From: Pseudomonadota bacterium | Lineage (GTDB): Bacteria; Pseudomonadota; Gammaproteobacteria; Burkholderiales; Sulfuriferulaceae | Length of the DNA stretch: 64,000 nt | Direction: 5' to 3' | Assembly: GCA_021801025.1 (NCBI GenBank) | Contig: JAJYYK010000012.1 | Span: 1-64,000 of the forward strand | Part shown: piece after piece, positions 1 to 64,000 of the stretch | Numbering within the stretch: position 1 is the stretch's first letter | Layout: each line of letters begins with the position of its first letter | The notes under the pieces: model-generated | What the model saw: the letters and a program-made list of their open reading frames with translations, nothing else | The model's database searches: none | What the model was told of the DNA's origin: nothing | Position numbers and translations under genes: made by a program

Positions 1-2
1 GG

Positions 3-152
3 CTCCCCGTCAGTTTTATCATCGACCAGGCAGGCCGTTTGGTGTTTAACGGCTGGGACAACCCGCAGTTGGGGTGGAGCCGGGAGCAACTGAACCGCAC
101 GGTATTGCCCTTACTGGGGCGGCCCAACCAGGAAGATACTCAGGGAAAATGA
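3..152 (+). CDS. C-terminal end of a thioredoxin-fold (TlpA/ResA-like) protein, partial
   Basis: Only the last 49 codons are in the window, in frame 3, ending in TGA. The visible protein has a hydrophobic strand (PVSFIID), then a Gly-Arg-Leu strand, and an amphipathic end of the form WSREQLNRTVLPLL. This is how the last two strands and final helix of TlpA/ResA-type periplasmic thioredoxins look, where a cis-Pro precedes the strand and a Gly follows the next turn. The CxxC active site would lie left of the window, so the assignment rests on the fold pattern alone. It is convergent with the cytochrome c gene. Confidence 0.4.
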   Translation, partial: LPVSFIIDQAGRLVFNGWDNPQLGWSREQLNRTVLPLLGRPNQEDTQGK

Positions 153-266
153 ATGCCATGGTAACGCGATAGTGTTTTAATCGGCAGCGTGACGTGAATA
201 TGCTTTTCCTGTGTGGTGGATGCGCTACGCTTATTCACCCCACCCGCTGGCGTGATACATGGCGCG

Positions 267-326
267 GTTGGGAAGGGGGTGCACACCTCTTCCCAACTGA
301 ACATCCATCGCCCGTATGGGCGATGG
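267..326. terminator. two adjacent stem-loops between convergent genes
   Basis: Positions 267-275 pair perfectly with 289-297 (9 bp), and 305-313 pair perfectly with 318-326 (9 bp, four-base loop). Both sit in the 215-bp gap between the plus-strand thioredoxin-fold gene and the minus-strand cytochrome c gene, where a bidirectional terminator is expected. Neither has a strong T tract, so intrinsic termination is inferred from position and symmetry. Nothing else is seen in 153-367. Confidence 0.35.
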
Positions 327-367
327 CGTTATTGCTGAATTGATGTTAAATCCGGATTGGCGGGCGC

Positions 368-682
368 TTACTGTGCGAGCACCCATTGCACCAAACGGTG
401 CAGGTCGGCAGGGTCGGCTTGCGGGTTAGGCGGCATGGGGATTTGTCCCCAATCGCCGACGCTGCCGTCTTGCAAACGGGTGAACAGATAATTTGCGGCA
501 TCAGGGGTATTGCGGAAGCGTGCCGCAACGGTGCGGAAGGCCGGACCGATGATTTTCTGATCGACGGCATGACAGGTCATACAGGCGTTTTCCTGCGCCA
601 CTTTGAGCATGGGATCATCGTCAGCATGGGCGAGCATTGGTGCAGTCAGCAAAGTTAAAGCGATCAGCAGGTAAAACTTCAT
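368..682 (-). CDS. small periplasmic class I cytochrome c (c551/c552-like)
   Basis: The 104-residue product starts with a signal peptide (MKFYLLIALTLLTAPMLAHA) and has one haem motif, CMTCH, near the start of the mature chain. A Met in the later motif IPMPPN is the likely sixth iron ligand, as in cytochrome c551/c552. It should carry single electrons in the periplasm to an oxidase or reductase; the partner cannot be told from here. A longer frame begins at 712, but the start at 682 has an AAGGA ribosome binding site at good spacing and puts the signal peptide at the N-terminus. The longer form would also overlap the ParA-like gene. Confidence 0.82.
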   Translation of the reverse strand: MKFYLLIALTLLTAPMLAHADDDPMLKVAQENACMTCHAVDQKIIGPAFRTVAARFRNTPDAANYLFTRLQDGSVGDWGQIPMPPNPQADPADLHRLVQWVLAQ

Positions 683-704
683 AGGGGAGTGTCCTTGGGA
701 TGAT

Positions 705-1328
705 TTAGGCATGATTTTTTGGGGTTAACCACTCACCCAGTGCACGCCATTGTTCGCGTTCGCGCAGGGTGATTCGTGGGGGCAGGTCGAAGACGCCTTT
801 GCCCTCAAAACTGGCATTGACGTAAGCCTGGGTGTCTTGCAATACACCGATCAAGGGGAAGTCATGCCCAGTCAGGAAGGTTTCTAATTGTTGTGCCGCG
901 CGAGTGCGTGGGGAAATACGCATGCCTACCATACCGATACTGACTCGTTGTTTACGGATGGCTTTTTCTTCTTTTAATGTATGTAAAAATTCCGTGCTGG
1001 CGCCGATGTCGAATGCCGATGATCCGATGGGCACCACGATGTGTTGCGCCAGTTTGATGGCCCGCGACAGGGTTTTCCCGTGCAGTCCTGCTGGGCTGTC
1101 AATAATGAGCCAGCCGGCTTTTGTTGCAGATTTGTTATCCGGTTCATAAGGCCACACCACAGGCAAATCGGCAGGCCGCTGTACCAACCAGTTCGTCGCC
1201 GAGCGTTGGCGATCAAGGTCCAGCAATCGTACATTACTGCCTTGCGTGGCCAGCATTACCGCGAGGTTGATGGCGAGTGTGGTTTTACCGCTACCGCCTT
1301 TTGGGTTGGCGACCAGCAGGGTATTCAC
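705..1328 (-). CDS. ParA/MinD-family P-loop ATPase, orphan
   Basis: The 207-residue protein opens with a deviant Walker A motif, KGGSGKTT at residues 10-17, with the signature lysine of ParA/MinD ATPases. [10 protein letters not shown] (switch I-like) and LIIDSPAG (Walker B-like) follow. The family uses ATP-driven dimerisation to position DNA or protein cargo on the nucleoid or membrane. No ParB or parS partner lies next to it, and the short, single-domain form suggests a cargo-positioning orphan rather than a chromosome partition ATPase. Its start overlaps the ilvD stop by four bases (ATGA), so the two are probably translationally coupled, though no functional link is obvious. Confidence 0.8.
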
Positions 1329-3184
1329 GCAAGCTTTTCCACTTGGCTGACATCGCGCACCGCACCGGTGGCTGCTGAAGTGGTCATGGCAGCGTAAGCG
1401 CGCAACGCGGGTGAAATATGACGGGGGCGTATTTCGGCCGGTTTCCAGGCGTGTGCGCCCTGTGCCTGCATGGTGGTACGGCGGTGCGCTAACACTTCGT
1501 CGCTGACTGCGAGGTGGATACTGCGTGCGGGAATGTCAATTTCAATGCGGTCGCCTTCTTCGACCAAACCGATGGTGCCGCCTTCAGCTGCTTCGGGCGA
1601 TACATGACCGATACTTAAACCGGAGGTGCCCCCGGAAAAACGGCCATCGGTGATCAGTGCGCAAGCCTTGCCCAATTCTTTGGATTTGAGGTAAGCGGTG
1701 GGGTAAAGCATTTCTTGCATACCTGGGCCGCCTTTGGGCCCTTCATAACGGATGACGACCACATCACCGGGTTGAATACGGTCTTGCAGGATGGCTTCTA
1801 CGGCACTGTCTTGCGATTCAAATAACCGGGCCGGACCACCGAAACGGAAAATACTTTCATCCACGCCAGCCGTTTTAACAATGCAACCATCCGCTGCCAA
1901 ATTGCCGTATAACACGGCCAGGCCGCCTTCAGTGCTGTAAGCATGCGCCAAGTCACGGATACACCCTTCTGCACGGTCTTCATCCAGTGTGGGCCAACGC
2001 TTGTTTTGACTGAAAGCCACTTGAGTGGGAATGCCGCCGGGGGCTGCGCGGTAAAACTGGCGCACGGCGTCGTCCTGGGTTTGTCGAATGTCGAAACGCG
2101 CCAGCGCATCGCCCATGGTGGGGCTGTGTACGGTGGGCAAATCGCGGTGGATAAGTCCGGCGCGATCAAGTTCGCCCAAAATCGCCATGACGCCGCCAGC
2201 ACGGTGCACATCTTCCATATGGTATTTCGGAGTGGCTGGGGCGACTTTGCACAAATTGGGCACGAACCGGCTGATGCGGTCAATGTCGCTCATGCTGAAA
2301 TTCAGGCCTGCCTCATGGGCCGCTGCCAGCAGGTGCAATACGGTATTGGTTGAACCGCCCATGGCAATATCAAGCGTAACTGCATTTTCAAAGGCGGCAA
2401 AGCTGGCAATGCTGCGCGGCAGAACACGAATATCATCGTGCTCGTAATAACGTTTGGCAAGGTTGACGATGGTGCGGCCTGCCTCAAGAAATAATTCTTT
2501 TCGGTCAGCATGGGTGGCCAATACGGAGCCATTGCCCGGCAAACTTAATCCTAATGCTTCCGTCAAACAATTCATTGAATTGGCTGTGAACATACCGGAG
2601 CACGAGCCGCAGGTGGGGCAAGCCGAACGCTCAACCTGGGCAACGGATTCATCTGATTCACGACTGTCTGCTGCGATCACCATCGCATCCACCAAATCCA
2701 GTTTGATGGTTTTGTCGTGCAGCACGGTTTTCCCCGATTCCATGGGGCCACCCGAGATAAAAACTGTCGGAATGTTTAAACGTAATGCCGCCATCAACAT
2801 GCCCGGGGTGATTTTGTCGCAGTTGGACAAACACACCAGCGCGTCGGCGCAATGGGCGTTGACCATGTATTCCACGCTGTCGGCGATCAGATCGCGTGAG
2901 GGCAATGAGTACAGCATGCCGTCGTGCCCCATGGCGATGCCGTCATCAATGGCGATGGTGTTGAATTCACGACCGATACCGCCCGCAGCCGCGATTTCGC
3001 CAGCGATAAGTTGCCCCAAGTCTTTGAGGTGGACATGCCCAGGTACAAACTGGGTAAATGAATTGGCAATGGCGATAATGGGTTTATTAAAATCATTGTC
3101 CGTCATGCCTGTGGCGCGCCACAATGCGCGTGCCCCAGCCATGTTGCGTCCGTGGGTGGTGGTACGAGAACGGTATTCAGGCAT
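1325..3184 (-). CDS. ilvD: dihydroxy-acid dehydratase
   Basis: IlvD removes water from 2,3-dihydroxy-3-methylbutanoate and its homologue, the third common step of valine and isoleucine synthesis. At 619 residues it matches the enterobacterial enzyme. The iron-sulfur cysteines are visible in NCDKITPGM (Cys122) and CGSCSGMF (Cys195), with acidic and lysine residues of the Mg site nearby. Residue 49 is Gly, as in enterobacterial [4Fe-4S] forms, whereas [2Fe-2S] forms have Cys there, so an oxygen-sensitive enzyme is inferred. It reads away from lgt across a 58-bp gap and overlaps the ParA-like gene downstream. Confidence 0.97.
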
Positions 3185-3242
3185 ACAATTTTCACAATCT
3201 AGTGCGATAATACTGTCTATTCTAGCTCAATTTTGGACTGTT

Positions 3243-4031
3243 ATGCTTGTTCATCCGCAATTCAATCCTGTGGCCGTCGCTGTGGGCCCCCTCGCGATCC
3301 GTTGGTACGGTCTTATGTATTTGCTGGCATTTGTTCTGGTATTGGTATTGGGACGGTGGCGCATCCGGCAACAGCCGCAAGCAGGCTGGCAAGTCAGGCA
3401 GCTGGACGATTTGTTGTCATGGGGGGCAATGGGGGTAGTACTGGGCGGGCGTCTGGGTTACGTATTGTTTTATAAGCCCATGTATTACCTTGCACATCCG
3501 TTAGAGATCACCTATGTCTGGCAAGGCGGCATGTCTTTTCATGGCGGTTTTCTGGGGGTGTTGCTGGCGATGTGGTGGTTTGCCCGACGCGAAGGAAAAT
3601 CCTGGTTAGCAGTCACCGATTTTATCGCACCCCTGGTACCTTTGGGCTTGGGTGCAGGGCGTATCGGTAATTTCATCAATGGTGAGTTGTGGGGCAGACC
3701 AACGAATGTGCCGTGGGCAATGGTATTCCCCAATGTGGATATGCTGCCGCGCCATCCCTCCGAGTTGTATGAATTTGGTTTGGAAGGTTTGGGTTTATTC
3801 ACGATCTTGTGGCTGTTTTCATCACGTCCCCGACCTGTGGGTGCGGTATCTGCCTTGTTCCTGATTGGTTACGGCAGCTTCAGATTTCTGGTGGAATTTA
3901 CCCGTGAGCCGGATGATTTTCTTGGCTTGCTGTCGTTGGGCCTGAGTATGGGGCAATGGTTGTCGTTGCCGATGATTATTGCTGGTCTGTTCATGATGCG
4001 TTGGGCGTATCGCCGTCAGAGCAAAGCATGA
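3243..4031 (+). CDS. lgt: prolipoprotein diacylglyceryl transferase
   Basis: Lgt moves a diacylglyceryl group from phosphatidylglycerol to the lipobox Cys of prolipoproteins in the inner membrane. The 262-residue product has about seven hydrophobic segments, the early motif [12 protein letters not shown], the HGG motif (SFHGGFLG) and the core signature [14 protein letters not shown]. The open frame runs back to 2454, but that part is antisense to ilvD, and homology begins at the ATG at 3243. The stop codon overlaps the oxyR start (ATGA), indicating co-transcription. BamC in this window is a predicted lipoprotein substrate. Confidence 0.96.
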
Positions 4032-4945
4032 CCCTCACGGAATTGCGTTATATTGTGGCTGTGGCGCGTGAACGGCATTTTCGTCGTGCAGCCGAAGCCT
4101 GTTTCGTTTCTCAGCCCACGTTGAGTGTGGCAGTGCGCAAACTGGAAGAGGAGTTGGGTGTGACCCTGTTTGAACGCACCAACAGTGAAGTCAGCCTTAC
4201 CCCGATTGGCACGCGTATTGTGGAGCAGGCCTCCCGCGTGCTGGATCAGGTCGACGTGTTGCAACACATTGCCCGTCAGGGTGATGACCCTTTGCGCGGC
4301 CCTTTGAAGTTGGGGGCAATTTACACTGTTGCGCCTTACCTGTTGCCCAGCCTCATCCCTGCACTGCATCGCCTCGCCCCCAACATGCCGCTGTTGCTGG
4401 AAGAAAATTTTACCCACAAGTTGGCCGAACGTTTACGGCGAGGCGATTTGGATGTGATTCTCGTCGCGCTGCCTTTTGATGAGCCGGGGGTGCAGGTTTT
4501 ACCCGTATATCAGGAACCCTTCCGCGTGCTGATGCCGCAAGGTCATGCGTGGTGCACGCGCAAGGACATTGCTGCGGCGGAATTGGTCGGCGAGAATATG
4601 TTGCTACTGGGTACCGGACATTGTTTCCGCGATCAAGTGCTGGAGGCCTGCCCGGCTCTAGCGCACGGCGCGTCCGTTTCCGGAATGCAGCGAACCCTGG
4701 AATCGGGCAGTCTGGAAACCATCCGCTACATGGTGGCCTCGGGGGCGGGGATTACCGTGATGCCCTGCACGGCCACCTTGCAATTGCCTGCTGAGTATCT
4801 GGTGTCACGCCCATTTGCCGCGCCAGCGCCACAACGGCAAGTTGCATTGGCCTGGCGCAGCAGTTATCCACGTCTTGCTGCCGTGCACGCGGTGGAGCAG
4901 GCTATACGCCAATGCGATTTGCCGTGCGTGGATTTTCTGGTTTGA
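4028..4945 (+). CDS. oxyR: LysR-type peroxide sensor OxyR
   Basis: The 305-residue protein has an N-terminal winged helix-turn-helix ([17 protein letters not shown]) and a LysR effector domain. The motif [12 protein letters not shown] puts cysteines at residues 199 and 208, the same numbering as the disulfide-forming pair of E. coli OxyR, so it should sense hydrogen peroxide and switch on antioxidant genes. The start is the ATG overlapping the lgt stop; an earlier in-frame start at 3956 lies inside lgt and is not needed. A thioredoxin gene is convergent 22 bp downstream, a plausible but unproven OxyR target. Confidence 0.92.
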
Positions 4946-4967
4946 TGATTCGGGTCGCGTGGTTAAC

Positions 4968-5339
4968 TTAAGCTTTTCCTGCCTGTTCCTCAGCGATTTC
5001 TCTGTGTACCTCGGCCATATCCAATTCACGCGCGCTGGCAAGCACTTCATCAAGCGCGTGTGCCGGCATTGAGCCGGGCTGTGAAAAAATAATTACCTTC
5101 TCACGGAAAATCATCAGGGTAGGGATAGAACGAATCTGGAAATTTGCCGCCAATTCCTGTTCTACTTCGGTGTTGATCTTGGCAAAAACAACGTCGGGGT
5201 GTTTTTCTGACGCGGCCAGGAAAGTGGGTGCGAAGGCGCGGCAAGGGCCACACCAGGGTGCCCAGAAATCCAGTACGATGAAATCGTTATTGAGGATAGT
5301 GTCTTCAAAATTGTCTTTGGTTAATTCCAGCACGGCCAT
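4968..5339 (-). CDS. thioredoxin-family protein
   Basis: This 123-residue cytoplasmic protein has the classical active site WCGPC after the strand VLDFWAP, and the cis-proline segment RSIPTLMIF, so it should reduce disulfides using electrons from thioredoxin reductase. It is about 15 residues longer than TrxA, with an acidic C-terminal tail. A good ribosome binding site (AAGGAAG) precedes the start. It does not carry the N-terminal zinc-binding Cys pair of TrxC. It lies convergent to oxyR and downstream of cbbR on the same strand; a redox-stress role is inferred from position only. Confidence 0.88.
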   Translation of the reverse strand: MAVLELTKDNFEDTILNNDFIVLDFWAPWCGPCRAFAPTFLAASEKHPDVVFAKINTEVEQELAANFQIRSIPTLMIFREKVIIFSQPGSMPAHALDEVLASARELDMAEVHREIAEEQAGKA

Positions 5340-5492
5340 AATCAGCTTCCTTTTTTAGAGAAGCATAACCTTAACACGGCGAATGAGCGTGCTGCAAATC
5401 GGAGTAAAAATCGTGTCTGGATTTTGGAATGTCACCAATAATCCTTGTGCCCATAATTCTGGAAACGGCAGTTGACCGACTGGTTCCCGGGA

Positions 5493-6431
5493 TTATGCGA
5501 AATCATGCACAGCCTGGGGTAAGTGGTGTTGAGCGATGGCTTTGCTTTCCTGGAGCAGGAACTCCAGGAAAGTGTTGGCCACGACTGACAGTTGTTTTCC
5601 TTTTGAATGGGCGACGTGCCATTGGCGCATGATCGGAAAACCTTGCACATCCAGTACCGTGAGTTCATCGCCGATTTTTTCCAGTGCCAAAGTGTGCGCT
5701 GAGAGCACCGCAATCCCCAATCCGCCTGCCACGGCTTGTTTAATGGCTTCATTGCTGCCCAATTCCATTCTGATTTTGAGGGGCAAGTTACGTTCGTTGA
5801 AAAACCATTCTGTGGCCAAGCGTGTGCCGGACCCCCACTCGCGCATTAAAAAGGGTTCTTCGGCAATGCGTTGCGGGGAAATGGATTTCGATGCGGCCAG
5901 CGGATGCGAGGCGGGCGCAATCACCACCAGCGGGTTGTTCAAAAAAGGTTTCACCCACACGTCCATCTGCTCGGAAGGTTGGCCCAGAATATACAAATCA
6001 TCCTCGTTGTCCGTGATGCGTTGCAACATGCGTTCACGGTTAACCACTTTGATCGACACATCTATCCCTGGAAACTTTTCACAGAACGGACCCAGTAAGC
6101 GCGGTACAAAATATTGCGCAGTCGTGATGACACCCAATTGCAGTTTTCCGGCTTTCACCCCTTTCATGTCGGCAACCACCATTTCGAAGCGCGATAGCCC
6201 CTCGAACATGTTGTGGCAAACCGACAGTAATTCGCGCCCGATCCCGGTTAAAAAAACGCGCTTGCCCACTTGTTCCAGCAAAGGCAAGCCGACAATTTGG
6301 GTCAGCTGTTTGATCTGTATGGAAACAGTTGGTTGCGTCAGGTACAGTTCTTCTGCCGCGCGGGTAAAGCTCAAATGGCGTGCAACCACTTGAAAGATTT
6401 TAAGTTGATGTAATGTGGCATGTCTCATCAT
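5493..6431 (-). CDS. cbbR: LysR-type regulator of the RuBisCO operon
   Basis: The 312-residue protein begins with a LysR helix-turn-helix (SFTRAAEELYLTQPTVS) and has the effector-domain pattern of CbbR (AQYFVPRLLGPFC, then NRERMLQRI and LYILGQP). CbbR binds T-N11-A type sites and activates Calvin-cycle genes in response to metabolites such as RuBP, ATP or NADPH. It is divergent from cbbM with 511 bp between them, the classical arrangement. Two adjacent ATG codons (6431 and 6428) are possible starts; GGGAT just upstream suits either. LysR regulators usually repress their own gene, and the AT-rich inverted repeats next to its start fit that. Confidence 0.93.
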   Translation of the reverse strand: MMRHATLHQLKIFQVVARHLSFTRAAEELYLTQPTVSIQIKQLTQIVGLPLLEQVGKRVFLTGIGRELLSVCHNMFEGLSRFEMVVADMKGVKAGKLQLGVITTAQYFVPRLLGPFCEKFPGIDVSIKVVNRERMLQRITDNEDDLYILGQPSEQMDVWVKPFLNNPLVVIAPASHPLAASKSISPQRIAEEPFLMREWGSGTRLATEWFFNERNLPLKIRMELGSNEAIKQAVAGGLGIAVLSAHTLALEKIGDELTVLDVQGFPIMRQWHVAHSKGKQLSVVANTFLEFLLQESKAIAQHHLPQAVHDFA

Positions 6432-6443
6432 TTATCCCGATTT

Positions 6444-6475
6444 TGTTTATCATTGACTTTAATCTATCATAAACA
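6444..6475. promoter_or_regulatory. inverted repeat next to cbbR, probable CbbR operator
   Basis: The 7-base arms TGTTTAT (6444-6450) and ATAAACA (6469-6475) are perfect complements separated by 18 bp. The site is AT-rich, has several T-N11-A spacings and lies 13 bp upstream of the cbbR start, where LysR regulators autorepress. Binding is inferred, not shown. Confidence 0.5.
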
Positions 6476-6545
6476 ATAAAAATTACAACGATTATTTATT
6501 GATTTCCTTGTTTTGGTTTGTATCGGGTTCAAGAAATGCCTGAAA
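6451..6545 (+). repeat. cbb control module, copy A (next to cbbR)
   Basis: This ~95-bp segment is the diverged twin of 6749-6844. Both begin with CATTGA(C/T)TTTAATCTATC, share an ATT.TTTAT block in the middle and end in TGAAA. A hand alignment gives roughly 70 percent identity with two single-base gaps, highest in the first 20 bases (18 of 20 match). Copy A lies immediately upstream of cbbR and is about 400 bp from cbbM. Confidence 0.75.
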
Positions 6546-6729
6546 AATAAGGCCACCGGTCTTCAGGTCGGTGGACATTGGTCAGAAATGGATGCGCATT
6601 CCTTCCCTGATCGTGCCTTTAAGTTTCCGTCATTCATGGCGGGGTATGGTGCCAATTCTGGCCTGAAGTGCGAAATAGTGAGCCGGTAATATAAAAAGAC
6701 AAGACGACCTGAGTATAATCATACATTAT

Positions 6730-6770
6730 TTACGATAGTTCAATTATGCATTGATTTTAATCTATCGTAA
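6730..6770. promoter_or_regulatory. inverted repeat upstream of cbbM, probable CbbR activator site
   Basis: Perfect 9-base arms TTACGATAG (6730-6738) and CTATCGTAA (6762-6770) are separated by 23 bp. The right arm overlaps the start of control module copy B. The position, ~175 bp before the cbbM start codon and upstream of the likely promoter, suits a LysR-type activator. Between the two control modules (6546-6748) there is also a CCACCG/CGGTGG stem (6553-6574) and a TATAAT at 6714-6719 with no convincing -35 box. Confidence 0.55.
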
Positions 6771-6844
6771 GCATTCAGAATCGTAACTATTGTTTATCGG
6801 TTTTTCCTGTTATAGTTCGGTTCGAGTTCCAAAAGAGTTTGAAA
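6749..6844 (+). repeat. cbb control module, copy B (next to cbbM)
   Basis: This is the second copy of the module at 6451-6545, in the same orientation. It contains the right arm of the 6730-6770 inverted repeat and a possible -10 box (TATAGT, 6811-6816) with only a weak -35, as is common for activator-dependent promoters. It lies ~100 bp before cbbM and is therefore the likely functional promoter copy. A small CCCC/GGGG stem (6849-6864) follows in the presumed leader. Confidence 0.7.
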
Positions 6845-6942
6845 GCAGCCCCTAAAACTTGGGGTGTATGTGCAAAACCGGATGAAGAGCAGGCCGGGCC
6901 CGCGCACAACCATGCGTTTATGTCCAACAATGGAGAGTGAAG

Positions 6943-8322
6943 ATGGATCAATCAGCACGTTATTCAGACCTCAGTCTGAAAGAAGAAGATTTAATGAAAG
7001 GCGGCAAGCATATTTTGGTCGCCTACACGATGAAACCCAAATCAGGTCATGGTTATCTGGAAGCGGCGGCTCATTTTGCGGCCGAGTCCTCTACAGGCAC
7101 CAACGTGGAAGTGTCCACCACTGATGATTTTACTCGTGGCGTGGATGCTTTGGTGTATCACATCGATGAAGCCACCGAAGACATGCGTATCGCTTACCCA
7201 TTAGAGCTGTTTGATCGCAACTTTACCGATGGCCGTATGATGATTGTGTCATTTTTGACGCTGGCGATTGGTAACAACCAGGGTATGGGTGATATTGAAC
7301 ACGCCAAAATGATTGATTTCTACGTGCCGGAACGCGCAGTGCAACTGTTTGACGGGCCGTCCAGAGACATCAGTGATCTGTGGCGTATTCTGGGCCGCCC
7401 GGTCGTCAATGGCGGTTACATTGCCGGAACCATTATCAAGCCCAAATTAGGTTTGCGTCCCGAGCCATTTGCCCACGCAGCTTACCAATTCTGGTTAGGC
7501 GGTGACTTCATCAAGAATGATGAGCCACAAGGCAACCAAGTATTCTGTCCAATGAAAAAAGTCATTCCATTGGTCGCTGATGCATTGAAACGAGCGCAGG
7601 ATGAAACCGGTCAGGCTAAACTGTTTTCGGCTAATATTACTGCAGATGATCATTTTGAAATGTGTGGCCGTGCGGATTTCATTCTGGAAACTTTTGGGCC
7701 TGATGCAGACAAAGTGGCGTTCCTGGTGGATGGCTATGTGGGTGGTCCTGGCATGGTGACCACTGCGCGTCGTCAGTATCCTGGCCAGTACTTGCACTAT
7801 CATCGGGCCGGTCACGGTGCGGTGACTTCGCCTTCAGCCAAGCGTGGTTACACGGCTTTTGTATTGGCGAAAATGTCACGCCTGCAAGGTGCTTCCGGTA
7901 TTCACGTCGGCACCATGGGGTATGGCAAGATGGAAGGCGAACACAGCGACAAAAATATCGCTTACATGATTGAGCGCGACGAAGCGCAAGGTCCTGTTTA
8001 CTTCCAGAAATGGTATGGCATGAAACCCACCACGCCGATTATCTCTGGCGGCATGAACGCGTTGCGTTTGCCAGGCTTCTTTGAGAACCTCGGTCACGGC
8101 AACGTGATCAACACCTCCGGTGGCGGTGCTTACGGTCATATTGACAGCCCGGCTGCTGGCGCGATTTCCTTGCGCCAGTCCTATGAGTGCTGGAAAGCCG
8201 GTGCGGACCCGATTGAGTTTGCCAGGGAGCACAAAGAGTTCGCGCGTGCGTTTGAGTCGTTCCCGAAAGATTCCGATTTGCTGTATCCGGGCTGGCGTGA
8301 AAAGCTGGGTGTGCACAAGTAA
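6943..8322 (+). CDS. cbbM: form II ribulose-1,5-bisphosphate carboxylase/oxygenase
   Basis: CbbM fixes CO2 onto ribulose-1,5-bisphosphate as a homodimer, or oligomer of dimers, of large subunits only. The 459-residue product can be aligned by eye with the Rhodospirillum rubrum enzyme from the first residues ([10 protein letters not shown]). The catalytic Lys166 (TIIKPKLG) and the carbamylated Lys191 ([10 protein letters not shown]) fall at the same numbers, and the loop-6 segment [11 protein letters not shown] is present. The start at 6943 has GGAGAG upstream; the in-frame GTG at 6937 overlaps that site and is not used. Form II enzymes have low CO2/O2 specificity, so low-oxygen, CO2-rich growth is inferred. 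cbbQ and cbbO follow after a terminator. Confidence 0.98.
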
Positions 8323-8363
8323 GCTTGGGCCACCAAACTGCTTGGTGACGAGCAGCGAAACCA

Positions 8364-8394
8364 AAAGCCCATGTTTTATGCATGGGCTTTTTTG
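8364..8394 (+). terminator. intrinsic terminator between cbbM and cbbQ
   Basis: AAAGCCCATG (8364-8373) pairs perfectly with CATGGGCTTT (8381-8390) around a 7-base loop, followed by a run of six T. The cbbQ ribosome binding site begins only six bases later, so the element probably lets a fraction of transcripts continue, giving abundant cbbM and less cbbQO. A second stem (CACCAA 8331-8336 with TTGGTG 8342-8347) lies just before it. Confidence 0.85.
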
Positions 8395-8408
8395 TTAACG
8401 AGGAAATT

Positions 8409-9215
8409 ATGCAATTCGATATCCAGCAATATCTCATCAAGCAAGAGCCTTATTATTTGCCACAGCACAATGAAGTGGCGTTGTACACCGCTGCCTACGC
8501 AGCGCGTTTGCCGGTAATGGTGAAAGGTCCGACAGGATGCGGCAAATCCCGTTTTATCGAGCACATGGCCTGGCGTTTGAACAAGCCGCTGATTACTGTG
8601 GCGTGTAATGAAGACATGACCGCATCGGATTTGATCGGGCGCTATTTGCTCGATGCCAATGGCACGCGCTGGATAGACGGACCCTTGACCCTGGCTGCAC
8701 GCCACGGCGCCATCTGCTATCTGGATGAAATCGTGGAGGCGCGTCAGGATACCACGGTGGTCATCCACCCATTGACCGATCACCGCCGTACCTTGCCGCT
8801 GGATAAAAAGGGCGAGCTGGTGACTGCGCACCCTGATTTCCAGTTGGTCATTTCCTATAATCCTGGCTATCAAAGCCTGATGAAGGATTTGAAGCAATCA
8901 ACCAAACAGCGCTTTACCGCACTGGAGTTTGATTACCCCTTGGCTTCGGTGGAAGCTTCCATCGTGAGCCGGGAAGCCGAAGTGGACCTCGACGTGGCTG
9001 AGCGTTTGGTGAATGTGGCGCAGGCAGCGCGTGCACTCAAAGGCCATGGCCTGGATGAGGGCATTTCAACCCGTTTGCTGGTGTATGCAGGCACATTAAT
9101 GCGGCATGGCATCGCGGCGCAGGAAGCCTGCCGTATGGCGCTGGTGCGTCCCATCAGCGACGATGCTGACATCTGCGATACCTTGAACCATGCCATTGAC
9201 GCAGTATTCGCATAA
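8409..9215 (+). CDS. cbbQ: RuBisCO activase ATPase CbbQ (MoxR-type AAA+)
   Basis: CbbQ is the hexameric AAA+ motor that, with CbbO, removes inhibitory sugar phosphates from RuBisCO active sites. The 268-residue protein has Walker A GPTGCGKS at residues 40-47 and Walker B ICYLDE (Asp106, Glu107), followed by the MoxR-type arrangement (NPGYQSLMKDL). An upstream in-frame ATG at 8382 lies inside the terminator stem; the ATG at 8409 has GAGGA at good spacing and gives the N-terminus usual for the family. cbbO follows 21 bp later on the same strand, as expected for a CbbQ2-CbbO2 pair serving form II RuBisCO. Confidence 0.95.
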   Translation: MQFDIQQYLIKQEPYYLPQHNEVALYTAAYAARLPVMVKGPTGCGKSRFIEHMAWRLNKPLITVACNEDMTASDLIGRYLLDANGTRWIDGPLTLAARHGAICYLDEIVEARQDTTVVIHPLTDHRRTLPLDKKGELVTAHPDFQLVISYNPGYQSLMKDLKQSTKQRFTALEFDYPLASVEASIVSREAEVDLDVAERLVNVAQAARALKGHGLDEGISTRLLVYAGTLMRHGIAAQEACRMALVRPISDDADICDTLNHAIDAVFA

Positions 9216-9236
9216 CGGATTCAATAAGGTAAAAAA

Positions 9237-11480
9237 ATGACCCTGTCTCCTGTCGCCAGATCGCACCGTTTGGCCTGTGGCTTCCCCAGTGTACAACGCG
9301 TCTTCCCGGATTGTTACGCTTACGCCCTTCAGCATTTAACGGAAGAGGGTATGAGTGTTTACCTGTCTGGTGCGGAGCAGTTGTGCCGCATGGGGCGAGG
9401 GGATGAGCCGGTACTGATTTTTTTGGAGGAAATGCCGACAGTGGCCGGGTTGTTGGGGGAGGGTGTCATTGCGGAAGTAATCACGTTTGTGCAGGCGCTG
9501 ACCCGTACGCCGAATGGCCGTGCAATCGCCCCTTTGTTGCAAAGTCTGGCTGCCGTAGCCCGTGCGCTGGAAAGTCTTGCCCTGCTGCGCGAGTATTTTC
9601 ACCTGGTGTGGCAAACCATGCAGCGCACCAGCCCGCAGGTACACGGTTTGGACAAGATGTATTCCAGCGAATGTCTGGTCGAGTTGCTCACCAGCGTGCC
9701 GCAGCTGATGGGCGTTTTGTCCTTTGCCGGTTTCCGCAATTGGGTGGATTACGGCGTGCGGGCGTACAGTGCCGATCCGGATCGTCAGCGCGCGTATTTT
9801 TTGCTCAACACGTCAGACAGCCGTGCCGTGGTACAACGCGAACGGCATGGCACGCTGTTTGTGGACATCGAACGGCGGCTGGATTTAACCCTGCTGGGCC
9901 TGTGGCAAAGTGAAATGCAGTTTGTGCCGTATTCGCTGGCGTATGACGAAATTCGTAAACCCGTACCGTATTTTGATGCACGGGGCTTGCACTTGCCCGA
10001 AGTGTACGATGACCTGCCGGGGGTGCGCGGCATGGCGCGTTACCGCGCAGTGGTGGCGCATGTCATTGCACACCGGAATTGGACTTCGCCGGTGGTCGCC
10101 GACAACCTGAGCCCATTTCAGCGTATGGCGGTTGAAGTGTTCGAGGATGCGCGCGTGGAACGCCTGGCCATCCGCCGCTACCCCGGACTGCGTCGTTTAT
10201 GGTTGAGCCTGCATCCGCACCCCAATGAACAGGCGTGCCCCGACGGTTATGCTTGCATACGGCATCGTTTGATCATGCTGTCGCGAGCGTTGCTTGATCC
10301 GCTGCATGGGTATCAAGATGTGGCTTTACTGGATTTTGTTACCCGTTTTGAGGCCGAATTGGCGGCGGGAGACGGCAGCACTGAAGCCATGGTGACCCTG
10401 GGTGTGCACTATATCGCGCGAACTCGCGTGGGGGAAGACTTCGGCGCCAAAGTCTGGTTTGCCGACACCGTGGTGGATTACCGTGACGACAACCGCTTGA
10501 TGTGGCGTTTCATTGAGGACGGCGATGAGGAAGAGGAAGCCGGGCAAGCCAGGCCGCAGCAAAAAGCAGAAGAGCTGGGCCAACGTTTGCCGCCGCGCCT
10601 TTACCCCGAATGGGATTACAGCGCGGAACAATTTCGCCCCGACTGGGTGAGTGTGTATGAACACCTGCATCCCTCCGCTGATGCGGCGGTGATTGACCGG
10701 ATTCTGGACAAACATCGATTGCTGGCCAAACAGCTCAAAAAAATCATTGATTTGCTGAAACCGCAAAATAAGGTGCGCGTGCGTTATCAGGAAGAAGGCG
10801 AAGAACTGGATCTGGATGTGGCCATCCGTGCGCTGATTGAACACCGCAGCGGCGCCACGCCCGATCCGCGTGTTAACTTCAGCCATCGCCATGATGGGCG
10901 CAACATCGCGGTCTCCGTGCTGCTGGATTTGTCTGCGTCCCTGGATGAAGTGCCCGAAGGCTGCCAGCAAAGCAAGCTGTCGCTGAGTCAGGAAGCGGTG
11001 AGTTTGCTGGGTTGGGCGATGGCGCAAATGGGGGATAAATTTGCCATTGGCGGATTTCATTCCAACACTCGCCATGATGTGCGCTATTACCACATCAAGG
11101 GCTACAACGAGGACTGGGATACCCCGGTGAAAGCGCGCCTGTCGGCGATGGAAGCGGGTTATTCCACCCGCATGGGTGCAGCCATCCGCCATGCAGGCCA
11201 TTACCTCGCGCACCAGAAGGCGGACAAACGTATTTTACTGATTTTGACCGATGGCGAACCGGCAGACATCGACAGCAAAGACCCGCGCACTCTGATTGAA
11301 GATGCTCGCATGGCCGTGCGCGGACTCAGACAGGATGGCATCCATCCTTACTGCATTACGCTGGATCCGAAAGCCGGTGACTATGTGGGCGATATTTTTG
11401 GTAAACACTATACGGTAATTGACCGCGTGGCGCGCCTGCCCGAACAGTTGACGCGTTTGTTTATGGCGTTGACACGCTAG
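9237..11480 (+). CDS. cbbO: RuBisCO activation protein CbbO (von Willebrand A domain)
   Basis: CbbO is the adaptor that binds the CbbQ ring and recognises RuBisCO. The 747-residue protein has a long helical N-terminal half and a C-terminal von Willebrand A domain whose metal site DLSAS starts at Asp564, followed by LLILTDGEP, the other MIDAS-forming strand. A charged stretch rich in Asp and Glu (about residues 425-440) separates the halves. Spacing to cbbQ is 21 bp with a purine-rich ribosome binding site (AATAAGGTAAAAAA). Nothing suggests truncation. The next 489 bp contain no gene. Confidence 0.94.
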   Translation: MTLSPVARSHRLACGFPSVQRVFPDCYAYALQHLTEEGMSVYLSGAEQLCRMGRGDEPVLIFLEEMPTVAGLLGEGVIAEVITFVQALTRTPNGRAIAPLLQSLAAVARALESLALLREYFHLVWQTMQRTSPQVHGLDKMYSSECLVELLTSVPQLMGVLSFAGFRNWVDYGVRAYSADPDRQRAYFLLNTSDSRAVVQRERHGTLFVDIERRLDLTLLGLWQSEMQFVPYSLAYDEIRKPVPYFDARGLHLPEVYDDLPGVRGMARYRAVVAHVIAHRNWTSPVVADNLSPFQRMAVEVFEDARVERLAIRRYPGLRRLWLSLHPHPNEQACPDGYACIRHRLIMLSRALLDPLHGYQDVALLDFVTRFEAELAAGDGSTEAMVTLGVHYIARTRVGEDFGAKVWFADTVVDYRDDNRLMWRFIEDGDEEEEAGQARPQQKAEELGQRLPPRLYPEWDYSAEQFRPDWVSVYEHLHPSADAAVIDRILDKHRLLAKQLKKIIDLLKPQNKVRVRYQEEGEELDLDVAIRALIEHRSGATPDPRVNFSHRHDGRNIAVSVLLDLSASLDEVPEGCQQSKLSLSQEAVSLLGWAMAQMGDKFAIGGFHSNTRHDVRYYHIKGYNEDWDTPVKARLSAMEAGYSTRMGAAIRHAGHYLAHQKADKRILLILTDGEPADIDSKDPRTLIEDARMAVRGLRQDGIHPYCITLDPKAGDYVGDIFGKHYTVIDRVARLPEQLTRLFMALTR

Positions 11481-11561
11481 AGCTGAGGGTATGCCGTACC
11501 TGCTGATCGTGATCTATCGGCAGGGTTTCGCCGTATCGAGGCGGATATTGCACCTTTCTGC

Positions 11562-11697
11562 GGTCAGGTTTTACCCGGCAAAAGCCTGGCTTACCTGACC
11601 TTCTGCGCAGGTCGGGTTTTAACCCGACAAACCGCTGTATCTTTTGCCACCGTGTCAGGCTGAAGCCTGACCTACCCTGACCTACCCTGACCTACCC
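11562..11697. repeat. REP-like cluster: three inverted repeats plus a 10-bp tandem repeat
   Basis: Three hairpins follow each other: GGTCAGGT/ACCTGACC (11562-11569 with 11593-11600), GTCGGGTT/AACCCGAC (11611-11628, two-base loop) and GTCAGGCT/AGCCTGAC (11654-11671, two-base loop). The unit CTGACCTACC is then repeated three times without change (11667-11696). The arms resemble one another, suggesting one dispersed palindromic family. The cluster lies just after cbbO and may end transcription or be mobilised by a REP-associated transposase elsewhere. The rest of 11481-11857 shows no gene. Confidence 0.7.
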
Positions 11698-11857
11698 GGG
11701 GAGCTGCTTGCTTTGGCACCTTGTCCGGTTGCCATGCTGGTATGGTGCGTGCCGTAAACGCTTCTACGGAATCCGGTTATCGTTTCTCCCGTCTCTTTGA
11801 AAGAAAGCCCCCTTATTCGGTCGTGTTGTAAAAATACAACAAAAAATAGAAAAATAT

Positions 11858-11886
11858 TTGAGTGATTGCATAAACACGCTGATAAT
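11858..11886 (+). promoter_or_regulatory. sigma-70 promoter of the porin gene
   Basis: TTGAGT (11858-11863) and GATAAT (11881-11886) are exactly 17 bp apart, in AT-rich DNA. The predicted start of transcription leaves a leader of about 75 bases before the porin ATG, long enough for small-RNA control as is common for porins, though no site can be named. Confidence 0.7.
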
Positions 11887-11969
11887 TCAGCTACCACTTG
11901 TAGTGGAAGTCAAGTTTCGATGCTGGCGTAACAATGGCTGGCATCATTTACACACATGGAGAATTCAAG

Positions 11970-13259
11970 ATGAACAAAAAACTTATCGCGCTGGCAATTG
12001 CCGGCTTGGTATCAATGCCAGCTTTGGCTGACAGCAGCAATGTCACCCTGTACGGCATGCTGGATGCTGGTGTGGACAATGTGTCTAACGTCGGTGGCTC
12101 AACGGGTACCACAAATTCTACCAATAACGCGGGTCGCGTGTCGGATTATGGTTCTTACTTCGGTTTAAAGGGCAGCGAAAACGTCGGTAGTGGCACAAGC
12201 GCCATCTGGCAAATTGAACAGGGCGTTGCGGTGAACGGTGGTAATAGCACAGGACCTGGCGGTCTCAACGGTGGCGGCACTTATGGTACCTCGCCATTTG
12301 GATCCAATCAGTTCAATAACCAGCGTAATACCTTCGTCGGTTTGTCCAACCAGGACGCAGGCACGGTCTTGGTCGGTATTCACGACACCCCATACAAAAT
12401 GGCTACCGCCAACATGGATCCGTTTGCGGATACCCTGGGTGACTACAACGGTTTGGTGGGTTCTTTCTCGCAAGCTGGTAGCTATGGCAATGGCGTTGGT
12501 GCATTTGGTGGCGCTGGTGCCAGCGACTATTTTGATCTGCGTCCCTCACAAGTACTGGCTTATGTTTCGCCAACCTATGCGGGTGCTACCCTGATTGCGG
12601 CTTACGTATTTGGCGGTGCACAGGCCACGGGTACTGCAGGTCAACAAACGGGCGATGCTCAATCTTATGCATTGGAATACGATGCCAGCAAAACGCTGGA
12701 TATCCCTTTGTATCTGACTGCCTCATATGAACAGCACAACTTTGGCTCTAATGGTACAGGTACGTTAGGTTTCGGTACTGGCAGCCTTACTGGTAACAGT
12801 GTTGTTGGTGGTACCCTTGGTGCTGGTTTTGGACTTGGTGGTAGACAAAATAGCGCATGGAAATTAGGTGCTTCCTACACACTGATGGGCGCAACCCTGT
12901 CGGCTTTGTATGAAGATTCCACCGATAATTTCAACAACGGTTCCAACGTGTTTGGTCACAGTACTTGGTATGGTTCGGTCAAGTACCCAATTGGTGCGTT
13001 TGATATTGCTTTGGCTTTTGCAAGTTCCGGTAATGATAACACCAGCACCACAGTGTCTACTGGCGCTACCCAAACCACCATTGGCGGCGATTACAATTTC
13101 AGCAAAAACACCCAAGTGTATGTCTTGTACACCAGCATTAACAACGATGCAGGCGCAATGTACAACTTTGCAGATACTACCGCACCGGTGGCGTTTGCTT
13201 CGGCTGTGGGTGGCGCAACCATCAACGCTTACTCGTTGGGTCTCAAGCACAGCTTCTAA
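11970..13259 (+). CDS. outer-membrane general porin (betaproteobacterial Gram-negative porin family)
   Basis: The 429-residue product has a typical signal peptide (MNKKLIALAIAGLVSMPALA) and mature N-terminus SSNVTLYGMLDAG, the start of OmpC/Porin_4 type barrels. Gly- and Asn-rich loops alternate with short amphipathic strands, and the chain ends in Phe (LKHSF), the signal recognised by the BAM complex. It should form a trimeric 16-strand channel for small solutes. GGAG before the ATG at 11970 supports this start over an in-frame start at 11934. It is a single-gene transcript with its own promoter and terminator. Substrate preference cannot be read from sequence. Confidence 0.93.
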   Translation: MNKKLIALAIAGLVSMPALADSSNVTLYGMLDAGVDNVSNVGGSTGTTNSTNNAGRVSDYGSYFGLKGSENVGSGTSAIWQIEQGVAVNGGNSTGPGGLNGGGTYGTSPFGSNQFNNQRNTFVGLSNQDAGTVLVGIHDTPYKMATANMDPFADTLGDYNGLVGSFSQAGSYGNGVGAFGGAGASDYFDLRPSQVLAYVSPTYAGATLIAAYVFGGAQATGTAGQQTGDAQSYALEYDASKTLDIPLYLTASYEQHNFGSNGTGTLGFGTGSLTGNSVVGGTLGAGFGLGGRQNSAWKLGASYTLMGATLSALYEDSTDNFNNGSNVFGHSTWYGSVKYPIGAFDIALAFASSGNDNTSTTVSTGATQTTIGGDYNFSKNTQVYVLYTSINNDAGAMYNFADTTAPVAFASAVGGATINAYSLGLKHSF

Positions 13260-13298
13260 TTCTTTCGGTTTAGGCCGAGCGATTTAAAAGTGCAGTAA

Positions 13299-13337
13299 AC
13301 AGAACAGGCGACTTCGGTTGCCTGTTCTGTTTTTTTA
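13299..13337 (+). terminator. intrinsic terminator of the porin gene
   Basis: ACAGAACAGGC (13299-13309) pairs perfectly with GCCTGTTCTGT (13320-13330) around a 10-base loop containing TTCGG, followed by a run of T to 13336. This is a strong Rho-independent terminator 40 bp after the porin stop. Confidence 0.93.
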
Positions 13338-13355
13338 TGCAGAAAACCGGAGAAA

Positions 13356-13386
13356 GGGGTCAGTTCTAACATTGCAACATTTATTT
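13356..13386 (+). repeat. 31-bp dispersed repeat, left copy
   Basis: The repeat begins GGGGTCAGTTCTAACATT and ends in ACATTTATTT. It matches 14065-14095 at 29 of 31 positions in the same orientation. The two copies bracket the toxin-antitoxin pair. The opening GGGGTCAG resembles ends of small elements linked with REP-associated transposases; that link is from general knowledge and no transposase is present here. Confidence 0.75.
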
Positions 13387-13409
13387 AAAAGGCGCAAAGA
13401 TAAAACTGT

Positions 13410-13439
13410 TTGAAATCTGATTTAAGTTGGATTATAATC
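13410..13439 (+). promoter_or_regulatory. promoter and palindromic operator of the Phd/RelE-type module
   Basis: TTGAAA (13410-13415) and TATAAT (13433-13438) are 17 bp apart, close to consensus. The -10 box lies inside the perfect palindrome GATTATAATC (13430-13439), so antitoxin binding there would block the promoter, the usual autoregulation of such modules. Operator function is inferred. Confidence 0.7.
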
Positions 13440-13466
13440 AAATTTAATTTTACAGGAGGCGTCGCT

Positions 13467-13751
13467 ATGCTACTTGATCGTGCTGACCAAGCCATTTCAT
13501 CTACCGAACTTCAAAAAAATACCCGTGTACTGCTGGATCGAATCGCTGACGGCAGGCAAGACCGCTATGTCGTGATTCGTGATAACAAGCCTGCGGTCGT
13601 CATGTTGGCGACTGGTTATTACGAAGCGCTTATGGATGAGTTGGATGACCTGCGTATTGAGGCTGTGGCACGTGAGCGTTTATCTTCGATAGAACAAGTT
13701 AAATTAGTGTCACATGCTGATATGCTGGATCGTATTGGAAACTGTAACTGA
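13467..13751 (+). CDS. Phd/YefM-family antitoxin
   Basis: The 94-residue protein has the Phd/YefM N-terminal DNA-binding pattern: an initial SSTELQKNTRVLLDRI helix pair, then YVVIRDNKPAVVML, and a helical C-terminal part that would wrap the toxin. It should neutralise the downstream toxin and repress the shared promoter. AGGAGG (13454-13459) sets the start at 13467; the longer frame from a TTG at 13410 starts within the -35 box and is rejected. The stop overlaps the toxin start (TGATG). Confidence 0.9.
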   Translation: MLLDRADQAISSTELQKNTRVLLDRIADGRQDRYVVIRDNKPAVVMLATGYYEALMDELDDLRIEAVARERLSSIEQVKLVSHADMLDRIGNCN

Positions 13752-14041
13752 TGGCGTGGATCATTAACTATCATCCTGAGGTTGAGCGAGATTTAATTGC
13801 TATTGGTCGAGTAGACGCCAGAACGATTCTAAAAGTGATTGAAGTGCGTATTGCACAAGGCGAACCGGATAAATTGGGGAAATCGCTTGCGGGTCAGCTT
13901 TCGGGGTGCAGGCGAATCCGTACTGGACAAACAAGAATTGTTTATCGTGTCAATGACAACCGGATTGAAGTATTGATCATTGCAGTTGGAATGCGCCGTA
14001 ATAATGAAATTTACACTACGGCATCCGGAAGAGTTGATTAA
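13751..14041 (+). CDS. RelE/ParE-family toxin
   Basis: This 96-residue basic protein has the RelE/ParE fold pattern: YHPEVERDLIAI in the first helix, LSGCRRIRTGQTRIVYRV on the central strands and the C-terminal VGMRRNNEIY. The combination RRIRTG..RIVYRV matches the mRNA-interferase RelE/StbE branch more than gyrase-poisoning ParE, but the two are hard to separate by eye. It is translationally coupled to the antitoxin by a one-base overlap. The module lies between two 31-bp repeats and so looks acquired. Confidence 0.88.
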   Translation: MAWIINYHPEVERDLIAIGRVDARTILKVIEVRIAQGEPDKLGKSLAGQLSGCRRIRTGQTRIVYRVNDNRIEVLIIAVGMRRNNEIYTTASGRVD

Positions 14042-14064
14042 CATATAGTGAGCGAAAGGAGGTG

Positions 14065-14095
14065 GGGGTCAGTTCTAACATTACGACATTTATTT
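14065..14095 (+). repeat. 31-bp dispersed repeat, right copy
   Basis: It differs from the copy at 13356-13386 at only two positions in the middle. Together they delimit a 678-bp segment containing the toxin-antitoxin operon and its promoter. The VapC remnant begins directly after this copy. Confidence 0.75.
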
Positions 14096-14143
14096 GGGAG
14101 CAGCAATCGTGAGGAGAATGTTTGTTCGTATAAAAAAGTTGGA

Positions 14144-14353
14144 ATGTTGATGCAGATTGCGCCACTGACAGAAACCGTTGGTGAACATTACGGACAGATT
14201 CGTGCGTCGTTGCAGCGCATTGGACAGCCAATAGGTAATAATGATCTATGGCTCGCAGCGCATGCCCGTGCTGAAGCCTGGATTCTCGTGACCAATAATG
14301 AGCGTGAGTTTGTGCAGGTGGACGGATTGCAGGTTGAAAACTGGTGCCAATGA
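14144..14353 (+). pseudogene. VapC-type PIN-domain toxin, N-terminal part lost
   Basis: The ~69 residues visible correspond to the C-terminal half of a VapC ribonuclease: HYGQIRASLQRIGQPIGNNDL, then LAAHARAEAWILVTNNEREF and a GLQVENW end. The acidic residues in NDLWLAAHA and TNNEREF, normally part of the active site, are kept. The N-terminal strand with the first catalytic Asp (usually LLDTN), and the VapB antitoxin, are missing. The frame is open from 14048, but that upstream part is the 31-bp repeat and non-homologous sequence. It is most likely an inactive remnant cut by the repeat insertion. No gene is seen from 14354 to 14616. Confidence 0.8.
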
Positions 14354-14616
14354 CAGCCAGATTACAGTTTAATCATTACAACACGGTATTGGATAGAATC
14401 GATTACTATAGCGGATTCAAACTCAAACAGCCCTGACATCGGGGTTGGAACAGCTTGTTGATGAATCAAGCGTACATTGCTTGCCTGTTGGCAACGAAAT
14501 TTTTATCTCACAGAGGCGACTGGCTGGATGTGTTTCAACATCGTATTCCACATTCCCGGTATCCAGGCAAACACCCATTATCGGCAAATCAGTACTGCCA
14601 ACATCAGGGCCCTTTC

Positions 14617-15225
14617 ATGAATGACAAAATTCGCAGTTTACTTGCACAAATACAGAGCTTGGATGAAGAATTGCGAACTGCGCTGCACGAGCAGGAAACG
14701 CACTTGCTTTTTGAGATCAAGGGCAAACATGTCGTATTCGAACAGGCTGTTGTACAAGCGCACCGCAAGCTTAAACGGGGGTTTGTCCGGTGGGTGGTCA
14801 CTGACCGTCCGCAAAATCTGATTACCGGGCCGATTATTTACAGTATGATCATTCCCCTGATCATGACGGACATATTGATCAGTTTATATCAATGGATCTG
14901 TTTTCCAATTTATCAAATTGCCAGAGTGCGCCGCGCTGATTTTGTGGTGTTCGACCGCCGCCATCTGCAATATCTCAATGGCATCGAAAAATTCCACTGC
15001 ACCTATTGCGAATATGCAAACGGAGTCATCGCTTACATTCAGGAAGTGATTGCCAAAACCGAGCAATATTTTTGTCCGATCAAGCATGCGCGGAAAGTGC
15101 TCGGTACACACACTCGTTACGCGTACTTTCTGGATTATGGCGACGCCGACGATTATGAAGCAAAGCTTGAAAAATACCGCACTGCCCTCGGCAAAGCGGA
15201 CAACATCGGGCGACCTGATGACTGA
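14617..15225 (+). CDS. unrecognised membrane-associated protein with paired cysteines
   Basis: I do not recognise this 202-residue protein with confidence. It starts with a charged helical region (about residues 1-55) and has a hydrophobic segment (about 63-100, ITGPIIYSMIIPLIMTDILI) long enough for one or two membrane helices. A soluble part follows with FHCTYCEYANG and YFCPIKHARK, then YFLDYGD near the end. The three cysteines and nearby His could bind a metal. The ATG at 14617 is chosen because the upstream frame (from 14455) has no protein-like pattern; the ribosome binding site is weak (AGGG). It lies between the VapC remnant and the third repeat copy. Confidence 0.55.
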   Translation: MNDKIRSLLAQIQSLDEELRTALHEQETHLLFEIKGKHVVFEQAVVQAHRKLKRGFVRWVVTDRPQNLITGPIIYSMIIPLIMTDILISLYQWICFPIYQIARVRRADFVVFDRRHLQYLNGIEKFHCTYCEYANGVIAYIQEVIAKTEQYFCPIKHARKVLGTHTRYAYFLDYGDADDYEAKLEKYRTALGKADNIGRPDD

Positions 15226-15270
15226 GCATGCAGGTCAGTAGCCGATCTGATTTTGGTGAGTAACAGGGAC

Positions 15271-15296
15271 GGGACAGTTTTCATCCTTCAACATTT
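15271..15296 (+). repeat. degenerate third copy of the dispersed repeat
   Basis: The 26 bases starting GGGACAGTTTTCATCC and ending CAACATTT match the core of the 31-bp repeat at about 19 of 26 positions. It is preceded by AACAGGGAC. The similarity is weaker than between the other two copies, so a common origin is likely but not certain. Confidence 0.4.
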
Positions 15297-15373
15297 GGCG
15301 GTATGTTCGGTTTTTGCGTTCCAATATTTACTTCTGTTTGTTTATCAAGTTACAAAATCCAACCTCCAGTTTT

Positions 15374-15404
15374 TTGACTTGCAGGTGTCGGTTTTGGCTA
15401 TAAT
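15374..15404 (+). promoter_or_regulatory. likely promoter of the DMT gene and the Wadjet operon
   Basis: TTGACT (15374-15379) and a perfect TATAAT (15399-15404) are 19 bp apart, a little wider than ideal. It is the only good promoter seen between the unrecognised membrane gene and the DMT gene, and no terminator separates the DMT gene from jetA. Confidence 0.55.
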
Positions 15405-15414
15405 GGCGGGATGT

Positions 15415-15438
15415 TGCCTCATGCAACGGCATGAGGCA
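15415..15438 (+). ncRNA. perfect 10-bp stem-loop at the 5' end of the DMT/jetA leader
   Basis: TGCCTCATGC (15415-15424) pairs without mismatch with GCATGAGGCA (15429-15438) around an AACG loop. It begins only about ten bases after the predicted -10 box, so it would sit at the very 5' end of the mRNA. No T run follows, so it is not a simple terminator; a stabilising or regulatory RNA element is inferred. Confidence 0.45.
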
Positions 15439-15493
15439 CTCCAGTTATCGGGCGCGCAAGCGTATTTTCAATCCATTTCACAACCCTTCTTCA

Positions 15494-15829
15494 ATGAAAA
15501 CCATATTGCTGTTGTTTTGCTCCAATGTATTCATGACCTTTGCCTGGTATGGACATCTCAAACACTTGCAAAAATCGCCGTTGTGGATGGTCATTTTGAT
15601 CAGTTGGGGCATTGCTTTTTTTGAATACGCGCTGCAAGTCCCTGCCAATCGTCTCGGTTATGGCATTTTTACTTTGGGGCAACTCAAGGTTATCCAGGAA
15701 ATCATCACCATGTGTGTGTTTGCGGGCTTTTCCGTGTGGTACATGCAAAAACCGCTCAGCTGGAATTACCTTTATGCGGCCATTTGCCTGCTTGGTGCCG
15801 CGTGGTTTATATTCCGCGATCATCATTGA
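15494..15829 (+). CDS. DMT-family membrane protein (DUF486)
   Basis: This 111-residue protein has four hydrophobic segments and the DUF486 pattern from its first residues (MKTILLLFCSNVFMTFAWYGH), with FFEYALQVPANRLGY in the middle and CLLGAAWFIF at the end. The family resembles a half-size drug/metabolite transporter; its substrate is unknown. The start at 15494 matches the family N-terminus, while the open frame from 15431 adds a basic non-homologous leader. It lies 22 bp upstream of jetA on the same strand and may share its transcript, but a defence role is not implied. Confidence 0.85.
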   Translation: MKTILLLFCSNVFMTFAWYGHLKHLQKSPLWMVILISWGIAFFEYALQVPANRLGYGIFTLGQLKVIQEIITMCVFAGFSVWYMQKPLSWNYLYAAICLLGAAWFIFRDHH

Positions 15830-15851
15830 TGAGGTTGGCAAGCAAATTGTC

Positions 15852-17345
15852 ATGACAGCACGCCACGAACTTTTAGACTACACCACGCTGGATGCTTTGC
15901 GCATCCATCACCCCGCATGGCGCTTGTTGCGCTCAGATCACGCACCTCTTGTGGCCAGTTTTCTGCATCAGGTGTTTGTGGCGCCCAATGTGCGTGTCAT
16001 GTCTGCGGCGGATTTGGCAGAATCGCTGGAAGACGCTCTGTATGATTTGCGTGAACGCATGAGTGCTGAGGTGTTCCCGAAATCCGCGCTGGATTACCTG
16101 AATGACTGGGCCAGTCCGGAAAAGGGCTGGTTGCGCAAATTTTACCAGCAGAATACCGATGAAGCGCAGTTTGATCTCACTCCGGCGACAGAAAAGGCCA
16201 TTGCCTGGTTGGGCACGCTGGCTGAACGCAATTTTGTGGGCACCGAATCACGTTTGCTGACGCTGTTCGATTTATTGAAGCAAATGCAGGCGGGCAGCGA
16301 AGCCGATCCGGCCAAGCGTCTTGCTGAATTGCGCAAACGCAGGGATGAGATTGATGCCGAGATGGCGCAGGTAGCAGCGGGCGAGGTGCCTTTGCTTGAT
16401 GATGCTGCATTGCGAGATCGTTTTCAGCAGTTCACCCAAATAGCACGGGAGCTATTGACCGATTTTCGTGAGGTGGAGCACAATTTTCGTCAGTTGGACC
16501 GTCAAGTGCGTGAGCGCATTGCCTTGTGGGAAGGTGCGAAGGGCGCATTGCTGGAACAGATTATGGGCGAACGCGATGCGATTGCCGATTCCGACCAGGG
16601 GCGCAGTTTCCGGGCGTTTTGGGATTTTCTGATGTCCAGCAGCCGACAGGAAGAATTGACCGAATTGCTGGCCGTCGTGCTGGCCTTGCCGCCGGTGATG
16701 GCGTTGCGCCCCGATGCCCGCACCCGTCGCGTGCATTATGACTGGCTGGAAGCGGGCGAGCACACTCAGCGCACTGTGGCACAGTTGTCGCAACAATTGC
16801 GCCGTTTTTTGGATGACCAGGCCTGGCTGGAAAATCGGCGGATTATGGATATTTTGCACAGCCTCGAAGCCCATGCCGTGGCATTGCGCGACACTTCACC
16901 CACTGGTGCAGTCATGCATATTGCGGATTTGTCCGTCGACGTTGATCTGGCGATGGAACGTCCGTTGTATACCCCCAGTAGTAAACCCACCATTACCGCC
17001 TTCGACCTCGAAGATGGAGAAGACGTGGAATTGGATGCCAGCGCCTTGTTTATGCAGGTGGTGATCGACAAGCAACGGCTTACCCGCCATATACGTCACA
17101 GTCTGCAAGACCGCAGTCAAATCAGCTTGCGTGAATTGATTGACAAGCAAGCCTTGCAACAAGGACTGGCGGAACTTGTGGCTTACCTACAATTGGGCGA
17201 TGAAGCATTTCAAGCTGTGGTGGATGAAGGTACGGAAGACCTCATTCACTGGCAGGTCACCGGTGCTGATGACTGCGTGGCACACAAACGTGCACGCTTG
17301 CCGCGAGTAATTTTTATGTTGAAAGAAGTGAGTGTTGGTATGTAA
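15852..17345 (+). CDS. jetA: Wadjet defence protein JetA (DUF3375, kleisin-like subunit)
   Basis: JetA is the MukF/MksF-like kleisin of the Wadjet SMC complex, bridging the JetC ATPase heads and holding JetB. The 497-residue product has the DUF3375 layout: a helical N-terminal region (HPAWRLLRSDHAPLVASFL), EKGWLRKFY, RLLTLFDLLKQM, a long charged coiled-coil middle and a C-terminal winged-helix part ending LPRVIFML. The open frame reaches back to 15612 through the DMT gene; the ATG at 15852 gives the family N-terminus. In usual type I loci jetB follows at once; here 776 bp holding brnT and brnA intervene before it. Confidence 0.92.
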   Translation: MTARHELLDYTTLDALRIHHPAWRLLRSDHAPLVASFLHQVFVAPNVRVMSAADLAESLEDALYDLRERMSAEVFPKSALDYLNDWASPEKGWLRKFYQQNTDEAQFDLTPATEKAIAWLGTLAERNFVGTESRLLTLFDLLKQMQAGSEADPAKRLAELRKRRDEIDAEMAQVAAGEVPLLDDAALRDRFQQFTQIARELLTDFREVEHNFRQLDRQVRERIALWEGAKGALLEQIMGERDAIADSDQGRSFRAFWDFLMSSSRQEELTELLAVVLALPPVMALRPDARTRRVHYDWLEAGEHTQRTVAQLSQQLRRFLDDQAWLENRRIMDILHSLEAHAVALRDTSPTGAVMHIADLSVDVDLAMERPLYTPSSKPTITAFDLEDGEDVELDASALFMQVVIDKQRLTRHIRHSLQDRSQISLRELIDKQALQQGLAELVAYLQLGDEAFQAVVDEGTEDLIHWQVTGADDCVAHKRARLPRVIFMLKEVSVGM

Positions 17346-17457
17346 TACGCTATTGCAGGTAGCCTTCAGTAAGCTGAGAAGAAGTATAAATCAGCGCCAT
17401 TAAATCATTCAGATACGTGATTTTCAGGCTGGAACACCTTATTTGTTGATGATGACC

Positions 17458-17484
17458 TTGTTTTGTTGAGTATGTTTCTATAAT
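17458..17484 (+). promoter_or_regulatory. promoter of brnTA inside the Wadjet operon
   Basis: A perfect TATAAT lies at 17479-17484 with TTGTTT at 17458-17463 (15-bp spacing, short). The predicted transcription start is within one or two bases of the brnT ATG at 17493, and no ribosome binding site precedes it, so brnT mRNA may be leaderless. The promoter gives the module expression independent of jetA. Confidence 0.5.
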
Positions 17485-17492
17485 ATACAAAT

Positions 17493-17792
17493 ATGATTGA
17501 TCTGACTGTTATTGCCGATTTCAATTGGGATGATGGAAACGCCCGAAAGAATGAAAAACATGGCGTTTCTATGGCTGAGGCGGAACAGGTTTTTTTTAAT
17601 ATGCCACTTCTGCTTGTTGCGGATATCCAACACAGTTATCATGAGCCGCGTTATCACGCCTTAGGCAAAACAAATGAAGAGCGAGCTTTGCATATTACTT
17701 TTACCTTGCGAAATTCGGGAACCAGTATTCGCGTGATTTCTGCCAGAAGCATGCACCAGAAGGAGCGAAAATTTTATGAAAAAAACACTTAA
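17493..17792 (+). CDS. brnT: BrnT-family toxin
   Basis: BrnT toxins have a RelE-like fold and act as ribonucleases that stop translation. The 99-residue product shows the family pattern: FNWDDGNARKNEKHGVSMAEA near the N-terminus, then RYHALGKT and the C-terminal IRVISARSMHQKERKFYE, with the Arg and His residues expected at the active site. It starts at 17493 without a visible ribosome binding site. Its last 17 bases overlap brnA, whose AAGGAG site lies inside brnT. The pair is on the same strand as the Wadjet genes and sits exactly in the jetA-jetB junction. Confidence 0.92.
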   Translation: MIDLTVIADFNWDDGNARKNEKHGVSMAEAEQVFFNMPLLLVADIQHSYHEPRYHALGKTNEERALHITFTLRNSGTSIRVISARSMHQKERKFYEKNT

Positions 17793-18042
17793 AACTGTTC
17801 CGCACTTTGCCAGTGAGGATGAAGAGCGAATTTTTTGGGAAGCAAATGACTCCACAGAATATGTTAATTGGGCCACGGCACAGCGTGCGGTTTTGCCCAA
17901 TTTGAAACCCACTACCCAAATGATTTCCTTGCGTTTGCCCAGACATCTTCTTGATGCCATCAAGGCGGCAGCGAATTCGCGTGATGTACCCTATCAGTCA
18001 CTGATGAAAGTGTGGCTGCAGGAGAAGTTACACCAGCAGTAA
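17776..18042 (+). CDS. brnA: BrnA-family antitoxin
   Basis: The 88-residue protein has a variable N-terminus that would contact BrnT, including SEDEERIFWEANDSTEYV, and a C-terminal ribbon-helix-helix, TTQMISLRLPRHLLDAIKAA followed by VPYQSLMKVWLQEKL, typical of BrnA/CopG repressors. It should neutralise BrnT and repress the brnTA promoter. The AAGGAG at about 17760 sets this start. The stop is 79 bp before jetB. Confidence 0.92.
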   Translation: MKKTLKTVPHFASEDEERIFWEANDSTEYVNWATAQRAVLPNLKPTTQMISLRLPRHLLDAIKAAANSRDVPYQSLMKVWLQEKLHQQ

Positions 18043-18071
18043 TGGGCTTGAGCATGTCGAAATAGAAGGAA

Positions 18072-18113
18072 ATGATATTTGTCTGCAACGCATCACGTCA
18101 TTATTTTTGGTAA
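18072..18113 (+). CDS. possible 13-codon leader peptide before jetB
   Basis: An ATG at 18072 follows AGAAGGA at good spacing and opens a frame of 13 codons (MIFVCNASRHYFW) ending nine bases before the jetB ATG. jetB itself has no clear ribosome binding site, so translation of this small cistron could deliver ribosomes to jetB. A chance ORF is equally possible. Confidence 0.25.
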   Translation: MIFVCNASRHYFW

Positions 18114-18121
18114 AGTGTTTC

Positions 18122-18760
18122 ATGGAAGAATACGAACAAATTCCCACTTCTGCACTTAATGCTCATCTTTCCGTATTGCTCATCAGCCTGCTCAAGGGTG
18201 TGTTGTATCAGGAATCGGATGCAAAATTATGGGGTGCATTGCTGGGTTTGCAGGCCAGTGTGCGGGATTATGTGTCTGTGCTGGGTTTGGAATTGGTGCT
18301 GGATGAGGCGGAAGGATATGCGTTTTTGCGTGCCAAACCCGACACCGAAGACGACGATGATACGCCGAAACTTCCGCGTTTGGTGGCGCGGCGACCTTTG
18401 TCTTATCCGGTGAGCTTGTTGTTGGCGTTGTTGCGCAAAAAAATGGCTGAGTTCGATGCCAGCGGAGGCGACACCCGCTTGATATTAACCCGCGATGAGG
18501 TGGTTGAATTGGTGCGCGTGTTTCTGCCGGACGGTAGCAATGAGGCCAAATTGATTGACCAGATTGAAACCCATTTGAATAAAATTGTGGAATTGGGTTT
18601 CTTGCGCAAGTTAAAACCGGTCTCAGGCGGACAGGCAGCACCAGCCACTTTTGAAGTGCGACGTATTTTGAAAGCGTTTGTCGATGCCCAGTGGCTGGCG
18701 GATTTCGATGCGCGTTTGGCCGCTTATCATAGTAGTGTGGAAAGTGAACGCGATGAATGA
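18122..18760 (+). CDS. jetB: Wadjet defence protein JetB (DUF4194, KITE-like subunit)
   Basis: JetB is the MukE/MksE-like subunit, with tandem winged helices, that binds the JetA kleisin. The 212-residue product has the DUF4194 features: a helical first part with [18 protein letters not shown], the segment [22 protein letters not shown], and a winged-helix end ([13 protein letters not shown]) with [15 protein letters not shown]. An in-frame TTG start at 18107 exists; the ATG at 18122 is preferred, though neither has a good ribosome binding site. It overlaps jetC by eight bases, so the jetB-jetC-jetD part of the operon is tightly coupled. Confidence 0.9.
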
Positions 18761-21700
18761 GCTGCAAAGTTTGGGTTTTGATTTTGTCGCGGATGACACC
18801 TTATCCGGTTTTCGCCTCAAACGCCTGGAAGTGTTTAATTGGGGCACCTTTGATGGTCGGGTGTGGGCCTTGCAACTGGAAGGTAAAAACGGCCTGTTAA
18901 CCGGTGATATTGGTTCAGGCAAATCCACCCTGGTGGATGCGGTGACCACCTTGCTGGTGCCTGCCAACCGTATTGCCTATAATAAGGCTGCGGGCGCGGA
19001 CAACAAGGAACGCTCACTGCGTTCTTACGTGCTGGGACATTACAAATCGGAACGCAATGACATGACAGGCGGCGCCAAGCCGGTCAGCTTGCGTGACCAA
19101 AACAGCTATTCGGTGATTTTGGGCGTATTCTATAACGCGGGTTATGACCAAACCGTCACGCTGGCGCAGGTGTTCTGGATGAAAGAACCGCAGGGTCAGC
19201 CAGCACGATTTTATGTGGGATCCGAGCGCGAGCTGAGCATTGCCACAGACTTTGCTCATTTTGGCACAGACATGGCGCAGTTGCGCAAAAAATTACGCGG
19301 TTTGGGCGCAGAGATTGAAGACGGTTTCCCCAAATATGGCGCGTGGTTCCGCCGCCGCTTTGGCATTGAAAACGAACAGGCATTGGAATTGTTTCACCAA
19401 ACGGTGTCGATGAAGTCGGTGGGCAATCTGACTGCCTTTGTACGCAGTCATATGCTGGAACCCTTTGATGTCAGTCCACGCATTCAGGCCCTGATCACGC
19501 ACTTTGACGATCTGAATCGCGCGCATGAAGCGGTGCTGAAAGCCAAGCGCCAAGTGAATTTGCTTGTCCCTTTGATCGCCGAGTGCCAGATACACGCTGA
19601 CTTGCAGGAAAAGGTGATGGGCTTGCGCAAGTGCCGCGATCAATTGCAATATTATTTCACCCAATTAAAGCAAAACCTGCTCGAACAGCGCAGCCGCCAA
19701 CTGCAAGAAGAGTGGCGCAATGTGGATGCACAGGTCGCGCGTTCAGAAACGCGGCGCGATGAACAACGCACTTTGCTGGATGAGCTGAAACGCGCGGTGG
19801 CCGACAACGGCGGCGACCGTTTGGAACGCCTGGCTGCCGAGATGAAACACAAGGAAATAGAGCGAAGCAGGCGCCAAAGCAAAGCCCAACGTTATGCGTT
19901 GCTGGCGGGGCAAGTCGATAAAACGATGCCTGAAAATGAATTGGACTTTCTGGCGCAACGTGACCAGTTGATGAGCTTGCGTGAAGACGGCCGTGAACGT
20001 ATCGCCGATTTGAACAATGCCATCACTGAACAGGGCGTGCTGTTACGCCAGGGCAAGTTGGAGCACGACGCGCTGCAAGCGGAAATCGACAGCTTAAAAA
20101 TGCGGCGCAGCAATATCGAAGACCAGCAAATTAAAATTCGCACCGCGTTGTGTCAGGCTTTGGATTTGTCTGAAGAAGACATGCCTTTCGCAGGCGAATT
20201 ACTGCAGGTGCGCGAAGATGAACGTGAGTGGGAGGGAGCGGCAGAACGCCTGTTGCGCGGGTTCGGTTTGTCGCTGTTGGTGCCGGATGCGCAATATAAG
20301 GCGGTGGCGGGATGGGTAGACCGCAGCCATCTCAAAGCCCGTTTGGTGTATTTTCATGTGCGATCGGGACGCAGAGGTGATGCGCCGAGTTTACACGCCG
20401 ATTCTTTGGTGCGTAAACTGGCGGTTAAACCTGACTCCCCCTTTTATGATTGGCTGGAACGCGAGCTGTCTCACCGCTTTGATCTGGCTTGCTGCGATAC
20501 GCAGGAACAATTTCGTCGCGAAACTCGCGCCCTGACCCAGACAGGGCAAATGAAAGACCCCAATGGGCGTCACGAAAAGGATGACCGGTACAACATCGCC
20601 GACCGCAGTCGTTATGTATTGGGCTGGACGAATACCGAAAAAATTGCCGCGCTACAAACCAGCTTGCGACAGATGGAAATGCAATTGGCTGAAATTGCCA
20701 GCCGAATCGCCACCTTGCAAAGTGAATATAAAATACTGTCAGCACGGCTGGAAGCGCTCAGCAAGCTGGAAGAATTTACTGATTTTGAAGAGTTGGACTG
20801 GACGGCGCTGGTGACGGAAATTGCCACGCTCAGTGAGGAATTTCACCAACTGGAATCGGCTTCAGATGTGTTGAAACAACTCAGTCAAAAGCTGGCTGAA
20901 GCCCATGCAGCGTTGGCCAAAACGGAAGCTAATTTATCGACACAACACGATAAACGTTCAAAACTGGATGGCTCTCAGTCGGAAACTCAAGAGGCATTAG
21001 TCGACACCCAGCGTCTTCTCGCTGAAGCCAAAGTAATGAACATCCTGGATGAAAACCTGTACCCCGCGCTGGATACCCTGCGTTCCGAAGCTTTGGGCGA
21101 ACAGGCTATCACGATTAAAAACTGTGATGAATATAGTTCAAAAATGCGCACCTGGTTACAGGACAAGCGCATTGACGCCGAAGACAAAAAAATTAAAACG
21201 TCAGGTGATAAAATCATCAAAATGATGATGGGATTCAAAGAGCAGTTTAAACTGGAAACGGCTGAATTCGATGCCAGTATCGAAGCGGCTTTTGAGTACC
21301 AGGCATTGCTGGAGCAACTGGGGCGGGATGATTTGCCGCGTTTTGAAGTGCGGTTTAAAGAATTGTTGAATGTGAACACCATCAATGAAATTGCCAATTT
21401 TAATGCCCAGTTGTCGCGCGAACGGGAAACCATCAAAGAGCGTATCGCACGTATCAATGAATCGCTGACCAAAATTGATTACAATGCAGGGCGTTATATT
21501 GTGCTGGAAACCCAGGCTGCGCTGGATGCGGACATTCGGGATTTTCAAACAGAATTGAAGGCGTGTACCGCCAATTCATTGACCGGTTCGGAAGATGCGC
21601 AGTATTCGGAAAGCAAGTTTCTGCAAGTGAAATCCATCGTTGACCGGTTTCGCGGGCGCGATGGACAGTCCGAGTATGACGCCCGCTGGACGGCGAAAGT

Positions 21701-22157
21701 CACCGATGTGCGCAATTGGTTCGTGTTCGCTGCCAGTGAACGCTGGCGTGAAGATGATGTGGAATATGAGCACTATTCCGATTCGGGTGGTAAATCGGGT
21801 GGGCAGAAAGAAAAACTCGCCTACACCATTCTGGCCGCCAGTTTGGCCTACCAGTTTGGCCTGGAATGGGGCGCTGTGCGTTCGCGCTCATTCCGCTTTG
21901 TGGTGATTGACGAGGCATTTGGGCGAGGCTCAGATGAATCCGCACAATATGGTCTGCGCCTGTTTGAACAACTCAATTTGCAACTGCTCATTGTCACGCC
22001 TTTGCAGAAAATTCATATTATTGAACCCTATGTGTCGCATGTGGGTTTTGTACACAACGAACAGGGCCGCGCATCGAAACTGCGCAACGTGAGCATTGAA
22101 GCCTACCGGGAAGAAAAAGCCAGCCGGCAAGTGCAAGAAAGCTTACAAAGCGCATGA
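18753..22157 (+). CDS. jetC: Wadjet defence protein JetC (SMC/MukB-like ATPase)
   Basis: JetC is the SMC motor that, with JetA and JetB, extrudes DNA loops and recognises small circular DNA such as plasmids. The 1134-residue protein has an N-terminal Walker A (GDIGSGKST, residues 51-59), two long heptad-rich coiled coils flanking a hinge at about residues 490-620, an ABC signature segment ([12 protein letters not shown], about 1010-1021), and a C-terminal Walker B with catalytic Glu ([10 protein letters not shown], Asp1053-Glu1054). All motifs needed for ATP hydrolysis are intact. The frame is open from 18678, but homology starts at the ATG at 18753. The stop overlaps jetD (ATGA). Confidence 0.95.
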
Positions 22158-23350
22158 ACTGGACCACATCTGCCGGGCTGCGCGCTCAAGTGCAAAAGTT
22201 ATGGGATCGCGGTGATGTATTGATCGCGTTATTGAGCGATGAACCGTTGTTTCCCAAGCGGCTTACCCTCAAAGTACCCAGCTCGGCGGAGATGTCGGAT
22301 CATTTTGAGGCGGTGCGTGAATGGCGGAAAGCACTCAGTTTGTTGCGGTACTGCCGGGTGGAACAGCGCGAATTCAATCATCGGGTCCTGGGCACCAACG
22401 TCATGCCCCAAGCCGCTTGGATAGACAGTGTGGAAGCGGCCTGTGCGTGGGTGGGTAAAACCAGTGAAGTGGAACAGTTTCGCCATCTTATCACCATCAC
22501 ACAACAACGCCAACCGGCTTTATTGTCATGGCTGGCCAAACGGCCTTTGCGCGCACTGGAGCTGGCGGAGCAATGGGAACCACTGCTCGACGTGGTGATG
22601 TGGGTGCAACAACACCCGCGCCCCAATATTTACCTGCGTCAAGTCGATATTCCCGGTGTGCACAGCAAATTTATCGAAGCCCATCGGGCCGTTTTGGCAG
22701 AGTGGCTGGATTTGACCTTACCCGCAGAATGTATCCTGTCGCAACACACTGGCGTGACACAATTCGCCGCGCGGTACGGCTTTCGCGACAAACCTGTCCG
22801 TTTGCGCTTTCGCGTACTTGACCCCAATATCATTGTCCTGCCCGACGTCCAGTGTCCCGATATGGGGTCAATTTCCGATATCAGTTTGGATGCCGAGAGC
22901 TTTGCGCGGCTCAGACTACCCGTGCAAAGGGTATTCATTACCGAAAACGAAACCAATTTTTTAGCATTTCCCCGTGTCAATACCAGCATGGTTATCTTTG
23001 GAGCAGGCTATGGCTGGGAAGCGCTGGCTCAAGCTCGCTGGTTGAAACACTGCGACATTCACTATTGGGGCGACATCGACACCCACGGTTTTGCCATCTT
23101 GAACCAACTGCGCACACACTTTGAACACGTGCAATCACTGCTCATGGACAAGGGGACTTTGTTGGCGCACGAGGTTTTTTGGGGGCAAGAGGATCAACCA
23201 ATACAGCACGATTTACCGGGTTTAAACACCGCCGAACGTGAATTGTATAATGACCTGCGCGACAACCGTATCAAAAACGGGTTACGGCTTGAGCAGGAAA
23301 GAATCGGATATGCATGGCTGAAGAATGCGTTGTCCAAAGTATTCGGGTAA
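22154..23350 (+). CDS. jetD: Wadjet defence nuclease JetD (DUF3322-DUF2220, TOPRIM)
   Basis: JetD cuts the DNA that the JetABC motor has reeled in. The 398-residue protein has the N-terminal DUF3322 arm domain and a C-terminal DUF2220 domain related to topoisomerase VI subunit A. Its TOPRIM acidic residues are visible: Glu264 in [13 protein letters not shown] and the Asp307/Asp309 pair in [10 protein letters not shown] conserved HEVFWGQE segment follows. All metal ligands I can see are present, so the nuclease should be active. It overlaps jetC by four bases and is followed 38 bp later by an ADP-ribosylglycohydrolase homologue on the same strand. Confidence 0.94.
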
Positions 23351-23388
23351 GATTGGCACTCCACAGGTTCAATTCGAAAGGCGCGTTG

Positions 23389-24450
23389 ATGAATCGGGCC
23401 GCTGGCGCCATTATGGGCGCATTGATTGGTGATGCCCTGGGTCTGGGGTGTCACTGGTATTACGACCTTGCCGAGATGCGCCGCGACCACGGCGAATGGA
23501 TTTCCGGTTACACCACACCGAAACCGGAGCGTTACCATGGCGGCATGAAAGCAGGGCAATTGTCGCAGGCCGGGCTCATTTTTGTCATGCTGCTCGAATC
23601 GGTTACCGGGCAAGGCGAATACAGGGAAGAGGATTTCACGCGCCGTCTGGATGAAGAATTGTTTCCGCTGCTCAATGGGACTGCGATGTATGGCCCAGGT
23701 GGTTATACCAATCAGTCCATCCGTGAAGCTTATCGGCGGCGCGTGCAACAGAACACATCATGGCGTGAAACTGGCGGTTCTGCCGACACCACGGAAGCCG
23801 CAGAAAGAGGCATTGTTCTGGCCGTCAGGTATGCCAGGCAGCCACAGCAGGTGGCTGAATTTGTGGTCGCCAATTGCTTGCTGACTCAAAGCGATGAAGC
23901 CATTGTCGCCATGAGCACTGCCTACAATGTCATTTTGTCCTTACTGGTGGCAGGCGAAAAATTGACGCCCGCGATCTCGGACAAGCTGATGCAACTGGTG
24001 CATGACAACAAGCTCCCCTTTCACGCTGTAACAAACGGCAACTTGTCTGCACCGCGTCGCGGTGAGGCTGATCCGCTGCTGGCCGGGCAATTTTCTTCGC
24101 CCGATGCCCTATTAACCCCGCACTATATGGCTTTGGCGGCGCTCGATCCGGACATTAAAATTGAACCAGCCTGGAAGGCTTCCATTGTGTACGGCATGCC
24201 CTGTGCAATTTACCACCAGCTGCCGGCTGCCTATTATTTGGCGAGCCGCTTTGCCGATGATTTTGAGTCTGCTGTACTGCATGCAGTCAACGGTGGCGGT
24301 CAGAACATGTCGCGGGCCATGCTCACTGGCGCGCTGGTCGGTGCACAGGTGGGGCTGGAAGGTATCCCTCAGCGTTTCATCAACGGGCTTGACAAGGGTG
24401 AGGCATTGTTGACTTTGGCTAAAAAACTGGGAACTCAGAGCGCACTTTAA
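23389..24450 (+). CDS. ADP-ribosylglycohydrolase-family protein with altered metal site
   Basis: The 353-residue protein has the all-helical ARH/DraG layout, starting with GAIMGALIGDALGLG (about residues 6-20) and ending with GALVGAQVGLEGIP. Active family members bind two Mg ions through an Asp-Thr-Asp motif in GGDTDT near the end; here the matching place reads GGGQNMSRA, and an early DDT motif is not seen. The metal site is therefore probably lost or changed, so it may bind ADP-ribose or act structurally, as in crystallin J1-like relatives. The start at 23389 (AAAGG upstream) is chosen over 23314, which lies inside jetD. It may be co-transcribed with Wadjet. Confidence 0.75.
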   Translation: MNRAAGAIMGALIGDALGLGCHWYYDLAEMRRDHGEWISGYTTPKPERYHGGMKAGQLSQAGLIFVMLLESVTGQGEYREEDFTRRLDEELFPLLNGTAMYGPGGYTNQSIREAYRRRVQQNTSWRETGGSADTTEAAERGIVLAVRYARQPQQVAEFVVANCLLTQSDEAIVAMSTAYNVILSLLVAGEKLTPAISDKLMQLVHDNKLPFHAVTNGNLSAPRRGEADPLLAGQFSSPDALLTPHYMALAALDPDIKIEPAWKASIVYGMPCAIYHQLPAAYYLASRFADDFESAVLHAVNGGGQNMSRAMLTGALVGAQVGLEGIPQRFINGLDKGEALLTLAKKLGTQSAL

Positions 24451-24501
24451 CCCAGAATCATCCGTCAGCCTGACATTTCCGCTTGACGGATGATTTGGGT
24501 T
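24449..24501. terminator. bidirectional terminator between the ARH-like gene and efp
   Basis: AATCATCCGTCA (24456-24467) pairs perfectly with TGACGGATGATT (24484-24495); an outer AACCCA/TGGGTT pair extends it past one bulged G. It fills the space between the convergent genes and touches both stop codons. The T tracts are short in both directions. Confidence 0.7.
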
Positions 24502-25058
24502 TAATTCACACGTCGTTTAAACTCGTTGGTACGGGTGTCTATCTCAATTTTGTCGCCGATTTCAACGAATGCAGCCACGGGGATTTCAAATCCGGTGGGC
24601 AATTTGGCGGGTTTCATGACTTTGCCCGAGGTATCGCCACGCACGGCAGGTTCGGTATAGATGACTTCGCGCACCACGCTGTTGGGCATTTCTACCGAGA
24701 TGGCTTTGCCATTGTAGAACATCACTTCCAGTGGCATGGCGTCTTCCAGGTAATTCAATGCGTCACCCATGTTTTCGGCTTCGATTTCATACTGGTTGAA
24801 TTCCTCATCCATAAACACATACATGGGATCGGCAAAATACGTGTAGGTGCAATCTTTGTAATCCAGTTGTACGGATTCAAATTTATCATCGGCACGGTAA
24901 ACGGCTTCTGCGCTGGTGCCGGTGAGCAGGTTTTTCATTTTCATTTTGACCACTGAGGCATTGCGACCGGATTTGCAGAATTCGGCTTTTTGCACCACCA
25001 TGGGTTCGCCACCGACCATGAATACGTTGCCGGCGCGTAATTCTTGTGCTGTTTTCAT
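24501..25058 (-). CDS. efp: translation elongation factor P, Arg32 type
   Basis: EF-P enters the ribosomal E site and relieves stalling at polyproline stretches. The 185-residue protein has the three-domain length of the family and the segment [12 protein letters not shown], in which the tip residue is Arg32 instead of the lysine modified in E. coli. Arg32 forms are activated by EarP, which adds rhamnose from dTDP-L-rhamnose, and earP lies directly upstream on the same strand. The C-terminal [17 protein letters not shown] is typical. Confidence 0.97.
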
Positions 25059-25105
25059 CAGATGTTCCTCAGCTGTTTCTGTTTCAATAAAATTGTTGCG
25101 CTATT

Positions 25106-26224
25106 CTACCCGAAACTGGCCCAGTTCACCATATTGAGCGCAAGGTCGTTGTGTTGCGATAAGTGCTGTGTCCAGTGTTGCTGAGCAATTTTGATCCGGG
25201 CTAAATTCTCCAGCCAGCGTGAGGCGGCGTGGGGGGTATTCTCAATTTTGTTCCAGTGATGCCAAAATTCAAGTGTGATGGCAGATATTTCGGGCGAGGT
25301 TACTGCATTCATCTGTTGCAGCAGGGCAGTTAATTTGAGGTGGTGGGCAGCTTCTTCTTGTGGATAAATGTGCCACACCAGTGGTCGGCCCGCCCAGATG
25401 GCACGCACCAGGGAATCTTCACCGCGCACAAAATTGGCATCGCAGGCCCACAACAGGTAGTCATAGTCAGTTTGAGATAAAAAGGGCAGTGGGTGCAGGG
25501 TGACTGCACCGACGTGCCAGGGCGGTTCGCCAAACTGCGCGTGCAGCAGTGCACTGAGCGGGCTGAGCGGGACGGCGCACCAAATGGGCACAGGGAAATT
25601 CGCCCAAATGTTTAATACTTCGATTAATGGCGCGTGGGCGTAGCCAAACAAAGACAGTTTAATGGCTGAAGGCGGTGGTGAACAAGCCAGACGTTGCCAG
25701 AATGCGTGTTGGGCGCCGGTATCGTTCTGGAATGTGTCACGACGCGTGAGCAGGTCGGCTTCGCGCAGTAAGCCGCCGGTGGCCGGCGTAAAACCGGGAA
25801 AGAAAAACTGCTGTTTCAAAGGCGGTTGAGGATGAGGCGAGGGCAGGCCGTGGCAGCTGTCCACCCAGGGTTCAGCACTGAGGTATTCCAGGTTGAACCA
25901 GCATGGAGGAGGCTGTTGTTGGGACATGGCTTGCAGATCAGAGTCGGACAGGCGACAACCGAAAGCAGCAATCACCACGTCAGCGGGAGACGTGGTGCCA
26001 TCGTATGCAGGTTTTACCCAATGGTGAATGTCAACCCCCAGCACGGTTTGCCGGGACAGCGCAGCATTGACTTGAGGACACAGTGCGCTCAGTGGCCGTA
26101 AATCATCCAGCCACAAACGCACGGATTTGCCGTGTTCGGTAGTTAACTGACGCGCTAAACGCCAACTGACCGCCGCATCGCCGTAGTTGTCGATAACCGT
26201 GCAGAAGATGTCCCAGCGTGCCAT
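25106..26224 (-). CDS. earP: EF-P arginine-32 rhamnosyltransferase
   Basis: EarP transfers rhamnose from dTDP-L-rhamnose to Arg32 of EF-P in the cytoplasm. The 372-residue GT-B protein opens with WDIFCTVIDNYGDAAVSWRLARQ, whose Asp12 and Asp16 are in the family's active-site region, and has the C-terminal donor-site signature RGEDSLVRA with WAGRPLVWHIYPQ. Its presence 47 bp upstream of an Arg32-type efp fits this function. It requires a dTDP-rhamnose pathway, which is not in this window. Confidence 0.95.
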   Translation of the reverse strand: MARWDIFCTVIDNYGDAAVSWRLARQLTTEHGKSVRLWLDDLRPLSALCPQVNAALSRQTVLGVDIHHWVKPAYDGTTSPADVVIAAFGCRLSDSDLQAMSQQQPPPCWFNLEYLSAEPWVDSCHGLPSPHPQPPLKQQFFFPGFTPATGGLLREADLLTRRDTFQNDTGAQHAFWQRLACSPPPSAIKLSLFGYAHAPLIEVLNIWANFPVPIWCAVPLSPLSALLHAQFGEPPWHVGAVTLHPLPFLSQTDYDYLLWACDANFVRGEDSLVRAIWAGRPLVWHIYPQEEAAHHLKLTALLQQMNAVTSPEISAITLEFWHHWNKIENTPHAASRWLENLARIKIAQQHWTQHLSQHNDLALNMVNWASFG

Positions 26225-26268
26225 AGTTTTTTCTGTGCGGTGGTTTTCCCGTGTGGCTGTCTTGCGGT

Positions 26269-29013
26269 TTAGCTATGGAGCAGGCTATCGAGTTGTTGCC
26301 TGAGCTTGCCCACGGTGTCCAAAAATTGGGCTCGACGCCCTTGTTCCTGCTCAACCACCGCTGCCGGGGCGCGTTCAACAAAGCTGGCATTGCCCAGTTT
26401 GGCATCGCATTTGCCGATTTCGCCTTCCACGCGGGCGATTTCTTTTTGTAGACGCGCAGATTCAGCCGGAATGTCGATGCTGACTTGCAACATCAAGCGG
26501 TAGTCTCCTGCAATGGCCACCGGCGCAGGTGAAGACGGCAGGCTGTCCATTAAGCTGACTTGCTCCAAACGGGCCAGCGCGGTGATATAGCCGGTTAATG
26601 GTTTCAGCGGCGCGCAATCCCCAGCGATCGCCAGCGGCACCTTTTGTGCGGGGGAAAGGTTCATTTCACTGCGCAGGGTACGCACACTGCTGACCAATTG
26701 TTGCAGCAGTTCAATCTGGCTGTTGGCCGACGCATCAATTTGGGCAAGATTGGCGCGTGGGTAAGGTTGGGTCATGATGCTGTCGCCCGATTTCCCCGCC
26801 ATTTTGGCCACGCTGTGCCACAGTTCTTCAGTGATAAACGGAATCAGGGGGTGCGCCAGACGTAAAGCGGTTTCCAGTATGCGAACCAGCGTGCGCCGGG
26901 TGGTGCGTGCCTGAACAGGGTTTGCGTGTTGCAGTTGCACTTTGGCCAATTCCAGATACCAGTCGCAATATTCGTCCCAAATAAATTGGTATAACGCGCG
27001 CGCCACCATGTCGAACCGGTAATCGGCAAACGCTTGTACAATTGCGATGTTGGCGTGCTGTAAACGACCAATAATCCATTTGTCCGCCAAACTGTATTCA
27101 AGCGGAAGCTGATCGTCAAGTGCGGTATCCTGATCGGTACAGTTCATTAACACGAAACGGGTGGCATTCCACAGCTTGTTGCAAAAGTTACGGTAGCCGT
27201 CGGCGCGTTGCAGGTCGAATTTAATGTCGCGGCCATGCGTGGCGAGGCTGGCAAAGGTAAAGCGCAAGGCATCTGTGCCGACAGGGGTAAACCCATCCGG
27301 GTAATCCGTCCGGGTTTGTTTGGCAATGCGCTCAGCCTGTTTTGGATTCATCATGCCTGTGGTACGTTTGGCAATCAGTTCATCGATGTGGATACCATCA
27401 ATTAAATCAAGCGGATCAATGACATTTCCTTTGGATTTGGACATTTTGTCGCCATGCGCATCGCGCACCAGTCCGGTGACATAGACTTCGCGGAAAGGAA
27501 TCTGGTCGGTAAAATGCAGCGACATCATCACCATGCGCGCCACCCAGAAGAAGATGATGTCAAAACCTGTTACCAGCACCGCACCGGGCAGGAATTGTTG
27601 TAGTTCGGGTGTTTGCTTTGGCCAGCCCAGGGTTGAAAATGGCCATAAAGCGGAAGAAAACCAGGTGTCCAGCACGTCATTGTCACGGACCAGCGCCTTG
27701 TTCCCGGCTTGTTGTTGTGCCTCCTCAAGCGTGTGGGCAACATAAACTTTCCCGTCTTCGTCATACCATGCGGGAATGCGGTGCCCCCACCACAGTTGGC
27801 GCGAAATGCACCAGTCCTGGATGTTTTCCAGCCATTGCCGGTAAGTGGCGGTCCAGTTTTCAGGCACAAAGCGCAGTTCGCCGCTTTCAACTACTCCCAG
27901 TGCGCGTTTTGCCAGGCCTTCAGTGGCGACAAACCATTGTTCGGTAAGCAGGGGCTCAATGACCGCGTGGCTGCGGTCGCCGCGTGGCACCATCAGGGTG
28001 TGCGGTTTGGTGTGCGCCAAAGCCCCGTTTTGTTCCAATTCAGCCAGCAGTTTTTCGCGTGCAACATAACGGTCCAAACCCTGGTAAGCAGGGGGGCAAA
28101 GCTCATTCAATGTTGCGTCGGGCGACATGATGGCAACAGGCGCCAAATGATGGCGTTGTCCAACGGCATAGTCATTGAAATCGTGCGCCGGGGTAATCTT
28201 GACAATGCCCGTGCCAAAAGTCGGGTCAACGTAGTCGTCAGCAATGACCGGAATACTGCGCTCTGCCACCGGGATGCGCACGGTGCGGCCAATTAAATGG
28301 CGGTAACGCTCGTCTTCGGGATGTACGGCCACAGCCACGTCGCCAAACAAGGTTTCCGGACGCGTGGTGGCGACTTCAATATGGCCGTCTTCTCCGTCTA
28401 TCATGTAGCGAATATGCCACATATGGCCGGCTTCTTCGCTGGCAACGACCTCCAGATCCGACACGGCCGTACCCAGCACCGGATCCCAGTTAACCAGGCG
28501 GCGACCACGGTAAATCAAACCTTCGCGGTGCAGGCGTACAAAAACCTCCGTGACGGCTTCGGACAACCCTGCATCCATCGTAAACCGTTCGCGCTCCCAG
28601 TCGCAGGAGGCGCCCAGTCGGCGCATTTGGGTGGTGATGGTGGAGCCGGACTGCCCCTTCCATTCCCAGACTTTTTCCACAAACACTTCGCGACCCAAAT
28701 CATGACGGGAAATGTTTTGCGCATCCAATTGCCTTTCCACCACAATCTGGGTGGCAATGCCAGCATGATCGGTGCCGGGTTGCCATAAGGTATTGTCGCC
28801 GCACATGCGGTGATAACGAATCAACGCATCCATGATGGTGTGCTGGAAGGCGTGCCCCATGTGCAGGGTGCCGGTGACATTCGGTGGGGGCAGCATGATG
28901 CAGTAGGCGGGCGCGTGCTCATCCATACTGGGGCGAAAATAACCGGCAGCCTCCCAATGGGCGTACCAGCGTGTTTCGATGTCGCGGGGTTCAAAACTTT
29001 TGGCGAGTTCCAT
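26269..29013 (-). CDS. valS: valyl-tRNA synthetase
   Basis: ValS charges tRNA-Val with valine and edits mischarged threonine. The 914-residue class I synthetase has the HIGH-type motif HMGH (His51-His54 after PPPNVTGTL), the KMSKS loop ([12 protein letters not shown], around residue 523), the editing-domain segment [20 protein letters not shown], and the C-terminal tRNA-binding coiled coil ([20 protein letters not shown]). It appears complete. It is followed 44 bp later by earP, so valS, earP and efp may be read together. A small unrecognised gene and holC lie upstream on the same strand. Confidence 0.97.
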
Positions 29014-29049
29014 AATGTGCGTGTCTATTAAACTTGTGTCATAAAGGGG

Positions 29050-29439
29050 TTAATCGTTTCGACTGTTTGCAAAGCCGTGTTGAGTGAGGGTGCTGTGCAC
29101 GCTGTCGTGAACCAATACGCCAAGTTGCGTGCGCAGGGACTGCATGCTCCCGGCGATGGATCTGGCCACTGCTTGCTGAATTTGTTCGGTGAGCAGCGGT
29201 GCCAGTTGTGTTTCAATTTGGGCGGTAAGCCCTTGCATGATTTGTTCAACCAGGGCGTTGGAAATACCCTGGTCGGCAAGTTTGCCCCGTAGAGTGAGCA
29301 CTGCATCGCCCAGTTGAACAATATCGTTGAGCACCGGCAGAAGACTGTCGTCGGGGGCTGGGTCCAGTGCCGATACGGGTTGCTGGCCCTTGTATTTGTT
29401 CATCAGTTGTTGCATTTTTTCGAGTACGGGATCTTGCAT
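29050..29439 (-). CDS. unrecognised small helical protein between holC and valS
   Basis: This 129-residue frame has no hit I can name. It is mostly amphipathic helix (LEKMQQLMNKYKG, then VEQIMQGLTAQIETQLAPLLTEQIQQAVARS), lacks Cys and membrane segments, and might form a coiled-coil oligomer. It is placed 12 bp after holC and 36 bp before valS, all on the same strand, in a compact housekeeping operon where an unused 400-bp gap would be unusual. That position is the main support for it being a gene. Confidence 0.55.
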   Translation of the reverse strand: MQDPVLEKMQQLMNKYKGQQPVSALDPAPDDSLLPVLNDIVQLGDAVLTLRGKLADQGISNALVEQIMQGLTAQIETQLAPLLTEQIQQAVARSIAGSMQSLRTQLGVLVHDSVHSTLTQHGFANSRND

Positions 29440-29451
29440 GACGGGTTCGCC

Positions 29452-29871
29452 TTAAGGTGCCATATTGTGGTTGTGCAGCGCATAGCCGCGTTCCTGGTAA
29501 AAGCGCCAGCGCAGGCGGGCTGCCTGGCGGTCACTTTCATCTGTGCTGACAATCTCTATTAATCGTTCAAAACGGCTAAAGAAGCCTGGCGGCTGTTCGG
29601 ACAAGTTGATGAGCACGTCGCAATGCGGCAAGTCTCCGATGTCTGTACCTAAGACAATGGGTGTGGTCGGCGCATGTGCCGCATGGCTACGCGCATGGGG
29701 CAGGAAACTGGTGGCAGGGGTTAGCCACCATTGTGCATCGATGCGGTCTAACTCGGATTCATCCTGACTGTAGACCATAATTGCCTTGTTTTGTTGCCAG
29801 GCTTTGTAGGCGATGCGTCGGGCCAGTTCCAGCTTGTCGGAAGCTTGCGAGTAAAAATCAACTTGCGTCAT
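29452..29871 (-). CDS. holC: DNA polymerase III chi subunit
   Basis: HolC links the clamp-loader complex to SSB on lagging-strand DNA. The 139-residue product begins VDFYSQASDKLELARRIAYKAW and has the family features LDRIDAQWWLTPATSFLPH, CDVLINLSEQPPGFFSRFERLIEIV and the terminal RWRFYQERGYALHNHNM. Length and order match the betaproteobacterial form. Its start overlaps the pepA stop (ATGA), as in many proteobacteria where pepA-holC-valS form a cluster. Confidence 0.95.
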   Translation of the reverse strand: MTQVDFYSQASDKLELARRIAYKAWQQNKAIMVYSQDESELDRIDAQWWLTPATSFLPHARSHAAHAPTTPIVLGTDIGDLPHCDVLINLSEQPPGFFSRFERLIEIVSTDESDRQAARLRWRFYQERGYALHNHNMAP

Positions 29872-31361
29872 TTTTGTTTTGCTGCCCGTGCTGCCAAAAA
29901 GTGGGTGAGCAATGGCACAGGGCGGCCTGTACCGCCTTTTTCCTTACCGGATTTCCATGCTGTTCCTGCAATATCGAGATGTGCCCAAGGGTATTTTTTG
30001 GTGAAGCGTGACAGGAAACACGCGGCGGTGATCGAACCGCCAGGGCGCCCGCCAATGTTGCCGATGTCGGCAAAATTACTGTCCAGCTGGCTTTGATATT
30101 CGTCCCACAACGGCATGCGCCATGCGCGATCCTGGGCCGCAACCCCCGCTTGTTCCAGCTCAGCGGCCAAAGTATCATGACTGCTGAACAAACCGCTGGC
30201 GTGGTGACCCAAGGCGATGACGCATGCGCCAGTCAGTGTGGCCACATCAATCACCAGTTCAGGTTTGAAGCGTTCGGCGTAAGTCAGGGCGTCGCACAGG
30301 ATGAGACGCCCTTCGGCATCGGTATTCAGAATTTCTATGGTTTGACCTGAAAGTGATGTCACGATGTCGCCCGGTTTAACCGCCAGGCCATCAGGCATAT
30401 TTTCACAGCTCGGTATCAATACCACGAGATTTAAAGGAAGCTTCAGGCTGATACAGGCTTGTAAAGTACCCAACACACTGGCCGCACCGCACATGTCGTA
30501 TTTCATCTCATCCATTTCCGCACCCGGTTTGAGCGAAATACCCCCTGAATCAAATGTAATGCCTTTGCCCACCAGGACGATAGGAGCGCTGTCATGTGCA
30601 CCGCCGTTGTATTGCAAGACAATAAATTTCGGTGCTTCGTGGCTGCCTTTCGCCACAGCCAGCAGGGCACCCATGCCCAGTTTTTCCATGTCTTTGCGTT
30701 CGAGTACCTCATATTTCAGATCGTGTGCTTTGGCCAGTTTGTGGGCCTGTTTGGCCAAATAGGTCGGTGTGCACACATTGCCGGGTAAATTACCGAGATC
30801 TTTGGCAAGTTCCACTCCTTCAGCAATGGACAAGGCTTTGCGGCATGCGGCTTCGGCCAGTTGCGTGGTGTCTGTATGAACAATCAGATTGAGTTTTTTG
30901 AGGTGCTTGCCCACTGGCTCATGTTTGCTTTTTAGTTTCCCAACCAGGTAACGTTGGGCGTGGGCAGTGCGTACAGCCTGTTCGATTTTCCAGTTGATGT
31001 CGCAATCGGAGACGATTTCATCGAATAAATACAGCGCGGCACTGGCAGTGCCGCCAGCGTACAGCGTGTTCATGACCCCGGAAATGATATCCAGGTAAGC
31101 TTTTCCATTGAGTTCGTCGCTTTTGCCTAAACCCACCAGAAGTACCCGTTCACCCAGAACATTGGGTACGCTGTGCAGCATCAATGTGCTGCCGACTTTA
31201 CCTTCCAAATCGCCGGTTGCTAAAATTTTACTCAAATAGCCGCCGCTGATGCTATCCAAATGTTGCGCACTGGCGGATAATTGGCGCGATTCATAGATGC
31301 CTACCACGCTGCAGGCAGCGCGTTGTTTTTCAATGGGGGTGTTTTTGATGTGATATTCCAT
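29868..31361 (-). CDS. pepA: leucyl aminopeptidase
   Basis: PepA is a hexameric, two-metal M17 aminopeptidase that removes N-terminal residues from peptides in the cytoplasm; in some bacteria it also binds DNA at recombination sites. The 497-residue protein has the M17 signature NTDAEGRLILCDAL, the metal-binding GKGITFDSGGISLKPG and the MKYDMCGAASVLG segment. It is divergent from lptF, the usual neighbour arrangement in Proteobacteria, with ~100 bp for the two promoters. Confidence 0.97.
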   Translation of the reverse strand: MEYHIKNTPIEKQRAACSVVGIYESRQLSASAQHLDSISGGYLSKILATGDLEGKVGSTLMLHSVPNVLGERVLLVGLGKSDELNGKAYLDIISGVMNTLYAGGTASAALYLFDEIVSDCDINWKIEQAVRTAHAQRYLVGKLKSKHEPVGKHLKKLNLIVHTDTTQLAEAACRKALSIAEGVELAKDLGNLPGNVCTPTYLAKQAHKLAKAHDLKYEVLERKDMEKLGMGALLAVAKGSHEAPKFIVLQYNGGAHDSAPIVLVGKGITFDSGGISLKPGAEMDEMKYDMCGAASVLGTLQACISLKLPLNLVVLIPSCENMPDGLAVKPGDIVTSLSGQTIEILNTDAEGRLILCDALTYAERFKPELVIDVATLTGACVIALGHHASGLFSSHDTLAAELEQAGVAAQDRAWRMPLWDEYQSQLDSNFADIGNIGGRPGGSITAACFLSRFTKKYPWAHLDIAGTAWKSGKEKGGTGRPVPLLTHFLAARAAKQK

Positions 31362-31462
31362 GGGATGTCCTATCGTTTTATTTTAAAAAATTGTTGCAGT
31401 ATGGTAAATACCTCCCATTATTTGCAGTCTTTCAGATAAAAGTCAAAACAAGTCGAGTTATT

Positions 31463-32542
31463 ATGTTTTTTCAACGTGCTTTGTGGCGCGAGTTGGTGAT
31501 CAATTATGTGAGCGTGTTGATGGTGTTGCTAACCATCACGACCACGACCCTGTTCATTCGTTTGCTTGGCGATGCCGCACATGGCGAGCTCGAAGTGAAT
31601 GCAGTGCTTGTCTTTTTGGGCTTTGGGGTATTCAATTTCTTGCCTTTGATCTTGTCTTTGACTTTGTTCATCGCGATTATCATGGCTTTTGCACGTGCCT
31701 ACCGGGAGAGTGAGATGGTGGTGTGGGCAAGTGCGGGTTTGGGTTTAACGGCGTGGGTACGGCCCGTGTTGATGTTTGCCATGCCCGTGGTGTTGCTTAT
31801 TGGCGCTTTGAATTTTGCGGTGATTCCCTGGGCTCTGAGCAAAAAGGATGATTTTCGAAAATATATGGACCGGCGCGATGAATTGTCGGTCATTTCACCG
31901 GGGATGTTCACGGAATCGAAGCAGCCTGGCGGCGGCGTGTTTTTTGTTGAGTCTCTGGCGGAAAACGGTACGCAGGCAAAACATGTGTTTATCCAGTCGA
32001 TGAATAAGCAAGTCTTGGGCATCACTGTGGCGCAAACGGCGGTGCACCGTCAATTGGCCGATGGTGAGCGGTTTTTGGTGTTGCAAAACGGACATCGCTA
32101 TGAAGGGGTTCCAGGGCAGGCGGATTATAAAGTTTCGGAGTTTGGTGAATACTGGATGCAGGTCTTGCCGCAAACTTTGTCGATACACCGTGACTATGGC
32201 GCGAATGCTCAATCAACTTTGGCCTTGTTGCGTCAACCTACCCCGATTAACCAGGCGGAATTTGTGTGGCGCAGTGGTTTTCCATTGAGCGCGCTGGTAC
32301 TGTCTCTGTTCGCGATTCCTTTGAGTTTTGTTAATCCGCGTGCGGGGCGGTCTTTTACATTAATTTTGGCGTTGTTGATTTTTGTGATTTACAACAATCT
32401 GCTGAATATTGTTGAAGCCTGGGTGGCGCAGGGTCGCATCGGTTTTGTGGCAGGTTTGCTGGGATTGCATGGGGTAATGGGCTTGATTATGTTGGGCATG
32501 TTTTGGCAAAGGGTGACTATGCGTAGTCTGAGATGGTGGTGA
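31463..32542 (+). CDS. lptF: LPS export permease LptF
   Basis: LptF and LptG form the inner-membrane part of the LptB2FGC exporter that extracts lipopolysaccharide from the membrane. The 359-residue protein has three N-terminal hydrophobic segments, a periplasmic beta-jellyroll region (about 130-260) and three C-terminal segments (from LSALVLSLFAIPLSFVNPR). The ATG at 31463 is preferred to an in-frame start at 31391 because MFFQRALWRELVINY is the usual N-terminus. Its stop overlaps lptG (TGATG). Confidence 0.95.
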   Translation: MFFQRALWRELVINYVSVLMVLLTITTTTLFIRLLGDAAHGELEVNAVLVFLGFGVFNFLPLILSLTLFIAIIMAFARAYRESEMVVWASAGLGLTAWVRPVLMFAMPVVLLIGALNFAVIPWALSKKDDFRKYMDRRDELSVISPGMFTESKQPGGGVFFVESLAENGTQAKHVFIQSMNKQVLGITVAQTAVHRQLADGERFLVLQNGHRYEGVPGQADYKVSEFGEYWMQVLPQTLSIHRDYGANAQSTLALLRQPTPINQAEFVWRSGFPLSALVLSLFAIPLSFVNPRAGRSFTLILALLIFVIYNNLLNIVEAWVAQGRIGFVAGLLGLHGVMGLIMLGMFWQRVTMRSLRWW

Positions 32543-33612
32543 TGCGTATCATCGTTCGCTACCTGGCCACAGAAGTTATTTCGGCCTCTTTATTTGTATT
32601 TGCCGCATTGGCTACTTTGTTTGCCTTGTTTGATTTGATCAATGAGATGGACCTGTTAGGCAATGGCAGTTATGGGTTTGTGAGCATATTGTGGTATGTG
32701 TTGCTGAATGTGCCTGGGCATCTGTATGAATTGTTACCGGTGGCAGCCTTAATCGGCAGTTTGCTGGCGTTGTCGCGTCTGGTGGCCAATTCCGAGTTTT
32801 CTGTCATGTTGGTATCGGGTTTGTCCATGCGGCGTATTGCAGGTTACATGATGCTGATTGGACTGGTTTTTACCCTGATTACGATGGTGTTTGGAGAAAT
32901 CATCGCGCCCGCGACGGATCGCTATGCGGAGCAGATGAAACTTAAAGCGACGCATCAATTGGTGGCACAGTCCTTTCGTTCCGGTTTATGGATACGCGAT
33001 CACAATCAATTCATCAATGTACGCGAAGTGACGCCTGACGGTCAGTTGCGAGGCGTGAATGTGTACGCGTTTGACGATAAATTTCATTTGCTTCATATTT
33101 TAAGTGCGGCGAGTGGTCATTTTTTGCATGATAACTTGTGGCAATTGCATCACATTGATGAGACGGATTTCGGTCCGCAAAATATTCAGGTACAACATCT
33201 TCCGCAAGAACAGTGGCAGTCGGTATTGACACCCAGTATTATGAATGTGTTGTTGCTTGCGCCAGAAAAAATGTCTGCGCATGATTTGTGGTTGTATGTC
33301 CTTCATTTGCGTGACAATCATCAACCCAGTGAGCGTTATGAGATCGCTTTATGGAGCAAACTGGTTTACCCCCTGGCAGCACCCATTATGCTGTTGCTTA
33401 CCGTGCCTTTTGCATGGCATCGCCCACGCGCAGGTTCTGTCGGAACGCGCGCTTTTATGGGAATTATGGTAGGGTTAAGTTTTAATTTATCTAACCGGTT
33501 GTTTGCTTATGTGGGGTTGCTTAATGGGTGGTCAGCCCTGATGAGTGTTCTTCTGCCAAGCCTGATATTTTTGTTGTTGGGTTGGGTCTTGCTGCTGAGA
33601 GCGGAGATTTGA
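32542..33612 (+). CDS. lptG: LPS export permease LptG
   Basis: This 356-residue partner of LptF starts MRIIVRYLATEVI and shows the same plan: N-terminal membrane segments with LPVAALIGSLLALSRLVANSEFSVML, a periplasmic domain, and C-terminal segments beginning KLVYPLAAPIMLLLTVPFAW. An ATG at 32533 is in frame, but the one at 32542 overlaps the lptF stop by one base and matches the family. It is convergent with an RDD-family gene 37 bp on, with no clear hairpin between. Confidence 0.95.
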   Translation: MRIIVRYLATEVISASLFVFAALATLFALFDLINEMDLLGNGSYGFVSILWYVLLNVPGHLYELLPVAALIGSLLALSRLVANSEFSVMLVSGLSMRRIAGYMMLIGLVFTLITMVFGEIIAPATDRYAEQMKLKATHQLVAQSFRSGLWIRDHNQFINVREVTPDGQLRGVNVYAFDDKFHLLHILSAASGHFLHDNLWQLHHIDETDFGPQNIQVQHLPQEQWQSVLTPSIMNVLLLAPEKMSAHDLWLYVLHLRDNHQPSERYEIALWSKLVYPLAAPIMLLLTVPFAWHRPRAGSVGTRAFMGIMVGLSFNLSNRLFAYVGLLNGWSALMSVLLPSLIFLLLGWVLLLRAEI

Positions 33613-33649
33613 GGTGTGTAATATGTAATACTTGAGACGCATTTTTGAA

Positions 33650-34063
33650 TTAGCGTTTTTTACTCTGAATCAGGCGTGTGCCGCTCAATCTGTCGTGTAA
33701 AAACTGGCGGTCCCGATCCACCAATGCCCACAACTGACTGATGCCAATCAAACACACGGACAAAACAAAGCGCAGCGTCGCCCGCGGAAAACTGAGTGGC
33801 CTGTTGTCAACAGTCACCAGGCGTATGTGCCAGGTTTTCATGGCCAGCGATTGGCCCCGCATCCACATCCAGATAAAATACATACCTGTTATACCCAGCA
33901 AATAAATTTGCAATGCCGTCTTGATTTCGGGTGAATGCGCATTGTGCGTTAAACTGATAAAAAGGTAATCGGCGACAAATAACAGGGCCAATAACAGCAG
34001 CAGTTCGTAAAACAGTGCGGCGTAACGTCTGATGAGGCTGGCAGTGGGTGGGTTAATTTCCAT
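33650..34063 (-). CDS. RDD-family membrane protein
   Basis: This 137-residue protein starts with the RDD-type segment IRRYAALFYELLLLLALLF, and has two more hydrophobic segments and the pattern MKTWHIRLVTVDNRPLS..RATLRFVL, ending LWALVDRDRQFLHDRLSGTRLI, all typical of RDD (Arg-Asp-Asp) proteins. Most members have no known function; some affect ion balance. It is read alone, convergent with lptG and divergent from dusB. Confidence 0.88.
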   Translation of the reverse strand: MEINPPTASLIRRYAALFYELLLLLALLFVADYLFISLTHNAHSPEIKTALQIYLLGITGMYFIWMWMRGQSLAMKTWHIRLVTVDNRPLSFPRATLRFVLSVCLIGISQLWALVDRDRQFLHDRLSGTRLIQSKKR

Positions 34064-34177
34064 TTTATCGTACAGTGGGATGAAATAAAAAAACTGACAA
34101 AAAATGGAGTGTACACCAAGTGTGTGAGGATTTTGAGCTCATTTTTAAACAACATGGGACTCTGTTTGGCGGATATT

Positions 34178-34206
34178 TTTACGGGCAGGGGCATCAGTGG
34201 TAGAAT
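34178..34206 (+). promoter_or_regulatory. possible promoter of dusB-fis
   Basis: TTTACG (34178-34183) and TAGAAT (34201-34206) are 17 bp apart, with a leader of about 20 bases to the dusB ATG. Both boxes are only partial matches. In enterobacteria the dusB-fis promoter is growth-rate controlled; whether this one is cannot be seen. Confidence 0.4.
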
Positions 34207-34233
34207 TGCGCCTTAGTTTGATTTTAATCCGTC

Positions 34234-35262
34234 ATGCGTATTGGTCCCTATCTCTTAAAAAATAATTTAATCGTTGCGCCGATGGCTGGCGTGACGGATC
34301 GTCCTTTTCGCCAGCTGTGCAAGCGCTTGGGCGCAGGCATGGCCGTGTCGGAGATGGTGACTTCCAATTCGTTGCTTTACGGTTCGGCCAAGACACGTCG
34401 TCGCGCTAACCATGAAGGCGAGGTGGATCCCATTTCGGTACAAATTGCCGGTGCGGATCCGAAAATGATGGCAGATGCTGCGCGGTATAATGTTGAGCAC
34501 GGCGCGCAAATTATTGACATTAATATGGGTTGTCCGGCAAAAAAAGTCTGCAATGTCATGGCGGGTTCTGCGTTGTTACAAAATGAGAAGTTGGTCAGTC
34601 AAATTTTAACTGCGGTGGTGGCCGCAGTGCCGGGTGTTCCGGTTACGCTCAAAGCGCGTACCGGATGGGATAAACAACACCGCAACGCCTTGTCTATTTT
34701 AAAAATTGCCGAAAACAGCGGTGTGCAAGCCCTGGCTTTGCATGGTCGTACGCGTGCTTGTGCTTATACTGGGCACGCTGAATATGATACGATAGCCGCC
34801 GTCAAAGCTGTGGCGCAGATTCCCGTTGTGGCCAATGGTGACATCACGACGCCAGAGCAGGCGGCCTATGTGTTGCATTACACGGGGGCGGATGCCGTCA
34901 TGATAGGGCGCGCCGCACAAGGTCGCCCGTGGATATTTCGCGAAATTGATTATTTTTTGCGTACCGGTAACCGTATGCCTTCACCGGAAATTAAAGAAAT
35001 TTATCAGGTTTTGCATGAGCATATGCTTGATCTGTATGGTTTTTATGGTGAAGAAGCGGGGGTGAAGATTGCCCGTAAGCACATTTCCTGGTACACGCGC
35101 GGTTTGCGAGATTCGGCGCGATTTCGGCATCAAATGAATACATTGCCAGATGTGAAGCAACAGTTGGTCGCCGTGGGTGAGTTTTTTGAGCAATGTCAGC
35201 ATTATGGTGAACGAATCGATGACGCAGCGAGTGAGTGCAATATTGCGGTGGAGGCACAGTGA
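34234..35262 (+). CDS. dusB: tRNA-dihydrouridine synthase B
   Basis: DusB uses FMN and NADPH to reduce uridine at D-loop positions of tRNA. The 342-residue TIM-barrel protein has APMAGVTDRPFRQL near the start and the catalytic NMGCPAKKVCN with Cys100 at the same number as in E. coli DusB. ALHGRTRAC and the phosphate-binding VMIGRAAQGRPW follow. It overlaps fis by four bases (GTGA), the classical dusB-fis operon. Confidence 0.97.
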   Translation: MRIGPYLLKNNLIVAPMAGVTDRPFRQLCKRLGAGMAVSEMVTSNSLLYGSAKTRRRANHEGEVDPISVQIAGADPKMMADAARYNVEHGAQIIDINMGCPAKKVCNVMAGSALLQNEKLVSQILTAVVAAVPGVPVTLKARTGWDKQHRNALSILKIAENSGVQALALHGRTRACAYTGHAEYDTIAAVKAVAQIPVVANGDITTPEQAAYVLHYTGADAVMIGRAAQGRPWIFREIDYFLRTGNRMPSPEIKEIYQVLHEHMLDLYGFYGEEAGVKIARKHISWYTRGLRDSARFRHQMNTLPDVKQQLVAVGEFFEQCQHYGERIDDAASECNIAVEAQ

Positions 35263-35504
35263 ACAAGTGGAATAGTCGGGGCGAAATAGTGGCCTGCGTT
35301 GAGCAGGCGATGGATATGTACTTTAAAGATTTGGACGGCGAATTGCCTAGCGGCATTTATGACATGGTACTCGCGTGTGTTGAACGTCCGTTGATCGAAA
35401 AAATGCTGCATTTTTCGCAGGGTAATCAGACCCGGGCAGCAGAGTACCTGGGAATTAACCGCAATACATTACGTAAAAAAATGGCGCAGTACAATTTGCA
35501 GTGA
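35259..35504 (+). CDS. fis: nucleoid-associated regulator Fis
   Basis: Fis bends DNA and controls rRNA, recombination and growth-phase genes. The 81-residue protein has the core dimer helices and the C-terminal helix-turn-helix [20 protein letters not shown], nearly identical to the family consensus. The start is a GTG at 35259 overlapping the dusB stop; the upstream ATG at 35235 lies within dusB and is not favoured. It is shorter at the N-terminus than E. coli Fis (98 residues), as usual in Betaproteobacteria. purH follows. Confidence 0.93.
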
Positions 35505-35551
35505 CGTGTCGTGCTGTGCCTGTGGCAGCAATTACTTTTTTGGATTTTGAT

Positions 35552-37114
35552 ATGGCTTATATTCAACGCGCACTCATTAGCGTTTCGGACAAAACGGGCG
35601 TGGTTGTGCTGGCGCAGCAACTTCATGCCATGGGGATAGAAATTATTTCTACAGGTGGGACGGCAAAATTGCTGTCAGAACATGATGTGCCGGTCATCGA
35701 GGTGGCCGATTACACCGGTTTTGCCGAAATGCTGGATGGCCGGGTCAAAACGCTACACCCTAAAATACATGGCGGTATTCTCGCACGCCGCGATCTGGTT
35801 GCGCATCAGGCGGCGATTCGGGAAGCCGGTATTGCCCCGATAGACATGGTGGTGGTGAATCTTTACCCCTTTGCACAAACCGTGGCCCAACCGAATTGCA
35901 GTTTGGAGGAGGCCATAGAAAATATTGATATCGGTGGTCCCGCCATGGTACGCTCCGCTGCGAAAAATTTTCAGCATGTGGCCGTGCTGACGGATGTTGC
36001 GGATTATGCCCATGTATTGGATGAGATGCATGTCAATTCAGGTTCATTGTCTACATCGACCACCTATGCGCTGGCTTGTAAGGCCTTTGCGCACACCGCT
36101 GCTTACGATGGTGCGGTTGCAAATTATTTGACGGCGCGCGAATTAAACGGCGACACGGCGGATTTTCCGGCACATTTGAATGTTGCGCTGGTGCGTGAGC
36201 AGACGTTGCGTTATGGTGAAAATCCACATCAACGCGCCGCCTTTTATCGGGACAATCATCCTGCGCCCGGCAGTCTGGCTTATTACACGCAGTTGCAAGG
36301 CAAGGAACTGTCTTATAACAATATTGCTGACAGCGATGCGGCTTGGGAGTGCGTGAAAACTTTCGATCAACCTGCCTGTGTGATTGTGAAACACGCCAAT
36401 CCTTGTGGCGTGGCGGTGGCTGATACACCGCTGATGGCCTATCAGCAGGCTTTCGCCACGGATCCCAGCTCAGCATTTGGCGGAATTATCGCATTCAATG
36501 TAGAAATGGATGTCGCAGCGGCACAAGCGGTGGTCCAGCAATTTGTTGAAGTGCTGATTGCACCTGCTTACAGTGCCGAAGCCCGTGCAGTGTTGGCTGA
36601 AAAAACCAATATGCGCGTATTGGTACTGCCCCTGGCGCATGAATACAATGCGCTTGAATTTAAACGGGTGGGCGGCGGGATGCTGGTACAGAGCGCCGAT
36701 GTCTTTAATGTGAGTGAATCTGATTTGCGTGGCGTGACCCAACAGCAAGCCACTCCACAGCAGTTGGCAGATATGTTGTTTGCCTGGCGGGTGGCGAAAT
36801 TTGTGAAATCCAATGCGGTCGTGTTCGCTGCGAATGGTCGAACATTGGGTATCGGTGCAGGGCAAATGAGCAGAGTTGATTCCACCCGTATTGCAGTAGA
36901 CAAGGCGAATCGTGTGGGGTTGTCATTGATCGGTTGCGCAGTGGCTTCGGATGCTTTTTTCCCCTTTCGGGACGGCCTGGACGTGTTGGCACAAGCAGGT
37001 GCAAGCGCGGTCATTCAGCCGGGGGGAAGTGTGCGCGATGGCGAAGTGATCGCGGCGGCCGACGAACAGGGTATTGCTATGGTGTTTACCGGATACCGCC
37101 ATTTTCGGCATTAA
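35552..37114 (+). CDS. purH: bifunctional AICAR transformylase / IMP cyclohydrolase
   Basis: PurH performs the last two steps of IMP synthesis. The 520-residue protein has the N-terminal cyclohydrolase domain ([11 protein letters not shown], then [13 protein letters not shown]) and the C-terminal transformylase domain with KHANPCGVA and the terminal [21 protein letters not shown]. The start at 35552 matches the family; an in-frame ATG at 35501 overlaps the fis stop and adds 17 extra residues. The order fis-purH-purD suggests a purine block. Confidence 0.97.
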
Positions 37115-37145
37115 CGTAAAACTTGCGTAGAGCGATACTTTGTTC

Positions 37146-37195
37146 GTCCTACCCCCCCCTTTTTTTCGGGAGAGGGCAAGGGGTGGGGGAAACAG
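37146..37195. repeat. REP-like GC-rich imperfect palindrome between purH and purD
   Basis: A run of C and T (TACCCCCCCCTTTTTTTC) is followed by GGGAGAGGG and GGGGTGGGGG, giving an imperfect inverted repeat. The pattern resembles the widespread CCCTCTCCC...GGGAGAGGG dispersed repeats of Proteobacteria. It may also help end purH transcription. It lies ~80 bp before purD. Confidence 0.45.
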
Positions 37196-37276
37196 ATATG
37201 GCGAAGCATTGTTTCATGATTTTGGGCGGATTGCTACGCCCGTTAAGGCTCATTCAACGAGCCCTTAGAAAGAACG

Positions 37277-38560
37277 ATGATGGATATTTTGGTTGTGGGT
37301 TCTGGCGGCAGAGAACACGCTTTGGCCTGGCGCCTGGCACAGTCGGCACGGGTCGGGCGAGTGTTTGTTGCGCCCGGGAATGCGGGTACCGCTTTGGAAA
37401 AAGAACTCATCAATGTGCCGATTACAGAGATTGATTTGTTGCTGCAGTTTGTTCAACGGGAAAAAATAGCGTTAACTGTGGTGGGGCCAGAAGCGCCATT
37501 GGCGGCAGGGATTGTGGATCGTTTTCGCGCAGTCGGCCTGAAAATTTTTGGTCCCACCCAGGCGGCTGCCCAACTTGAAGCTTCCAAGGACTTTGCCAAA
37601 GCATTTATGACGCAACAGGGTATTCCAACTGCTGCCTACCAGACTTTTACCGATGTGCTCGCTGCGCATGCCTATATTGATGCCCAAGGCGTACCGTTGG
37701 TGATCAAAGCCGATGGTTTGGCGGCAGGGAAAGGTGTGGTGGTGGCGCACCAGCTGGACGAGGCCCATGCGGCCGTAGATGCCATGCTGGCCGATAACCG
37801 TTTGGGTGCTGCCGGCGCGCGGGTGGTGATTGAGGCCTTTCTTGTCGGGGAAGAAGCCAGTTTTATTGTGATGTGCGATGGGGAACATGTGTTGCCTTTG
37901 GCCACCAGCCAGGATCACAAGCGTATTGGCGATGGCGACACCGGTGACAACACCGGAGGGATGGGCGCCTATTCACCTGCACCGGTGGTCACGCCAGAAA
38001 TTCATGCCAGGGCGTTGCGTGAAGTGATTATGCCCGTGCTGGCCGGGATGAAACAGGCAGGAACGCCCTACACGGGATTCTTGTATGCGGGGTTAATGAT
38101 CGGTGAAAACGGTTCCCTGCAAGTGCTGGAATTTAATTGCCGTATGGGCGATCCGGAAACCCAGCCGATTATGATGCGTTTGAAGTCCGATTTGGCAAGC
38201 CTGATGGAGCATGCCGTCAACGGTACCCTTGATGAAGTTGAGGTCGAATGGGACAGGCGTACCGCATTGGGCGTGGTGTTGGCAGCAGCCGGTTATCCCC
38301 ACGCCGTGCGTACTGGGGATCGCATTACTGTTTTGCCAGAAAATAGCAGCGAGATACATGTATTTCACGCGGGTACCGCATTGGTTGATGGGCAGTTGGT
38401 GACCAGTGGGGGGCGCGTGCTGTGCGTCACGGCTTTGGGTGACAGCGCTAAAATTGCGCAGCGTTTGGCGTATGAGGCGGCAGATCAGGTCCAATTTTAT
38501 GGTCGTCAGATGCGGCGTGACATTGGTTTTCGTGCGATAGACCGTAAAAAATCCGCTTAA
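37277..38560 (+). CDS. purD: phosphoribosylamine-glycine ligase (GARS)
   Basis: PurD joins glycine to phosphoribosylamine with ATP in the second step of purine synthesis. The 427-residue ATP-grasp protein has the N-terminal VVGSGGREHALAWRL, the ATP-binding KADGLAAGKGVVVA, the signature HKRIGDGDTGDNTGGMGAYSP and FNCRMGDPETQ at the metal site. Two consecutive ATG codons (37277, 37280) are possible starts. It lies 162 bp after purH, with a REP-like repeat between. Confidence 0.97.
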   Translation: MMDILVVGSGGREHALAWRLAQSARVGRVFVAPGNAGTALEKELINVPITEIDLLLQFVQREKIALTVVGPEAPLAAGIVDRFRAVGLKIFGPTQAAAQLEASKDFAKAFMTQQGIPTAAYQTFTDVLAAHAYIDAQGVPLVIKADGLAAGKGVVVAHQLDEAHAAVDAMLADNRLGAAGARVVIEAFLVGEEASFIVMCDGEHVLPLATSQDHKRIGDGDTGDNTGGMGAYSPAPVVTPEIHARALREVIMPVLAGMKQAGTPYTGFLYAGLMIGENGSLQVLEFNCRMGDPETQPIMMRLKSDLASLMEHAVNGTLDEVEVEWDRRTALGVVLAAAGYPHAVRTGDRITVLPENSSEIHVFHAGTALVDGQLVTSGGRVLCVTALGDSAKIAQRLAYEAADQVQFYGRQMRRDIGFRAIDRKKSA

Positions 38561-38612
38561 ACCGTTTCCATGATTTTGGGCAGCAATTTGCCATGCCCAT
38601 CAGGAGGGCAGT

Positions 38613-39155
38613 GTGACAGGCAGACTTAATTGGCGAGGCCATCTGGGCCCGAAAACGGTCATTGCCTACCCGACCGAATCCTGTTTTGGTCTGGGGTGCG
38701 ATCCTTGGGCCCCGCGCGCTGTGCGGCGAATTTTGCAGATGAAACGCAGGTCGCAGGCTAAAGGTTTGATTGTGTTGGCAGCCACAGTGGAACAGTTGTC
38801 CCCATTTGTCACAAAAGACAGCTTGCAGGCTGCATGGGGCAGTGGCCTGTGGCCAGGGCCGGTGACTTTTCTCTTGCCGGCAAGCCGGCGTTGCCCAGTG
38901 TGGTTGCGTGGTCGACACAACACCATTGCGGTGCGCTTGACCGGGTTTGCGCCAGCCCGTGCATTGTGCCGGCGACTGGGTACGGCACTGGTGTCCACCA
39001 GCGCCAATCGAAGCGGGCAACGCGCTGTACGCACAGCGCATGAGGTTAAACGGGTGTTTGGCTCGCAGGTGACACTTGTGGGGGGACAGAGCGGACGTGC
39101 AAAACGTCCCAGCCAGATACGTGATTGGGCAACTGGACGCGTGGTTCGTGATTAA
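38613..39155 (+). CDS. tsaC: threonylcarbamoyl-AMP synthase
   Basis: TsaC (YrdC) makes threonylcarbamoyl-AMP from threonine, bicarbonate and ATP, the first step of the t6A37 tRNA modification. The 180-residue product has the short-form YrdC pattern: [51 protein letters not shown] and STSANRSG. The start is a GTG preceded by AGGAGG (38602-38607). hemF follows 13 bp later; tsaC next to an early haem gene is also seen in enterobacteria. Confidence 0.94.
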
Positions 39156-39168
39156 TTGGGGAAATGTG

Positions 39169-40077
39169 ATGGTGGATGTTGCGGCGGTTAAATCTTATTT
39201 ACTCGCCTTGCAGGCTTTGATTGTTGATCGCATGACGCAAGTTGATGGCGGAACTTTTTTACGCGATGTATGGCAGCGTGCTGAGGGGGGCGGCGGCATA
39301 AGTTGTGTACTGGAAAATGGTGCCGTGCTGGAGCGTGCTGGCGTGAATTTTTCCCATGTAAAGGGCGAACGTCTACCACCCTCTGCCTCGTCGCGTCACC
39401 CCGAAGCCACAGGATTACCCTTTGAGGCGATGGGGGTGTCTCTGGTGTTCCATCCCCGCAATCCCTACGCACCAACGGTACATATGAATGTGCGTTTTTT
39501 CGTGGCGGGTGCAGACACGGCTTCCGCAATCTGGTGGTTTGGCGGAGGCATGGACCTAACGCCTTATTACGGATTTCAGGAAGATGCGGTGCATTTTCAT
39601 CAAACTTGCCATAAGGCTTTATTACTTTGCGGCGAAACGTATTACCCGCGTTTCAAGGCGAATTGCGATCAGTATTTTTTCCTGCCGCACCGCAATGAAG
39701 CGCGTGGCATAGGTGGCATATTTTTTGATGATTTTAATGAAAACGGCTTTGCTCACGGTTTTCATCTCATGCAAAGCGTCGGTGACCATTTCTTGTCGGC
39801 CTACCTGCCGATTCTGCAGCGCCGTAAGGACTTGCCTTATACAGAACAACAACGCGATTATCAGGCGTATCGGCGTGGGCGTTATGTGGAGTTTAATCTG
39901 GTCTATGATCGCGGCACTTTGTTTGGCTTGCAATCTCGTGGTCGAACTGAATCAATATTGATGTCCATGCCACCGCAAGTGCGCTGGGTTTACGACTGGA
40001 AGCCCGAGCCGGGTTCGCCTGAATCGGCTTTGCTGACCGAATATCTGGTTGGAAAAGATTGGCTGGCGGAGCACTAA
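39169..40077 (+). CDS. hemF: oxygen-dependent coproporphyrinogen III oxidase
   Basis: HemF uses O2 to convert coproporphyrinogen III to protoporphyrinogen IX in haem synthesis. The 302-residue protein is of normal length and has [30 protein letters not shown] and [19 protein letters not shown]. The frame is open from 39076, inside tsaC; the ATG at 39169 with GGGGA upstream gives the family N-terminus. It implies the organism meets oxygen, in line with oxyR. The penicillin-binding protein gene follows six bases later. Confidence 0.95.
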
Positions 40078-40083
40078 ACCCAG

Positions 40084-43000
40084 ATGATTTTACGCAGAAT
40101 AGCCTATTTTATTTCCGGCCTCGGTGTGGTTTTGCTGGCAGTGCTATGCGGTTTGCTGGTATGGGAAGCCAATACTTTTTCTCTGGAAGCCAAATACCTG
40201 ACACGTGTTGCCAGCCAAATGCACTTTCATCTGGATGCGGGTGTTAACCCGGAAATACGATTTCCAGTATACGGGCCATTCGATCAACGTTTCGGTTATG
40301 TTGCTTTACCCGAATTTACCCACCGTTTGATGACGCAAAATTTTGTGGTGGCACAACAAGCTCGCATGAGCCTCGCAATGAGACAAATGGCTGACTCCGG
40401 TTTAAACTTGCCTTATCATGAAAAGACTCAGGCGGGATTACGATTGCTGGACGAAGCGGGCCTGTCTTATTATGGTCATCTGACCCCGCAAGTCAATATC
40501 CCCAGTTTTAATGCTGTTCCCCCTGTGTTACGGGACAGTTTGTTGTGGATTGAAAATCATGACCTGCTTGACCCACCCAGACAGCGCAACCCGGCTGTGG
40601 AATGGAATCGTTTGGCGCAAGCCATCATCGACAAGTTGATCAAATGGGTTGATCCGGGGCACAATGTGCCGGGCGGCAGTACTTTGGCGACGCAAATCGA
40701 AAAATTCCGGCACTCGCGTGATGGTTTGACCATGACGGTGCAAGACAAATGGCAACAAATGGCCTCTGCTTCGGTGCGGGCCTATCTGGACGGTTCGGAT
40801 ACACGTTTGACCCGTGAACGGGTGTTGCTGGATTATTTGAATAATGTGCCGCTTTCCGCAGCACCGGGCTCTGGTGAAGTGGTGGGCCTGCCTGATGGTT
40901 TGAGGGCATGGTACGGCTTGGACTGGGGTGAAGTCAGTGCGCGTTTGTGGGCGAATCAATCTGACGAGCAAACAGGTATGGTTTACAAACATGCCTTGTC
41001 CTTGCTGATCGCACAGCGCAAACCCTCTTACTTTCTTAATGCAAATCGGGACGCACTGGAAACTTTGACCGATGCCTACCTGCGTCTGCTGGCACGCAAA
41101 GGTGTGATTACTCCTGCACTGCGTGACCGTGCTTTAGCGGTGAAATTGCATTTTTCTGGGCGGCCTCCGCAACATAATGCCAGTTTCGTGACCCAAAAAG
41201 CGGCGAATGCGACCCGTACAAATTTATCTAATCTGTTGGGAATGCCCAGTTTGTATGCGGTGGATCAACTGGATTTAACTGCACAGACCTCGCTCAATGC
41301 TGCGGCGCAATTGCGGGTCAGCCAGTTTTTATTGGGATTGTATGACCGTGAGAAAACAATGGCTGCCGGCATGTATGGCCATGATTTGCTCGCTCCCGGC
41401 GATGACCTTGGGCACATTATGTACAGTTTTACTTTGTACGAACGCACCCCACAGGGTGCAGCATTGCGGATTCAAGCCGACAGCCTGAACCAGCCTTTTG
41501 ATATCAACCGTGGCGCCAAACTGGATTTGGGTTCAACCGCCAAATTGCGTACCCTGATTACCTATCTGGAAATTGTTTCGGCTTTGCACGACAAATTTTC
41601 GGCAATGAATAGCATTGACCTTGCTGCCATGCGGAATGAAAACAGGGATCCGGTTTCGATCTGGGCGCTCGACTGGTACCGTGCCAGCCCCGACAAGTCG
41701 CTCATGACCATGTTACAAGCGGCAATGGCCCGCCAATACTCGGCCAACCCCAGTGAGACGTTTTTTACCGGAGGCGGACTGCATCACTTTGTGAATTTTA
41801 CGAAAGATGAAAATTCTCGCGTGATGGACTTGTGGGAGGCAACGCGTAATTCGGTGAATCTGGTTTACATTCGGCTGATGCGCGACATTGTTCGTTATGA
41901 GATTGCCAATATGCCGGGTGTGGCAGCGAATATCCTGCCAGATGCCCATAATCCGGCGCGACGCACCTACCTGGAACGCTTCGCTGACCGTGAAGGGCAA
42001 GAATTTATGTTGCGTTTCTATAAAAAATACCGGGGTCAGTCACCGAATCAAGTGACTGACACAGTGCTTGGCGAAGTGCATCCCAGCGCACGGCGCCTGG
42101 CGGCTTTGTACCGTTACCTGTCGCCCGATCAGTCTTTGCCCCAGTTTAATCAGTTTTTACATGCTCATTCTCTGAACCAACTGGATGATGCCCGTATTGC
42201 AAGCCTGTATCAGCAATTTGCGCCAGGGGCTTTTTCGTTGACAGATTTGGGCTATATTATACAAATCCATCCTTTGGACCTGTGGCTGGCAGGGTTTTTG
42301 CGACATCACCCTGGCGCAACATTTCGACAGGCGGTGGACGCCAGTCGTGATCAGCGCATCGCCGTGTATGACTGGTTGTTTCATGCTGGACGAAAGAATG
42401 CCCAGGACGTGCGTATTCACAGCTTGCTGGAGGTGGAGGCTTTTGAGCAGATTCACGAGCAATGGAAGCGTTTGGGCTATCCGTTCGACAGTCTGGTGCC
42501 TTCCTATGCGACCGCTTTAGGCGTGTCAGCAGACCGTCCGGATGCGTTGGCGCAGCTAATGGGTATTTTGGTGAATAATGGCATGAGTTTGCCTGAAGTG
42601 TCGATTCAAGGGTTACACTTTGCTCAGGGCACGCCTTATGAAACCGATTTTATTTATCAGGCACCTGCCAGTAACAGGATGTTGCCGCCCGAATTAACCC
42701 AAGTGGTGCGCACAGCTTTGGCGGGGGTAGTGCAATCAGGCACCGCTGGGCGATTAAATGGGGTGTACAGGGACAGTGCCGGGCATATTTTACCCGTGGG
42801 CGGGAAAACCGGCACAGGGGATCATCGCTTTGACACTTTCGATAAGCAGGGGAATGTGCTAACCTCAAGAGTCGTTGATCGCACAGCAACTTTTGTGTTT
42901 TATATTGGGGACCGGTTTTTTGGTACCATGACCGCAGTGGTGCACGGTGAGGTGGGTGCTAACTATCACTTTACCAGCGCATTGCCTGCCCAGTTGATGA

Positions 43001-43170
43001 AAGTGATGAGCCCCTGGTTGCTGTCGGATTTTTCGCCGATTTTGGCACCGCAGGTGCCAAAACCTGAAGCAGGCGCACCACAGGTGTCAAAACATGAAGC
43101 AGGCGCACCGCAGGTACCGGAATTGGGGGTTGCAACACCGATGGCTGTACCACCACCTTTGACACACTGA
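40084..43170 (+). CDS. large class A penicillin-binding protein (GT51 and transpeptidase domains)
   Basis: The 1028-residue protein has a signal anchor (about residues 5-27), a glycosyltransferase-51 domain (WIENHDLLDPP, then GGSTLATQIEKFRHS and LLDYLNNVPL), and a transpeptidase domain with Ser484-Thr-Ala-Lys487, a likely SxN motif in NSVNLVYIR and Lys908-Thr-Gly910. It should polymerise and cross-link peptidoglycan in the periplasm. It is longer than PBP1A/1B and divergent, with several hundred residues between SxxK and KTG, so it is not named. The C-terminus has a Pro-rich repeat. It lies between hemF and hemA. Confidence 0.85.
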   Translation: MILRRIAYFISGLGVVLLAVLCGLLVWEANTFSLEAKYLTRVASQMHFHLDAGVNPEIRFPVYGPFDQRFGYVALPEFTHRLMTQNFVVAQQARMSLAMRQMADSGLNLPYHEKTQAGLRLLDEAGLSYYGHLTPQVNIPSFNAVPPVLRDSLLWIENHDLLDPPRQRNPAVEWNRLAQAIIDKLIKWVDPGHNVPGGSTLATQIEKFRHSRDGLTMTVQDKWQQMASASVRAYLDGSDTRLTRERVLLDYLNNVPLSAAPGSGEVVGLPDGLRAWYGLDWGEVSARLWANQSDEQTGMVYKHALSLLIAQRKPSYFLNANRDALETLTDAYLRLLARKGVITPALRDRALAVKLHFSGRPPQHNASFVTQKAANATRTNLSNLLGMPSLYAVDQLDLTAQTSLNAAAQLRVSQFLLGLYDREKTMAAGMYGHDLLAPGDDLGHIMYSFTLYERTPQGAALRIQADSLNQPFDINRGAKLDLGSTAKLRTLITYLEIVSALHDKFSAMNSIDLAAMRNENRDPVSIWALDWYRASPDKSLMTMLQAAMARQYSANPSETFFTGGGLHHFVNFTKDENSRVMDLWEATRNSVNLVYIRLMRDIVRYEIANMPGVAANILPDAHNPARRTYLERFADREGQEFMLRFYKKYRGQSPNQVTDTVLGEVHPSARRLAALYRYLSPDQSLPQFNQFLHAHSLNQLDDARIASLYQQFAPGAFSLTDLGYIIQIHPLDLWLAGFLRHHPGATFRQAVDASRDQRIAVYDWLFHAGRKNAQDVRIHSLLEVEAFEQIHEQWKRLGYPFDSLVPSYATALGVSADRPDALAQLMGILVNNGMSLPEVSIQGLHFAQGTPYETDFIYQAPASNRMLPPELTQVVRTALAGVVQSGTAGRLNGVYRDSAGHILPVGGKTGTGDHRFDTFDKQGNVLTSRVVDRTATFVFYIGDRFFGTMTAVVHGEVGANYHFTSALPAQLMKVMSPWLLSDFSPILAPQVPKPEAGAPQVSKHEAGAPQVPELGVATPMAVPPPLTH
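43048..43127 (+). repeat. 30-bp tandem repeat in the C-terminus of the PBP gene
   Basis: Two full units of 30 bp (43048-43077 and 43078-43107) and a partial third encode PQVPKPEAGA, PQVSKHEAGA and PQVPELGV. The period is a whole number of codons, so copy number can change without frameshift. The segment is probably a flexible periplasmic tail. Confidence 0.85.
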
Positions 43171-43189
43171 TGAAATTCTAATTTAGACT

Positions 43190-44443
43190 ATGCAATTATT
43201 GGCATTTGGCCTCAACCATCAAACTGCGCCGCTGACCATTCGTGAGCGGTTGGCATTCCATGTCGACCGCATGGAAGACGCCTTGCGTGGTTTCGTGCGC
43301 AGTGGCGCAGTGAAGGAAGCAGCTATTCTTTCTACATGCAACCGCACAGAAATCTATTGCAATACAGTCAACCCGTCCGAAGCCATGGATTGGGTCGCCA
43401 ATTATCACGATATCTCGCGAGAAAGTATTGAGCCTTACCTGTATCACATGCCTGCGATCGAAGCGGCACGGCATGCCTTTCGCGTGGCATCGGGACTGGA
43501 CTCCATGGTATTGGGCGAAACGCAAATTCTGGGTCAGATGCGCGAAGCGGCGCGGGTAGCTGAAAACGCAGGCACTTTGGGCATCATGTTGCACAAATTG
43601 TTTCAACACACTTTTTCTGTCGCGAAAGACGTGCGCACCAGTACCGAAATCGGTGCCAGTTCGGTGTCGATGGCTGCTGCTGCGGTGCGTTTGGCTGAAC
43701 GTATTTTCCCCAGTATTGCCGAGCAACAGGTGTTGTTTGTCGGTGCGGGCGAAATGATCGAATTGTGTGCGGCACATTTTGCTGCCCAAAAACCAAAACG
43801 CATCATGGTGGCCAATCGAACGGTCGCGCGCGCGCAGGCATTGGCGGATCGTTATCATGGGCAAGCCATCGCTTTGAATGAGCTACCTGACCATTTGCCT
43901 GCCTACGATATTGTGGTGACCAGTACCGCCAGCCCTTTGCCTATTCTGGGTAAAGGACTGGTTGAGCGCGCATTGAAAGCGCGTCGGCACCGCCCGATGT
44001 TTATGCTGGATTTGGCCGTTCCGCGTGATATTGAGGCAGAAGTATCTGAGTTAAATGACATTTTTCTTTACACTGTGGATGACTTGGGCAGCGTTGTGCA
44101 GCAAGGTCGCGAGAACCGTCAAGCACAGGTAGGGCAGGCAGAATCCATCATTGAAACCAATGTGCAGCAATTTCAGCACTGGATGGAAATGCGTGAAATG
44201 GTGCCGATGATACGCAATTTGCGTGATCATGCCGAACGCGTGCGACGTCATGAAATACAACGTGCACTCAAACAGCTCACTCGCGGTGACGAACCCGAAC
44301 AGGTGCTGGAACAGCTGTCGCACGGACTCACCAATAAATTCTTGCACCATCCCACTCATGCCCTGCACCACGCCGCCGATGCAGAACGTCACGAATTGCT
44401 GGCATTGCTTTCCCGTTTGTATCCGGTCGATTTGGACTCATGA
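43190..44443 (+). CDS. hemA: glutamyl-tRNA reductase
   Basis: HemA reduces glutamyl-tRNA to glutamate-1-semialdehyde, the committed step of C5-pathway haem synthesis. The 417-residue protein has the active-site Cys50 in [11 protein letters not shown], the signature [18 protein letters not shown], an NADPH-binding [15 protein letters not shown] and a C-terminal dimerisation helix. Its stop overlaps the prfA start, the usual hemA-prfA-prmC operon. Confidence 0.97.
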
Positions 44444-45516
44444 AACCCTCCTTACTGAAAAAATTAGCCCAGTTGACAGACCGGCTGGATGAAATTGATC
44501 GCCTTTTAGCACTGGAAACCAGTACCAGAGATTTGGACAATTATCGGCGTTTGACGCGCGAACATGCGGAAATTTCTCCGGTGGTCGCCCTGTATCGCCA
44601 GCTGGTTGCTGCCCAGGCAGATTTGGCTTACGCAGGGCAAATGCTGGGCGATGCCGAAATGAAAGAGCTGGCCGAGCAGGAAATGGACGATGCGCAGGCG
44701 CGCATCCTGGCGCTGGAGCTCGACTTGCAGACAGAGTTGTTGCCCAAAGACCCCAACGATGAACGCAATATTTTTCTTGAAATACGGGCGGGAACGGGTG
44801 GCGATGAATCGACGTTGTTTGCAGGGGATTTGTTGCGCATGTATGTCCGTTACGCTGAACGGCAACGCTGGAAAGTGGAAGTGGTTTCGGAAAGTCTCAG
44901 CGATCTGGGTGGGTACAAGGAAATCATTCTGAAACTGATCGGGCGCGGCGCGTATTCGCGCCTTAAATTTGAATCTGGCGGTCACCGTGTGCAGCGGGTA
45001 CCCGAAACGGAAACGCAGGGGCGCATTCACACCTCAGCCTGTACGGTGGCAGTGATGCCGGAAGCCGATGAAGTCGCCGAGGTGAATCTTAATCCGGCAG
45101 ATTTGCGTATTGACACCTACCGTGCCAGCGGCGCGGGTGGACAACACATTAACAAAACCGATTCGGCTGTCCGCATCACCCATTTACCTACCGGGATTGT
45201 GGTGGAATGCCAGGATGACCGTTCACAACACAAAAACAAGGCGCAAGCGATGTCCGTGCTGGCGGCCCGCATCAAGTCTGCGCAAATGCGCGAGATGGCA
45301 GACAAGGAAGCCGCAACGCGCAAATCCTTAATCGGCAGCGGCGACCGCTCGGAACGCATCCGTACCTATAACTTCCCGCAAGGTCGCATGACCGATCACC
45401 GCATCAACCTCACCCTGTACAAACTGGACGCCATCATGGAAGGCGAGATCGATGCCTTGCTGGATGGTTTGGCCACCGAGTATCAGGCTGAGCTGCTGGC
45501 TGCAATGGGGGAGTAA
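44440..45516 (+). CDS. prfA: peptide chain release factor 1
   Basis: RF1 reads UAA and UAG and releases the finished peptide. The 358-residue protein has the tripeptide discriminator of RF1 in [14 protein letters not shown] (PxT type), not SPF, and the catalytic GGQ in [17 protein letters not shown]. The Gln of GGQ is methylated by PrmC, encoded just downstream. Confidence 0.97.
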
Positions 45517-45525
45517 TTCAAAAAG

Positions 45526-46380
45526 ATGCCCCTGGTGATCACCGAACATTTGCGACAAGATCAGGCCCTCCTGACTCAGCAATTGGACCTGACGCCTGCT
45601 GAGGCGCGTCTTGATGTGCATGTGCTGGCGGCCCATGCCTGCGGCGTTGAGCGGGTGTGGCTGTTGGCGCATGGCGATGAATGCATGCCCCCGGCAAGCG
45701 CATCCCATTATGAACAGTCTCTGGCGCGACGCTTGAGCGGAGAGCCCGTCGCTTACATTGTCGGTATGCGGGAGTTCTACGGTCACCGGTTAATGGTGAA
45801 TGCCGATGTATTGATCCCTCGTCCGGAAACGGAATTACTGGTTGATCTGGCTCTTGCACGGATTGAACCGGATGACGCTGCGCAAGTGTTGGAACTCGGT
45901 ACCGGCAGTGGCGCCATTGCACTTGCGGTGGCCCTGGCGCGACCGGGCGCAAGGGTGTGTGCGGTAGATAAAAGCATTGCTGCATTACACATGGCACAAG
46001 AAAATAGCCGTCAATTGGCGGCGTTAAATATTGACCTTGTGCAAAGCGATTGGTGGGCACAGGTGCCACCCCAACGTTTTGATTTGATCCTCAGTAATCC
46101 GCCCTATATTGCAGAACAAGACCCGCACCTGAAACAAGGCGACGTACGCTTTGAACCATTGTCAGCACTGGCGGCGGGTCAGGATGGTCTGGATGATCTG
46201 CGTCATATTATTTCCGAAGCACCCAACTGGTTAAAAGCAGGCGGCTGGCTGATGCTGGAACACGGTTACGACCAGGGTGCGGCAGTGCGCAGTTTGTTAA
46301 ATTCTGCAGGGTTTGCAGTGGTGGAGACCCATCTGGATTTGGCGGGTTTGGAACGTGTCAGTTGCGGCAGGAAAACCTGA
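45526..46380 (+). CDS. prmC: release factor glutamine methyltransferase
   Basis: PrmC methylates the GGQ glutamine of RF1 and RF2 using S-adenosylmethionine. The 284-residue protein has a helical N-terminal domain, the SAM-binding VLELGTGSGAIALAVA and the catalytic NPPY in LILSNPPYIAEQDP. It begins nine bases after prfA and ends the hemA-prfA-prmC operon; a hairpin follows at 46451. Confidence 0.96.
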   Translation: MPLVITEHLRQDQALLTQQLDLTPAEARLDVHVLAAHACGVERVWLLAHGDECMPPASASHYEQSLARRLSGEPVAYIVGMREFYGHRLMVNADVLIPRPETELLVDLALARIEPDDAAQVLELGTGSGAIALAVALARPGARVCAVDKSIAALHMAQENSRQLAALNIDLVQSDWWAQVPPQRFDLILSNPPYIAEQDPHLKQGDVRFEPLSALAAGQDGLDDLRHIISEAPNWLKAGGWLMLEHGYDQGAAVRSLLNSAGFAVVETHLDLAGLERVSCGRKT

Positions 46381-46450
46381 TGCCGAACTTGTCGTGTGGT
46401 GGGTAATGCAAAGTGAAATCAAGTCAGCAGTGGCGCTGCTGAGCGCAACA

Positions 46451-46472
46451 ACACCCCGCAAGTGCGGGGTGT
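46451..46472. terminator. stem-loop between prmC and the convergent BI-1 gene
   Basis: ACACCCCGC (46451-46459) pairs perfectly with GCGGGGTGT (46464-46472) around AAGT. It lies between two convergent genes and can form on either strand; the T tracts are weak, with TGTTGTTG following on the minus strand. Confidence 0.65.
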
Positions 46473-46485
46473 GTATGAGGAAAGC

Positions 46486-47172
46486 TTAACGGCGGTCGTT
46501 GCCGGAAAATGCCATTAACAGGCTCAGCAGGTTGACGAAGATGTTGTAGATGTCGAGATAAATCGCCAGCGTAGCCATGACGTAGTTGGTTTCACCGCCC
46601 ACGACAATCCTGCTCACATCAAACAGCAAATAACCCGAGAAAATCAGGATGGCAATGGCGGAAATGGCCAGAGATGCCGCTGCAACATGGAAAAAGAGGT
46701 TGGCGATAGAAGCCAGGATCAACATCACCAAACCGACCATCAGGAACTGGCCCAGAAAGCTGAAATCTTTTTTGGTGACCGTCGCGACGGTTGCCAAAGT
46801 CAGAAAAATGGCCCCCGTACCGCCAGCAGCCATTGCAATCAGTTGACCGCCATTACTGAAGTGCAGCGCGACTTGCAGGATGGGGCCCAACATCAGGCCA
46901 AGCAAAAAGGTGACAAGCAACAGCAGTAGAATACCTATGCTGTTATTGCGGTTGGCCGAGATGCCTGCAAACAGGCCGAACATGACGGCCAGCATCAACA
47001 GCGAACCGATGAGGGGATGTTGTGCCAAAAAGCCAAAATGCATTTGAATACCCATGAACGCGCCGATAACGGTGGGTATCATGGTCAGGCCCAGCATCAT
47101 GTAGGTGCTGCGTAATACTTTTTGTTGTGTTGAAACTGGCGTAAGGCCAGCGTTAACAGTGTTAAGTTCCAT
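46486..47172 (-). CDS. Bax inhibitor-1/YccA-family membrane protein
   Basis: The 228-residue protein has about seven hydrophobic segments and the BI-1 family ends: LRSTYMMLGLTMIPTVIGA near the N-terminus and FLTLATVATVTKKDFSFLG, then a last region with YLDIYNIFVNLLSLLMAFSG. Bacterial members include calcium-leak channels and YccA, which inhibits FtsH proteolysis; which applies here is unknown. It is a single gene on the minus strand. Confidence 0.93.
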   Translation of the reverse strand: MELNTVNAGLTPVSTQQKVLRSTYMMLGLTMIPTVIGAFMGIQMHFGFLAQHPLIGSLLMLAVMFGLFAGISANRNNSIGILLLLLVTFLLGLMLGPILQVALHFSNGGQLIAMAAGGTGAIFLTLATVATVTKKDFSFLGQFLMVGLVMLILASIANLFFHVAAASLAISAIAILIFSGYLLFDVSRIVVGGETNYVMATLAIYLDIYNIFVNLLSLLMAFSGNDRR

Positions 47173-47269
47173 AGTGGATGCTCACAATAAATAAAGGATA
47201 CAGCGTAGACTATAACATGGGTCGATAAGTTGCAAGGATACTTTTAAAACCGGGATAAAATTGGCAATA

Positions 47270-48610
47270 TCATTGTTCACGTTCAAATACACTGATTGAT
47301 TCCACGTGCGCGGTATGCGGGAACATATTGGCAATCCCTGTGGCTTTTAATTGGTAACCTTTTTCGTGCACGAGTACCGCTGCGTCGCGTGCCAGGCTGG
47401 CAGGGTTGCACGACACATACACGATGCGGTGCGGGGCTTCGTCGTCGAGGGCTTGTGCCAGTGCCAGTGCGCCATCGCGCGGCGGATCAATGAGCATTTT
47501 ATCGATTTTACCCAGCGCACGTAAACTTTCTGGCGTCATTTCAAACAAATTGGCACAAGAAAACTGCACATTGCTGATGTTGTTGTGGGTGGCATTTTGC
47601 GTGGCGCGGGTCACCAGTTCCGGACTGCCTTCGATGCCGATGACGTTGCCAGCGTGACGGGCAATCGGCAGGGTAAAATTGCCGATACCACAAAACATAT
47701 CTGCGATGCGTTCATGCGCGGCAGGTGCCAGCAATTGCATGGCGCGGCGGATTAAAATGGGATTGACGGCGGTGTTGATCTGGGTAAATTCACTGGGTTT
47801 GAACGGCATGACCAAATGATATTCAGGCAAGTGATATGCAAGTTTGGCTGCATCCAGTGGATAAAACGGGATGATGGTGGTCGGTCCTTTGGATTGCAAC
47901 CACCATTGAATGTGATGTTGATCCGCGAATTGGCGCAGCATATCCTGGTCGGCCTCACTGGGTTCGGCCATGTGGCGCAGCACCAGCGCATCGACATCAT
48001 CGGTGGCGACAACTTCAATTTGCGGCACCGCAGCGCGGATGCTCAACTGTACAATCAACTGGCGTAAAGGGTCAATCAGTGCAGAAATGCGCGGCGGCAG
48101 TACCGCGCAGGCATGCATGTCGGCGATGAAGCTGTTTTTGCGTTCGTGAAAGCCGACCAGCACGCCGCCTTTTTTTTCCACCAGGCGCACCGACAAGCGT
48201 GCGCGGGTACGGTAACCCCAGGAAGGGCCGTGAATGGCGGGCAAGATGTATTCGGCGTGCACTGTTCCGATGTGGTTGAGGTTGTCTTCCAGCACCCGCT
48301 GTTTAGCAGCCACTTGAGCGCTGGCTTCGATATGTTGCAGGCTGCAGCCGCCGCATACCCCAAAATGCGGGCAACGAGGGGTGACCCGCATGGCGCTGGG
48401 GGTGATGACACGAAGCAGCTGCGCCATTTCATAATGTTCTTTTTTTCGGTAACTGGAACAGGTCACCAGTTCGCCAGTGATCGCGCCATCAATAAATAAA
48501 GTTTTTCCGTCCGAGCGATGCGCCACTCCACGTCCCTCGTGGTCGATGGATTCTATTTTGACCGGTTCAGGCTTGATGGCTCCAGATTGAATCGGGTTAG
48601 GTGTGAGCAT
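47270..48610 (-). CDS. rlmD: 23S rRNA (uracil-1939-C5) methyltransferase
   Basis: RlmD (RumA) methylates U1939 of 23S rRNA using SAM. The 446-residue protein has an N-terminal TRAM domain (VKIESIDHEGRGVAH), a [4Fe-4S] cysteine set in CPHFGVCGGCSLQH with a later Cys in MHACAVLPPR, the SAM-binding DMFCGIGNFTLPIA and the nucleophile in VSCNPASLARD. The neighbours adk and kdsB are read on the same strand upstream, four bases from adk. Confidence 0.95.
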   Translation of the reverse strand: MLTPNPIQSGAIKPEPVKIESIDHEGRGVAHRSDGKTLFIDGAITGELVTCSSYRKKEHYEMAQLLRVITPSAMRVTPRCPHFGVCGGCSLQHIEASAQVAAKQRVLEDNLNHIGTVHAEYILPAIHGPSWGYRTRARLSVRLVEKKGGVLVGFHERKNSFIADMHACAVLPPRISALIDPLRQLIVQLSIRAAVPQIEVVATDDVDALVLRHMAEPSEADQDMLRQFADQHHIQWWLQSKGPTTIIPFYPLDAAKLAYHLPEYHLVMPFKPSEFTQINTAVNPILIRRAMQLLAPAAHERIADMFCGIGNFTLPIARHAGNVIGIEGSPELVTRATQNATHNNISNVQFSCANLFEMTPESLRALGKIDKMLIDPPRDGALALAQALDDEAPHRIVYVSCNPASLARDAAVLVHEKGYQLKATGIANMFPHTAHVESISVFEREQ

Positions 48611-48613
48611 GGC

Positions 48614-50060
<1,447 letters not shown>

Positions 50061-50097
50061 TAAATTTCCCCGGAAAAGTGATTTTTAACATTGTCCA

Positions 50098-50277
50098 TTA
50101 AGGTGTTTCATCCTCGGCCAATACGCGCGCTTCGCTTTCCAGCATCACGGGAATGCCATCACGGATGGGGAAGGCCAGGCGTTCTGCTTTACAAATTAAT
50201 TCATTGGCAGATTTATGGTAGATAAGTTTACCCTTGCAGATCGGGCAGACCAGAATATCAAGTAGTTTACTGTCCAT
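50098..50277 (-). CDS. Trm112-family (YcaR-like) small protein
   Basis: This 59-residue gene starts [18 protein letters not shown] and continues to [16 protein letters not shown], the Trm112/YcaR pattern. Only the first CPxC zinc knuckle and one later Cys are present. Members can activate methyltransferases by protein contact; in bacteria the gene usually sits between lpxK and kdsB, as here. Its ATG shares one base with the lpxK stop (TAATG), so it is coupled to it. Confidence 0.9.
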
Positions 50278-51299
50278 TATTTAGCATCCAATAGCGATAA
50301 AAGATGAGGCATCAGCGCGGCGTCAACCTGTGCTGCTACCGGCCACACCCACATATTGTCGGTGGCGAAAGCTTGACATTTTACTGCATCTTTCTCTGTC
50401 ATGATGAGATTGCCTGGAAAATTCAGTTCATCGGCTTGAAATGCGTGATGATCGGGAAAGGGGTGTGGGGTAAATGTCAGGCCAGCTGCTTGCAACTGAT
50501 CAAAAAAGCGTTGCGGATGTCCAATGCCAGCTATGGCATGCAGCGGTTCGTTTGCAAAGTGATGCACATCAACATGATGGTGGGGTGACTTAAGCGCATA
50601 AATGGGCGCAGGTACCAGTTGCATGGTGTGATGAGCGCGTAGCGCGCGCAGGCTGGGATGTGCGGTACCTGTTTGGTTCACTACCACGATATCGACTGAA
50701 TTTAAGCGCGACAGGGGTTCGCGCAAGGGTCCCGCAGGCAGCAAATGGGTATTGCCAAATCCGCGTACTGCATCAACGACTGCAATATCAATATCCCGAT
50801 CTAATGCCAAGTGTTGTAGCCCATCATCGCTAAGCAGTACATCGGTTTCGGGGTGCGCTGCGAGCAGTGCGCGGGCGGCAAGGGGGCGATTGCGTCCCAC
50901 CCAGACCGGCACGGAAGTTCGGCTGGCAAGCAGGATCGCTTCGTCACCAGTTTGCGTGGCATCGCTTTGAGCGGTGACAGCCAGTGGGACGCGAGCTTGA
51001 CCGCCATAGCCCCGGCTGATGATGCCGGGATGCTTTCCCTTAGCCTGGAGTTGTTGCGCCAGCCAAATGACCAGAGGGGTTTTCCCTGTGCCCCCTACCG
51101 TGAGATTGCCTGCTACAATGACCGGCACGGGAAGGGTGTGGGCGGAGACAAGATTAAGGCGGTATGCCAGTCGGCGTAGCGTGATCAGGCTGCGATATAA
51201 ACAGGATAAAGGGCGCAAGACCATTTGCCACGCACTGCGTTGTTGCCACTGTTGCATCAGCCAAGCCTGGAATCCATGCCCAAAGGTCTCAGCTACCAT
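50277..51299 (-). CDS. lpxK: tetraacyldisaccharide 4'-kinase
   Basis: LpxK phosphorylates the 4' position of the lipid A precursor at the inner membrane. The 340-residue protein has an N-terminal membrane-contact helix, the P-loop [12 protein letters not shown] and the segment [19 protein letters not shown] typical of the family. It overlaps the glycosyltransferase-like gene upstream by seven bases and the Trm112-like gene downstream by one. Confidence 0.96.
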
Positions 51300-52345
51300 T
51301 CAAAAACCCGCTCTATCAGTGCGCGGCTGTCTGATTCGGCTTGCCGTCGCTCTTGCCAGAATGACCGGCGTGCCCGATCACCGGCTTGGCGTGCATGGAT
51401 GGGATTGGCGCGCCAATCGCGCCATTTTTCCAGTGGCGTTGGGCAGATAAGTAACATTGCATTTTGCGCAGGCAGATAGGGCAAAACGCAAGTGATGGCT
51501 GCGCCACCGGCCATGGCTTGCCACAACAATTCACTGTCACCCCGGGAAAAATGCGTGCCGGTGACGGAGGCAGACACCGCCGGTAGCCATTTCTCGTCGT
51601 CCACCCAAATCACCTGGCCGTCGACCATGGGTTGTCTGTCCCATTGACTGATGGCCAGGTGCGGTGCATCGGGCTGGTGACCACTGACAAATAGCACGTC
51701 TTCGGGTGCTTCGTTTATCCATTGCTTGATGAAGGGATGGTCAGCTGCAGAATCGCTGTGCCACCACCACAGATGGCGTTCATGACCTTGATTAACCAGT
51801 GTTTTGAAGTTTGGGTCGATTTGTGCCTGGGTGAGCAGGGTTTGTAAATCTGCACCTGTCCCGATGGTTTCGTGATGAAAAGTGCAAAATTGAGGGTGGG
51901 TGACTAAAACACGAGGATGTTGATTCAGCAGCGCATGCAAATGAGGGCGTACTGGGGTGTTCACCACGATAATTCCGTATGGCTCAAGGCGTTGCATGGC
52001 ACGCGCCAGTGCGCGAGGATGGTCGCAAGGCGCATAGCCCCATCCAGTTTTGTCGCATTCATCTAAAGGGGCAAGCAGGTCGGGGTATTCATGCTCAAAG
52101 CTGAGCACCAGGCGAATATCCAGGCGATTAGCGCGTAATGCCACAGTCAATTCTGCGGCCTGATGCACGCTTTCACGTGTATTGCCGGCAATGACCCAAA
52201 TCACCTTGCCACGTTCACCCAAAGGTTTTAACCAACCCCACCGCGCCGCAATGCGTGAATTTTGTTCGTTTTTACGGTCACGTCGATCGGCCAACCACAA
52301 GCCAAAAAAATTACTGCCAAAAGGGTCTTTCCAGTGAATGCTCAT
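51293..52345 (-). CDS. glycosyltransferase-like protein between exbD and lpxK
   Basis: I cannot assign this 350-residue protein firmly. The N-terminal half has GKVIWVIAGNTRESVHQAAEL, resembling the first Rossmann fold of Kdo transferase (WaaA), and the C-terminal part VTGTHFSRGDSELLWQAMAGGAAITCV resembles the donor-binding Gly/Glu region of GT-B enzymes. It lacks the usual WaaA membrane anchor. Position among lpxK and kdsB suggests lipid A or core-sugar work. An in-frame TTG at 52351 is possible; the ATG at 52345 is chosen. The 181-bp gap to exbD has no gene. Confidence 0.45.
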   Translation of the reverse strand: MSIHWKDPFGSNFFGLWLADRRDRKNEQNSRIAARWGWLKPLGERGKVIWVIAGNTRESVHQAAELTVALRANRLDIRLVLSFEHEYPDLLAPLDECDKTGWGYAPCDHPRALARAMQRLEPYGIIVVNTPVRPHLHALLNQHPRVLVTHPQFCTFHHETIGTGADLQTLLTQAQIDPNFKTLVNQGHERHLWWWHSDSAADHPFIKQWINEAPEDVLFVSGHQPDAPHLAISQWDRQPMVDGQVIWVDDEKWLPAVSASVTGTHFSRGDSELLWQAMAGGAAITCVLPYLPAQNAMLLICPTPLEKWRDWRANPIHARQAGDRARRSFWQERRQAESDSRALIERVFEW

Positions 52346-52526
52346 GCCCAAAGTCGTGCTGGTGTCTTATTGCATAAGTCTGCGTCAATATCGAGGCCGA
52401 GGATTTGGCACGGATGGCGCGAAGGTAACCGCAGCCATAGCCATTCTATGGCGAGGATTGGCGACAAAGCCAGCTGAGTCAAAGACTGGACGAATATAGC
52501 AAGACTTGTGCAATTAGACACTCGCA

Positions 52527-52943
52527 TCAATTGGCTTTTTCTGTCGCAAAGGTGATGCGGGTCAAACCCGCTTCTCTGCCTGCTTCCATGACATTGATGA
52601 CGGATTGGTGTGTGGTTTTGGCATCAGCATTGATTACGATGACTGTGTCAGGCGAGCCTTTGGCTGCCTGCTGCAGCAGCTGAGCCAGATTGGCTACATT
52701 GGAAAAGTTGATTGGGGTATTGTTGATCGCGTAATTGCCTGCAGCATCGACGGAAACAGTTACCTGTTGCGGTTTTTCTTTGGTGGTGTCGCCATTGGCC
52801 TGCGGTAGATTGATCTGCAGCTCGGAGAATTTGGAGTAAGTTGTGGTCACCATCAAAAAAATCAGTACGACCAATAATACGTCGATCATGGGAATCAGGT
52901 TGATTTCCGGTTCTTCGCTGTTTTTTCGGTGTTGAAAATTCAT
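52527..52943 (-). CDS. exbD: ExbD/TolR-family energy transducer
   Basis: The 138-residue protein has one N-terminal membrane helix (INLIPMIDVLLVVLIFLMVTT) with the essential Asp in PMIDVLLV, and a periplasmic domain (VTVSVDAAGNYAINN). With ExbB it uses the proton gradient to drive TonB-like transport, or Tol function. It starts 11 bp after exbB; position next to lpxK is typical for Betaproteobacteria. Substrate receptors are not in the window. Confidence 0.92.
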   Translation of the reverse strand: MNFQHRKNSEEPEINLIPMIDVLLVVLIFLMVTTTYSKFSELQINLPQANGDTTKEKPQQVTVSVDAAGNYAINNTPINFSNVANLAQLLQQAAKGSPDTVIVINADAKTTHQSVINVMEAGREAGLTRITFATEKAN

Positions 52944-52954
52944 GAGGCGACTCT

Positions 52955-53560
52955 TTATGTGCGTTCGTTATGCAGCATTTCAACCAGCTTGACAGCTTCT
53001 TGCTCCATATTAATGACAATGTCGTCTACACGCGCACGGAAAAGCCGGTAGGCAATCAAACTGGGAATCGCCACAATCAAACCAAAGGCGGTGTTATACA
53101 GTGCAGTAGAAATGCCATGGGCCAAAACAGCAGGATTGCCGCCAGAGGGTGTTTGGGCACCGAAAATTTCGACCATGCCGATCACCGTGCCCAGCAGACC
53201 CAACAGGGGGGCGACGGACGCGATGGTGCCCAGCGCGGGTAAAAAGCGTTCCAGATCATGCACCGCAGCGCGTCCGGCTTCTTCAATCGCTTCTTTCATG
53301 ATGGCGCGTGAATTTTTGGCATTGCGCAAGCCTGCCGCCAATACGCGACCCAGCGGCGAGCTTTCTGCCAATAAAGCAAGCATTTCCGGATTGGCACCCT
53401 GGCTGTGATAAGCCTTTAAGGTTCTGTCCAGCAAGTCTTTGGGTGCGACTTCACTGGTGCGCAGGGAAATAATACGTTCGATAATGATGGCGACAGATAA
53501 AATTGAGGCCAGAATGAGTGACCAGATCGGCCAACCGGCTGCTTCGACAATTGCTAACAC
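52955..53560 (-). CDS. exbB: ExbB/TolQ/MotA-type proton channel
   Basis: The 201-residue protein has three membrane segments (about residues 10-30, 105-130 and 150-172) and the family signature LGLLGTVIGMVEIF with ALYNTAFGLIVAIPSLIAY. It forms the pentameric proton channel partner of ExbD, encoded downstream. No TonB gene is adjacent. Confidence 0.93.
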   Translation of the reverse strand: MLAIVEAAGWPIWSLILASILSVAIIIERIISLRTSEVAPKDLLDRTLKAYHSQGANPEMLALLAESSPLGRVLAAGLRNAKNSRAIMKEAIEEAGRAAVHDLERFLPALGTIASVAPLLGLLGTVIGMVEIFGAQTPSGGNPAVLAHGISTALYNTAFGLIVAIPSLIAYRLFRARVDDIVINMEQEAVKLVEMLHNERT

Positions 53561-53641
53561 GCAAAAACTCCATAGATGTACAACACGGTTACTTTAGCGT
53601 GAGAATGAAAATTCGGCAAGCGTTCATTTTGGATTTGTGCG

Positions 53642-54415
53642 TTAAGATTGTGGTAAATGACGCCATGCAAAACCATTTGCCTGGTCGGCATAATCCAGCC
53701 ATTGTGGATGGTGACCCAATGCACCGGCAAGACTGGCCAGTGCTAATTGCGGGGTGTTGTTGTGTTGTGACAGGTGTGCGGCAATGAGGTGATGTAAGCG
53801 ACAGGTATCTATTTGAGTCAGCAGCCTGGCTGCAGTCTGATTGTCAAGATGTCCAAACTGGCCGCCGATACGCTGTTTGAGTGATGGTGGGTAAGGGCTG
53901 TTGCGCAGCATGTCGGTGTCATGGTTGCACTCCAACACCAGTGCATCGCAACCGTTGAGCATGTCAACAATGTGGGGTGTGATGGCACCCACATCGGTGA
54001 GTACGCCCAAGCGGTGCCGCCCGTTACTGAAAACATATTGTACAGGTTCGCGCGCATCGTGCGGCACTGGAAAAGCTTGCACAAAGATGTCGCCAATCTG
54101 GAAACTTTGGTGGCTGTCAATTACACAGATTTCGGGCAGCGGCCCCTTGTGTCGGCGCGCGTGCTGCTGTGTGCCATGTGTCATCCACAGCGGAATGTTG
54201 TATTTGCGCGCGAAACGCACCGCGCCTTGCAGATGATCGGCATGTTCATGTGTGAGGAGAATGGCAGTGATTTGCTCCGCGCCCAAATCTTTGTTCGCTA
54301 ATCGATGACAGGTATCGCGCAGACCAAACCCACAGTCCAGCATAATGCGGGTTTGGCCCACTTCTACCACCAGCGCATTACCCTCACTGCCACTACCTAA
54401 ACTGGCAAAACGCAT
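53642..54415 (-). CDS. MBL-fold metallohydrolase (YycJ/WalJ-like)
   Basis: The 257-residue protein has the metallo-beta-lactamase metal motif THEHADH after MRFASLGSGSEGNALVV, further His residues in VPHDA and TDVGAIT, and a late HLSQHNN. SGSEGN and this order are typical of YycJ-type single-domain phosphodiesterases or exonucleases. The ATG at 54415 matches the family; the open frame from 54460 adds a basic leader. bamC is 63 bp upstream on the same strand. Confidence 0.85.
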   Translation of the reverse strand: MRFASLGSGSEGNALVVEVGQTRIMLDCGFGLRDTCHRLANKDLGAEQITAILLTHEHADHLQGAVRFARKYNIPLWMTHGTQQHARRHKGPLPEICVIDSHQSFQIGDIFVQAFPVPHDAREPVQYVFSNGRHRLGVLTDVGAITPHIVDMLNGCDALVLECNHDTDMLRNSPYPPSLKQRIGGQFGHLDNQTAARLLTQIDTCRLHHLIAAHLSQHNNTPQLALASLAGALGHHPQWLDYADQANGFAWRHLPQS

Positions 54416-54478
54416 TGCGCCACATATTCCGCTTTGTCTGTGTCGGGTCGCAAAGGCCACTGTACAGGTAACATGGTG

Positions 54479-55672
54479 CTATTTCAGTTGTCCGAATAAC
54501 TTGTTGATAATCCGGGTGACTATTTTAACTGGAGCGGGCTTGCCTTCGTTGTTTAACACGCGGATGTCCGTGCGCGTGGCAGCAGCATTTTCATCCAGCT
54601 CAATTTGATATTGGGTAAAGTTGTCGCCAATGTGTTTCCAGAATGCCAGTTTATCCAGAATACCGGTTGATTTTTCATCATCGACGGCCGTTTGGTCTTC
54701 GGTCACAACATACATGCCTTTGTTACGGTCGCGGCTCACAATGTTGTAACCGGCGTGTTCCAGAGCGAGACCCACGCGTCGCCAGGCCGGATCAAAGGCT
54801 TCATCATCATGAAGGAAAATGCTGCCATCATCAGCATGAGCAAGGTGGGCTAAACCACTCGGTGCACTGGTTTGTAACAGGGTTTTCGCTTGCATGGTGG
54901 TTACACCAAAATCTTGCATCAAACGTGTCAGCATTTCGGCTTCGGCACCTGGGTCACTGGGACCAATTTGCCACGCGGTTTGCATCGCATCGATGCTGTT
55001 GTCGTGAACTTCGATTGCGGTGCGTTCCGTGATGTAAATTTCGGTCTGATTGGGGTTGGTCGTGACACTTTCTATGCGCGTGCGGAATTGATCACGTTGA
55101 CCGCTGGAATACATGCCGGGCAATATCTTGCCCAGTGTGCTGTGTATGATATCTTGCGGCAGTTTGTCACTGTCATCTTTCCAGCCGGTTTGCAAAATGC
55201 CAATTTTGGGGTCGTTTTGCGTCAATTTGAACCCATTATCCTGCCAGAATTTAACCAGCTTGGGCCAGACAGTCTCAGGTGACTGATTGACCACTAACCA
55301 GCGTTCCCCGCCGGAATGCTCGAGGCGCACCGTGTTGTCCGGTTTGGGCAATACGAGGTCGGCGCTGGCTTGTTGTTCACCCTGGGCAACGGATGCACTT
55401 GATTCTGCTGCACGACCACTGGCGGTGCCCTGCTGTGCGGCACTGTAAGCTGAATAGGTGGCGCTGGTCGGCGCATTCGATTCGTTGACTTGATAGCGCT
55501 TGTCTGTATCAATGGCAGTTAAATCAGGCGGTACCTCTAACGCATGCGATTGGGGTACATTTTGATAATCAACAGGCTCTGATTTGAATACGTTTTTGAT
55601 GCTGCTGCAGCCATTCAGGCTCAGCAACAGGCCTGCGCCAATCAGTGCAATGGTTACGGGCTTGAGTTTCAT
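54479..55672 (-). CDS. bamC: outer-membrane assembly lipoprotein BamC
   Basis: BamC is a lipoprotein of the BAM complex that inserts beta-barrel proteins. The 397-residue product has a lipoprotein signal ending LLLSLNGC (Cys22), the unstructured N-terminal segment with VPPDLT that binds BamD, and two helix-grip domains (LVKFWQDNGFKL and RVGLALEHAGYNIVSRD). It lies 29 bp downstream of dapA, the classical dapA-bamC order. The porin in this window is a predicted client. Confidence 0.9.
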   Translation of the reverse strand: MKLKPVTIALIGAGLLLSLNGCSSIKNVFKSEPVDYQNVPQSHALEVPPDLTAIDTDKRYQVNESNAPTSATYSAYSAAQQGTASGRAAESSASVAQGEQQASADLVLPKPDNTVRLEHSGGERWLVVNQSPETVWPKLVKFWQDNGFKLTQNDPKIGILQTGWKDDSDKLPQDIIHSTLGKILPGMYSSGQRDQFRTRIESVTTNPNQTEIYITERTAIEVHDNSIDAMQTAWQIGPSDPGAEAEMLTRLMQDFGVTTMQAKTLLQTSAPSGLAHLAHADDGSIFLHDDEAFDPAWRRVGLALEHAGYNIVSRDRNKGMYVVTEDQTAVDDEKSTGILDKLAFWKHIGDNFTQYQIELDENAAATRTDIRVLNNEGKPAPVKIVTRIINKLFGQLK

Positions 55673-55701
55673 TGTGTTGGATCCTTGGTGATAAGGGCTC
55701 G

Positions 55702-56589
55702 TTAATGATTAGGAAGGGTGATCTGTGCCTGACGGATGGCCAATCGTAAACGCTCTTGGTGCACTGGAGCCAATTGGGTCAGTGGCAAGCGGATGCCGTG
55801 CGAAATTTGACCCATTTCAGCCAGTGCCCATTTTACAGGAATGGGGTTGGCTTCGAGAAATAAATCACAATGCAAACCAAAAAGTTGACGGTTCAGTTCG
55901 CGTGCCAGGGTTAAATCACCCGAAGTTGCTGCAGTATACATTTGGTGCATACTTAAGGGCGCAACATTCGCTGTGACCGAAATGACGCCGTGTCCACCCA
56001 GCAGGAAAAAGGCTAAGGCTGTGGCGTCGTCGCCGGTGTACAGTGCAAAATCGGTGGGCGCATGCAAGATGAGTTCGGTGGCGCGCTGGATATTTCCCGT
56101 CGCATCTTTAATGCCGGCAATTCCATCAATTTGTGCCAAACGCAAAACCGTTTCATTGCTGATGTCGCAAGCAGTGCGCCCCGGCACATTATAAAGAATC
56201 ATCGGTAGATCAACGGCTTCGGCAATGGTTTTAAAATGCCGGTACAGGCCTTCCTGACCGGGTTTGTTGTAATATGGGGCAACAGACAAGCCGAAACTTG
56301 CCCCTGACTCCAGGGCGCAGCGGGTCAGCGCAATGGCCTCACTGGTAGAATTGGCACCGGTTCCGGCAATGACGGGGATGCGGCCGGCAACATGTTCGAC
56401 GGTAACACGAATGAGTTCGCAGTGTTCATCAAAACTGACGGCGGGTGATTCCCCGGTGGTACCTACAACGACGATGGCATCGGTTTGTTGCGCAATATGC
56501 CAGTCAATCAGCTTGCGAAGACCGGCAAAATCCAGACTGCCGTCTTCAAACATGGGTGTAACAATGGCCACCAAACTGCCTGTAAGCAT
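55702..56589 (-). CDS. dapA: 4-hydroxy-tetrahydrodipicolinate synthase
   Basis: DapA condenses pyruvate with aspartate semialdehyde in lysine and diaminopimelate synthesis. The 295-residue TIM barrel has [16 protein letters not shown], the proton-relay Tyr in [10 protein letters not shown] and the Schiff-base Lys in [11 protein letters not shown]. It reads away from scpA across 118 bp. Confidence 0.97.
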
Positions 56590-56707
56590 ATCAATACCTG
56601 TGGGCTAAAGTCGCATCAAGCTAACATGATGGCATATCAGGTCGATGCAAAGATCAATCATTAAAGTGGTAAGTTTACCCGATTCAGGGCTGCTGTAGAA
56701 TACACGG

Positions 56708-57535
56708 ATGAATAAAATACGTTTGGACGGACAGATTATGAACGCGTCTTTGGCATGGGTGAATGGCGAGCCGCTTAAGGAGTTGCCACCGGACCTGTAT
56801 ATTCCACCTGATGCGTTGGCGGTTTATCTCAACACTTTTGAGGGGCCGCTGGATCTGTTGTCCTGGCTGATACGCCACCATCGATTGGATGTGCTGGATA
56901 TTCCTATGGCGCAGCTGACCGCACAATACATGAAATATGTGTTGTGGATGCGTAGCCAGCGACTCGAATTGGCCGCTGAATATTTGGTGATGGCGGTGTG
57001 GTTGATTGAAATCAAATCACGCCTGTTATTACCTGGTGTGCCGGATGTTGACGAAATGGGGGGGGATATTGATCCTCGTGCCGAGTTGGTACAGCGCTTG
57101 CTGGAATATGAACAAATTAGATGGGCGGCGCAGCAATTGGAGGCTTTGCCCCGAATTGGGCGTGAAATTTTTGCGGTACACCTCTCGCCTGAACTGGTCG
57201 CAGAGTCTCCGCCGCTGGTGGATGTGGCGGCATTTCCCCTCATTTGGCTTGAGTTCATCAAGCATGACCGTCTACTGAGTCACCACAAGGCGGCCCGGCG
57301 GGAGTTGTCAGTGCGCGCAGCGATGGCGAATTTGTTGTCTGGCGTGCAAGGCGACTTTTTCGTTGAATTTTATACATTGTTTGATGTCCGGCAGGGTGTG
57401 GCGCAGTGGGTGGTGAACTTTTTGGCATTATTGGAATTGGCACGGGAACACCAAATTGAATTGGTGCAAAATCAATCGTTCGCACCAATTTATCTGCGCG
57501 CAGCCGGCGCGACGGGTGAGGGGGATTTATTTTGA
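56708..57535 (+). CDS. scpA: segregation and condensation protein A
   Basis: ScpA is the kleisin of the SMC-ScpAB condensin. The 275-residue protein has the N-terminal FEGPLDLLSWLIRHHRLDVLDIP and LAAEYLVMAVWLIEIKSRLLLP, and a C-terminal winged-helix part. A second ATG at 56738 is possible. It overlaps scpB by four bases (TTGA). This chromosomal SMC kleisin is distinct from the JetA kleisin in the same window. Confidence 0.94.
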   Translation: MNKIRLDGQIMNASLAWVNGEPLKELPPDLYIPPDALAVYLNTFEGPLDLLSWLIRHHRLDVLDIPMAQLTAQYMKYVLWMRSQRLELAAEYLVMAVWLIEIKSRLLLPGVPDVDEMGGDIDPRAELVQRLLEYEQIRWAAQQLEALPRIGREIFAVHLSPELVAESPPLVDVAAFPLIWLEFIKHDRLLSHHKAARRELSVRAAMANLLSGVQGDFFVEFYTLFDVRQGVAQWVVNFLALLELAREHQIELVQNQSFAPIYLRAAGATGEGDLF

Positions 57536-58083
57536 CACACTTAAAAATTGTGCTGGAAATGTTGTTGTTGAGTAGTGTCGAACCACTGACTTTGGCACAG
57601 ATGCGTTCAGCCCTGGATGAGGAGGTGTCATCTGAAGCGTTACGACGCGGTTTGGACGCGTTGCGTTCAGACTGGCATGATCGCGGATTGGAATTGGTGT
57701 GTGTGGCAGATGGTTGGCGTTTCCAAACCAAAGTGCAATTTCAGGGGTACTTGCAACGCTTGCGGGTGGAAAAACCGCCCAAATATTCGCGTGCAGTCAT
57801 GGAAACCCTGGCTGTCATCGTTTATAAACAACCGGTGACCCGTGGTGACATCGAAGCCATTCGCGGCGTCAGTTTGAATGCGCAAACATTGCGTACGCTT
57901 GAGCAGCGCGGCTGGATACGGATTGCCGGTCATCGCAATGTGCCCGGACGTCCGGCGTTGTTTGTCACTACCCCGCAATTTTTGAGCGATTTAAATCTTC
58001 GTACATTGGATGACTTGCCGCCATTGCAAGGTGGTGATGAGCAGGTTCCGAATCTTGCTGTCAATGCCGAGTTGGACTTGTAG
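57532..58083 (+). CDS. scpB: segregation and condensation protein B
   Basis: ScpB is the KITE partner of ScpA. The 183-residue protein has LLLSSVEPLTLAQMRSAL, the winged-helix segment YSRAVMETLAVIVYKQPVTRGDIEAIRGV and RPALFVTTPQFL. The start is a TTG overlapping the scpA stop. The following 379 bp hold no gene but include two stem-loops. Confidence 0.93.
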   Translation: MTHLKIVLEMLLLSSVEPLTLAQMRSALDEEVSSEALRRGLDALRSDWHDRGLELVCVADGWRFQTKVQFQGYLQRLRVEKPPKYSRAVMETLAVIVYKQPVTRGDIEAIRGVSLNAQTLRTLEQRGWIRIAGHRNVPGRPALFVTTPQFLSDLNLRTLDDLPPLQGGDEQVPNLAVNAELDL

Positions 58084-58345
58084 TGCTGACAGATGGAGAA
58101 TAGTCACTGAGTGGTGTGTATGGAATACTTGATTCAATATTTTGCATAAGCGTGCGGGGAGATTGTGCAGTATATTGTTTTATAAATAAATTTTATCGGT
58201 TTCTGCTGCGCGCTAGCCCCGCCTGTTTCATTCAGGAGGCCGCTGTATCGTGATTTATGCATCGGGTAGAATAACTTTCCATATGAAACAACAGGCAAGC
58301 GATGCCCCTTGTTCATTTATCCTTTTGCCTTGCTGCTTTAACTCC

Positions 58346-58393
58346 CCGGCCTGAAGGGCCGGTGAACTTCTTGTCGTCATAATCAGCAAGAAG
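58346..58393. other. two consecutive stem-loops in the scpB-rluB gap
   Basis: CCGGCC (58346-58351) pairs with GGCCGG (58357-58362), and CTTCTTG (58367-58373) pairs with CAAGAAG (58387-58393). They lie close together in a 379-bp gap with no gene. The first resembles hairpins found at the ends of IS200/IS605-type elements, but no transposase is present. Apart from a TATAAT at 58428-58433 (probable -10 for rluB, 30 bp before its start), nothing else is seen in 58084-58462. Confidence 0.45.
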
Positions 58394-58462
58394 CTCATTT
58401 ATTTGTTAATGACTCCTAAGGGTAAGCTATAATTTCAACTTATTCGTATCATTGGAATTATC

Positions 58463-59335
58463 ATGTCAGCACCTCATTCGCGTCCGCCACGTTCTGTGCG
58501 GTCCCCTAAATCATCTGACACACCATTCTCCGATGACGGCGAGACAGCGGATCCGTCTTCGCAAAAATTGCAAAAAGTGCTGGCTGCAGCCGGTTTTGGT
58601 TCGCGGCGCGAGATGGAAGAATGGATCAGCAATGGTCGTGTGAGCGTCAACGGCGAGATCGCGACGCTTGGCACGCGAATCACGGAAGCAGACCGGGTTC
58701 TGGCTGATCGCCGCCCCGTGCGTTGGCCGTTTAGCCTTGCCTTGCCGCGTGTACTGATTTACCACAAGCCCGAGGGTGAGATTGTGAGTCGCGATGATCC
58801 CGGTGCGCGTCAAACGGTTTTTGAAAATTTGCCCAAAATAAAAAACGGCAAATGGATTGCGATTGGGCGTCTGGATTTTAATACGGAAGGTTTGTTAATA
58901 TTTACCAGCGACGGTGAATTGGCCAATCGTTTGATGCACCCCAGTTTTGCGGTAGAGCGTGAATATGCCGTACGTATTATGGGCGAGTTGACCCGGGAGC
59001 ATATGCAGCAATTGACTTCCGGAATTGAGCTGGATGATGGTTTGGCGCGTTTTGAACGCATTATGGAAGAGGGGGGTGATAATTCTAACCGTTGGTATCG
59101 CGTGGTGATTCGCGAAGGGCGTAATCGTGAAATTCGGCGGATGTTTGCTGAAGTGGGCATGATGGTAAGCCGTTTGATACGGGTACGTTTTGGCGTGGTG
59201 AATTTGCCCGCTCGCGTGAAGCGCGGGAAGATGATGGAGTTGGATGTGAAACAGATTGTCACGTTGCTGAAATGGGCGGGGATGCCGGTGCCTGATGTGT
59301 TGCCGCAGACGCGCCCGCAAGACAAAAGGCGATAA
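58463..59335 (+). CDS. rluB: RluB-type 23S rRNA pseudouridine synthase
   Basis: RluB makes pseudouridine 2605 in 23S rRNA. The 290-residue protein has a disordered N-terminal leader, an S4 RNA-binding domain (LQKVLAAAGFGSRREMEEWI) and the RsuA-family catalytic segment IAIGRLDFNTEGLLIFT with the nucleophilic Asp, then GRNREIRRMFAEVG. It follows scpB, the common order. RsuA and RluE relatives are less likely given length and context. Confidence 0.9.
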   Translation: MSAPHSRPPRSVRSPKSSDTPFSDDGETADPSSQKLQKVLAAAGFGSRREMEEWISNGRVSVNGEIATLGTRITEADRVLADRRPVRWPFSLALPRVLIYHKPEGEIVSRDDPGARQTVFENLPKIKNGKWIAIGRLDFNTEGLLIFTSDGELANRLMHPSFAVEREYAVRIMGELTREHMQQLTSGIELDDGLARFERIMEEGGDNSNRWYRVVIREGRNREIRRMFAEVGMMVSRLIRVRFGVVNLPARVKRGKMMELDVKQIVTLLKWAGMPVPDVLPQTRPQDKRR

Positions 59336-59341
59336 TTAACC

Positions 59342-59752
59342 ATGCTGGATTTTATATTTTTTGATGAAGGTTTGCGTGACCGGTTTGTGGCTAGCCTGCA
59401 AGGGAAATCGATTGCGACCCACATGAAAGATGACCATTTTGGTTGGACTGTGCACTTTGATGAAATGAGTCTCAGTGATGAAGTGGTGCATGAGATTGAG
59501 GCAGAGTATGAGGCGCTTGAAATTGAACAAATGCACCTGATTGAGCAGGAGGAAGGTGGTTTGGAAAAACATGTCGCCGGTTTTGAAGTGCATTTGCCTG
59601 ATGGCAATACGGTTATGGTATCGATTAACCCTGGCCTGGCGGCACGGTTGATACAGGAATTTACGTTTGACGAAATTCATGACATGTTTTCCAGTGTGGC
59701 AGCTGCGGCCATCAACCCGGATCGCCGCCCACTTTGTCAGCGGGAAAACTGA
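59342..59752 (+). CDS. unrecognised conserved-looking acidic protein
   Basis: I do not recognise this 136-residue acidic protein. It starts LDFIFFDEGLRDRFV, has a Glu-rich helix (EIEAEYEALEIEQMHLIEQEE), a short beta part (VHLPDGNTVMVSINP) and an end with FDEIHDMFSSVAAAAINP. No membrane segments or metal motifs are seen. It begins six bases after rluB and ends three bases before crcB, so it belongs to the same run of genes. Confidence 0.65.
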   Translation: MLDFIFFDEGLRDRFVASLQGKSIATHMKDDHFGWTVHFDEMSLSDEVVHEIEAEYEALEIEQMHLIEQEEGGLEKHVAGFEVHLPDGNTVMVSINPGLAARLIQEFTFDEIHDMFSSVAAAAINPDRRPLCQREN

Positions 59753-59755
59753 TTG

Positions 59756-60148
59756 ATGGGTGCTTTGGCGTTGATGGCGGTGGGTGTGGGCGCGGCATTG
59801 GGCGCATGGTTGCGCTGGATTTTGGGCGTTTGGCTCAATCCTTTGTTCCCCACTTTGCCGCTGGGTACCCTGGCGGCTAATCTCGGCGGCGGATATGTGA
59901 TTGGCCTGTCGATTGCTTTTTTTGCGGCGCAGCCTTCCTTGTCGCCGGAATGGCGTTTATTGATTATTACCGGATTTTTGGGTGGCCTCACGACTTTTTC
60001 GACTTTCTCGGCGGAGGTGTTTACCCTGCTTGCGCGCCAGGAATGGGGTTGGGGTGTTTTGGAAATATTGGTGCATGTGGTGGGGTCTATCAGCATGACA
60101 GCATTGGGCGTTTTGACTTTTTCTTTGTTTGGGACTAAGGGTTCATAA
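59756..60148 (+). CDS. crcB: fluoride channel CrcB/FluC
   Basis: CrcB exports fluoride through a dimeric channel. The 130-residue protein has four membrane segments and the family signature [13 protein letters not shown], with [11 protein letters not shown] earlier. The ATG at 59756 is chosen over the TTG three bases upstream. No fluoride riboswitch is visible, since the gene is buried in an operon. A DUF190 gene follows at once, a known association. Confidence 0.92.
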
Positions 60149-60484
60149 ATGAATACAGTCTGTTTGCGTTTGTATGCGCGTGAGGGTGAACAACATCGTG
60201 CGCGTTTGATTCATGATTATTTGCTGGAGCAAGCCAAAGCGTTTGGCGCCAGCGGGGCAACGGTGATGCGCGCCAGTGCCGGTTTTGGCCGACATGGTTG
60301 GCATGAAACCACATTTTTTGAACTTGGGGGTGATCTGCCTGTGGTCATTGAAATCATACTGGCTGCGGAGTTGGCGGAAAAAATGCTCGCCCTGTGTGCG
60401 GCAGAACAGTTGCATTTGTTTTATACCTTAATGCCCGTGACGACGGGGATTACGGGTTCAGGCCCCGTTCATGAATCTGACTGA
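60149..60484 (+). CDS. DUF190 PII-like protein
   Basis: This 111-residue protein has the DUF190 ferredoxin-like pattern: LRLYAREGEQHRARLIHDYLLEQAKAFGASGATVMRASAGFG and DLPVVIEIILAAELAEKML. The family looks like the signalling protein PII and often sits beside crcB, possibly tuning the channel. Its ATG begins the base after the crcB stop. Confidence 0.88.
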   Translation: MNTVCLRLYAREGEQHRARLIHDYLLEQAKAFGASGATVMRASAGFGRHGWHETTFFELGGDLPVVIEIILAAELAEKMLALCAAEQLHLFYTLMPVTTGITGSGPVHESD

Positions 60485-61130
60485 TGCGCTTATTCCCCCC
60501 GGCTGGAATGGTTTATGGTGGCCTTTTTTGGCATTATTGGGCGTGGTGTTGTGGCGTGCCCCCTGGGTGATGTTGCGCAAGCCAGGTGTTTTGAATTTGA
60601 TGTTGGGTGCCTCCGTGCTGGTGCTTGCTTATTGGCAAATTCATGCAGGTCTCCGCCCCGGTTTGGGGATGCATTTATTGGGCGCGACATTACTGACGCT
60701 TCTGTTTGGTCCGTGGTTTGGTTTTTTGATTGTGCTCGTGGCCCTGGTGTTGAATACGGCCTGGTTTGGCGGCGCTTGGTATGCGTTGCCTTTAAATGCC
60801 TGGGTGATGGGCGTTGTGCCTGTCACGGTGAGTTGGGCGCTATACCGTTTGGTGGAGGCGAAACTGCCTAACCATCTGTTTATTTATATTTTTATTAATG
60901 CATTTTTGGGTGCGGGTTTGGCAGTGATGGCCACTGGATTAATGGCCGTTGGGGTGTTGACTGCCATGGGGGATTACAGCTGGCTGGATTTGTCGCACAA
61001 TTATTTGCCATATTATTTTTTAATGGCCTGGTCTGAAGCGGTGACTACCGGGATGCTGATTACTGTACTGGTGGTGTATAAGCCGCAATGGGTCGCCACA
61101 TTCAATGACAAACAGTATCTTGATCAATGA
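60471..61130 (+). CDS. CbiM-like energy-coupling-factor membrane protein
   Basis: This 219-residue membrane protein has about seven hydrophobic segments and starts MNLTDALIPP, with GMHLLGATLLTLLFGPWFG and a long second half ending in a basic tail. It resembles the CbiM-like predicted membrane proteins (COG3235) of Betaproteobacteria. Substrate-binding CbiM proteins have a His-rich N-terminus for Ni or Co; here only one His lies early (IHAGLRP), so the cargo is uncertain and no ATPase gene is adjacent. It overlaps the DUF190 gene by 14 bases and hrpA by four. Confidence 0.7.
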   Translation: MNLTDALIPPGWNGLWWPFLALLGVVLWRAPWVMLRKPGVLNLMLGASVLVLAYWQIHAGLRPGLGMHLLGATLLTLLFGPWFGFLIVLVALVLNTAWFGGAWYALPLNAWVMGVVPVTVSWALYRLVEAKLPNHLFIYIFINAFLGAGLAVMATGLMAVGVLTAMGDYSWLDLSHNYLPYYFLMAWSEAVTTGMLITVLVVYKPQWVATFNDKQYLDQ

Positions 61131-64000
61131 ACGTGGTGGGGCCGTTGTTACCTGAATTGAATACGCTGCAAGATCAACCTGCTCTGTATTGGCGGCCTGC
61201 CGCCCTGGAATTTCCGCCTGATTTGCCGATTGTTGCGCGCGGGGAGGAAATCGTTTCGGCTTTGCGCGCCCATCAAACGATTATCGTATGCGGAGCGACG
61301 GGGTCTGGCAAAACCACCCAGCTGCCTAAAATGTGTTTGGCGGCCGGTCGTGGTGTGGTGGGGCGTATCGCCTGTACGCAACCCAGGCGCATTGCTGCAC
61401 GCGCTTTGGCCACGCGGATTGCAAGCGAGTTACATACCCGGGTAGGCGAGGGGGTCGGTTACAAAGTGCGTTTTACCGATCAAGTGCGTGATGACAGTGT
61501 GATCAAGGTATTGACGGATGGCATGTTGCTGGCAGAGGCGAGCAGTCAGCGCGACTTGCGCGAATATGACACCATTATTCTTGATGAGGCGCACGAACGT
61601 AGTCTGAACATTGACTTTTTGCTTGGTTATCTGCATCAATTGATGCAGCGCAGACCAGAGTTAAAGTTAATTATCGCTTCCGCTACGCTGGATGCGCAAC
61701 GTTTCTCCAGACACTTTGGTGATGCGCCGGTGATAGAGGTGTCAGGACGGACCTATCCGGTAGAAATTCGTTATCGACCCGTTGAAGCCCCGGTGCGGAA
61801 TGCGGATGAATCTACGCCGCGACAGGGGGCTGCGCGTGGCGGTATAGCACAGCCGGATGAAGACATCAAACAGGCGGCATTGCTGGATGCTGTGGATGAA
61901 TTGGGTCGCCTGGGTGACGGGGGGATATTGGTGTTTCTGCCGGGCGAGCGTGAAATTCGCGAAGCCGCAGAGGCCTTGCGTAAGCACCACCCACCACACG
62001 TTGAAATTTTACCCCTGTTTGCACGGCTGTCAGTGAAGGAGCAAGAGCGTATCTTTCAACCTGGCAATGCGCGACGCATTGTGCTGTCCACCAATCTGGC
62101 CGAAACCTCGCTCACTGTCCCCGGAATCCGCTATGTGGTGGATACCGGCGAAGCGCGTGTTGTGCGTTATTCGCTGCGCAATAAAATTGATCAGTTGCAG
62201 ACCGAGCCGGTTTCTCAAGCCGCTGCCAACCAGCGTGCCGGGCGTTGCGGGCGGGTGGCGGCCGGTGTGTGCATCCGCTTGTATTCCGAACTTGATTTCC
62301 AGTCTCGTCCGGCATTTACCGACCCTGAAATTTTACGCACGTCTCTGGCTGGGACGATTTTGCGTATGAAATCGTTGGGATTGGGCGAGCCGGAAGATTT
62401 TCCTTTTCTGGATGCGCCCACGCCCAGATCGATTGCCGAAGGTTTTGGCCTGTTGGAAGAACTCGGCGCGGTTGATGCACAACGTAAAATGAGTGCTCTG
62501 GGCAAACGTTTGGCACGCCTGCCGCTGGAGCCACGTATTGGTCGGGTTTTGCTGGCGGCACAGCAGTTTGCCTGTTTGCGCGAGGCATTGATTATTTGCG
62601 CCGCGTTGTCGGTGCAGGATCCGCGTGAACGGCCTGCGGCACAGGCAGGCTCGGCAGATGATCGCCACCGCGCCTTTGCTGATGAGCGTTCAGAATTTAT
62701 GGGGATACTCAAATTGTGGGCGTTTTATGATGATGCCTTACGCCATCAAAAATCACGCCGTCAACTGCAAACAGTGTGCCAAACCCATTTCCTTAATCCC
62801 ACCCGCTTGCGCGAGTGGCGCGAGGTACACGGTCAATTAGCGGCCAGTGTGGCTGAACTGGGTATGCGGGAAAGTGAGGAACCCGCCAGTTATGAAGCCA
62901 TTCATTTGGCCTTGTTGTCCGGTTTTCCCGGCAATATTGGGGTCAAACAGGATGAAGGCGGCTATATGGGGGCACGCGGACTGAAATTTCATGTGCACCC
63001 GGGTTCGGTGTTGGGCAAGAAACAGCCTAAATGGGTGATGGTCGCGGAGTTAATGGAAACCACCCGCTTGTATGGCCGGGTGGCCGCTAAAATTGAACCG
63101 GAATGGTTGGAACGGGTAGCTGCACATTTGTGCAAGCGTCATTATTTTGATCCGCATTGGGAAAAAAGCTCGGCTCAGGTGAGTGCCTATGAGCAAGTGC
63201 AATTGTTTGGTTTAATTATTATTCCCCGGCGTAAGGTGCATTATGGGGGCATTGAACCTGATTTAAGCCGGGAGCTGTTTATCCGTTCGGCTTTGGTGGC
63301 GGGTGAATACGACACCCATGCAGCATTCTTTGTGCATAATCGTCAACTAATTGAATCAGTAGGCGATTTAGAACATAAAGCGCGTCGTCAGGATGTGCTG
63401 ATTGACGATGAGGCTTTGTTTGCTTTTTTTGATGCGCGAATTCCTGCCGGGATCGTTAATGGGTCCGGTTTTGAGCGCTGGCGGCGCGATGCGGAGCGCG
63501 ATACCCCGCGTTTGCTGTATTTGAGCCGTGCCGATGTGATGCGACATGATGCGGAATCTATTACTGAAGACTGGTTTCCCCAGACCTTGCAATATGGCGG
63601 TATCGCTTTGCCCCTGCGGTATCGCTTTGAACCGGGGCATTTGCTTGATGGGGTGACAGTCACCCTGCCCTTGTCATTGCTGAATGTTGTTCCCGCGTGG
63701 CAGTTTGAGTGGTTGGTGCCTGGCATGTTGCGTGAAAAGCTGACATGGTATCTCAAAAACCTGCCGAAACATTTACGGCGTATTTTTGTGCCGGTGCCGG
63801 ATACGGTCACCGCAGTGATGAGCGGACTGCGCGCAGAGGGTGCTTTAGTGGGCGCTTTGGCGCAGTCTTTGTCAGCACGGAGCGGTTTGGTCATTGGTGC
63901 AAGTGACTGGCGCGAAAGCCCGCCGTCACATCTGCTCATGAATGTATGCGTGGTGGATGATGCAGGAAAAGAATTGGGCATGGGGCGCGATGTGCTGGCC
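61127..64000 (+). CDS. hrpA: ATP-dependent RNA helicase HrpA, partial at the right edge
   Basis: HrpA is a DEAH-box RNA helicase that acts on stalled or colliding ribosomes. The first 958 codons are in the window without a stop; E. coli HrpA has 1300 residues, so about 300 are missing. Walker A GATGSGKTTQ, the DEAH box in IILDEAHERS, motif III SATLDA and motif VI NQRAGRCGRV are all intact. An OB-fold/C-terminal region typical of HrpA, not HrpB, follows (about 560-760). The ATG overlaps the stop of the CbiM-like gene. Confidence 0.95.
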   Translation, partial: MNVVGPLLPELNTLQDQPALYWRPAALEFPPDLPIVARGEEIVSALRAHQTIIVCGATGSGKTTQLPKMCLAAGRGVVGRIACTQPRRIAARALATRIASELHTRVGEGVGYKVRFTDQVRDDSVIKVLTDGMLLAEASSQRDLREYDTIILDEAHERSLNIDFLLGYLHQLMQRRPELKLIIASATLDAQRFSRHFGDAPVIEVSGRTYPVEIRYRPVEAPVRNADESTPRQGAARGGIAQPDEDIKQAALLDAVDELGRLGDGGILVFLPGEREIREAAEALRKHHPPHVEILPLFARLSVKEQERIFQPGNARRIVLSTNLAETSLTVPGIRYVVDTGEARVVRYSLRNKIDQLQTEPVSQAAANQRAGRCGRVAAGVCIRLYSELDFQSRPAFTDPEILRTSLAGTILRMKSLGLGEPEDFPFLDAPTPRSIAEGFGLLEELGAVDAQRKMSALGKRLARLPLEPRIGRVLLAAQQFACLREALIICAALSVQDPRERPAAQAGSADDRHRAFADERSEFMGILKLWAFYDDALRHQKSRRQLQTVCQTHFLNPTRLREWREVHGQLAASVAELGMRESEEPASYEAIHLALLSGFPGNIGVKQDEGGYMGARGLKFHVHPGSVLGKKQPKWVMVAELMETTRLYGRVAAKIEPEWLERVAAHLCKRHYFDPHWEKSSAQVSAYEQVQLFGLIIIPRRKVHYGGIEPDLSRELFIRSALVAGEYDTHAAFFVHNRQLIESVGDLEHKARRQDVLIDDEALFAFFDARIPAGIVNGSGFERWRRDAERDTPRLLYLSRADVMRHDAESITEDWFPQTLQYGGIALPLRYRFEPGHLLDGVTVTLPLSLLNVVPAWQFEWLVPGMLREKLTWYLKNLPKHLRRIFVPVPDTVTAVMSGLRAEGALVGALAQSLSARSGLVIGASDWRESPPSHLLMNVCVVDDAGKELGMGRDVLA

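Follow-up and report, generated by a model that had tools for sequence, protein, structure and literature searches.

The window (the whole 64,000-nucleotide stretch of DNA analyzed here) carries a predicted type I Wadjet operon, an anti-plasmid SMC system, whose four genes lie on one strand in the order jetA-jetB-jetC-jetD, with a brnT-brnA toxin-antitoxin (TA) pair between jetA and jetB (Table 1). All six frames are open and full length by their coordinates and translations. The four Jet proteins match the PADLOC type I models over nearly their full length: JetA scored 723 bits against JetA1 (and 505 bits against Pfam DUF3375), JetC scored 1617 bits against JetC1 across residues 5 to 1126, JetD scored 502 bits against JetD1 and also matched Pfam JetD_C and DUF3322, and JetB matched both JetB1 and Pfam DUF4194. 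The Walker A and signature motifs of JetC are intact, as are the ITENE and GDID motifs of JetD, which we take to be its active-site motifs. A Walker B pattern search of JetC returned no match; FVVIDEA nevertheless stands in the translation. These matches and frames bear out the claim of an earlier note on this DNA that jetA through jetD are all present and intact by motif.

Table 1. Features of the jet operon and the brnTA cassette in the window
Feature	Position	Strand	Remarks
jetA (DUF3375, PADLOC JetA1)	15852..17345	+	497 aa; last 8 residues unlike relatives
brnTA promoter/operator block	17457..17492	+	conserved in 5 other genus copies aligned
brnT, BrnT family ribonuclease toxin (PF04365; activity predicted)	17493..17792	+	99 aa
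brnA, CopG/RHH antitoxin (PF12441; neutralization predicted)	17776..18042	+	88 aa
jetB (DUF4194, PADLOC JetB1)	18122..18760	+	212 aa
jetC (SMC-like ATPase, PADLOC JetC1)	18753..22157	+	1134 aa; Walker A at residue 51, SGGQ at 1015
jetD (DUF3322 + JetD_C, PADLOC JetD1)	22154..23350	+	398 aa; ITENE and GDID motifs present

As the earlier note also had it, the first junction alone has been opened: jetB and jetC still overlap by 8 nt and jetC and jetD by 4 nt, whereas 776 nt separate the jetA stop from the jetB start, compared to a median gap of 11 nt across 113 jetA-jetB junctions (window included). The four genes no longer adjoin, with order and strand kept; since it is the four proteins that define type I Wadjet, we regard the broken contiguity as an accessory deviation only. 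The end of jetA is also altered, its product terminating in ...IFMLKEVSVGM-stop versus ...IF(V/M)R-stop in the relatives shown, with the last 8 residues new. In the sister lineage (locus L015, genome G004), JetA is 95% identical, and comparison of the two genes (dN, 0.024; dS, 0.385; dN/dS, ~0.06) showed that jetA is under purifying selection. The sister carries a DUF29 gene behind jetA at the same breakpoint, not brnTA, and the jetA 3′ junction has therefore turned over. A spacer common to the window and L015 behind the breakpoint was rejected (reached by 39.6% and 34.4% of 1,000 shuffles), as was a leftover of the former linker between jetA and jetB ahead of jetB (best local score across 84 junctions, 21, which 77 of 300 shuffles attained).

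The brnT-brnA pair spans 17493 to 18042, beginning 147 nt behind the jetA stop and ending 79 nt ahead of the jetB ATG, and its frames overlap by 17 nt. BrnT scored 81.5 bits against PF04365 (Pfam cutoff, 34.5) and BrnA 107.4 bits against PF12441 (Pfam cutoff, 28); together with the coordinates, these matches agree with the earlier description of a complete, intact pair between jetA and jetB. The NCBIfam equivalog model for BrnA gave 52.4, under its cutoff of 60, and an NCBIfam search of BrnT returned no match. With its toxin gene first and antitoxin second, overlapping frames, predicted RHH antitoxin, and putative palindromic operator at the promoter, the pair resembles type II BrnT-BrnA modules, of which that of Brucella is autoregulated by a tetrameric complex according to the available text of PMC5086665. 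It differs from such modules in lying inside a defense operon and in being off consensus at the left arm of the operator and at the BrnA beta-strand, which reads TTQMISLRLP where other copies mostly have [ST]TKTISLRLP; among 26 sequences compared, the Met is unique, and the Gln is found also in L194.

The predicted operator is an imperfect palindrome, AGTATGTT-N5-AATATACA, at 17469 to 17489, which overlaps a −10-like box and ends 3 nt upstream of the brnT start codon. It forms part of a block of −35-like, −10-like, and operator elements common to the five other genus copies aligned. In the form TGTATATT-N5-AATATACA, the operator scored at least 14 of 16 in 15 of 24 brnA loci besides the window whose upstream region could be read (L176, with an unreadable upstream region, is not counted); the left arm in the window matches at 6 of 8 positions. 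Shuffled upstream stretches reached a score of 14 in 3 of 10,000 cases, at least one being among the 400 made for the window. A conserved palindrome at a nearly fixed position thus marks a candidate autoregulatory operator, as predicted from sequence only. A scan for sigma-70 consensus sites listed no promoter before brnT. The claim that brnTA has its own promoter nevertheless stands, because the upstream block is conserved, with the consensus scan speaking against it.

Between jetA and jetB (17345 to 18122), a terminator scan listed no terminator-like site, and jetBCD are now probably read in part from the BrnA-controlled promoter. Farther upstream, a possible deletion of the jetA promoter was also considered: the distance from the DUF486 gene to jetA is shorter in the window than in L015. 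The sole promoter-like site there lies inside the DUF486 gene, in the window and L015 alike, and as many such sites would be expected by chance. At the insert ends, we observed an imperfect 21-nt inverted pair (17324 to 17344 and 18131 to 18151; 15 of 21 positions complementary), which shuffles of both end stretches matched in 5 of 2,000 trials, the stretches having been picked after the pair was seen; with its right arm within jetB, it is a weak candidate for an element end and was set aside.

Five other genomes of the genus carry one copy each of the same brnTA clade (the search covered seven), with BrnT 68 to 77% identical to that of the window. All five copies sit away from Wadjet: four of the genomes have no JetA, and the fifth has JetA on another contig. 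Homology among the genus copies is confined to the stretch bounded by the promoter block and the brnA stop codon. Because the promoter/operator block is kept in these copies at other sites, brnTA appears to be a self-contained cassette. In the genus as a whole, BrnT was present in 15 of 18 genomes, in 14 of them over the cutoff. In viral contigs, pattern searches gave 21 matches for brnA relatives and 7 for jetA relatives, none of which was confirmed.

To place the insertion in context, jetA-jetB junctions and jet loci were surveyed at the sequence level. Among the 113 junctions, brnTA was found at one, the window's own, and a BrnT profile made from eight seeds (the window's copy among them) detected BrnT at just one of 121 jet loci, likewise that of the window. 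Most jet operons in the junction census have no gene inserted inside. Of 369 genomes of the class, 23 had a BrnA relative, 42 had a JetA match, and 6 had both; in G000 only were the two on one contig. The insertion of brnTA at a jet operon is lineage specific, and the sister has DUF29 in its place; a conserved brnTA-Wadjet system is therefore unsupported and was rejected. The arrangement for which the earlier note proposed a search, DUF3375 followed by BrnT/BrnA and then DUF4194, is present in the window and absent from the remaining 112 junctions. Two findings that the note had named as telling against its reading parted ways: homologues without brnTA are the rule, and jetA and jetB are both full length rather than truncated.

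The best reading is a selfish or neutral insertion, the neutral form of which the earlier note had also offered and which the census and the intact genes favor. We consider it probable, if well short of certain, that a mobile, self-sufficient brnTA cassette landed at the jetA 3′ end of a complete type I Wadjet operon, left all genes intact, and was kept by its own addiction effect. This proposal builds on the anatomy of the locus, the intact frames, the conserved operator, the absence of the pair from the relatives examined, and the other genus sites of the cassette. The cassette (operator, promoter, toxin, and antitoxin) would have replaced the last jetA codons and parted jetA from jetB. Its retention would reflect the freeing of BrnT upon brnTA loss, not a Wadjet-specific function. 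Because the insert has no terminator-like site, jetBCD transcripts would have two sources, read-through that starts upstream of jetA and initiation at the BrnA-repressed promoter of brnTA; under such coupling of brnTA and jetBCD expression, degradation of BrnA may increase the expression of Wadjet. Deletion of the stretch would free BrnT, and the operon may thus be protected incidentally.

Other TA modules also occur at jet operons. In locus L117, jetB and jetC are separated by two nucleotidyltransferase-HEPN pairs. Of 99 loci, 12 have a Phd antitoxin gene 39 to 50 nt behind jetD, and in 10 of these a ParE toxin gene comes next, making jetABCD-phd-parE a recurrent six-gene form. On the JetA tree, the trait of Phd behind jetD takes at least 6 changes, and the upstream flanks of the jetABCD-phd loci are unlike in nearly all pairs compared. 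These observations, which count jet loci alone, suggest that TA modules in or behind type I jet operons may recur beyond purely accidental expectation, which weighs against a selfish or neutral insertion. A wider TA-Wadjet association is favored to some extent by the L117 and Phd loci, but the same ParE family is common elsewhere in the order (50 of 399 genomes) and by coordinate comparison adjoins jetD in only 4 of the 50. It is doubtful that type I Wadjet repeatedly recruits BrnTA (after jetA), NTase-HEPN (after jetB), and Phd-ParE (after jetD), each able to stand in for the others, either to keep the operon from being lost or to protect the cell against the addiction toxins of destroyed plasmids, with the BrnA-controlled promoter of the window also timing jetBCD.

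We judge it unlikely that the TA module was selected to keep the Wadjet operon, such that loss or silencing of the locus would let labile BrnA decay and free BrnT, with BrnTA and Phd-ParE as interchangeable guards. The close spacing and repeated gain or loss of Phd, the differing flanks, the L117 pairs, and the intact brnT and brnA would fit such selection. However, a guarding TA would be conserved at the defense locus across lineages, and the rarity of brnTA at jet loci, the spread of the ParE family away from jetD, the many jet operons with no internal insertion, and the decay of jet operons in the genus (of its 18 genomes surveyed, 6 have JetA and 3 have JetB) argue against it. The guard or back-up role suggested by the earlier note is accordingly unsupported, loci that lack brnTA being the rule. 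CreTA, the toxin-antitoxin RNA guards of CRISPR-Cas, offers a partial parallel as a defense-linked TA unit termed an addiction module in the available text of PMC9458426; there, the defense effector itself represses the toxin, whereas BrnA in the window would be the toxin's own protein antitoxin. Unlike CreTA, the brnTA-Wadjet linkage is not conserved, and no dependence on Wadjet is known.

Improbable, too, is that the operon is decaying and that brnTA inactivated it at an early stage by breaking the translational coupling of jetA and jetB. Jet genes are indeed broken or lost in the genus: G003 has a jetA with an internal stop and a jetC in two pieces, a jetA piece adjoins a jetD remnant in G001, jetA is split into two pieces in G005, and jetB and jetC were not detectable in G004. 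In L199, a ParE insertion accompanies a broken jetC. The four jet genes of the window, however, are full length with intact motifs, and the low jetA dN/dS points the same way. The least probable reading is that BrnA made with Wadjet neutralizes BrnT left from cut plasmids, and thereby lets the host eliminate an addictive plasmid without dying: BrnT relatives on 269 plasmid records, a report of an acidophile in which small plasmids carry brnTA and every strain of the species has type I Wadjet (available text of PMC12375680), and chromosomal TA modules described as anti-addiction agents (available text of PMC12548467) are consistent with it, but the whole toxin gene was kept rather than the antitoxin alone, and plasmid records with BrnA relatives number only 48, identity does not exceed 66%, and the matches listed are on plasmids of at least 74 kb.

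A brnTA pair between jetA and jetB was seen in the window alone, and some related operons hold other TA pairs inside or directly behind them. In a literature search with subscription journals mostly outside its scope, none of the papers listed presented a TA module as belonging to a Wadjet operon, including in the available text of PMC12375680 and PMC10865869. No paper on Wadjet together with plasmid addiction was found within the same scope. Wadjet destroys plasmids, and the TA modules of plasmids punish cells that lose the plasmid. It can be tested directly how a cell stays alive when it destroys a plasmid that carries such a module; the window provides a Wadjet operon with an intact TA within it, and jetABCD-phd-parE a recurrent natural case. 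Even a purely incidental insertion would show that a defense operon tolerates a cassette between two of its genes and may fall under a foreign promoter.

The earlier note had placed a complete brnT-brnA toxin-antitoxin pair between jetA and jetB of an intact type I Wadjet anti-plasmid operon, and this proved correct by open reading frames, Pfam, PADLOC and motifs. Walker A and signature motifs are present in JetC, and ITENE and GDID in JetD. For the inserted pair, BrnA scored below the cut-off of the NCBIfam BrnA equivalog model, and no NCBIfam match to BrnT was detected. The brnTA genes are 44% G+C versus 50 to 54% for the jet genes. Since the locus is well inside an 81-kb contig (assembly of 2.38 Mb, 99.96% complete), a contig-end artefact is unlikely.

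Genes of the interrupted Wadjet operon
Gene	Coordinates	Strand	Evidence
jetA	15852-17345	+	open frame; type I Wadjet by Pfam and PADLOC
brnT	17493-17792	+	open frame; BrnT family by Pfam
brnA	17776-18042	+	open frame; CopG-antitoxin family by Pfam
jetB	18122-18760	+	open frame; type I Wadjet by Pfam and PADLOC
jetC	18753-22157	+	open frame; type I Wadjet by Pfam and PADLOC
jetD	22154-23350	+	open frame; type I Wadjet by Pfam and PADLOC

Jet loci (L numbers; genomes are G numbers, with G000 that of the window) were collected from contigs of the best 80 of 457 relatives, from genus relatives, from 42 of 369 class genomes with a JetA match, from 55 of 399 order genomes, and from one plasmid. From the class and order genomes most full-length matches were taken; some fragments and contig-end matches were left out. 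After removal of 10 duplicates and 29 loci whose JetA was undetected or less than 40% identical, 121 of the 160 candidates remained, including the window. The jetA-jetB gap had a median of 11 nt and a 90th percentile of 50 nt (n = 113; the value of -657 nt in L017 arose artificially, when the alignment crossed the jetA stop). Only four gaps reached 200 nt: the window (776 nt), L116 (638 nt, a Uma2 fragment), L054 (474 nt, DUF4351), and L119 (295 nt, frames of at most 76 amino acids). Gaps of at least 200 nt between jetB and jetC (n = 108) were found in L117 (2,894 nt), L199 (1,126 nt), L080 (517 nt), and L084 (220 nt). Between jetC and jetD (n = 103), L060 has 454 nt with an N-terminal piece of DUF1016, and L133 has 408 nt, in which the one frame scanned matched no family. 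L134, one of the 29 distant loci dropped, has 860 nt at this junction, containing a gene that resembles a reductase (ApbA_C, 21.6 bits, below the cut-off of 22.7).

Neither brnT nor brnA of the window had a tblastn relative in the other jet loci retrieved up to that point. A profile of eight BrnT proteins from the genus, one of them the window's, found BrnT in none of the 121 loci except the window. Across the 369 class genomes, a BrnA relative occurred in 23 and a JetA match in 42; six had both (G000, G069, G132, G201, G263, and G391), and only in G000 were they on one contig. In what was examined, the jetA-brnTA-jetB arrangement is thus lineage-specific and is best explained by insertion of a cassette. 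In four other loci (L042, L050, L090, and L093), jetA had no jetB, jetC or jetD match in the fetched locus despite 2.2 to 6 kb of following sequence; they group on the JetA tree with L063, whose operon is complete, and may encode an orphan JetA with a function of its own.

The breakpoint falls at the end of jetA, which in the relatives shown terminates in IF(V/M)R-stop. The alignment of the window with its sister lineage stops at 17323, immediately after IFM. This sister, L015 (on the same contig as G004:C46), is the closest relative (JetA 95%, DNA 91%) and departs at the same breakpoint, where a DUF29 gene follows instead; its contig ends ∼490 nt 3' of jetA. Neither jetB nor jetC was detected in G004, in which jetBCD is lost or unassembled. 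Between window and sister jetA is kept by selection, as dN is 0.024 against a dS of 0.385. Past the breakpoint their spacers showed no likeness beyond chance, and a search 5' of jetB detected no trace of the old linker. An imperfect 21-nt inverted pair at the insert ends (17324-17344 and 18131-18151, 15/21) may be due to chance. DUF29, present in 4 of 18 genus genomes, occurs at jet junctions in two lineages (L015:4766-5194, 3' of jetA; L080:8118-8642, between jetB and jetC); L084 holds a decayed copy of the L080 insertion, common to both.

Among the seven genus genomes given, the same brnTA clade occurs once each in G011, G014, G015, G016, and G017 besides the window's, and is absent from G004. 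Four of these five carry no JetA, and G015 has jetA on another contig. Their brnTA copies align from the promoter block (window position 17457) to the brnA stop, with no likeness outside these limits, and neighboring frames differ, with some in common to G011 and G014 as judged by eye. BrnT families are common, with matches in 15 of 18 genus genomes (14 of these over the cut-off), and BrnT relatives were found in 269 plasmid records. Elsewhere in the window's genome lies a second, distant BrnT (G000:C12:211508-211741, 37% identical to the window's). On Variovorax sp. SRS16 plasmid 3 (L167:3001-5401), a close brnTA relative follows a site-specific integrase in a TA array with VapB-PIN and MazE-MazF-type pairs.

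Upstream of brnT, at an almost constant distance, is the palindrome TGTATATT-N5-AATATACA. It scored at least 14 of 16 in 15 of 24 other loci with readable upstream sequence and at most 9 in the remaining nine (one further locus had no upstream sequence); shuffles of the same stretches reached 14 in 3 of 10,000. The window copy scores 14, with 6 of 8 positions in the left arm, and by itself does not exceed the best of its own 400 shuffles, because its upstream region is A+T-rich; the case for an operator here therefore rests on position and relatives. The window BrnA reads TTQMISLRLP where others mostly read [ST]TKTISLRLP, in what we take to be the operator-reading beta-strand of these RHH proteins; the Met is unique among 26 and the Gln recurs in L194. 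Together, the operator and BrnA deviations could reflect either joint change or mere drift.

The most likely course is insertion of the brnTA cassette at the 3' end of jetA, where its own addiction effect would keep it. No terminator-like site was found in the insert, so transcription of jetBCD would probably come both from read-through and from the promoter under BrnA control. Such antitoxins are usually depleted under stress; depletion of BrnA might then raise Wadjet output, as a side effect rather than a demonstrated function. Two rivals to this self-kept cassette are retained: that brnTA guards the operon by addiction, and that it acts against addiction. The latter is worth asking given two reports: in Fervidacidithiobacillus caldus, small plasmids are reported to carry brnTA and every strain to have type I Wadjet (PMC12375680), and chromosomal TA modules can act as anti-addiction agents (PMC12548467).

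Among the jet operons surveyed, TA modules are not rare but belong to families other than BrnTA. In L117 (G333; 2627-5051), the jetB-jetC junction holds two nucleotidyltransferase-HEPN pairs together with an antisense frame that has a Uma2 domain at its end (114.6 bits); the pairs are MntA/HepT-like mainly by arrangement, as the HEPN matches (E 0.0002 to 0.0024) are under Pfam cut-offs. In L199 (G578), whose jetC lacks residues 198 to 871, this junction holds a small frame that matches no Pfam family, followed by a ParE toxin. A scan of open reading frames flanking the jet loci other than the window's (129 of 153 picked, up to 330 amino acids; longer ones left out) returned Phd/YefM antitoxins as the commonest family (9/129). 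Phd lies 39 to 50 nt 3' of jetD in 12 of 99 loci (L016, L017, L018, L019, L022, L023, L034, L067, L077, L201, L213, and L222), the 99 comprising 98 with at least 300 nt past jetD and also L034, which its contig end truncates. A ParE toxin gene comes next in 10 of these; the sequences of L018 and L034 stop short of its position. Seven of these antitoxins (four plus three) and six of the toxins were confirmed by Pfam. L074 and L035 hold remnants, the pair lies 5' of jetA in L086, and the opposite strand of L033 gave a single weaker antitoxin match. Given a conserved palindrome-like block in the jetD-phd spacer, these modules too probably bring their own control site.

The window has a phd-parE pair at 13467-14041 (Phd match 29.3 bits, just under the cut-off of 29.8), flanked by direct 29-nt repeats (13357-13385 and 14066-14094, 93% alike) that also occur twice in sister L015; the pair may have been mobilized as a cassette by a repeat-associated element. 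A frame at 14048-14353 matches only the C-terminal half of a PIN domain (profile positions 66-119 of 120) and is likely a VapC remnant.

On the JetA tree (FastTree, 121 rows), the Phd trait requires at least 6 changes, of which well-supported branches force at least 4, versus a mean of 11.6 with shuffled labels. Comparison of 344 to 2,950 nt of upstream sequence from 11 of these 12 loci showed unrelated flanks in almost every pair, the exceptions being L018 with L022 (1.6 kb in common) and two further pairs (103 and 44 nt). On the downstream side, only three loci allowed a comparison, and their flanks are unrelated. The link between phd-parE and Wadjet calls for caution, because the same ParE (E 1e-15) occurs in 50 of 399 order genomes: four behind jetD (G529, G507, G536, and G491), two within ∼12 kb of jetA (G645 and G519), and 44 on another contig or in a genome without JetA. 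We found no description of a six-gene Wadjet form, jetABCD-phd-parE, in the literature searched. The repeated linkage of TA modules to related jet operons could prove more important than the brnTA insertion itself.
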